Source: Proteus mirabilis ATCC 29906 (GTDB lineage Bacteria; Pseudomonadota; Gammaproteobacteria; Enterobacterales; Enterobacteriaceae). Taken from it: a stretch of DNA of 39,449 bases. Under the pieces are notes generated by a model, which saw only the letters and a list, made by a program, of their open reading frames with translations, was not told where the DNA came from and did not search any database. Where the stretch lies: contig NZ_GG668582.1 of NCBI RefSeq assembly GCF_000160755.1, positions 1-39,449 of the forward strand. Reading direction: 5' to 3'. The translations under genes were made by a program, and so were the position numbers. Shown in pieces: positions 1 to 39,449 of this stretch; the stretch's first letter is position 1; every line of letters begins with the position of its first letter.

Positions 1-60
1 GCGCATTATAGGGAGTTTTGTGAAGCTGGCAACACTTTTTTTTGATTTTTTTACCGACCG
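1..60 (-). promoter_or_regulatory. rRNA operon P1 promoter (reads out of the window to the left)
   Basis: Read on the minus strand there is a -35 box TTGCCA (27-32), a 16-bp spacer and a perfect -10 TATAAT (5-10), followed by a GCGC discriminator. The 16-bp spacing and the sequence CTCCCTATAATGCGC are hallmarks of enterobacterial rrn P1 promoters. The A-rich stretch just upstream (33-60) fits an UP element. In E. coli rrnB follows murI, and here murI ends at 84, so the context agrees. The rRNA genes lie outside the window. Confidence 0.88.
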
Positions 61-83
61 TTTAATTTTCCAACAAATTTAAC

Positions 84-950
84 TTAAAGCGCCAATTTTC
101 TGAGCGTTTTAAAGCCAAAATCGGCTAAAACCGGTTTTAATAATTCACTATACTCATCTTCTTTAAGACAGTAAGCAAAACTAATTTCTTTTGAACCTCT
201 GATTTTATCTTGATTTACAACTAACCACGCAGTTCTTCTTGCAATTGCACCACCAGAATCAATAATTCGAGTACCATCAGGCAAAACAGAAAGTAACTCT
301 TCTTCTAATAGAGGAAAATGGGTACACCCTAATACTACCGTATCTGGTGGCTCTTTCATTTTAAGCCAAGGGGCTAAAATTCTACGTAGCTCATCGCATG
401 ACACCTTTTCGCCATGCAGTTTTTTTTCAGCCAACTCCACCAGCTCTGCTGAACCTAATAGATGCACTTTACACTCTGTCGCAAAGCGTTCGATAAGTTC
501 ATGAGTATAAGGTCGCTTAACCGTTGCTCTTGTGGCTAATAGACCGACCACACCATTACAGGTAAGTTTTGCTGCAGGTTTAATCGCAGGAACAACACCA
601 ACAATGGGGATATCAGTAAATTTAGCACGTAAAGCAGGCAGACTTACTGTACTTGCGGTATTACAAGCGATCACAATCGCTGCTAACTCATGCTGTTGCG
701 CGACAGCACTGACGATACGAACGACACGCTCAATAATAAACTCTTGTGGTTTCTCACCATAAGGAAATGCTTCATTATCGAAAACATAGATATAGTGAGC
801 ATCCGGCAGTTTTTCACGGATCTCTCGATAAATAGATAAACCGCCAACCCCTGAGTCAAAGACTAAGACAGTGGGATTAGCGGTAGATTGTGCATCAGAA
901 GTTGTAGCTTCCGGTGAGGAAATATTCACGTCCTGGCGTGCGATAGCCAT
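84..950 (-). CDS. murI: Glutamate racemase
   Basis: Converts L-glutamate to D-glutamate for peptidoglycan stem peptides in the cytoplasm. The FDSGVGG motif, the first catalytic cysteine in ACNTAST and the second in GCTHFPLL are all present, and the sequence aligns with E. coli MurI throughout. I chose the ATG at 950 (288 aa), because it leaves about 25 residues before PTVLVFDSG, as in E. coli. TTG 974 and ATG 962 are also in frame, and GTG 929 is possible. The start lies inside the 3' end of btuB (56-bp overlap), so expression is probably coupled to btuB. The rrn promoter begins right after the stop codon. The family is certain; only the start is open. Confidence 0.95.
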   Translation of the reverse strand: MAIARQDVNISSPEATTSDAQSTANPTVLVFDSGVGGLSIYREIREKLPDAHYIYVFDNEAFPYGEKPQEFIIERVVRIVSAVAQQHELAAIVIACNTASTVSLPALRAKFTDIPIVGVVPAIKPAAKLTCNGVVGLLATRATVKRPYTHELIERFATECKVHLLGSAELVELAEKKLHGEKVSCDELRRILAPWLKMKEPPDTVVLGCTHFPLLEEELLSVLPDGTRIIDSGGAIARRTAWLVVNQDKIRGSKEISFAYCLKEDEYSELLKPVLADFGFKTLRKLAL

Positions 951-2748
951 AAGCTGTCTCATAATCTTTATCAAACAGGTTGGCTATTCTACCACGAATT
1001 GAGAGATGAGATGTAATAGGATATGACGCAGTTAAATCCCAAAGACTTACCCCACCTAGTTTTATTCTTTTCGTAGGATATTGGTTAAAGTCCGTATCAT
1101 AGCGCTTTCCTATATATTGATAATTAATTCCAATATCTATATCTGCGATATTCCAATCTACTTGATACTTAAGCTGTTGCTTTGCTCTTCTGCTTAATAG
1201 ATTATTATCACTATCTCTAGCATCAAGGTACTGCAATGTTAATTGATGATGTAATAATCCGGTATCCATCTCACCAACCCATTCAGCACCTTTTATTTTA
1301 GCTTTATTGTAATTAATGTAAGTGTTATCTCTAAAAGCAATCAGATTATCAATATCATTTTGATATAGAGATAAACGCCAATCAATCCCTTGAGTTAACC
1401 CTTCAACGCCCACTTCCCACTGCTTACTTTTCTCTGGTTTTAAGTTGGGATTACCTTTTGTGTTCCATGCAGGATTATCCGCATAAAGTTGCCCCAATGT
1501 AGGAGCCTTAAATGCCGTACCATAAGAAGCAATTACTCGATAGTTATCGACGAACTCCCAACTTGCACTGGTTTGCCATGTAGTATGCCAGTTAAATTCA
1601 TCGTGGTGATCAGAACGAATAGCGCCTTCGACGATAACTGAACTAAGTTGTTTTTGAGATGTGAGATATAGCCCAGTATTATCAATTGTTCTTTGATGAG
1701 GTACTGATGCTGAATTCGCTTCAATCGTTTGTCTTTGCCAATCCATTCCTGCGCTGATCATGCCACTTGGAATTAAAAAGGTGTTCCCCCATTGGACATT
1801 ATATTGTTTAGAATTATCTACAGAAGAGCCCTTACCATCACGGCCATTTGTTGAAATGTAGTTATAATCTTTAGTTTGACTATACACCGTAATTAATTGA
1901 CTAAAATAGGAATCACCACTGAACTTAATACCCGCTTCATAATTACGATTATAAGTTTTACTTTGATCTGTATTACCGGGATAAGATGCAACATAAGTAG
2001 TACGATTATCATAACCATACCCTTTCATGTAGCCTTGAAAGTTATCATTAAAAATATGGTCGATACCAAACCAATAGGATTTACTCATAAATCCATGTCT
2101 GTCATGAAAAGGGGCGGCAACAGGGACAGAATCATCCGTTGCATGTATTCCCTTAGTATAAGTATATCCACCTGCCGCAGATAATGTGGTTCTCTCACCT
2201 ACCTTTTGTTGTATTGAACCATTGTAATTTTGATATCCATGGCTTCCTATTCCTGCATTTAACGTTAAGCCATCATTTGGGCGTTTCGTTATAAAATTAA
2301 TGACCCCACCAATCGCATCGGAGCCATAAACAGCCGAACGAGGGCCTCTTATATATTCAATACGTTGTACTAAAGAAAGAGGCAGTTGACTCATATCGTA
2401 AGAGCCAGAAATCCCTGCTTGGTTAGTACGTACACCATCAATTAATATTAATACATGTCTTGAGTCAGTTCCTCGCACAAAGACTGAACTCATCTGCCCT
2501 ATACCACCACTTTGTGCTACATCAATCCCTGGCATTCTACGCAATACATCAAGCACACTATTGCTCTGCCAGCGATCGATCTGTTCACGATCAACAATAG
2601 TCACTGGCGCTAAAATAGAGGAGGTAGGTTGTTGAAAACGATTAGCAGTCACACTCAATGTATTATCAGCCTGTGCAAATAGGTTGAAACTGCTCGTCAT
2701 AACACTTAAAGCAACACTTGAAAGAAAAAATACTTTTTTATTATTCAT
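895..2748 (-). CDS. btuB: Vitamin B12 TonB-dependent outer membrane receptor
   Basis: Outer membrane beta-barrel that imports cobalamin using TonB energy. From the ATG at 2748 (617 aa) there is a signal peptide (MNNKKVFFLSSVALSVM..., cleavage near FAQA), then a TonB box of the type DNTLSVTANRF. A plug domain follows (DVLRRMPGID, IRGPRSAVYGSDAIGG), then a 22-strand-type barrel ending in an aromatic residue (SYNF). An upstream in-frame start at 2790 would place residues in front of the signal peptide, so 2748 is preferred. The ribosome binding site is weak, as expected for a gene whose translation is gated by the leader riboswitch. murI overlaps the 3' end. Similarity to E. coli BtuB is continuous. 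Confidence 0.95.
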   Translation of the reverse strand: MNNKKVFFLSSVALSVMTSSFNLFAQADNTLSVTANRFQQPTSSILAPVTIVDREQIDRWQSNSVLDVLRRMPGIDVAQSGGIGQMSSVFVRGTDSRHVLILIDGVRTNQAGISGSYDMSQLPLSLVQRIEYIRGPRSAVYGSDAIGGVINFITKRPNDGLTLNAGIGSHGYQNYNGSIQQKVGERTTLSAAGGYTYTKGIHATDDSVPVAAPFHDRHGFMSKSYWFGIDHIFNDNFQGYMKGYGYDNRTTYVASYPGNTDQSKTYNRNYEAGIKFSGDSYFSQLITVYSQTKDYNYISTNGRDGKGSSVDNSKQYNVQWGNTFLIPSGMISAGMDWQRQTIEANSASVPHQRTIDNTGLYLTSQKQLSSVIVEGAIRSDHHDEFNWHTTWQTSASWEFVDNYRVIASYGTAFKAPTLGQLYADNPAWNTKGNPNLKPEKSKQWEVGVEGLTQGIDWRLSLYQNDIDNLIAFRDNTYINYNKAKIKGAEWVGEMDTGLLHHQLTLQYLDARDSDNNLLSRRAKQQLKYQVDWNIADIDIGINYQYIGKRYDTDFNQYPTKRIKLGGVSLWDLTASYPITSHLSIRGRIANLFDKDYETAYGYRTPGREYFLTGSYNF

Positions 2749-2831
2749 GAAATCTGCATCCAACAGAAATAAGTAGCAGGATGCCGCCAAAATTAAATAA
2801 AACGCGTACTTAATTTTACATGCGACAAATG

Positions 2832-3015
2832 TTCGGCAGGTCTTCGGACTCTAGGTTAAATACTCTGAGCATTTAAGATAATGACTTCCCACAGCACTGA
2901 TTTTGGTGCATTGCAGTGTCTTTTATTATCCTTGATCCTATTACCGCTGCGCGTCAGTTCTGGCTTTGCACCAGATTCCCTTTTCACTCCATATCGGAGA
3001 CCGAATCGCTATGCT
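2832..3015 (-). ncRNA. Cobalamin riboswitch in the btuB leader
   Basis: Read on the minus strand the conserved blocks appear in order: GGGAA then GGTGCAAAGCC then CTGACGCGCAGCGGTAA (about 2941-2981), GACACTG with TGGGAAGT (about 2885-2920), and the B12 box AGTCCGAAGACCTGCC (2835-2850). This is the standard adenosylcobalamin aptamer. The B12 box lies about 90 nt before the btuB start codon, so repression probably acts on ribosome access or early termination. It should turn btuB, and perhaps the overlapping murI, down when B12 is plentiful. Confidence 0.95.
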
Positions 3016-3133
3016 ACGATGCCAACTTCACTGAGTCCAGAAATTGAACATGAAGAATACTGGACATCTTCATGAGGATCTCTACAATTTCGCTCGCTTA
3101 ACTTTATTACTGCCAAAAACAAGGCGAGATACC

Positions 3134-4231
3134 ATGCAAAATTCATTACCAACGCAAACATACCAGTCTCAACTGAATGAAAAGACCGAACGCCTACAAA
3201 AGATGATGGCACCTTTTAATGCGCCTAATGTGGAAGTTTTTTCATCACCAGAACAACATTATCGTATGCGTGCAGAATTTCGCATCTGGCATGAGCAGGA
3301 CGCTCTGTATCATATTATGTTTGATCAAGAGACTAAGCAGCGTATCCGCGTTGACCAATTTCCAGTGGCGAGCCAACTGATTAATCAGATGATGGTAGCT
3401 TTATTGGCAGAAATAAAAGATAAACCAACACTGCGCCATAAATTATTTCAAATTGATTATCTTTCAACCTTAAGCAATAAAATCATTGTATCGTTGTTAT
3501 ATCACAAAAAAATTGATGAGACTTGGCAACAAGAAGCGACAGCATTACGCCAAACATTAATTGCTCAGGGGTTTGATGTGCAATTAATTGGCCGTGCATA
3601 TAAAACTAAAATTATGCTCGATAATGATTTTGTCGATGAAATATTACCTGTTGCTGGTCAACAGATGATCTATCGTCAAGTGGAAAATAGCTTTACCCAA
3701 CCTAATGCACAGGTCAATATTAAGATGTTGGAATGGGCACTATCAGTCACTGAAAACTCAACCGGTGATCTGTTAGAGCTTTATTGCGGTAACGGCAATT
3801 TCTCTCTCGCCCTTGCACGTAATTTTAAGCGAGTGCTAGCCACTGAGATAGCGAAGCCTTCAGTGCATGCAGCGCAATATAATATCGCGATGAACCATAT
3901 TGATAATGTTAAAATTATTCGTATGTCAGCGGAAGATTTTACTCAAGCAATGAATGGCGTAAGGGAATTTAAACGCTTAGAAGGGATTAATCTACAAGAT
4001 TACCAATGTGAAACTATTTTTGTTGACCCACCACGCAGTGGTTTGGATGAGAAAACTGTTGAGTTGGTTAAGAATTACTCGCGCATTTTATATATCTCTT
4101 GTAATCCGCAGACTCTGTGCCAGAATTTAGAAACGCTGATCAAAACTCATAAAATCAGCAAGTTAGCACTTTTTGACCAATTCCCTTACACCCATCATAT
4201 GGAATGTGGTGTGTTATTAGAGAAAAGATAA
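3134..4231 (+). CDS. trmA: tRNA (uracil-5-)-methyltransferase
   Basis: SAM-dependent enzyme that makes m5U54 in the T loop of tRNAs. From the ATG at 3134 it is 365 aa, against 366 in E. coli. The SAM motif [18 protein letters not shown], the motif [10 protein letters not shown], and the nucleophile cysteine in [11 protein letters not shown] are intact. An earlier in-frame ATG at 3044 would add 30 residues with no family counterpart; AGGCG ahead of 3134 supports the shorter form. The gene is divergent from btuB, and its promoter must share the 120 bp next to the btuB riboswitch. Confidence 0.95.
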
Positions 4232-4287
4232 CTTTTAGTTTTAGAAGTTATAGCAGAAATTACCACCAAAACCCCAATAAAAACAAA

Positions 4288-4313
4288 ACACCAGTAAGTG
4301 CACTTACTGGTGT
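4288..4313 (-). terminator. Terminator of fabR-yijD
   Basis: A perfect 26-bp inverted repeat with ACACCAGTAAGTG on one arm. On the minus strand it is followed by a T-rich tract (TTTGTTTTT). On the plus strand no T tract follows, so it mainly serves yijD, though it could also slow trmA transcripts. Confidence 0.8.
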
Positions 4314-4352
4314 CAAAATCTCGCTGTGTTTACAACCAAAAGCTGATAACAA

Positions 4353-4757
4353 TTAATATTGCTCTGCTTGCGATGCTTTCTCAGCGTCTTCTTCCTGTTC
4401 ACGTAGACGTTTACGCTGTTTAATTTGACGATAAATCCATAGAGCAATAATCACAATACATACAGAAGAGAAGAAGTTAGAGCCCATTTCAGGGTTAGAG
4501 GTTTTTAAATATGCATTGTAACCAAATAGCCCTAATAAAAAGAATGAGAAAATTAACTTAGGCATACCATCAGTCATTGGTTGATTTAAATAACGTTGGT
4601 ATAAGCAGTAAACAGCTAGAACTAAACTAATCAGTGGAAAAATAGACCAAGGTCCAGTAAGTGGGTTAAATAAAGTTGAGTAACTACCATGTAAAGCAAC
4701 ACCGATAACTACGGAAAGTAATAGTGTGCTTTTTTCACAGCGATTTTGTTCCATCAT
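4353..4757 (-). CDS. yijD: YijD family inner membrane protein
   Basis: A 134-aa protein with four predicted membrane segments: about residues 11-30, 38-55, 66-86 and 92-110. It has a charged, Lys/Arg/Glu-rich cytoplasmic tail. It aligns with E. coli YijD (119 aa) around [19 protein letters not shown] and GSNFFSSV; the function is unknown. Two adjacent ATG codons (4757 and 4754) follow AAAGGAG. The start overlaps the fabR stop codon, so the genes form one transcript with likely translational coupling. The lasting fabR-yijD pairing suggests a membrane-lipid role, but that is inference only. Confidence 0.88.
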
Positions 4758-5434
4758 TTATCTCCTTTCTGATGCATTTTTTTCTTTATTTCGGGGTTAT
4801 TTTGTAGAGGTGTTTCTAAATCACGTCGATACCAATAGTAAGCGCCTTTGGCAATCATCCGTAGTTGTATTACTAATCTTTCTTCTAATTGTTGGCGTTT
4901 TTCAATATCAATATCTAATGCTTCTGCCCCTGCACTAAATACGATAGTCACCATCGCTTCAGCCTGCATTTCAGTAAAATAACGTGGCATATTACTTTCT
5001 TGCTCAAGATAGTCTGCCAGTTCTGCAATAAAATGTTGGATCTCTCGTGCGACAGCGGCACGAAATTCAGCAGATGTGCCAGAGCGTTCACGTAACAATA
5101 ATCGAAAAGCATTCGGATTATTACCAATAAATTCCATAAAGGTAGAAACCGATGTACGGATCACACTTCCACCTTTAGCAATACGCTGTCGTGCTTGTCG
5201 CATCAATTGACGTAGCATCAGTCCACTTTCATCGACCATAGTTAACCCCAACTCATCAACATCTTTAAAATGACGATAAAATGAGGTAGGTGCAATACCC
5301 GCTTCTCGCGCCACTTCTCGTAAGCTTAGGCTAGTAAAACTACGTTCTGCACTGAGTTGGCTAAAAGCTGCTTCAATCAAAGAACGGCGGGTTTTTTCTT
5401 TTTGTTTCGCTCTGATGCCAATATTATTACTCAC
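4754..5434 (-). CDS. fabR: TetR-type regulator of unsaturated fatty acid synthesis
   Basis: DNA-binding repressor of fabA and fabB that senses the ratio of unsaturated to saturated acyl thioesters. The N-terminal TetR helix-turn-helix is clear ([19 protein letters not shown]), followed by the ligand domain. Identity to E. coli FabR is very high between [12 protein letters not shown] and ISKGAYYWY-like residues. I chose the GTG at 5434 (226 aa) because AGGA sits 8 nt upstream; the longer reading from 5470 starts at TTG with no site. It is divergent from sthA and co-transcribed with yijD. Confidence 0.94.
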
Positions 5435-5634
5435 AGCAATCCTGATAATCCAAATGTGGTTTATAACCAATATATCAAATTTTTACAGAAAATAAGTACG
5501 TACCGTTATCCATAACGACACATTCAGATAAAAAACTAAATAAAGTGTGACTAATGCCCCTAATGTCAATTGGGCTATTATTCATTCTAATGTTAATATG
5601 TCGTTGTCGTTTTGTATAAAACAGGTCTCTTCCT

Positions 5635-7032
5635 ATGCAACATTCTCATTTCGATGCAATTGTAATCGGTTCAGGTCCTGGTGGTGAAGGCGCGGCCATG
5701 GGGCTGGTTAAACAAGGAAAACGCGTCGCCGTCATTGAACGTTATGATCAAGTCGGTGGTGGTTGTACTCACTGGGGAACTATCCCTTCAAAAGCTCTAC
5801 GCCACGCGGTCAGTCGTATTATCGAGTTTAATCAAAACCCGCTCTATAGCGACCAATCTCGCCTGATCAACTCCTCTTTTTCTCAAATACTACGCCAAGC
5901 CAGCACGGTAATCAGTCAACAGACTAAAATGCGTCAAGGCTTCTACGAGCGTAATCATTGTACGATGTATTCAGGCGAAGCTGCTTTTATTGATGATCAT
6001 AGAATTAGCGTACGTTATCCTGATGGTACTTGTGATATTCTCAGTGCAGATAATTTTATTATTGCCACAGGCTCTCGCCCTTATTGCCCACCGGATGTTG
6101 ATTTCTCACACTCTCGTATTTATAACAGCGATACCATACTCGACCTTGAGCATGAACCTCGCCATGTCATTATTTATGGTGCTGGGGTCATTGGTTGTGA
6201 ATACGCTTCTATTTTTAGAGGTCTAAGAGTAAAAGTTGATTTAATTAATACTCGTGATCATCTACTGTCATTCCTTGATCAAGAAATGTCAGATGCACTC
6301 TCTTACCATTTTTGGAATAACGGTATTGTTATTCGACACAATGAAGAGTACGACACCATCGAAGGCGTTGATGATGGCGTTATTGTTCATCTAAAATCCG
6401 GTAAGAAAGTCAAAGCCGATTGTCTGCTTTATGCTAATGGTAGAACGGGTAATACCGATACGCTTGGTTTAGAAAATGTTGGGATCAAAACCGATAGCCG
6501 TGGACAAGTGGCAGTTAATGCGCATTATCAAACCAGTTGTGAACATATCTATGCAGTAGGTGATGTGATTGGCTATCCAAGCTTAGCCTCTGCGGCTTAT
6601 GATCAAGGGCGCATTGCGGCACTTGCGCTTACCACAGGCACCTCGGAAACGCATTTAATTGAAGATATTCCAACGGGTATCTATACCATTCCAGAAATCA
6701 GCTCTGTGGGTAAAACGGAACAGCAACTCACCGCAATGAAGATCCCCTATGAGGTCGGTCGTTCACAATTTAAGCATCTTGCTAGGGCCCAAATTGCAGG
6801 TATGAATGTCGGTAGCTTAAAAATTCTTTTTCACCGTGAAACCAAGCAAATTTTAGGTATTCACTGCTTTGGCGAGCGCGCTGCTGAAATAATTCATATC
6901 GGCCAAGCAATTATGGAGCAAAAAGGAGAAGGCAATACTATCGAATACTTCGTTAATACCACCTTCAACTACCCAACCATGGCGGAAGCCTATCGTGTTG
7001 CTGCTTTAAATGGTTTAAATCGCTTATTTTGA
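5635..7032 (+). CDS. sthA: Soluble pyridine nucleotide transhydrogenase
   Basis: Cytoplasmic FAD enzyme that transfers hydride between NADPH and NAD+, mainly to remove excess NADPH. It is 465 aa (466 in E. coli). The FAD-binding GSGPGGEGA lies near residues 11-19. The region [15 protein letters not shown] has a single cysteine where related disulfide oxidoreductases have CxxxxC, which is typical of SthA. The NAD-binding [13 protein letters not shown] and FAD motif [14 protein letters not shown] are present, and the C-terminal dimerisation domain is complete. It is divergent from fabR, and its last 9 bp overlap the end of oxyR, which is read from the other strand. Confidence 0.96.
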
Positions 7033-7941
7033 TGCTGCTTTCTTAGCCTCATAAAATGCGGTCATATGATCACGGATTGTCTCTGCTAATTGTTCATAAC
7101 GATTACGCAAAGGCGATCCGGGGCGATAAGCCAAAATAATAGAACGTGATGGATTAGGTGAAGTACAATCTAAATAGCAAACGCCATCGCGTTTTTGTGC
7201 TTGAGGTACCGCTAAATCAGGTAAAAGTGTAATACCACTTCCTGCAGCGACCATATTACGCAATGTTTCTAAACTAGTTGCTCTAAAATGGGTATCTTCT
7301 TTAGCCCCTGCTTGGAAACAAAAACCTAAAGCTTGATCACGTAAGCAATGCCCATCTTCTAACATTAATAAACGTTGGCCTGCTAAGTCCCCCATCGGCA
7401 CTGATTTGCGATCATGCCATGGATGCTCATCATAAATAGCTAATTTCATCGGCTCTTCAAACAAAGGCACTTCTATAAAAGGGGCACTCTCTTTTACCAT
7501 GGCTAAAATAGCACAGTCGAGTTTACCGCTATCTAACTGAGCTAATAAGCTATTGGTTTGTGCTTCGTGAAGATACATCTCTAACTTAGGGTAGTTTCTA
7601 TGTAATTCGGGAATAATATGCGGTAATAAATAAGGTCCAACAGTAGGAATAAGCCCAATATGTAACGGCCCTGCCATACTCTCACCTTGTAGTGATGCCA
7701 TTTCTTGTAGCACTTTCACTTCACGTAATACCGTTTTCGCTTGCTCTACTAGCAATAATCCCTGCTGGGTAAACAGTACTTTGCGACTGGTTCTTTCAAG
7801 TAACATAACGCCTAATTCGTCCTCAAGTTTACGAATTTGGCCACTTAATGTTGGCTGGCTCACATGGCAAGAATCTGCCGCACGGCGAAAATGTTTATGC
7901 TCAGCTAGAGCCACCAGATATTCCAAATCACGGATATTCAT
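7024..7941 (-). CDS. oxyR: Hydrogen peroxide-sensing LysR regulator
   Basis: Transcription factor activated by a C199-C208 disulfide on exposure to H2O2. From the ATG at 7941 (305 aa, as in E. coli) the N-terminal winged HTH is nearly unchanged ([19 protein letters not shown]). Both redox cysteines are intact in [12 protein letters not shown]. The upstream in-frame start (7953) adds only MGSA, and GGGAT precedes 7941. An OxyR-type palindrome at 7965-7979 lies directly upstream, which fits autorepression. The 3' end overlaps sthA tail to tail. Confidence 0.96.
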
Positions 7942-7964
7942 TGCAGATCCCATACTTATTACTG

Positions 7965-8001
7965 ATAGTTAATAGCTATAGATAATATAACAACTGATAA
8001 A
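7965..8001. promoter_or_regulatory. OxyR binding site upstream of oxyR
   Basis: ATAG-N7-CTAT (7965-7979) matches the OxyR half-operator ATAGnTnnnAnCTAT at every fixed base. After a 7-bp spacer, ATAACAACTGATAAA (7987-8001) is a weaker second half. The site is 24 bp before the oxyR start, where E. coli OxyR represses itself and, in the other direction, activates oxyS. Confidence 0.75.
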
Positions 8002-8104
8002 TTTTTCTATCAATCGTGCGTTATTGTAACGTGATTTTTTCATCTTTTATCAATAAATGGTGATATATCAATTGATTAAACTATTATTATCGGTAAGCGT
8101 CCAT

Positions 8105-8143
8105 AAAAAAGCAGGGCAGTTCATGAGCCACCCTGCTTTTTTT
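8105..8143. terminator. Bidirectional terminator after argH
   Basis: GCAGGG (8111-8116) pairs with CCCTGC (8131-8136) over a 14-nt loop. A6 stands before the stem and T7 after it, so the hairpin has a U tract on either strand. On the minus strand it ends argCBGH. On the plus strand it would end any transcript started at the oxyR promoter region. Confidence 0.85.
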
Positions 8144-8175
8144 GAATAATCTGTCAGTTATACAATGGGATAAAA

Positions 8176-9558
8176 CTACTCATCCATATTAAGCTGTTTT
8201 TTGGCCTCAGTAATGGCATAAGAAACCTGCTGTTGAGATACCCCACCTTTTGCTAATCGTTTATCTAAACAAGATTGCAATGAAAGGATCTCGTAAACTT
8301 CAACGGTAATTTTGCTACTAAACTTCTGTAATTCAGATAGCGCCAACTCTTCAAGCGCTTTACCTTGCTCAATTGCACTAACAACAACTTCACCGACAAT
8401 ATGGTGAGCTTGGCGAAATGGCACCCCTTTTGCGACTAAATAATCAGCAAGCTCTGTCGCATTGGCATAACCTTGTTTTGCGGCCTCTTCACAACGAGGG
8501 CGGCGAACCTGCAACCCATCAAGCACTAATGTTGCCATATGCAAACAATCAGACCAAGTATCAACGGCATCAAACAGCCCTTCTTTGTCTTCTTGCATAT
8601 CTTTATTATAAGCAAGAGGCAACCCTTTTAGAGTCATCATCATTGCGGTTAATGCCCCTTGTACACGCCCGCACTTACCACGAATAAGTTCTAATGCATC
8701 AGGATTTTTCTTCTGTGGCATTAATGAAGAGCCAGAAGTGACTTTATCTGAAAGCTCAATAAAACCTGCTTCCCCACTATTAAAGAAAATCAAATCTTCA
8801 GCAAAACGAGAAAGATGCACCATACCAATAGCGGCCGCAGATAATAGCTCTAACACATGATCTCTATCTGATACGCTATCTAAACTATTGTTTGTTGCAC
8901 TGGCAAAACCCAACCATTGAGCTAATTGTTCACGATCAATATCATAAGCGGTACCCGCCAAAGCGCCACTACCCAGTGGACTTACATCTAAACGCGTTAA
9001 TGCATCCGCTAAACGACTCTCATCTCTTGCTAACATCTCTTTATAAGCTAAACACCAATGCGCAAAAGTGACGGGTTGAGCACGTTGTAAATGAGTATAA
9101 CCGGGCATCACAGCATGTTGATTTTGCTCAGCGGTTACCACTAACGCCTTTTGTAATTCAATAATAGCCTGACGTAAGTGGGCGACTTCTTCTTTACACC
9201 ACAATTTTAAATCTGTCGCGACCTGATCATTACGGCTACGTCCAGTGTGCAACTTCTTACCTAAATCACCCACTTTGGCAATCAGTTTACTCTCTACCCA
9301 ACTATGAATATCTTCCGCATCACTTTGTAAAATAGAATGGGGATTAGCTGTTACTTCCTCAGACAGTTCATAAAGTGCCTGTTCAAGTTGAGCTTGTTCA
9401 TCCTGCGATAAGACACCTACTGTGACTAACGCTTTAGACCAAGCTACTGAACCAAAGATATCTTGTTGTGCGAGTCGATAGTCAAACCGCAGTGAATCAT
9501 TGAATTGTTTAAACCGTTGATCAGCTTGCTGACTAAAACGTCCACCCCAAAGTGCCAT
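8176..9558 (-). CDS. argH: Argininosuccinate lyase
   Basis: Last step of arginine synthesis: splits argininosuccinate to arginine and fumarate, as a homotetramer. It is 460 aa from the ATG at 9558, which has AGGA 8 nt upstream; the GTG 6 bp earlier is too close to that site. The superfamily signature [12 protein letters not shown] is intact, as are the active-site [12 protein letters not shown] and [13 protein letters not shown]. It is the last gene of argCBGH and is followed by a strong terminator. Confidence 0.96.
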
Positions 9559-9609
9559 AATCACATCCTATTTTGTCTTTGTTAAAAGTCATGCTTGATA
9601 AAAATGTAT

Positions 9610-9637
9610 AGAGTGATGCCTTTTGTCACATCACTCT
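9610..9637 (-). other. Hairpin between argG and argH
   Basis: AGAGTGATG (9610-9618) and CATCACTCT (9629-9637) form a perfect 9-bp stem with a 10-nt loop in the 92-nt gap between argG and argH. No proper T tract follows on the minus strand, so it is more likely an mRNA processing or stability element than a full terminator. Confidence 0.5.
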
Positions 9638-9650
9638 TATTGGTCTCACC

Positions 9651-10862
9651 TTATTTCTTTTTACTTAATGCCCGAATACGTGATGGCAAAGAGTATAGGC
9701 GGATAAACCCTTCTGCATGGCTGTGATCATAGACTTCATCTTCACCAAAGGTGGCGAACTCTTCCGAGTAGAGGCTGTTGTCAGATTTTTTCTGAATAGC
9801 ATTCACATGGCCTTTATAAAGCTCTAACACCACTTCGCCATTTACCTCTGTTGCCAGCGAGTCAGCAGCAGCTTGTAATGAAGCCCGAATTGGCGTAAAC
9901 CAACGACCGTCATAAACAACATAAGACATCTCTAAACCCAACTGTTGACGCCATTTAAAAGCATCTCTATCCAAAACCAGTTGCTCAACACCACGCAGTG
10001 CCGCCATCATAATGGTGCCTCCTGGGGTTTCATAGCAACCGCGAGATTTCATACCGACCAGACGATTTTCCACAATATCAATACGACCAATACCGTGTTT
10101 TACACCTAGCGTATTTAATGTAGCTAAACACTCATAAGGGGATTGAGCTTTGCCATTGATAGCAACCACTTCACCTGCTTTTACCGTTACAGAAACCTGT
10201 TCAGGTGTATCAGGGGCTTTTTTCGGATCTACCGTCCATGCCCAGCAATCTTCATTAGAGGCATTCCATGGACTTTCTAACACTCCGCCTTCTGTTGAGA
10301 TATGCCATGCGTTTTCATCACGACTATAAATTTTCTCAAGTGTCGCCGTGGTTGGAATATGACGAACTTTTAGATAATCCAGTAGGGCTTCACGGGAGCG
10401 CAAGTCCCACTCTCTCCAAGGTGCAACCACTTTAAGTTGCGGTGCCAGTGCGGTATAAGTACTTTCAAAACGAACTTGGTCATTACCTTTACCTGTTGCG
10501 CCATGCGCCAAGGCATCAGCCCCGAGTTTTAATGCCAATTCAACTTGTGCTTTCGCAATCACAGGGCGTGCCATTGAAGTGCCTAACAAATAGCTCCCTT
10601 CATATAATGCCCCTGTTTTTAATACTGGATACACATAGTCTTTAATAAACTCTTCTCGTAAATCAACCACATAGCATTCACTGGCCCCTGACGCCAATGC
10701 TTTTTGCTCTACACCTTCCAGATCTTCACGGCTTTGTCCCACATCAGCAACAAACGCAACCACCTCGCAATTGTCATAATGCTCTTTTAACCAAGGGATG
10801 ATAGCCGATGTGTCTAGACCACCTGAATATGCCAGTACAATTTTTTTAATACCTTTTGTCAT
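9651..10862 (-). CDS. argG: Argininosuccinate synthase
   Basis: ATP-dependent joining of citrulline and aspartate. It is 403 aa from the ATG at 10862; upstream in-frame codons precede the conserved [19 protein letters not shown]. The PP-loop SGGLDTS, DVGQ and the citrulline/aspartate site [12 protein letters not shown] are clear. At about 400 aa it is the short form; E. coli ArgG is about 447 aa and encoded elsewhere on the chromosome. Here it sits inside the arg operon between argB and argH, an arrangement also known from Yersinia and Serratia. Confidence 0.96.
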
Positions 10863-10926
10863 AGTGATAACCTTTATTCTCAATTGTGTTTATTGCGCCA
10901 ATATACAAAGCGTTATGTGGCTGTGT

Positions 10927-11700
10927 TTAAGCTAAAATACGTGTCCCGATCGCCATACCATTAAATAAATCAGTCAGTTTTTCCGCGTGACGCCAACTGG
11001 CTATTTCAACAGGACGTCTAAGCGTTTTTGCCGCTTCTAACGCAGCATTAACTTTAACAATCATGCCGTCGGTGATAATGCCTTGGTCGATTAATGCTTG
11101 CGCTTTTGTGGCAGATATTTCTGTGAGTTTTTGTCCTTTACCATCCAAAATGCCACTTACATCTGAGAGCAACACCAAATCTGCTCCTAAGGTTTCAGCA
11201 ATCGCTGTTGCCGCTTGGTCAGCATTAACATTCATCAGTTCACCTTGGATGCTCACACCTATAGAACTAATAATCGGGAGATACCCTGCATTCAGTAATA
11301 GATTTAATAACTCAGGAGAGCCAGGTTCAGCATTTCCCACATGACCTAGCTCATCACTAATTTTTGTTACTTTGGCTAATTGACCATCGCCCAAACAAAG
11401 TCCGACACCATTTAAACCAAAGCGTGTGGCCCATGACAGCAATGTTTTATTGGCACTTCCTGCCAACGCGCCAGTAATAATGTCAATTTGATCGGCGGGG
11501 GTAACTCGTAGGCCTTGTTTTTTAACAACGGGCAATTGCAGCTTTTTCATCAGAGAATCAACCAAACAGCCACCACCATGAACAATCACTAATGGACGGC
11601 TATGACTAGTGCGATATTCTTGTAGTGCTGTAAAAAAACGTGTTAACGCTTTTTCGTTATCTAGCAGTACACCGCCTAGTTTGATAATTAATGGTTCCAT
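10927..11700 (-). CDS. argB: Acetylglutamate kinase
   Basis: Phosphorylates N-acetylglutamate, the second committed step of arginine synthesis. It is 257 aa. The amino-acid kinase fold motifs are visible: KLGGVLLDN near the N-terminus, [10 protein letters not shown] for phosphate binding, [25 protein letters not shown] near residues 160-185, and [11 protein letters not shown] near the end. AGGGAC precedes the ATG. The gap to argC is only 20 nt, so the two are co-transcribed. Confidence 0.96.
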
Positions 11701-11720
11701 AAAACGTCCCTACTCATTAT

Positions 11721-12725
11721 TTAGATAAGTGTTTCGGTTGGTGCAAAACCGAACCGAATGTTCATACATTGCACCGCTTGTGCTGCGGCCCCTTTTAATA
11801 AGTTATCTTCCGCACCGACAATAATTAAATGCTCACCTTGTTGTGCTAACCCGATATCACAAAAGGCGGTACCGACAACGGCTTTTAATGCAGGTAGACC
11901 TTTGTCATACATACGCACCAACGGTTGGTCTTGATACGCTGTTTCAAATGCCTGCCTTACCTCATTTTCTGTGACACCTTGTTTTAACTTACAGGTGATA
12001 GTGGCTAAGATCCCCCTAGCAAAATTACCAAGATGAGGAGTAAAAATGACATCAATGCCAAGGTGAGTAGCAATTTCCGGTTGGTGACGATGCGTAAAAA
12101 CACCGTAAGGTTGTAAACTCACTTCACAAAAGCTGTTTGTTAAAGACGCTTTTCTGCCTGCGCCACTTACACCGCTGGTGGCATTGATAACAGGCCAGTG
12201 AGTGCTGTCTAATAATCCCGCTTCAACTAATGGCTTTAACGACAGCTGAGAAACGGTGGGATAACAACCCGGCACAGCAATAAGTTGAGCCTGACTAATC
12301 TGATCAGCGTTCCATTCGGCAAGACCATAAACCGCCTGTGATAACCAATCAGTATTCTTATGCTCGAATCCATAGTATTGTTGATAGAAATGCTTATTTT
12401 GTACTCGGTAGGCGCCAGATAAATCGAACACCACACACCCCTGAGCGAGAAAAATAGGAGCAATGTCATGACTGACTTCATGTGCGGTGGCTAAAAAAAC
12501 GATATCGATATTTTTAGCGGCATTAGCAACATCGACCATAGGCTCAAGTGGCAAATCAACTAAGCCACGATATTGTGGGTAAAGCTCAGAAAAGCACTTC
12601 CCTGCATCTACACTTTGAGCGGATACCATCAGTCTGCTCAAATTTACATGGGGATGCTGCTGAAGATAGGCTGCTAATTCAGCACCGGTGTAACCACTTG
12701 CTCCTACAATCAGAGTATTTAACAT
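11721..12725 (-). CDS. argC: N-acetyl-gamma-glutamyl-phosphate reductase
   Basis: NADPH-dependent reduction to N-acetylglutamate semialdehyde. It is 334 aa from the ATG at 12725, the same length as in E. coli. The Rossmann motif [14 protein letters not shown] is at the N-terminus, and the catalytic cysteine is in AVPGCYPTV. Nine more in-frame codons lie upstream but fall towards the ARG boxes, so the start at [11 protein letters not shown] is preferred. First gene of argCBGH. Confidence 0.96.
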
Positions 12726-12761
12726 GTCATTCTTACCTTGTACTATGAACACAAACCGATT

Positions 12762-12800
12762 AATGTATTTTTATTCAAAAAAAGTGCATGAATATTGATA
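12762..12800. promoter_or_regulatory. Double ARG box (ArgR operator) between argC and argE
   Basis: Two 18-bp ARG boxes separated by exactly 3 bp. Box 1 (12762-12779) has the core TGTATTTTTATTCA and box 2 (12783-12800) has TGCATGAATATTGA, against consensus TGAATwwwwATTCA. The 18+3+18 layout is that of hexameric ArgR operators. The position between divergent argC and argE allows joint arginine repression of both transcripts. Confidence 0.88.
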
Positions 12801-12825
12801 CTATTATGAAGAAAGGCTGTCAACA

Positions 12826-13989
12826 GTGAATATTAAATTACCTACATTTATTGAGCTTTATCGACAATTAATTGCAACACCCTCAATTAGTGCAACAGAT
12901 GCTAAGACAGACCAAAGTAACGAGGCACTGATTAATCTGTTGGCTAATTGGTTGGAAACACTCGGTTTTTCAATTGAAATACAACCAGTACCTGAAACCA
13001 GAGGGAAATTTAACCTACTTGCTACCCTTGGCAGTGGAACCGGCGGGTTATTACTCTGTGGACATACGGATACGGTGCCATTTGATGAAGGGCGTTGGAC
13101 TCAAGATCCCTTTACCCTAACGGAAAAAGAAGGCAAGTTATATGGTTTAGGTACGGCAGATATGAAAGGCTTTTTTGCCTTTATTATTGATGCATTGCGA
13201 GATATAGATACCTCTCAACTCACACATCCTCTGTATATTCTTGCTACAGCAGATGAAGAAACGTCGATGGCTGGTGCACGTTATTTTGCCGCTAATACCG
13301 CTATTCGTCCTGATTTTGCTATTATTGGCGAACCCACCTCATTACAACCAATACGTGCTCACAAAGGGCATTTATCTAATGCTATCCGTATTACTGGGCA
13401 ATCCGGTCACTCTAGTGATCCGGAAAAAGGTGTCAACGCTATTGAGTTAATGCATGAATCTATCACCCATCTCAGTACACTGCGCGATAGATTAAAAACC
13501 CGTTATAACAATCCGGCGTTTGTTATTCCCTATCCCACCATGAACTTTGGTTATATTAACGGTGGTGATGCTGCTAATAGAATTTGTGCTTGCTGTGAAT
13601 TACATATGGATATTCGCCCATTACCGGGATTAACGCTGCAAGATCTTGATGATCTGCTGCACGAAACATTAGCCCCGGTAAAAGCGCGCTGGCCGGGACG
13701 TTTAAGTGTCGAAGCATTGCACGAGCCTATTCCCGGCTACGAGTGTCCGACCGATCATAAAATGGTTGCCGTGATTGAAAAACTACTGGGTGAGAAAGCG
13801 CAAACTGTTAATTACTGTACCGAAGCACCTTTTATTCAAGCGCTATGCCCTACGCTAGTGCTTGGTCCGGGCTCCATTGAACAAGCCCACCAGCCTGATG
13901 AGTTTATTGATATGGCTTTTATTGAGCCAACTCGTGAATTAATGGAGCAATTAATTGAAAACTTTTGTTTAGCAGAGAAAGCGAAATAA
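12826..13989 (+). CDS. argE: Acetylornithine deacetylase
   Basis: Metal-dependent M20 hydrolase that releases ornithine from N-acetylornithine, so this is the linear arginine pathway. It is 387 aa (383 in E. coli), starting at GTG with AAAGG upstream. The metal-site motifs are [12 protein letters not shown], the bridging aspartate in [10 protein letters not shown], and [12 protein letters not shown]. The dimerisation motif [14 protein letters not shown] follows. It is divergent from argC and shares the ArgR operator. Confidence 0.95.
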
Positions 13990-14021
13990 TAAAAAATCCT
14001 ATCGACTTATGTTGAAATGCA

Positions 14022-14052
14022 AGTTGCAGGTAGGCGATTAGCCCCTGCAACT
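14022..14052. terminator. Hairpin between convergent argE and poxB
   Basis: AGTTGCAGG (14022-14030) pairs with CCTGCAACT (14044-14052) in a 9-bp stem. No T tract follows on either strand. Its place between two gene ends suggests an end-protecting or weakly terminating structure. Confidence 0.45.
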
Positions 14053-14080
14053 CGCAATATAACGATTATGCGTTTAATGA

Positions 14081-15805
14081 TTAGCGCAACCAGTTGGTTT
14101 TCGCTAATTGCACTATTTCATCGCCACGACCATTAATAATCGCTTTCATCATATACAAGCTAAAACCTTTGGCCTGCTCAAATTTAATTTCCGGAGGCAT
14201 GGAAAGCTCTTGTTTTGCGGTTACCACATCCACAATAACAGGGCCATCATGTTCAAAGGCTGTTTTTAATGCTTCATCAAGATCTTCGCCTTTCTCAACG
14301 CGAATACCTTTAATTCCCGCCGCATTGGCAATAGCGGCAAAATCAGGATTATGTAAATCGGTGCCATCAGTCAAATAGCCCCCCGCTTTCATTTCCATCG
14401 CCACAAAACCTAATACGCTGTTATTAAAAATCACCACTTTCACCGGTAAGTTCATTTGAGCCAATGAGATGAAATCACCCATTAACATGGTAAAACCACC
14501 GTCACCGCACATCGCCACAACTTGACGTTTTCTGTCCAGTGCTTGAATACCAATAGCTTGCGCCATCGCATTCGCCATTGAGCCATGGTTAAATGAACCA
14601 ATTAAACGACGTTTACCATTCATTTTCACGTAACGTGCTGCCCAAACTGTTGGCGTGCCAACATCACAGGTAAATACCGCATCATCGTTGGCTAATTCAC
14701 TTAATCGACGTGCTAAATACTGAGGGTGGATCAACTCACGCTCACTAGGTTGAGCCAATGCATCTAAATCTTTGCGTGCTTTAGCATAATGTTTTAACGA
14801 GGCATCAAGATGTGCGGTATCTGTTTTCTCTTTTAATCGCGGTTGTAATGCATTAAGGGTTGCTTTGACATCTCCAACAAAAGCCATATCCACATGGCAA
14901 TGTGAGCCAATACTACTTGGATTAAGGTCAATTTGAATAATATTAGCTTTGGCAGGATAGAAAGCGCGATAAGGGAATTGAGTACCTAACAGCACTAAAG
15001 TATCGGCATTCTCCATTGCGTGATAACCCGATGAAAAACCGATAAGACCCGTCATTCCCACGCTACATGGATTATTCCACTCAAGATACTCTTTCCCACG
15101 TAGTGCATGCACAACAGGGGCTTTTAAGGTTTGTGCTAGTTTCACCACTTCATCATGTGCTTGAGCACAACCGGCACCACACATTAAGGTGATATTTTTA
15201 GCGTTATTCAGTGCCTCAGACAGTTTTTCGATTTCAAAACGATTCGGCATAATCAGTGGTGATTGTAGTGGATACCAATTTTCATGGGCATCTTCTGGAG
15301 CGGGTTTTAACGCTACATCACCGGGTAATACCACCACCGCAACACCCTTTTTCAAAATAGCGGTGCGCATAGCGATAGCCAGAATTTGTGGGATCTGATC
15401 GGGATTAGAGACTAATTCACAATAGTGACTACATTCACGAAATAACTCTTGAGGATGAGTTTCTTGAAAGTAATTACTACCAATTTCAGCAGAGGGAATA
15501 TGAGCGGCAATCGCTAACACGGGAACATGATTACGATGACAATCAAAAAGTCCATTAATTAAGTGTAAGTTACCTGGTCCACAGGAGCCGGCACAAACGG
15601 CTAATTCACCATTGATAGCCGCTTCTGCTCCGGCGGCAAAAGCCGCGACTTCTTCATGGCGTGTGCCCATCCATTCAATGGTACCCATTTTGCGCAAGCT
15701 ATCACTTAATCCATTCAATGAATCGCCCGTCACCCCCCAAATACGTTTCACACCTGCATTATGGAGCACTTTAGCAATATAGGTTGCAACTGTTTGCTTA
15801 CTCAT
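14081..15805 (-). CDS. poxB: Pyruvate dehydrogenase (quinone), pyruvate oxidase
   Basis: Peripheral membrane flavoenzyme using ThDP and FAD that oxidises pyruvate to acetate and CO2 and passes electrons to ubiquinone. It is 574 aa from the ATG at 15805, which has AAGGA 9-10 nt upstream; the ATG at 15814 is too close to that site. The catalytic glutamate lies in [15 protein letters not shown]. The ThDP motif runs from [12 protein letters not shown] to FNNSVLGFV, and the lipid-binding C-terminus (ending [16 protein letters not shown]) is intact. It is convergent with argE. In E. coli poxB is elsewhere, so this is a lineage-specific location. Confidence 0.95.
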
Positions 15806-15814
15806 GTGACGCAT

Positions 15815-16369
15815 TTCCTTTTTATTTTAGTGGGTAATCTCTCTACATGCTGCCCCAGATATAACAACCGACTCTTTTACCACATCATATAGAGAATACC
15901 GTGTTATTAAATCAAATATTAAGAATAACATCTCTTGATTGATTGTCACGGTAGATAGGTCAATTAATAAAGGAAATTAACTATAAAAAATAATACTATT
16001 GATAAACGCACTTATCGCTTTTATGACTCATTTCGCATTAAATAAGAATCTATCTCATTTATATTGTATTAAAATCATCAAGTGCTAGACAAAATAAACT
16101 TATAGGATTATTTTAATAATTAAACTAATTTTTAATTGCTCTTTTTCTACTATCATTTTATTTAACAATATAGCTGACACATTTCAGCCTTACTCTCTGT
16201 CTTTCCTCAATAATTTCAGTTAACTCAAATTGTTAATAAATTTATTACTATTATTTTATTTCATGTCCCATGAAAAAGAGGTATGAAGTAAACATGACAT
16301 TGGTCACGCTACCTTTTGCTTTTTGTCCTCTAGAATAAAGCCTGTTTATTTTTCTACGGAGATTAACGG
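15815..16369. other. 555-bp AT-rich intergenic region with two divergent promoters
   Basis: No gene was found on either strand. It must hold the poxB promoter on the left and the promoter of the 16370 operon on the right, where a CRP-like site and a -10 box are visible (16288-16336). The middle is very AT-rich with many A/T runs, as often seen in DNA bound by H-NS, but no specific site can be named. Confidence 0.6.
16288..16336 (+). promoter_or_regulatory. Candidate class II CRP-dependent promoter
   Basis: CATGA-N6-TCACG with flanking A residues (about 16290-16311) resembles the CRP site TGTGA-N6-TCACA. A -10 box TAGAAT lies at 16331-16336 and no good -35 box is seen. With a start near 16343, the CRP-site centre falls at about -42, the class II activator position. 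The operon would then be active when preferred carbon sources are absent. Not tested. Confidence 0.5.
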
Positions 16370-17191
16370 ATGGACAAAAGTAGAAGTCCGATAAAGGTTT
16401 TCTTTATTAGTATTCTGGCAGTCCTTTTCTTAATTTTTATTTCACAATATGTGATTGGTAAAAAAGAAATTAAGATTGGTATTGCAGTCATTCCTATTCT
16501 ACCAATGTTATTTGCAGTTATTATTGGTATGTTTATGTCGGCTGGATTTACCCGCAAAAAAATTAAAGTTTGGGGTAAATTATTTACAGAAAAAGAAGAA
16601 GGCTTCTGCGGTAAAATGGTAGGTTTCAGCCTACTTATTTTAGGTACGCAATATGCTGGCATGATCGTCCCAAATATAAAAATGATTTTAAGTGTCGGTA
16701 TTCCTTTATTTGTTCAAGAGCTAGGAAACTTATTACCAGTATTAATTGCCGTACCATTAGCCATTAAATTTGGTTTTGGTCGCCGTGCAATTGGTGCATG
16801 TTCATCTATTAGTCGAGAACCTTCTATCGCCGTTATTCAAGGTAGATTTGGGACTGGCTCACAAGAATATATTGGTGTATTAGCTATTTACTTATGTGGT
16901 TCTGTTATCGGGACTTTATGGTTTAGCGTATTAGGTAGTCTTGCACCATTAACAGGCTTACACCCACTTGCTCTAGCAGCAGGCTCCGGCGTAGGTTCAG
17001 GTTCAATGTTAAGTGCTGCATCAGGGGCATTAATTAACGGTTTAGACGAAGCTTTAGCACAACAAGTATTAAGTGTTGCGGCTGCATCTAACTTATTATC
17101 TTCTGCACTTGGCGCACTCTCATTAACCTATTTAGGTTTACCTCTTTCAGAAAAAATTTATAAAGTTTTCACCAGAGGCAAAACTGCATGA
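16370..17191 (+). CDS. DUF3100-type multispanning membrane protein, putative transporter subunit
   Basis: A 273-aa hydrophobic protein with about seven membrane segments, at roughly residues 9-29, 35-58, 83-103, 105-135, 167-190, 195-215 and 229-255. I recognise it as like the DUF3100 proteins, whose substrate is unknown. Conserved-looking loops are GACSSISREPSIAVIQGRFGTGS (before segment 5, residues about 140-162 in part) and the Gly/Ser-rich AAGSGVGSGSMLSAASG (198-214). The latter resembles the broken-helix substrate sites of secondary transporters. ACGGAGAT precedes the ATG. The stop overlaps the next gene's start (ATGA), so the two membrane proteins are probably made together. The transport role is inference. 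Confidence 0.75.
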   Translation: MDKSRSPIKVFFISILAVLFLIFISQYVIGKKEIKIGIAVIPILPMLFAVIIGMFMSAGFTRKKIKVWGKLFTEKEEGFCGKMVGFSLLILGTQYAGMIVPNIKMILSVGIPLFVQELGNLLPVLIAVPLAIKFGFGRRAIGACSSISREPSIAVIQGRFGTGSQEYIGVLAIYLCGSVIGTLWFSVLGSLAPLTGLHPLALAAGSGVGSGSMLSAASGALINGLDEALAQQVLSVAAASNLLSSALGALSLTYLGLPLSEKIYKVFTRGKTA

Positions 17192-17637
17192 AAAATATAA
17201 TTATAGATATGAAATTAGTATTCGTTGCTATTTTACTGGCAATGTTTACTCAAACGTTAACATCAGGGATTGCTATTTATGCAATGTGGGATAGCTTTAT
17301 TGCTATGTCTGTAGTGGTTTTTATTTCACTCGTTGCTAAACAATATTTACCTTCATCTCTACCAACATTTGCTTATGCAACTATTATCGGGATACTTATT
17401 TGTTTACCTGAAACACCTGTAAGAGAGTTTTTTATTAGTTCTATTGGTAAAGTCTCTTTCTTATCTTGTTGTGTACCTTTATTAGCATTTGCTGGTTTAT
17501 CCGTTGGTGGCCAATTAGAAGAACTGAAGAAAATGTCATGGAAAGTGATCCTTATTTTCATGATTGTTTCTACCTGCTGTTTCTTCGGCGCATCAATCGT
17601 CGCACAAATTGGATTTACTATCCAGGGAGTTATCTAA
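17188..17637 (+). CDS. Small membrane protein, putative second transporter subunit
   Basis: A 149-aa protein with four or five hydrophobic segments, at about residues 8-28, 32-50, 60-78, 86-106 and 118-145. The stretch LLAFAGLSVGGQLEELKKMS looks like the short conserved segment before the last helices of several exporter and bile-acid-fold transporter families. It overlaps the preceding gene by 4 bp (ATGA) and the following one by 1 bp (TAATG). At about half the size of a transporter, it may form one transporter with the 273-aa protein (422 residues in all). No function is assigned. Confidence 0.7.
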   Translation: MKNIIIDMKLVFVAILLAMFTQTLTSGIAIYAMWDSFIAMSVVVFISLVAKQYLPSSLPTFAYATIIGILICLPETPVREFFISSIGKVSFLSCCVPLLAFAGLSVGGQLEELKKMSWKVILIFMIVSTCCFFGASIVAQIGFTIQGVI

Positions 17638-18818
17638 TGAATAATATTTATAATGTCAGCGAAAAACTCTTTCAATTAAATGACTTTAGTAAAAAAACAC
17701 GACAAGATCTGCACAAAATTCCTGAGTTATCAGGTGAAGAATATAAAACATCAAAGTATTGCCGTGAATTGATGGAAAGCTTTGGCTATCAAATTAAAAC
17801 CTTTGATGGCTATACTGGATTTACTGCCGATTTAATTGTTAATGCTGATTTTCCACTAATTGCCATCCGTGCAGATATGGATGGATTAGAAATGCCAGAC
17901 TTAACGAACAACGAACACAGCTCTATCCATCAAGGTTGTGCACATAATTGTGGTCACGATACTCATATGACCATTGCATTAACGGCCGCTAAATACCTTG
18001 CTGAAAACCAAGCAGAAATGAGCGCTAATGTGCGTTTTATTTTCCAAATGGCAGAAGAGGATATGCGTGTTCCTGGTGCTGACAAAATGGTTGAGTTAGG
18101 TTGCATGGAAGGCGTTGATGAAACTTACGCACTACATAATGATGCAGCTATCGAAACCGGTTGTGTACGTTTTAATGATGGTGTCATGTCATCTTACGGC
18201 TCAGCATGGACATTAGATGTTTATGGTGTTTCTGCGCACGGATCTACACCGCATAAAGGTTTAGATGCTATTCGTGAAGCAACTCGCTTAATTGATTATA
18301 TGGATTATGTGGTTGCCAAAAAAACTGATCCCTTTAGCCCTGCGGTATTTGGTTGCGGCATGATCAATGGCGGTACTATTCCTAATGCGTTAGCAGATCA
18401 CGTTCAAGCCCGTGGTACTATCCGCTCTATGGATGAAAATACCGACAAAGTATTAAAAGAAAGTTTTAATGAAATCGTAGCACGCAGTACAGCGGGTGGA
18501 TTTAAAACAACATTAACAGCGACAGGCTACCCTGCTGTTATTAACCATCCTACGGCTTATCAGCGTTTACTAGAAGCCACTCGCCAATTTTTACCAGAAG
18601 AGAATATCGAATCTAACGGTAAACCAATGACGGGTAGTGAAGACTTTAGCTATATGGTGAATGCCACTAAAGGTAAAGTTGGCGCAATGTTCTTTTTAGG
18701 CAGTGGTAATCAAGCTAAAGGTATCAATAACTACCTTCATGCTAATCCTTATTTTGTTGATGATGATTGCTTATTAGTGGGTGCACAGATTTTTGTTAAT
18801 CTGCTAACTCGCAAATAA
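17637..18818 (+). CDS. M20D family amidohydrolase (AbgB/hippurate hydrolase type)
   Basis: A 393-aa cytoplasmic metallohydrolase, expected to cleave an amide bond in an N-acyl amino acid or similar conjugate. Metal-site motifs are visible: RADMDGLEMPD (78-88), CAHNCGHDTHM (101-111, with C105, H107 and H110), AEED (139-142) and H167 in YALHND. The lid domain has GVSAHGSTPHKGLDAI, and the C-terminal metal histidine is likely in NYLHANPYF. Translation starts at the ATG that overlaps the previous stop codon, with AGGGAG 8 nt upstream; the open frame extends further upstream but without such a site. The substrate is unknown. Relatives act on aminobenzoyl-glutamate, hippurate, indole-acetyl amino acids and N-acetyl-cysteine derivatives. 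Confidence 0.85.
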   Translation: MNNIYNVSEKLFQLNDFSKKTRQDLHKIPELSGEEYKTSKYCRELMESFGYQIKTFDGYTGFTADLIVNADFPLIAIRADMDGLEMPDLTNNEHSSIHQGCAHNCGHDTHMTIALTAAKYLAENQAEMSANVRFIFQMAEEDMRVPGADKMVELGCMEGVDETYALHNDAAIETGCVRFNDGVMSSYGSAWTLDVYGVSAHGSTPHKGLDAIREATRLIDYMDYVVAKKTDPFSPAVFGCGMINGGTIPNALADHVQARGTIRSMDENTDKVLKESFNEIVARSTAGGFKTTLTATGYPAVINHPTAYQRLLEATRQFLPEENIESNGKPMTGSEDFSYMVNATKGKVGAMFFLGSGNQAKGINNYLHANPYFVDDDCLLVGAQIFVNLLTRK

Positions 18819-18835
18819 TTACTTATTCTGCCCTA

Positions 18836-18870
18836 AGCCCGTTTTTTGCCCCCGCAAAAACGGGCTTTTT
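18836..18870. terminator. Terminator between the hydrolase and the CysB-like regulator
   Basis: GCCCGTTTTTTGC pairs with GCAAAAACGGGC around a CCC(C) loop, followed by TTTTT. It lies between two convergent genes and can end the three-gene operon on the plus strand. Confidence 0.88.
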
Positions 18871-18893
18871 AGTCCCTCATCTTAACTGAAGAT

Positions 18894-19907
18894 TTATTCT
18901 ATTATTTTCTCTTTGCTATTTACCGAAATCAGATCAGGTAACCCCTGATACACTTCTTTGCTATGCCACTGGGTTTCCCACTGCTCTGGCATCTGAATAA
19001 TATTTCTATCAATATGCGGAGCATAGAGTGAAATAAACTCATGCATATAATCTTTCATATGCGTATGTTTACTTAGGCATATATGTGTATAACTGGGCTG
19101 TACTAAGTGATCGATATTGATGCACTTTAATGCTTGGCTATCTTCTATTTCATCATAAGCAACCGTGGCAATCACACCAATCCCAAGGTGGCGCTTGACA
19201 TAATATTTAATAATTTCGGTATCTGTCGCCGTCAATGCCACTTGAGGTTTAAGATGGTTTTTATAAAACACTTTATCGAGTTTAGAGCCTCGAGTGAAAC
19301 CAAACACATAGGTAATAAGGGGATATTGGCCAAGTTGTTCAATGGTAACCTGTTGATCATCAGGTAATGATGCAAGAGGGTGATCATAAGGTACTAATAA
19401 ACTGCGAGTCCAGCGATAGCAAGGCAAAGTAATTAAATCTTCATATAAATGCATCGATTCTGTGGCAATGGCAAAATCGACATCGCCATTTTTTACCATT
19501 TCTGCTAACTGAGCAGGAGCACCTTGGTGAAAATGGAGTGAAATATTAGGGTAATAGCGGCGAAAATGATCAATGACGTTGGGTAAGGAGTAACGTATTT
19601 GCGTATGTGTTGTGGCAATGTGCAAATCTACTTTTTTATTACGATCTTCTTCTGCCACAATACTTTTAATTTTATCAACCTGCCCAAGAATATCGCTAGC
19701 TATTTTATGGACCTCTTTCCCCATAGGACTAAGTGCTAATAAATTATTATTTTTACGGACGAATAAAGAAACACTGAGTTCGTCTTCTAATATCTTAAGT
19801 TGCTTACTAATCGTTGGTTGTGAAGTATAGAGTTTCTCTGCCGCATTCGTAATGTTAAAGTCATTTCGCACTACTTCAACAAAGCTTTTCAGTTGATTAA
19901 TATTCAT
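18894..19907 (-). CDS. CysB-like LysR-type transcriptional regulator
   Basis: A 337-aa LysR protein that aligns with CysB over its full length. The N-terminal HTH includes NAAEKLYTSQPTISKQLKILEDEL. Residues that bind sulfate in the CysB pocket are all present: T100, T102 and Q103 in TTHTQ, T149 in AIATES, W166 in CYRWTRS, and the T202 equivalent at T205 (FGFTRG). It differs from CysB in the C-terminal 30 residues and in many surface positions, so it is a paralogue rather than the housekeeping CysB. The start at 19907 is chosen because MNINQLKSFVEVV matches CysB MKLQQLRYIVEVV. It is convergent with the 16370 operon, its most likely target. A sulfur-related effector is inferred from the pocket. 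Confidence 0.88.
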   Translation of the reverse strand: MNINQLKSFVEVVRNDFNITNAAEKLYTSQPTISKQLKILEDELSVSLFVRKNNNLLALSPMGKEVHKIASDILGQVDKIKSIVAEEDRNKKVDLHIATTHTQIRYSLPNVIDHFRRYYPNISLHFHQGAPAQLAEMVKNGDVDFAIATESMHLYEDLITLPCYRWTRSLLVPYDHPLASLPDDQQVTIEQLGQYPLITYVFGFTRGSKLDKVFYKNHLKPQVALTATDTEIIKYYVKRHLGIGVIATVAYDEIEDSQALKCINIDHLVQPSYTHICLSKHTHMKDYMHEFISLYAPHIDRNIIQMPEQWETQWHSKEVYQGLPDLISVNSKEKIIE

Positions 19908-20676
19908 GAGGAGTACCTGGGTTAATTGGCACAAGCATGCCGTTAATTATTGATTTTATAAAAATAATTATTGTTAATATTTATACTACAATGTCATTAC
20001 TCAAATTATCTGCTCTTATGCCTAGTGGATATTATGACATCTCCTCTCTTTTTGCTCTCTTAATAAGAATAGTGATATCTACTTAATTATCCACTGACTT
20101 ACCTTATCTATTTGCTAGAATAGAAAAGTGACTGCACCAAATCTAGCAATGACTGTTTTTATTTCTGTGTTTTAGCACAACGAATAATAGATGATTTCAT
20201 CCACATTAAAGCAGATATTAACTATTTATTATGCATAATTTGACTATCAATATATTATTTCTAATCAAAAAATAAAAACCCAACATAACCCATTGTTATA
20301 TAATAATATTTACTATTAGCTTTTTATCGCCATCTTCATCTAACTTAATTCAAATTTACAACCATTAACATCATGGATTTTACACAAAAGCCATATTCAG
20401 CTATGATATAGGTCACATTTTTTACTTAGAGGCTTCGTTTTGTTATATCAAAACAACGACAAAAAATCCCTAATCTTTCATTTAACCTCATCTATACTTA
20501 ATAAGTGTTCCATAAGCTATTAGTTCACCCTCACTATTTAACTATGTAGAAGTAAACTGTTTTTTAGTGAATTATTACCACTCTCTTTTCTCGCTATAAA
20601 ATAGTCACTTCATTTCGTTTAATTATTAATTGAATAACAACAATTTACTAATACCTTAATTGAAAGGTCACTTAAT
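19908..20676. other. 770-bp AT-rich intergenic region, divergent regulator and proP promoters
   Basis: No gene is visible on either strand. The left part must hold the promoter of the CysB-like gene. The right part holds the proP control region with a CRP-like site and a sigma-S-like -10 (20402-20501). The CGTTTTG/CAAAACAACG inverted repeat around 20435-20457 could be an operator. The rest is AT-rich and shows nothing I can name. Confidence 0.6.
20402..20501 (+). promoter_or_regulatory. proP control region: CRP-like site and sigma-S-type -10
   Basis: TATGA-N6-TCACA (20402-20417) is a good CRP-site match. TCTATACTTAA (20491-20501) matches the sigma-S extended -10 consensus KCTAYACTTAA. In E. 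coli proP has P1 (osmotic, CRP-repressed) and P2 (sigma-S, Fis and CRP activated). The two elements here fit that two-promoter plan. The leader would be about 170-220 nt. Confidence 0.6.
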
Positions 20677-22179
20677 ATGAAATTGAAGAAAAAAAGAAAC
20701 AAACCATTAAGAATCAATGATATAACCATTATTGATGATAGCAAACTTAAAAAAGCCATTACTGCGGCAGCGTTAGGTAATGCAATGGAGTGGTTTGATT
20801 TTGGTGTATATGGCTTCTTGGCTTATGTATTAGGTCAAGTGTTTTTCCCTGGTGCATCACCTGGCGTACAAATGATCGCAGCACTTGCGACATTCTCAGT
20901 CCCATTCCTTGTTAGACCATTAGGTGGGGTTGTATTTGGTATGTTGGGGGATAAGTTTGGACGACAAAAAGTCTTATCTGTCACCATCATAATTATGGCA
21001 CTAAGTACTTTTGCTATCGGTCTTATTCCTGGGTATGACACCATTGGAATATGGGCACCCGTCTTACTGTTATTAGCAAAACTAGCCCAAGGTTTCTCAA
21101 TTGGTGGTGAGTACTCAGGTGCGGCGATTTTCGTTGCCGAATATTCACCAGACCGTAAACGGGGCTTTATGGGAAGCTGGTTAGATTTCGGCTCTATTGC
21201 CGGCTTCGTTATGGGGGCGGGTGTTGTAGTCCTTATCTCAACTATTATGGGTGAAGCTGCATTCCATGAGTGGGGATGGCGTATTCCATTCTTCTTGGCA
21301 TTACCTTTAGGTCTGATTGGCTTATATTTACGTCATGCCTTAGAAGAAACCCCGGCCTTCCAACAACATGTTGATGAAATGAACAGCGATGATCGTAAAT
21401 CTATCGAAAATCCGCCACGTGTTTCATTACGAGAAATCGCTTCCAAGTATTGGAAAAGTTTAACGGTATGTGTGGGCTTAGTGATTGCGACTAACGTCAC
21501 CTACTACATGTTGCTAACCTATATGCCAAGTTATTTATCCCATAACTTAAATTATTCCGCCGATCATGGGGTCTTGATCATCATCGCGATTATGATAGGG
21601 ATGCTATTTGTTCAGCCTGTGATTGGATTACTGAGTGATAAAATTGGTCGTAAACCTTTTGTTATCGGGGGTAGCGTTGGACTGTTTATATTGGCATATC
21701 CGGCCTTTATGATGATTAACAGTGATGAAATCGGCTTAATTTTCTTAGGATTATTAATTCTTGCGGTTTTATTAAACTGTTTTACTGGGGTGATGGCCTC
21801 TATTTTACCGGCTATTTTCCCAACCCATATTCGTTATAGTGCCTTAGCTATTGCATTTAATATTTCGGTATTAATTGCTGGTGCCACACCAACTGCAGCG
21901 GCTTGGTTAGTTGAAGCGACTGGCAATTTATATATGCCCGCCTATTATCTAATGGTAGTTGCTGTTGTCGGTTTGATAACGGGTATAAAAATGATTGAAA
22001 CAGCCAACAAACCATTACGTGGAGCAACACCGGCAGCATCAGATAAATCAGAAGCGAAAGAGATTTTATCTGAGCACTATGACAATATCGAACAACGTGT
22101 TGAAGATATCGAAGCGGAAATTGAAGCATTACAGAAAAAACGCCAAGCGCTTATCGATCAACATCCAAAATTAGATTAA
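20677..22179 (+). CDS. proP: Osmosensing proline/glycine betaine:H+ symporter
   Basis: Major facilitator that imports proline, glycine betaine and ectoine at high osmolality. It is 500 aa, the length of E. coli ProP. Twelve membrane segments are visible, with the MFS motifs GMLGDKFGRQK and GLLSDKIGRKP and the motif AEYSPDRKRGFMGSW. The C-terminus (about 455-500) has heptads ending VEDIEAEIEALQKKRQAL, the antiparallel coiled coil that tunes osmotic activation in the ProP group. GAAAGG lies upstream of the ATG. phrB follows after 10 nt. Confidence 0.95.
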   Translation: MKLKKKRNKPLRINDITIIDDSKLKKAITAAALGNAMEWFDFGVYGFLAYVLGQVFFPGASPGVQMIAALATFSVPFLVRPLGGVVFGMLGDKFGRQKVLSVTIIIMALSTFAIGLIPGYDTIGIWAPVLLLLAKLAQGFSIGGEYSGAAIFVAEYSPDRKRGFMGSWLDFGSIAGFVMGAGVVVLISTIMGEAAFHEWGWRIPFFLALPLGLIGLYLRHALEETPAFQQHVDEMNSDDRKSIENPPRVSLREIASKYWKSLTVCVGLVIATNVTYYMLLTYMPSYLSHNLNYSADHGVLIIIAIMIGMLFVQPVIGLLSDKIGRKPFVIGGSVGLFILAYPAFMMINSDEIGLIFLGLLILAVLLNCFTGVMASILPAIFPTHIRYSALAIAFNISVLIAGATPTAAAWLVEATGNLYMPAYYLMVVAVVGLITGIKMIETANKPLRGATPAASDKSEAKEILSEHYDNIEQRVEDIEAEIEALQKKRQALIDQHPKLD

Positions 22180-22189
22180 GAGAGGTTAC

Positions 22190-23620
22190 ATGCACTCAGC
22201 GCCTGTTCATTTAGTTTGGTTCCGTCATGATCTAAGAGTGACCGATAATAAAGCGCTCTTTTATGCTTGCCAAAATACACAGGCGCAGGTGCATGCCATT
22301 TTTACCGTCACGCCTGCACAGTGGAAAGCCCATCATATGGCTTTATCACAGCAGGCGTTTATTCATGATGCATTGCTTAATCTTTCCCATGCGCTAGCTA
22401 AATTAAATATTCCACTGACACTTATCATCAGTGATACATATGCTGATGCGGCACAAAGTATTGTGGATTATTGTCAGCAACATCAGGTCACTGCGCTATT
22501 TTTTAATCATCAATATGCGCTTAATGAGCAAAACCGTGATAAAAAAGTAATGGAATTACTCGCCCATAACACCACGGTTTATTGTTACCACGATAACGTT
22601 TTTGTGCCACCGGGGAATGTCGTGACCCAACAAGGAGAGATGTACAAAGTCTTTACTCCTTTTAGAACCGCATTTTTACGGCTATTTCTGTCGCAAGATA
22701 ATGCTTCATTACCTGCCCCCGAAATAAGAGCACACCAAAAAACCGTTTCACCGTTAAGTGCACCACTTTTTGCACTACCAATATCATCAACCAAGATGTT
22801 CCCAGCAAGCGAACAAGCAGCGTTACAGCGTTTAAAACAGTTCTGCTATGAAAGGGTGATACATTATGCAAAATGGCGAGATATTCCTGCTATTGATGGA
22901 ACCAGTCAATTATCCCCTTATCTTGCCATAGGCCTAGTGTCTGTGCGCCAATGTTTTAATCGCCTTTACCAAACAGAGCCTGATTTCTTAGAAAATAACC
23001 ATTCCAGTGCATTTGTTTGGTTTAATGAGTTAGTTTGGCGCGAGTTTTATCAACATCTAATAGTTGCTAACCCGAGTTTATCCAAACAGATAGCTTTTCA
23101 ACCATGGACAGAAAATATTCGCTGGCGTAATGACCAAACTGAATTTACCGCTTGGACACAGGGCTTAACAGGCTTTCCTATTATTGATGCCGCGATGCGA
23201 CAACTGAATCAAACCGGCTGGATGCACAATCGCTTACGTATGCTGACGGCAAGTTTTTTAGTCAAAGATCTATTAATTGATTGGCGCTGGGGGGAAAATT
23301 ATTTTATGTCACAATTAATTGATGGTGATTTCGCGTCAAATAATGGTGGCTGGCAATGGGCAGCATCAACAGGCACTGATGCTGTGCCTTATTTTCGTAT
23401 TTTTAATCCGACCACCCAAGGACGTAAGTTTGATCCTGATGGTGAGTTTATCCGCCACTGGCTACCAGAGCTTGCTGATGTCCCAGATCGCGATATCCAT
23501 ACTCCTTCTGAATGGGCAATCAAAACAGGTCACTACCTCGATTATCCACAGCCAATTGTTGATCACGCCAAAGCACGAGTAACTGCAATTGCGTCTTATG
23601 AAGAGGCCAAAAAAAGGTAA
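22190..23620 (+). CDS. phrB: Deoxyribodipyrimidine photolyase
   Basis: Blue-light DNA repair enzyme that reverses cyclobutane pyrimidine dimers with FADH-. It is 476 aa (472 in E. coli). The N-terminal antenna domain starts HLVWFRHDLRVTDN. The FAD-binding part has WFNELVWREFYQH, DAAMRQLNQTGWMHNRLRM and NNGGWQWAASTGTDAVPYFRIFNP, so the tryptophans of the electron chain are kept. AGAGG precedes the ATG. It lies 10 nt after proP and is probably read from the same transcript. Confidence 0.95.
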   Translation: MHSAPVHLVWFRHDLRVTDNKALFYACQNTQAQVHAIFTVTPAQWKAHHMALSQQAFIHDALLNLSHALAKLNIPLTLIISDTYADAAQSIVDYCQQHQVTALFFNHQYALNEQNRDKKVMELLAHNTTVYCYHDNVFVPPGNVVTQQGEMYKVFTPFRTAFLRLFLSQDNASLPAPEIRAHQKTVSPLSAPLFALPISSTKMFPASEQAALQRLKQFCYERVIHYAKWRDIPAIDGTSQLSPYLAIGLVSVRQCFNRLYQTEPDFLENNHSSAFVWFNELVWREFYQHLIVANPSLSKQIAFQPWTENIRWRNDQTEFTAWTQGLTGFPIIDAAMRQLNQTGWMHNRLRMLTASFLVKDLLIDWRWGENYFMSQLIDGDFASNNGGWQWAASTGTDAVPYFRIFNPTTQGRKFDPDGEFIRHWLPELADVPDRDIHTPSEWAIKTGHYLDYPQPIVDHAKARVTAIASYEEAKKR

Positions 23621-23659
23621 AATAGCGCGATATTATCTCTCAATCCTTGGCGGGCTATT

Positions 23660-24643
23660 GTGAAAACACCGATTATTTCTGTTATCGTTCCTATGTTTAA
23701 TGAGGCATCTCGCATTACGCGATTATTAGAGAGCCTACTTTGCCAAACCTTTCACGACTTTGAAGTGATCATTATAAATGATGGCTCAACGGATAATAGT
23801 GTTGACATCGCTATGCTCTATTGCCAACAAGATAATCGTTTTCACCTTTATCACCAAACTAACCAAGGGTTATCTAGCGCGAGAAATACTGGCTTAAAAT
23901 ATGCTCAAGGTGATTGGATAGTCTTTTTTGATAGCGATGATTTTATTAAACCTCAATTACTGGCACATTGGCATCAATTAGCCAGCGAACAACATATCGA
24001 TGTATTAATTGGCAATGGTGAACGCTATGATGTACATAATCCACAAAAGCATCAAACTACCATCCACCAACGTCAACCTTATCAACAAGTGATCAGCGGC
24101 CAAGAGTGGGTGATCCATGCCGTTACGCAACATCAATGGCCACATTTTGTTTGGTTACAATTTATTCGCCACGAAATAATCAAAAAACATCACCTACGCT
24201 TTATTGATGGCCTTTATCATGAAGATATTTTGTGGACGACACAACTTGCACTAGTCACTCAACGTATCGGCTTTGATGATCAACCTCTTTATTACTATTG
24301 CGCTAACCCTAACTCTATTACGCGTAAACCTAATCCACAAAAAGAAGCCAAACGCGCACAAAGTTATTTGCAAATTGTTATACAACTCTTGCAGCTTGCA
24401 GATAAACAACATCAACCACTATTAGCCAACGCGTTGCGCCAACAAGCACTACGTGAACTTGGCAGTTTCTTTATTCTTTTTCGTAAACGCTGTGATACAA
24501 AAAACCAAACCATCATTGCACAGCAATTTAGGACTTATCACCTCTTTCCAGCCCTTAATAAAGGCGCCCAAAATTGGCATCAACGTTGGTTTATTTGCCG
24601 TGTTTATTGCGTTCTTTATTGGCATCGTTGGAAAAAAAGATAA
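23660..24643 (+). CDS. Family 2 glycosyltransferase, WaaH (YibD)-like
   Basis: A 327-aa GT-A transferase starting at GTG. The N-terminal IISVIVPMFNEASRITRLLE, the nucleotide-site INDGSTDNS, NQGLSSARNTGL and the DxD-type FFDSDDF (about residues 92-98) are present. The middle part, HFVWLQFIRHEIIKKHHLRF followed by the acceptor-side HEDILWTTQLAL, matches E. coli WaaH/YibD, which adds glucuronic acid to the LPS core. The C-terminus is basic and aromatic, suggesting membrane contact. It follows phrB by 39 nt, with no sugar genes around, so it is a lone LPS-modifying candidate. The exact sugar is unknown. Confidence 0.8.
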   Translation: MKTPIISVIVPMFNEASRITRLLESLLCQTFHDFEVIIINDGSTDNSVDIAMLYCQQDNRFHLYHQTNQGLSSARNTGLKYAQGDWIVFFDSDDFIKPQLLAHWHQLASEQHIDVLIGNGERYDVHNPQKHQTTIHQRQPYQQVISGQEWVIHAVTQHQWPHFVWLQFIRHEIIKKHHLRFIDGLYHEDILWTTQLALVTQRIGFDDQPLYYYCANPNSITRKPNPQKEAKRAQSYLQIVIQLLQLADKQHQPLLANALRQQALRELGSFFILFRKRCDTKNQTIIAQQFRTYHLFPALNKGAQNWHQRWFICRVYCVLYWHRWKKR

Positions 24644-24646
24644 AAA

Positions 24647-24674
24647 AAACAGCGCTAAATTTAGCGCTGTTTTA
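24647..24674. terminator. Bidirectional terminator between the glycosyltransferase and ppc
   Basis: A 22-bp perfect palindrome containing ACAGCGCTAAA (24649-24670). It is preceded by A8 and followed by TTTT, and sits between two convergent genes, so it serves both. Confidence 0.88.
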
Positions 24675-24700
24675 CTAATAAAATAACCCTATTGCGACCA

Positions 24701-27337
24701 CTAACCGGTATTACGCATACCCGCTGCAATACCTGCGATAGTCACCATCAACGCTTGTTCAATACGTGGATCAGACTCGCTATGAGTACGAGAGCGTTGC
24801 AATAGCTCTGCCTGTAAGACGTTAAGTGGATCAGTATAAACATTACGCAATGCGATAGATTCAGCAACCCACGGTAAGTCCGCCATTAAATGCTCATCTT
24901 TGGAAATCGCTAATACACTCTTAATATCATCAGAGAGTTGTTGACGTAATTTCGCCCCTAATGGCCATAAATTTTCTTCGACTAAACGCTGATCGTAATA
25001 CTCCGCAAGCCATAGATCCGCTTTTGCATACACCATCTCTAGCATAGCAATACGAGTATTAAAGAAAGGCCAATTCTCACACATATCATCCAATACGGCT
25101 TGTTTTCCGTTATCTATCTCATGCTGTAAAGCAGCACCGGCTCCTAACCATGCGGGTAACATTAAACGGTTCTGAGTCCAAGCGAAGATCCACGGAATAG
25201 CACGCAATGTTTCAACGCCTCCAGTTGGACGACGTTTAGCAGGTCGAGAGCCTAATGGTAATTTACCTAATTCACCTTCTGGCGTCGCTGCACGGAAATA
25301 AGGCACAAAATCTTTTTCGCCTCTGACATAGCCACGATACATCTCGCAAGATACATCAGATAAAGCATCCATAACCTCAATCCAAGCTGTTTTTGGCTCT
25401 GGAGGAGGTAATAAATTAGCTTCTAAAATCGCACCAGCATAGTGAGCCAAACTACTGATAGTCACTTGCGGTAAGCCAAATTTAAAGCGGATCATCTCCC
25501 CTTGCTCTGTCACCCGCAATCCACCTTTTAAACTACCCGGTGGTTGTGATAATAATGCAGCATGTGCCGGCGCACCTCCACGGCCGATAGTACCCCCACG
25601 GCCATGAAATAGCGTTAATGTCACGCCAGATTTCTCACATAACTTAATTAATGCATCCTGTGCTCGATATTGCGCCCACGATGCCGCCATCACACCCGCA
25701 TCTTTCGCTGAGTCAGAATAACCAATCATTACCATCTGTTTGTTATCAATTAAATCGCGATACCACGGAATATCAAACAGACGGGTCATCACACTTTCTG
25801 CGTTATTTAAGTCTTCTAACGTTTCAAATAATGGTGCTACAGGTAAACGAATATCTGCCCCTGCTTCTTTTAGTAATAGTTTAACGGCTAATACATCCGA
25901 AGGGACTTTCGCCATGGAAATCACATAAGAAGCAATAGAATCTTTTGGTGACTCAGCAATCACCCGACAGGTTTCAAATACCTCTTTAGTTGCTTCACTC
26001 GGTTGCCAATGAGTAGGGATCAATGGACGTTTAGAGTTAAGTTCTGTCAGTAAAAACGTCTGTTTTTGCTCTTCAGACCAACTAGCATAATCACCAAGCT
26101 CTAAATATTGCGTTAATTCAGACAGCGCTTCGGTATGATTAGTGCTTTCTTGGCGAATATCGAGTCGCACCAGCTGTAATCCAAAACAACGGATACGGCG
26201 CAAAGTATCTAATAACTGTCCATTGGCAATAATGCGCATACCACACTGATGCAGTGATTGGTAACAAGCATACAAAGGTTCCCAAAGTGCTGAATTATCA
26301 ATCAGTAAGCCTTCAGGAGGTAATGATTGCTGACCTTTGATACGTTGTTCTAAATAATCACGAGTCACTTGTAAGCGAGTGCGCAATTGTTTGGCTATTT
26401 CACGATAAGGCTCGGCAACATCGGCACCGCCTGCTAATTCGCGTAATTCTGGTGTGCTTTCTGTCATAGACAGCTCAGAAACGAGCACCTGAATATCATT
26501 TAAAAATAGATCGGCGGCTTTCCAGCGACTAAGTAATAATGCATGACGGGTAATTTCAGCGGTAACATTTGGGTTACCATCACGATCTCCCCCCATCCAT
26601 GAAGTAAAGCGAATAGGAGAAGCTTCTACCGGTAAATTGTAGTCAATAGACTCTTCTAACTGTTCATTAAATTCACGTAAGAAAGCAGGCACACCTTCCC
26701 ATAAGCTATTTTCGACCACCGCAAAGCCCCATTTCGCTTCATCAATAGGGGTTGGGCGAATTTTTCTGATCTCATCGGTATGCCACGATTGCGCAACCAA
26801 TTGGCGTAAACGGCGCATAATATTGGTACGTTCATAATCGGCAAGATCATCATGATCAAGCTGAGATAAGCAAGTATTGACTTCCACTAGCTTATGAATA
26901 AGCGTACGGCGAGCAATTTCCGTTGGATGAGCCGTTAAGACTAATTCAATCGAAATTTGTTCAACGGCTTGTTTGAGTTGCTGATTAGTAAAATTTTTAT
27001 CTTTCAGCCGTTCAATTAATTTAGCCAATGCCACAGGATTACTTGCCGCCTCGCCATGAGGAGAAATGCTATGGTATTGCTCTGCTACATTAGTCAGGTT
27101 TAAGAATTGGTTGAATGCTCTAGCAACAGGTAATAACTCATCATTAGAGAGATTTTGTAAGGTTAATAGTAGCTTTTGTCGCTGAACTTCATTACCTGCT
27201 CGTGATGACTTAGATAACTTTCGGATAGATTCCACTTTATCTAAAATTTCTTCACCGAGTGCCTCTTTTATCGTGTCGCCGAGTAGTTTGCCAAGCATGC
27301 TGACATTACTACGCATAGCAGAATATTGTTGATTCAT
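24701..27337 (-). CDS. ppc: Phosphoenolpyruvate carboxylase
   Basis: Anaplerotic enzyme that makes oxaloacetate from PEP and bicarbonate. It is 878 aa (883 in E. coli). The catalytic histidine lies in VLTAHPTEI (about residue 137), the glycine loop in [14 protein letters not shown] and the second signature in [17 protein letters not shown]. The C-terminus ends GMRNTG, the usual Ppc end. AGGAGTC precedes the ATG. In E. coli ppc lies next to argE; here about 10.7 kb separates them. Confidence 0.97.
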
Positions 27338-27766
27338 AAGACTCCTGACCTTGGCTTTGTGTCGGTAACAACATACTTTTTACTAAGAAAAAGTCATGTC
27401 CTTCCAGTTGTGTAATTAATTTTCATTTTTTATGTGACTTTATTGTGATTTTTGTGATAAGCCACACTGCTTTTTACTTATAGCCTACTATTCATATCAG
27501 AAAATAAGCGTTTTGGGGGAATTTTCTGAAATTTAATTACGGCTTTAGTGTTATAAGAATGGCTAATATCGACGTTGTTTTTGCTCAATATTAACCATAA
27601 TAAGGACATTTTTTTGTTTCTTATCGTCTAAGAAGCGTTTTTTACTAGAAAGGGTGAAATAAGTAAAAATTTATCTGGCGAAAAATTTAGATGAATTTTT
27701 TTAATATTGATAAATTGTCTGGTGTTTTTTCTCCAACTTCACCCTATCGATACTCCTTAAATAGAA
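27338..27766. other. Upstream region of ppc
   Basis: About 430 bp without a gene, AT-rich. It holds three TGTGA motifs at 27433, 27444 and 27453 (spacing 11 and 9 bp). It also holds a perfect 9-bp inverted repeat TCAGAAAAT/ATTTTCTGA (27497-27505 and 27521-27529) with a 15-nt loop. Both lie on the ppc promoter side and may be regulatory. I see no recognisable RNA gene. Confidence 0.5.
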
Positions 27767-27790
27767 AAGGCGCTGACTATGCAGCGCCTT
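27767..27790 (-). terminator. Terminator of the small LEA-like gene
   Basis: AAGGCGCTG and CAGCGCCTT form a 9-bp stem with a 6-nt loop, 19 nt past the stop codon of the gene at 27810. A T-rich stretch follows on the minus strand. Confidence 0.8.
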
Positions 27791-27809
27791 GTGTTAACAA
27801 ATAGCACAT

Positions 27810-27971
27810 TCACTTTTTCAATGAATCAATCTTTTTTTCTACGTTTTCTTTAAGATCAGATGCACCATGTTTTAAATCGTGGGCAACTTCAGATAATTTT
27901 TCTTCTGTCCGATGCTTCACCTCCGTCGCTTTATCTTTTAGCTGATCAACATGTTTTTCAATTTTTGACAT
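27810..27971 (-). CDS. Small charged all-helical protein, LEA-like
   Basis: A 53-aa protein starting at the ATG at 27971, which has a strong site (AAAGGAG, 6 nt spacing). It is almost all Lys, Glu, Asp, Val, Ala and Leu, with no Cys, Trp, Pro or aromatic residue. The pattern VDQLKDKATEVKHRTEEKL... HGASDLKENVEKKI looks like the 11-residue amphipathic repeats of LEA group 3 and related stress proteins. It has its own terminator and lies between yqhA and ppc. I do not recognise a named family; a stress-protective or membrane-surface helix is a guess. Confidence 0.75.
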   Translation of the reverse strand: MSKIEKHVDQLKDKATEVKHRTEEKLSEVAHDLKHGASDLKENVEKKIDSLKK

Positions 27972-28049
27972 TAATCGCTCCTTTGTGACTAGAGATGATT
28001 TAAGTATAGCCAAGGTTAAAAATAACGACGTGCTGTAGCTCTCATTTTA

Positions 28050-28568
28050 TCACCCTTGATTGGCTTTATTTGCTCGCTTACTTCGTTTAGAGATCTTCTC
28101 TAAATAGCCCATCACAAAAGCAGAAAAAACAAAAGTCAGATGTAGCACCACATACCATAATAACTTGTTATCAGGGATATTTTTTAAGTCCATAAACACC
28201 CCTAACAAATGAATAGAAGAGATAGCAACAATAGAAGCAGCAACTTTATTTTTCAGCGATTCTGCATCCATGTTACCTAACCAAGAGAGTTTATCCTTCG
28301 CGCCTTCGATTTCCATATTGGTAATAAAATTCTCATAACCTGAGAAAATAACCATTATCAATAACCCCCCCACTAATGCCAAATCAATTAGCGATAATAA
28401 ACGTAAAACTAAATCAGCTTCAGATAAGGCAAATATATTGGGTAAGATCTCGTACATTGACTGAAAAAACTTAATCGTTAATGCCAACAATCCAAGAGAT
28501 AAGCCAATATAGACAGGTGCAAATAACCAACGAGAGCGATACATCCATTTTTCAACAATTCTATTCAT
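28050..28568 (-). CDS. yqhA: YqhA family (UPF0114) inner membrane protein
   Basis: A 172-aa protein with four membrane segments, at about residues 13-34, 56-80, 105-125 and 134-156. It matches E. coli YqhA nearly throughout: [35 protein letters not shown] and [19 protein letters not shown]. The function is not known. GAGAGGAAAT precedes the ATG. It shares strand with the 53-aa gene downstream (gap about 80 nt) and may be co-transcribed with it. Confidence 0.9.
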
Positions 28569-28633
28569 ATTTCCTCTCTATCTACACAATTAATCATCAT
28601 CTTTTTCAGTATAGAAGAGAAAAAAATACACAG

Positions 28634-28669
28634 AAAACTATCAGCAATAAAAAAATCACTGATAGTTTT
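28634..28669 (-). terminator. Terminator of metBL
   Basis: AAAACTATCAG and CTGATAGTTTT form an 11-bp stem with a 14-nt loop about 20 nt past the metL stop codon. On the minus strand a T-rich run follows (TTTTCTGTG then T7). Confidence 0.82.
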
Positions 28670-28690
28670 GATTAAAAAGAAAATAGTCTT

Positions 28691-31129
28691 TTACAATAGT
28701 TGAGAAAGGCGATTGAGATCAGACTGAATAGCCCCCGCAGTCACATCACGTCCAGCACCAGGACCTCTAATGACTAATGGGTTGTCACGATACCAACGGC
28801 TTTCAATAGCAAATAGGTTATCCCCCGGTAATAGTGATGCCAGAGGATGATCTTTTCTCACCGCTTCAACCCCAACCTTCGCTTTGCCGTTAGCATCAAA
28901 CCGCGCAATATAACGCAGTACCATATCCATCTCATTGGCAGCCGCTAAACGTTGTGCCATTTGTTCATTAATCACACTGCTATTTTCAAAGAAGGCTTCT
29001 AATGATCCACTTTGCGCTTGAGCAGGAACCAGCGATTCAACACGGACTTGCTCAGGTTCAATATCATAGCCAGCTTCACGGGCTAAAATAATCAATTTGC
29101 GCATCACATCTTGTCCTGATAAGTCGATACGCGGATCAGGCTCGGTTAGGCCTTGTTGCCATGCTTGTTCTACCAAATCACTAAAAGGTACGCTGCCATC
29201 AAATTGTAAAAATAGCCATGACAATGTGCCGGAGAAAATACCACTGATAGATAAAATCGTATCACCGCTTTCACGTAGATCACGTACCGTATGATTAATA
29301 GGTAATCCCGCACCAACTGTCGCATTATATAACCAGTGGCGTCCTGTTTTAGAGAAGGCATCACGAGTTGCGCGATAGCGTAAACTTGATGCTGAGCCAG
29401 CGATTTTATTCGCACTAATCACATGAAAACCATAGCTGGCAAAATCTTCATAACAGGCGGCAAGCTCTTCATTAGCGGTAATATCGACCACCACTAAATC
29501 ATCAAAAGGATGCGATCTCATCCATAAATGAAGCGACTCTTCACTATGCACTGTTGCTTCATCATCAAAAAAGGCCAGTGCGCGACTAGGATCAATACCT
29601 TGGTGATCTAGTAGGCTGCGACGGCTATCTACCACCCCCGCCAGAATAAATTCAAAATCACTACGTGCAGATAATGGCTCTTGTTCACGAGCAAACAGCT
29701 CTAACCAACGTGAGCCAATATTCCCTTTACCAAACAGCACTAAACCAATCTGTTTTTCTGCTCTGAATAATGTTTGATGTAAACCTTGCAATAATGAAGC
29801 CGTATAGTTACGTAATACCGCAACTAAACTGATGTTATCTTCCGCGTGCCAAATAAACTCTACCGGTTGATCTTTAAGTTGTTGGTAGAAACGGTGGCAA
29901 TGGAGTGGATTTTTACATACCCCGGCGCCAACTAAAGCAACGAGAGAAAAGCCTTCTCGCAGATGTAATTTACCCGGTAAGGCTGCATCTTGCAGAACAT
30001 CTAACGCACTATTAGCGACTTCACTGGTGTAACACAACTGTAGCAACTGACTATCTCTATCAATACCTGTTGCCAGTGGACGAATTTGTACCCGCTGAAG
30101 TAATGCATCCACTTCTTTAGCGATTTGTTCAAAATTTTGATGTGCGGCTAATTGAAGCTCAATTAAACAAACATCATCATGGCTAGTGACAATTTTTGCC
30201 CCTGTGCCTGATGCTAATACCCGTTCAATTCGAGTTGAACCCTGCTCTGGTTGGTAACTGCAACGTAATTGTAAATCGATATTGCTCCCTGAGACGGGTT
30301 GTAGTGTGCGTGTATGTAAAACAGGTGCCGCTAATCTTGCCAGCTCGCTCGCCTCATCTAAACGTAATAACGGTAGCAAACAAGCATCTTTCACTTTTCG
30401 GGGATCGGCACTATAAACCCCTGCAACATCGCTCCAAATGGTCACTTTACCCACATCCGCTAAAGCACCTACTTGGGTCGCTGAGTAGTCACTACCATTA
30501 CGACCTAATAGCACCGTCTCACCCTGTTGATTACGACTAATAAAACCCGTTACCACAAAGCGACATTGAGGATATTTAACCAGCAGTGATTGTAACAAAG
30601 GACGCGATAAGGCTTCATTAACTTGAGGCTGTGCGGCGCGTTCTGCACATAAAAACTCTCGCGCATCTAACCACACACTAGGTAACCCCTGCTCCGTTAA
30701 TAAGCTTGCCATTAATCTCGCTGACCAAATTTCACCATGACCAACGACTTCAGCATAAGTTGCATCCGTTATCGGCTTATCAAGTAAGTAACTTAGCCTT
30801 TCTAAATCAGCAATAAAGGCCTGTGAAAGAGCTTGTGCATGCTCTTTTGATAATAGTCCTTCAATCAAGGATAGCTGATAACGACGTAATTCTTGCTGAG
30901 CTTGATGGGCAGAAATACGATCACTTTGACTCAGTTTTAACCAGTTAATCAGCTGATTTGTTGTCGAGCCTGCTGCAGAAACCACCATTAAATCATTAGG
31001 TTGGCTATAATTTGTCATGATATTCACGACTCGCTGATAACATTTTATGTCTGCAAGACTGCTACCACCGAATTTATGTAACTGACGGCAAGTTGGTTGC
31101 GCCTGTTGTTTAATCGCCACTACGCTCAT
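28691..31129 (-). CDS. metL: Bifunctional aspartokinase II / homoserine dehydrogenase II
   Basis: Fused enzyme for the first and third steps from aspartate towards methionine. It is 812 aa (810 in E. coli). The N-terminal kinase has KFGGSSLAD, VVSAAGSTTNQL and GRNGSDYSATQVGAL. A middle ACT-like linker follows. The C-terminal dehydrogenase has the NAD(P)-binding VLFGKGNIGSRWLELF (about residue 465), ISANKIAG and GAGLPINHTVRDL. It starts 10 nt after metB. As a MetJ-controlled form it should respond to methionine supply rather than to feedback by threonine or lysine. Confidence 0.96.
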   Translation of the reverse strand: MSVVAIKQQAQPTCRQLHKFGGSSLADIKCYQRVVNIMTNYSQPNDLMVVSAAGSTTNQLINWLKLSQSDRISAHQAQQELRRYQLSLIEGLLSKEHAQALSQAFIADLERLSYLLDKPITDATYAEVVGHGEIWSARLMASLLTEQGLPSVWLDAREFLCAERAAQPQVNEALSRPLLQSLLVKYPQCRFVVTGFISRNQQGETVLLGRNGSDYSATQVGALADVGKVTIWSDVAGVYSADPRKVKDACLLPLLRLDEASELARLAAPVLHTRTLQPVSGSNIDLQLRCSYQPEQGSTRIERVLASGTGAKIVTSHDDVCLIELQLAAHQNFEQIAKEVDALLQRVQIRPLATGIDRDSQLLQLCYTSEVANSALDVLQDAALPGKLHLREGFSLVALVGAGVCKNPLHCHRFYQQLKDQPVEFIWHAEDNISLVAVLRNYTASLLQGLHQTLFRAEKQIGLVLFGKGNIGSRWLELFAREQEPLSARSDFEFILAGVVDSRRSLLDHQGIDPSRALAFFDDEATVHSEESLHLWMRSHPFDDLVVVDITANEELAACYEDFASYGFHVISANKIAGSASSLRYRATRDAFSKTGRHWLYNATVGAGLPINHTVRDLRESGDTILSISGIFSGTLSWLFLQFDGSVPFSDLVEQAWQQGLTEPDPRIDLSGQDVMRKLIILAREAGYDIEPEQVRVESLVPAQAQSGSLEAFFENSSVINEQMAQRLAAANEMDMVLRYIARFDANGKAKVGVEAVRKDHPLASLLPGDNLFAIESRWYRDNPLVIRGPGAGRDVTAGAIQSDLNRLSQLL

Positions 31130-31138
31130 GATCCATGG

Positions 31139-32299
31139 TTACCTTTTCGTTGCTGCATTAAACGCATTTTGTAAATCGTTGATGAGATCCAGACTATCCT
31201 CAATCCCCACGGAAATGCGCAATAAAGCGTTACTGATCCCAGCGGTTTTTCTCGCTTCTTCAGACATTCCTGCGTGTGTCATGGTCGCCGGATGACAAAT
31301 TAATGTTTCTACACCACCTAAAGACTCTGCCAGTGTAAAGAGTGTTAAATGAGATAAAAAGGATTTAATTGCCTCAATCCCCCCTTTTAACTCAAAACTT
31401 AACATCGCACCAAAACCTTGTTGCTGTTTTTTCGCTATCGCGTGACCGACATGATGTTCTAGTGCTGGGTAATAAATTTTATCCACTAAGGGTTGTGTTT
31501 GTAGATAATCCACCAATGCTTGAGTATTTTCTTGTTGTAATCGAATTCGTGGTACTAAGGTTCTGATCCCTCGTAATAACAAATAACTATCAAACGCCCC
31601 AGCAGTAACACCAATATTATTTGCCCACCAGCTTAAATCCTCAAGCTGTTTCCTACACTGACTAATCACAACACCCGCGACAAGATCAGAATGCCCATTA
31701 AGATACTTAGTGCAAGAATGCACCACTAAATCAGCCCCTAAAGCCAATGGCTTTTGCAATACCGGGCTCATAAAGGTGTTATCCGCCACCACCAACGCCC
31801 CAACTTGGTGAGCTAATTGGCTTATTTTCTCAATATCAGTGATGCGCAATAGTGGATTACTAGGTGTTTCAATAAATACTATTTTTGGTGCTAATGCCAA
31901 CGCCTGTTGTAACGCTTGCTCATCGTTTTGATCAACAAATACCACACGATAAGCACCACGTTGCTGCTGACTATTAAACAGACGATAACTGCCCCCATAA
32001 CAATCATGGGGCGCCACAATGACATCACCCGGTTTTAAAAAAGTCGTACAAATTAAATGAATTGCTGACATCCCACTGCTAGTAACAACCGCTCCCACCC
32101 CACCTTCAAGCTCTGCTAATGCATTTTGCACCATATCGCGCGAGGGATTGCCCCGACGAGAGTAATCATGTTCACGAGGTTGATTAAATGCTAAGAAATT
32201 ATAGGTGCTAGAAAGATAGATTGGCGGTACAACACAGCCATATTGCTTATCTTCATTAAGCCCATTGTGAATGGCAATGGTTGCGGTTTTCTTCGTCAT
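31139..32299 (-). CDS. metB: Cystathionine gamma-synthase
   Basis: PLP enzyme that joins O-succinylhomoserine and cysteine to cystathionine. It is 386 aa, the E. coli length. The PLP lysine is in HSCTKYLNGHSDLVAG. YSRRGNPSRDMV, SSGMSAIHL and the C-terminal site LAESLGGVETLICHPATMTHA are intact. AAGGTG precedes the ATG. First gene of metBL, divergent from metJ, with the MetJ operator in between. Confidence 0.96.
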   Translation of the reverse strand: MTKKTATIAIHNGLNEDKQYGCVVPPIYLSSTYNFLAFNQPREHDYSRRGNPSRDMVQNALAELEGGVGAVVTSSGMSAIHLICTTFLKPGDVIVAPHDCYGGSYRLFNSQQQRGAYRVVFVDQNDEQALQQALALAPKIVFIETPSNPLLRITDIEKISQLAHQVGALVVADNTFMSPVLQKPLALGADLVVHSCTKYLNGHSDLVAGVVISQCRKQLEDLSWWANNIGVTAGAFDSYLLLRGIRTLVPRIRLQQENTQALVDYLQTQPLVDKIYYPALEHHVGHAIAKKQQQGFGAMLSFELKGGIEAIKSFLSHLTLFTLAESLGGVETLICHPATMTHAGMSEEARKTAGISNALLRISVGIEDSLDLINDLQNAFNAATKR

Positions 32300-32353
32300 A
32301 CAGACACCTTGTTACAGCGCTAAGTGGAAAAGTCGCTTACAGCATATCCAATT

Positions 32354-32385
32354 AGACACCAAGACGTCAATACATCTAGACATCT
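32354..32385. promoter_or_regulatory. MetJ operator, four tandem met boxes
   Basis: Four contiguous 8-bp units: AGACACCA, AGACGTCA, ATACATCT and AGACATCT (consensus AGACGTCT). They stand 55 bp upstream of metB and 200 bp upstream of metJ. MetJ dimers bind such repeats cooperatively with S-adenosylmethionine. Confidence 0.9.
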
Positions 32386-32584
32386 AAACTCCTTTACGGA
32401 TAGACCAACAAATGGAATAATATAAATATTAAGGATATCGCCAGGTAACTATTGCTTTTTCTCACACCTTTAGCCAGTAACAGTCGGTGGTTTTAGAAAA
32501 GTCATGATAAACTGGCATGGCTCGTCAGAATAGGGCATCAACCCTAAACTGGCTTCAACTAAATGATATTAATTAAGGTAATCC

Positions 32585-32902
32585 ATGGCTGAATGGAACG
32601 GTGAATATATCAGCCCTTACGCTGAGCATGGTAAAAAAAGCGAACAAGTCAAAAAAATTACAGTTTCAATCCCATTGAAAGTGCTAAAAATTTTGACAGA
32701 TGAGCGCACTCGTCGTCAGGTCAATAACCTAAAACATGCCACCAATAGTGAATTATTGTGTGAAGCATTTTTACACGCATTTACCGGACAGCCTCTCCCC
32801 AATGATGAAGACTTACGCAAAGAGCGTAACGATGAAATCCCTGAAGAGGCAAAAGAAATAATGCGCCAGCGGGGTGTTGATCCCGAGACTTGGGAATATT
32901 GA
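32585..32902 (+). CDS. metJ: Methionine repressor
   Basis: Ribbon-helix-helix repressor that uses S-adenosylmethionine as corepressor. It is 105 aa, the E. coli length. The DNA-binding beta strand [15 protein letters not shown] and the helix region [22 protein letters not shown] are nearly identical to the family. AAGGTAA precedes the ATG. It is divergent from metBL with the met boxes between. Confidence 0.96.
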
Positions 32903-32936
32903 TCAGAAATTATTTTTGATAGCAAAAATATAACCA

Positions 32937-32964
32937 GAAGCCCAAAGCCAACACTTTGGGCTTC
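32937..32964. terminator. Terminator-like hairpin between metJ and yjjJ
   Basis: GAAGCCCAAAG pairs with CTTTGGGCTTC (11-bp stem, 6-nt loop). It stands between two convergent genes. The T tract is weak on both sides. A near copy, with the same flanks, lies at 34594-34621. Confidence 0.75.
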
Positions 32965-32974
32965 AATTTATGCA

Positions 32975-34279
32975 TTACTCTAGACGAGAGATACGCGAAC
33001 TCGCTTCATCCAGATGATTGCGTAACGCGTTAAGGCAGGGAGAAAAATTGTCAGAAAGAGCATGACAATGAGTAAGCAAAGTATAAAACTGCTCTGCGAG
33101 TGCTAAACTCTCCCGCCAAATTTCACGGCTGATCCCATCAAGTAATGTCGCCGGTCGCAGTGTGTTGACTATTTCTCCTCCTACTTTAGGCGCAAATCCC
33201 ATTGGTAGAATATCGTAAGCAGGCGCAAGCGCATATGGTCGGCCATGGAGACTAATAAACGATAAATTGCCATGGTGCATGTCAGTATTTCCAATCAACA
33301 TACCAAATGCCCAACGTCGCATTGTACTTACCGAGGCATCAGGCTGAACCTGTTTTTGCTCAATTAACGCATCAACTAACACAGGCCATGGCTCTCTTGC
33401 TCGCCCGACAAACTGTGCATCTAATGCTTGTAAAGAAAAAAGTCCGACACGACCTAGAGCACCTACACGGTCAAAACGCGGTATTTCAAGAAAACGTTGC
33501 CCTTCAAAATCAAAAATTTCTGTTTCAACGCCTAGCACCTTTAAGGCAAGATGCTCAGCTTGCAGGAGATCACGCCAACGCTCGCTGATAGCATTATTGT
33601 CAGAAGCCGTAAATTTAACGATGACATGGCCTCTATCGGTATAGGTACAAAATTTGGGTTGTTCGCCACCTGCGGATGAGCCAGGATCTTCCCCTGAACT
33701 AACCGCTCGAGCTAATGTTGGGTAAGTTGTTGAACGAGCAACCACAGCAGGTATCGGCATCGCCAAAAAATGTTTTTTTGCCTGTTCCCCTATTAACAAA
33801 TTTCCCACTGCATCATGACCGTGAGCAATTAAAGCTCTGATAATATCTGTGTCAGACCAACTGTCTGGATTATGTGGTAAACCCAACTCAGCGGAATAAG
33901 TCGCAGCATAAGCACGTCCAAGATACCCTTGTGGACGCATATCAAATAACCACCACGGCAATCCTTCGCTATACCGATTGACATTATCAACCTGCTCCAT
34001 AACAAAACCGGCTGGATAAACTGGTGTCAATTTACCCAACAATTTAATTTTACCTTCTTCATTTATGCGATAAATGGGTACAGAGTTGAAGCCACGCGAA
34101 CCATCACGTAAAGCATATTGAATAGAACGACCCGAGCCAATTTGAACAATATCATTAGACAACATTTTTAATGCCCTCGACAGGGTTGGCTGACTAATAT
34201 TCATAATATTAGCTAGTTGCCTTGCTGGCTCAGGTCCATTACGTAGTATTTTTCGTATGACTTCTGCTCGTTGTGTCAT
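32975..34279 (-). CDS. yjjJ: HipA-family kinase-like protein with N-terminal winged HTH
   Basis: A 434-aa protein resembling E. coli YjjJ. Residues 1-60 form a MarR/IclR-like winged HTH (QLANIMNISQPTLSRALKML). The rest is a HipA-type kinase: glycine-rich loop in EDPGSSAGGEQPKF (197-210), ATP-site lysine K222, FDR (269-271), catalytic D333 in GNTDMHHGNLSF, and metal aspartate D356 in PAYDILP. HipA proteins phosphorylate targets such as GltX. Here no HipB antitoxin gene lies beside it, and the DNA-binding domain is fused, so it may control itself. Five 12-bp repeats precede the start. In E. coli yjjJ is elsewhere on the chromosome. Activity is inferred. Confidence 0.85.
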   Translation of the reverse strand: MTQRAEVIRKILRNGPEPARQLANIMNISQPTLSRALKMLSNDIVQIGSGRSIQYALRDGSRGFNSVPIYRINEEGKIKLLGKLTPVYPAGFVMEQVDNVNRYSEGLPWWLFDMRPQGYLGRAYAATYSAELGLPHNPDSWSDTDIIRALIAHGHDAVGNLLIGEQAKKHFLAMPIPAVVARSTTYPTLARAVSSGEDPGSSAGGEQPKFCTYTDRGHVIVKFTASDNNAISERWRDLLQAEHLALKVLGVETEIFDFEGQRFLEIPRFDRVGALGRVGLFSLQALDAQFVGRAREPWPVLVDALIEQKQVQPDASVSTMRRWAFGMLIGNTDMHHGNLSFISLHGRPYALAPAYDILPMGFAPKVGGEIVNTLRPATLLDGISREIWRESLALAEQFYTLLTHCHALSDNFSPCLNALRNHLDEASSRISRLE

Positions 34280-34295
34280 GATATTAGCTACTTAT

Positions 34296-34355
34296 AAATA
34301 GGTTAATGAATAGATAAATGAATAGGATTATGAATAGGATTATGAATAGATAATT
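34296..34355. repeat. Five 12-bp iterons upstream of yjjJ
   Basis: AAATAG at 34296, then GAATAG at 34308, 34320, 34332 and 34344, each exactly 12 bp apart. The 6-bp gaps are also A/T-rich and alike (gttaat, ataaat, gattat, gattat, ataatt). They end 17 bp before the yjjJ start codon and cover its promoter. They are a likely operator for the HTH of YjjJ itself. Confidence 0.8.
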
Positions 34356-34593
34356 TATCAGCTGTGATCTGTCTTGTCACTATTAAAAGCGCGAAAATTG
34401 GCGACGATATTACATAAAAAATGCATACAAAAGGGCGCTATCGCTTTGAGGTATATTCGATATGTTATTTTATCATTGGGAGGTCATGCTAGGTGATGAA
34501 TAGAGATAGGGAAAGCTTACTATCAATAATAAAAGATCAAGCGGTTAAAGTGTGATACAAAGTGACCATAATTTGGACGATACACAATAACAA
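34356..34593. other. Gap between yjjJ and the rpmE terminator
   Basis: About 240 bp with no clear gene. It holds a possible 19-codon frame starting MNRDRESLLSII (34496-34555) with GGAGG 13 nt upstream. This could be a remnant or chance. No other signal was seen. Confidence 0.4.
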
Positions 34594-34621
34594 AAAGCCC
34601 AAAGCAAATACTTTGGGCTTT
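34594..34621 (-). terminator. Terminator of rpmE
   Basis: AAAGCCCAAAG pairs with CTTTGGGCTTT (11-bp stem, 6-nt loop), followed on the minus strand by TTTTTG. It stands 63 nt past the rpmE stop codon. Confidence 0.86.
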
Positions 34622-34683
34622 CTTCAATTCCGTTTTCCCTACACGTTTTCAGTGTTACCTGAAAAGTTGTGGTAACAAATATC

Positions 34684-34896
34684 TTATTTGCTGCCTGGGA
34701 TTTTGAAACGTTTGTTGAACAGATCAACACGACCACCGGTTGCAACATCACGTTGTTTACCAGTATAGAATGGGTGGCATTTATCACAAACGTCCAGATT
34801 CAGGTTGTGGCCTGCTGTGGAGTTGATTTTCATAACGTTACCGCAAGAACAAGTTGCAGTAATTTCTTCGTATTTAGGATGAATATCTTTTTTCAT
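34684..34896 (-). CDS. rpmE: 50S ribosomal protein L31, zinc-binding form
   Basis: A 70-aa ribosomal protein at the central protuberance and subunit bridge. The four zinc cysteines are kept (CSCG and CDKCHPF), so this is the zinc form and not the cysteine-free paralogue. AGAGG lies upstream of the ATG. It is divergent from priA. Gammaproteobacterial rpmE leaders bind L31 for autoregulation, and inverted repeats occur in the leader here. Confidence 0.97.
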
Positions 34897-34929
34897 GGAA
34901 AACCTCTGCTAAGGCCGTGTCGCTATTCA

Positions 34930-35021
34930 GCCCTCAGCCGAACACCACACGTCGTGTTGATTGAATTAAATTGTTTGGTATTTTATCTACCAAAGGGGGC
35001 GGATCATACAGAATATCCGCC
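34930..35021 (-). promoter_or_regulatory. Inverted repeats in the rpmE leader / rpmE-priA intergenic region
   Basis: Three elements lie upstream of rpmE. AACAC/GTGTT flank CACACGTC at about 34941-34958. TTTGGTA-N7-TACCAAA is at 34974-34994. GGCGGAT/ATCCGCC is at 34998-35021 with a 10-nt loop. Some may belong to the L31 leader and some to promoter control of rpmE or priA. No factor can be named. Confidence 0.45.
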
Positions 35022-35063
35022 AAACGCGCAATGAAATCTGCACACTTTTTGTGATATTCTTAA

Positions 35064-37302
<2,239 letters not shown>

Positions 37303-37554
37303 GCCTACTGATATTTAGCGTGCTTATAATTCAAAACTATTTATCAATTTTGCGAACTACCTCATAAAAACGATTGGTATCACACTTTTTATGCAAACTA
37401 GGTAACAGTATCTATTCAAAAAGTGGGTAAAATAACAATTTAGAATATTTCTTGAATTAAAAAACCGTCGCATCTTTGTATTTTGGACAACGACGGTTTT
37501 TTTGCAACAAAAAAGCAATCGTTTAACCAAACCATCAGTACGGAGGTATGGGGT
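37303..37554 (+). promoter_or_regulatory. priA-cytR intergenic region with a CRP-like half site
   Basis: Contains the priA terminator (37461-37503). It also contains CGA-N6-TCACA (37371-37384), a weak CRP-like site. TTTGCAAC and GCAA near 37501-37517 recall CytR half-sites (GTTGCATT). E. coli cytR is CRP-activated and self-repressed, which would fit, but both sites are poor matches. Confidence 0.3.
37461..37503 (+). terminator. Terminator after priA
   Basis: AAAACCGTCG pairs with CGACGGTTTT over a 20-nt loop and is followed by TTT. It separates priA from cytR. Confidence 0.78.
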
Positions 37555-38586
37555 TTGCAACAGAATAATAAAGAGAGCGCACAAGCAACAATGAAAGATG
37601 TTGCTTTTGCTGCTGGCGTGTCAACAGCCACGGTGTCACGCACATTAATGAATCCAGAAAAAGTATCCTCACAAACCCGTCAAAAAGTTGAGCAAGCTGT
37701 TCTTGACGTGGGTTATTACCCACATAATTTGTCAAAAAACCTGAAACGTAACGAGTCAAAAACGATCCTCGTGATCGTCCCTAACATCAGTGATCCCTTT
37801 TTTACAGATGTTGTATGTGGCATTGAAGAAACCGCAGCTCAACACGGCTATCTTGTGTTAATTGGTGACTGCAAACACCAACAAAAACATGAAAATGCCT
37901 TTATTAATTTAATTATTACTAAGCAGATTGACGGCATGTTACTGCTTGGCTCTCATATCCCTTTTGATGTTTCTAAAGAAGAGCAAAAAAATCTTCCTCC
38001 TATGATCATGGCAAATGAATTTGCGCCAGAGCTTGAATTGCCAACCGTTCATATTGATAATTTGACTGCTTCTTTTAGAGCCACCCACTATCTACAACAG
38101 ATGGGACATAAGCGTATTGCCTGTATTACTGGCCCTGAAGATATGCCACTATGTCGTTATCGCTTACAAGGTTATATTCAAGCTATGCGTAGAACCGGTG
38201 TCCCTCTACGCGAAGATTATATTATTAGAGGTGATTTTACCCACGAAAGCGGTGCAGAAAGTCTGAAAAAGTTAATTTCGTTACCTGAACCACCGACAGC
38301 GGTATTTTGTCATAGCGATATTATGGCGATTGGTGTGATGTGGCAGGCTAAAAAACTTGGCTTACAATTACCTGACGATCTCTCTGTGATTGGCTTCGAT
38401 AACCTTGATATTACGCGCTATAGCGAGCCTGCATTAACCACCATGGAACAGCCACGTTACCAAATTGGTCGTCAATCCATGTTGTTACTGCTTGATCAGT
38501 TACAAGGTAGACCTGTTGCACCCGGCTCTCGCCTATTAGATTGTGAGTTAATAGTAAGAGAAAGTGTCTGTCGGCTTAAAAGCTAG
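37555..38586 (+). CDS. cytR: LacI-family repressor of nucleoside uptake and catabolism
   Basis: CytR represses deo, udp, cdd, nup and related genes together with CRP and is released by cytidine. It is 343 aa (341 in E. coli). The HTH is MKDVAFAAGVSTATVSRTLMNPEKV, preceded by a short tail as in E. coli. I chose the TTG at 37555 because GGAGG stands 8 nt upstream and the resulting tail LQQNNKESAQAT parallels MKAKKQETAAT. The open frame extends to 37483 but overlaps the priA terminator. The ligand domain matches E. coli (ITKQIDGMLLLGS, MANEFAPELELPTVHIDNLTA). Confidence 0.93.
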   Translation: MQQNNKESAQATMKDVAFAAGVSTATVSRTLMNPEKVSSQTRQKVEQAVLDVGYYPHNLSKNLKRNESKTILVIVPNISDPFFTDVVCGIEETAAQHGYLVLIGDCKHQQKHENAFINLIITKQIDGMLLLGSHIPFDVSKEEQKNLPPMIMANEFAPELELPTVHIDNLTASFRATHYLQQMGHKRIACITGPEDMPLCRYRLQGYIQAMRRTGVPLREDYIIRGDFTHESGAESLKKLISLPEPPTAVFCHSDIMAIGVMWQAKKLGLQLPDDLSVIGFDNLDITRYSEPALTTMEQPRYQIGRQSMLLLLDQLQGRPVAPGSRLLDCELIVRESVCRLKS

Positions 38587-38656
38587 GCAAAAGACACTAT
38601 GTTAAGTAACATATCGGTTGTGATACCTATTCATTTAATTATCAGCGAATCGAACT

Positions 38657-39449
38657 GTGGCACAACGAGACTATGTGGGACGAGGACAGTCATCTGCTCG
38701 TCGTAAAAAGACAACGAAAGGCAAAGGTAAAAAGGCGGCCAGTGGGTTGCCTTTAACCACACTTATTGTAGCAATTGCGCTTGTGGCGCTATTTGTTGGC
38801 GGCCTCTATTTTATTACCCATAATAAAAAAGAGGTTGTCGAACCAACGTCATCAAGTGCAGGGCAACAACCAACTAACAACTTACCACCTAAACCGCAAG
38901 AGCGTTGGCAATATATCAAAGAGCTCGAGAATCGACAGGTGGGGAACCCATTACAGCCACCAGCGACCTCTTCAGGGAGCCAGATTAATCCGAAAGCGAC
39001 ACTTTCACCGGAGCAATTACGTTTTTTACAACAAATTGAAGCGGATAAACGTCAACCGGCGGTAGAGTTACCAGAAGTGCCTTATAACGGTGAAGTACCA
39101 CGTTCACAGGTTGTCATTACCCCACCGACAACCACCGCACCTTCGGTACAACCTTCGCAACCTTCAGCACCGGTAAAACAGGAGCCTGCACCCGCGATAA
39201 CGACACCAAAACCTGCGACGACTGAAGCGCGCTTTTTAGTCCAATGCGGTTCATTTAAAACCAATGAACAAGCCGAATCTGTACGCGCAACCTTAGCATT
39301 TTCCGGTATCGAAAGCCGTGTGACCAAAGGAAATGACGGTTGGATCCGCGTTTTATCTGGCCCATTTAATAAAGAGCAAGCCAATACGCTAAGCCGTCAA
39401 GCTGCAGGCGCAGGTGTATCAGGTTGTATTCTTCGTACTGCGGGGGGTT
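38657..39449 (+). CDS. ftsN: Cell division protein FtsN (end cut by window edge)
   Basis: Bitopic divisome protein that triggers constriction and activates septal peptidoglycan synthesis. The frame opens at GTG 38657 (MAQRDYVGRGQ, matching E. coli MAQRDYVRRSQ) and stays open for 264 codons to the edge. It has a basic cytoplasmic tail, a membrane segment (about 31-53, ending GGLYFITHNKK), the E-domain-like LPPKPQERWQYIKELENRQ, a Pro/Thr/Gln linker, and a SPOR domain from about 190. The SPOR cysteines C197 and C257 are kept. The end (LRTAGG) matches the family C-terminus, so only the stop codon is probably missing. The linker is shorter than in E. coli (319 aa total). No good Shine-Dalgarno is seen. 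Confidence 0.92.
   Translation, partial: MAQRDYVGRGQSSARRKKTTKGKGKKAASGLPLTTLIVAIALVALFVGGLYFITHNKKEVVEPTSSSAGQQPTNNLPPKPQERWQYIKELENRQVGNPLQPPATSSGSQINPKATLSPEQLRFLQQIEADKRQPAVELPEVPYNGEVPRSQVVITPPTTTAPSVQPSQPSAPVKQEPAPAITTPKPATTEARFLVQCGSFKTNEQAESVRATLAFSGIESRVTKGNDGWIRVLSGPFNKEQANTLSRQAAGAGVSGCILRTAGG

Follow-up and report, generated by a model that had tools for sequence, protein, structure and literature searches.

The window (i.e., the whole stretch of 39,449 nucleotides that was analysed) carries three tightly coupled genes on the forward strand at 16370–18818, together with a convergent LysR gene and two candidate sites upstream. The features are as follows:

16256..16291, + strand: candidate operator, dyad TTCATG-N3-CATGAA (16260–16274) within TTATTTCAT-N18-ATGAAGTAA; single exact genome copy of the dyad and conserved block
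16293..16308, + strand: possible CRP-like site, tentative, with a TGA-N6-TCA core; judged by its mismatch count to TGTGA-N6-TCACA
16370..17191, + strand: DUF3100 membrane protein, probably the larger part of a carrier, 273 aa; PF11299, 244.6 bits
17188..17637, + strand: 149-aa membrane protein, probably the smaller part of the carrier; adjoins or is fused to DUF3100 elsewhere
17637..18818, + strand: M20D amidohydrolase, likely an N-acyl-amino-acid hydrolase, 393 aa from the ATG at 17637; TIGR01891, 272.5 bits
18894..19907, − strand: CysB-like LysR regulator, convergent, 337 aa from its ATG; NF009326, 392.8 bits

Both gene overlaps were read directly from the sequence (ATGA at 17188–17191 between the DUF3100 and 149-aa genes, TAATG at 17635–17639 between the 149-aa and M20D genes), in agreement with the coupling described in the initial annotation. 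For the LysR gene, the ORF tool placed the start at a TTG at 19934, adding nine residues, and the ATG start was used instead. The flanking ORFs were poxB-like, LysR, and ProP, and no acetyltransferase gene was seen in the operon or the surrounding ORFs. The stretch separating M20D from the convergent LysR gene holds, by eye, a GC-rich hairpin (18837–18868) with runs of T on either strand; it was not listed by the terminator scan. No promoter is claimed, since the promoter scan gave no sigma-70 match at the place guessed by eye. Elsewhere on the forward strand (35100–37302), a gene judged priA-like by eye was split into two overlapping 372-aa frames (35100–36218 and 36184–37302), probably through a frameshift or an error in sequencing.

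In a Pfam search, the larger membrane protein scored above the DUF3100 cut-off of 27 bits, as expected from its initial assignment, and reached the cut-off of no other Pfam family, AbgT included. To our knowledge, DUF3100 is a family of unknown function, and no mention of it was found in the literature searched. The 149-aa protein reached no Pfam or NCBIfam cut-off (best E-values 0.16 and 0.47). Its association with DUF3100 was followed in a named-genome sample, i.e., the best 80 of at least 230 confirmed DUF3100 relatives and hence biased towards the query, where the small protein accompanied DUF3100 in all 80 loci (68 adjoining, 12 in the same ORF). With a profile built without fused sequences, it was also detected in 44 of 45 whole-genome loci, 14 of them fused, the single miss being L199; L165 and L169 in this set are the same loci as the named L082 and L106, which brings the count without repeats to 42 of 43. 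Fused forms occurred in Halomonas and relatives, Kushneria, Corynebacterium, and Arthrobacter. Because both parts are fused in other bacteria, the DUF3100 and 149-aa proteins probably constitute a single carrier split into two polypeptides. The two membrane proteins of the proposed "transporter pair" are therefore retained, but probably not as separate transporters.

For structural comparison, a fused Halomonas-type homologue (L071) stood in for the membrane pair of the window and gave a confident model from 48 rows (mean pLDDT 88.5, pTM 0.85). In this model, short helix pairs near residues 132–152 and 193–218 look like re-entrant hairpins. Foldseek returned no match at an E-value of 0.001 or below (best E-value 0.03); the best of the weak matches included SLC9C1, GltPh, ASBT, NhaP, and CitS (the latter at a probability of 0.75 and a TM-score of 0.30), amid carriers of other folds, and most of them were elevator-type carriers. 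Profile comparison of the membrane proteins with hhalign gave weak matches to 2HCT (E-value 0.0054) and LrgB (E-value 0.021), and no solved chain matched either membrane profile at E-values up to 1. The carrier is possibly of the elevator type, resembling CitS (2HCT), ASBT, Na/H exchangers, and GltPh in weak fold matches and re-entrant-looking helix pairs, albeit at the E-values given above. Two further relationships were considered but are not claimed. An internal repeat was suggested by an iterated-profile match of the small protein to DUF3100, but fused ORFs had probably contaminated that profile; the clean small-protein profile gave no significant match to DUF3100, and hhalign gave an E-value of just 0.0048. 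An LrgAB-like pair was considered because of the small-plus-large layout, but the profile match was weak.

DUF3100 was present in all 20 Proteus genomes searched (own genome included), and five named Proteus loci were 97–98% identical in it. A draw from the wider order showed it in 29 of 295 genomes, again counting the own one, and in 7 of 100 genera. Of the 80 named loci (best 80 of at least 230), 76 had an M20 gene no more than 3 kb from DUF3100, the exceptions being L086, L106, L088, and L100, of which the last two lie near contig ends. Across whole-phylum draws, the M20 partner was found in 31 of 44 loci (Pseudomonadota 13/19, Bacillota 17/22, Actinomycetota 1/3). For this set, we excluded the own locus, the two centre loci that the named sample already covers, and two Actinomycetota matches that scored under the Pfam cut-off; the repeats L165 and L169 are counted again in it. 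Four of the six plasmid regions opened also had an M20 gene (those without were from Klebsiella, L131, and Variovorax, L135). Gene-neighbourhood data thus extend the linkage of the three genes far beyond Proteus. Partner genes vary among lineages, and in several loci lacking M20, other hydrolase-like genes adjoined DUF3100 (by eye). Given the M20 neighbours and these other hydrolase-like genes, DUF3100 seems tied to the cleavage of C–N bonds, mostly via M20. As separate observations, distant DUF3100 genes stood beside deaminase-like genes of the amidohydrolase superfamily in L187, L189, L193, L198, and L199 (by eye), and a Moellerella genome carried a second, distant DUF3100 locus (L200) besides the window-type one.

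The amidohydrolase passed both TIGR01891 (cut-off 153.75 bits) and Peptidase_M20, so that its assignment to M20D holds. Its CGHD, AEE, LH, and C-terminal LH motifs were intact in alignments; we take these motifs to be the metal site with the M20D Cys. A permease, an M20 hydrolase, and a LysR regulator are also combined in abgABT-abgR of Escherichia coli, which serves the import and cleavage of aminobenzoyl-glutamate with two M20 subunits, AbgA and AbgB. The resemblance noted in the initial annotation stands as a functional likeness, whereas it does not extend to the parts: the window operon has DUF3100 plus a small subunit instead of AbgT, one M20D gene instead of AbgA and AbgB, and a CysB-like regulator.

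The convergent LysR protein scored below the cut-off of the CysB equivalog NF009326 (436 bits), and a separate CysB (580.9 bits, 44% identical to the LysR protein) is encoded elsewhere in the genome; for both reasons it is regarded as a paralogue of CysB, as first proposed. Nine residues lining the N-acetylserine pocket of CysB were taken from the accessible part of PMC11329422. By alignment to this list, the LysR protein keeps eight of the nine (Thr100, Thr102, Gln103, Thr149, Glu150, Trp166, Tyr197, and Phe199) and differs at Met246, which is Val, while outside these positions Ala227 is replaced by Thr and the Gly203-Arg204 switch pair is inverted. The same eight residues were found in Moellerella, Xenorhabdus, Providencia, and the aligned Aeromonas sequences, except for one Aeromonas locus (L040) with Gln103 changed to Met; Vibrio-group loci had a LysR with a different pocket. 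This paralogue, which differs from CysB in having its own candidate operator, is likely the operon's switch.

The exact dyad TTCATG-N3-CATGAA occurs once in the 4.03-Mb genome, against about 0.5 copies expected per genome as estimated from an assumed base composition; a single copy is unremarkable by itself, and it is the conserved position that counts. A block holding the dyad in exact or altered form precedes the operon in Proteus, Moellerella, Xenorhabdus, and Aeromonas; in Providencia, it precedes the M20D gene. Using a block pattern that was written after viewing the sequences, the scan recovered the block in the window and in all 15 loci with a 54–92% identical LysR (L030–L041, L045, L105, and L109), and in none of 12 Vibrio-group and related loci that have a window-type M20D with another or no adjoining LysR. 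At the level of sequence, the candidate operator block tracks the regulator. In the two Providencia loci, M20D and LysR are 81–82% and 69–70% identical to those of the window, and the window-type permease genes are absent (from the whole genome for L105, from the locus for L109); the one DUF3100 match in the L105 genome is distant. Both loci were also seen to have a distant DUF3100 pair and a 441-aa M20 gene just before the window-type M20D-LysR pair. The possible CRP-like site has three mismatches to the consensus in the window, two in Moellerella, and four in Xenorhabdus, with equal or better sites nearby.

Links to serine came from other lineages. A gene for L-serine ammonia-lyase lay near the module in three of the 80 named loci (best 80 of at least 230), from Marinomonas (L067), Psychromonas (L079), and Corynebacterium (L094), and on an Agrobacterium plasmid (L133). 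The 19 Pseudomonadota loci drawn included two more (L170 and L173, whose matches lie 16 and 8 bases away from those of M20), while 14 carried a HIBADH-family dehydrogenase and an aldehyde dehydrogenase (ALDH) instead and three carried neither. One L-serine ammonia-lyase neighbour was confirmed by TIGR00720 (685.9 bits). The M20 proteins of the L-serine ammonia-lyase loci belong to a different subgroup from the window's, and the window operon contains no serine enzyme. On the Agrobacterium plasmid, an annotated L-threonylcarbamoyladenylate synthase (L133, 3575–4549) was observed between the M20 and L-serine ammonia-lyase genes, all on one strand. Both the L-serine ammonia-lyase and the HIBADH plus ALDH genes could remove serine, the latter also other hydroxy acids.

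The HIBADH-type enzyme was considered as an L-serine dehydrogenase, with which the data are compatible; PA0743 belongs to the same family according to the accessible part of PMC3642240, phenylserine dehydrogenases were considered from what is available of PMC2963168, and a motif pair was found in 17 of 21 loci scanned. However, the best solved match was a tartronate semialdehyde reductase, and hence these genes do not decide the serine question. A background control for partner genes gave one HIBADH, no SDH, and no ALDH match and, at 127,700 bases, is too small to assess enrichment. Pantothenate degradation was considered for the HIBADH plus ALDH loci and dropped, as a literature search gave no support among the papers listed.

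In E. coli, DUF3100, the small protein, and M20 occurred together in 8 of 5,426 genomes, exclusively on plasmids, and the plasmid M20 shares 66% identity with M20D of the window. The regulator beside this version belongs to the TdcA family (441.9 versus 308 bits in the one record opened, L132), and the tdc genes degrade serine and threonine, as stated in the available text of the review PMC13168631. Taken together, the CysB-type pocket, the L-serine ammonia-lyase neighbours, and the TdcA regulator point, each of them indirectly, to an N-acyl-L-serine.

From gene linkage, fusion, family membership, and the conservation of pocket and operator, all of which were computed, we infer that the operon serves to import and cleave an N-acylated amino acid. 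The DUF3100 and 149-aa proteins would together make up a single secondary carrier, possibly elevator-type, for importing the compound; M20D would hydrolyse its amide bond in the cytoplasm to yield an amino acid and a carboxylate; and the CysB paralogue would sense the compound or its product in a pocket inherited from the N-acetylserine site of CysB and act at the dyad at 16260–16274. The likeliest substrate would be N-acetyl-L-serine or another N-acyl-L-serine. The class of system (uptake of an N-acyl amino acid and its intracellular cleavage) is well supported, and import with intracellular amide cleavage, as first suggested, remains the best reading; serine as the released amino acid is put forward as a hypothesis. 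For the reading as a whole, including N-acyl-L-serine as the likeliest substrate and the CysB paralogue as its sensor, our confidence slightly outweighs our doubt.

A sulfur-containing substrate, which the initial annotation had allowed for, is possible but not favoured, because the pocket is of the N-acetylserine type and L-serine ammonia-lyase is the partner in a few other lineages. Under such sulfur salvage, N-acetylcysteine or an N-acetyl-S-conjugate would be imported, M20D would free cysteine, and the CysB paralogue would report sulfur limitation. The membership of the regulator in the CysB family fits this, as does the hydrolase: its nearest solved relatives by sequence are ILL2, YxeP (second-best), 4ewt, and AgaA, and the accessible part of PMC12757645 describes ScmP (YxeP), YhaA, and YtnL of Bacillus subtilis as M20 deacetylases of N-acetylcysteine. 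According to the same text, the preferred substrate of ScmP is N-acetylcysteine, and its activity on N-acetylserine is 2.8%, which weighs against the serine reading; the Bacillus clusters carry an acetyltransferase gene beside the deacetylase. The window operon shares with the scmP, yhaA, and ytnL clusters an M20 amidohydrolase, here a likely one for N-acetyl amino acids, but lacks the acetyltransferase gene and has a DUF3100 carrier and a CysB-like regulator; moreover, partner enzymes and regulators elsewhere indicate serine over cysteine, and the possible weak CRP-like site would suit carbon use better. We consider sulfur salvage unlikely.

Little probability is likewise given to the alternative that the substrate is a different N-acyl amino acid or a small amide, for instance a hippurate-like compound, N-acyl-glutamine, or N-acyl-threonine, and that the serine links elsewhere reflect the differing substrates of related systems. 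This would agree with the breadth of the M20D family, whose solved members related to the window's enzyme include ILL2 (an IAA-amino acid hydrolase) and an N-alpha-acyl-glutamine aminoacylase, and with the differing DUF3100 partners among lineages, but less well with a regulator pocket so close to that of CysB or with the TdcA regulator beside the 66%-identical plasmid M20, although TdcA would also fit threonine. Export of a product by the membrane pair, or another role besides uptake, is very improbable, for while transport direction is unreadable from sequence and some of the weak fold matches are exchangers, the pair is frequently found with hydrolases in which no export signal is visible and, in other loci, with catabolic enzymes.

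Returning to uptake and cleavage of an N-acyl-L-serine, a bolder extension, which we regard as tentative and rather doubtful, would be that DUF3100 and its small partner constitute a new family of two-subunit N-acyl-amino-acid carriers and, at the same time, that in Proteus, Moellerella, Xenorhabdus, Aeromonas, and Providencia a duplicate of CysB, equipped with an operator of its own, has switched from gauging internal N-acetylserine to sensing N-acylserine that the cell scavenges. Literature searches covering few subscription journals showed, among the papers listed, no system by which bacteria take up N-acetylserine. In the available text of the review PMC13168631, serine breakdown is linked to the fitness of an enterobacterium in the inflamed gut. 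The reading proposed here offers a testable role for a widespread membrane family so far without one, adds an unannotated small subunit to the DUF3100 family, and points to a way in which a cysteine-synthesis regulator might be co-opted for scavenging nutrients.
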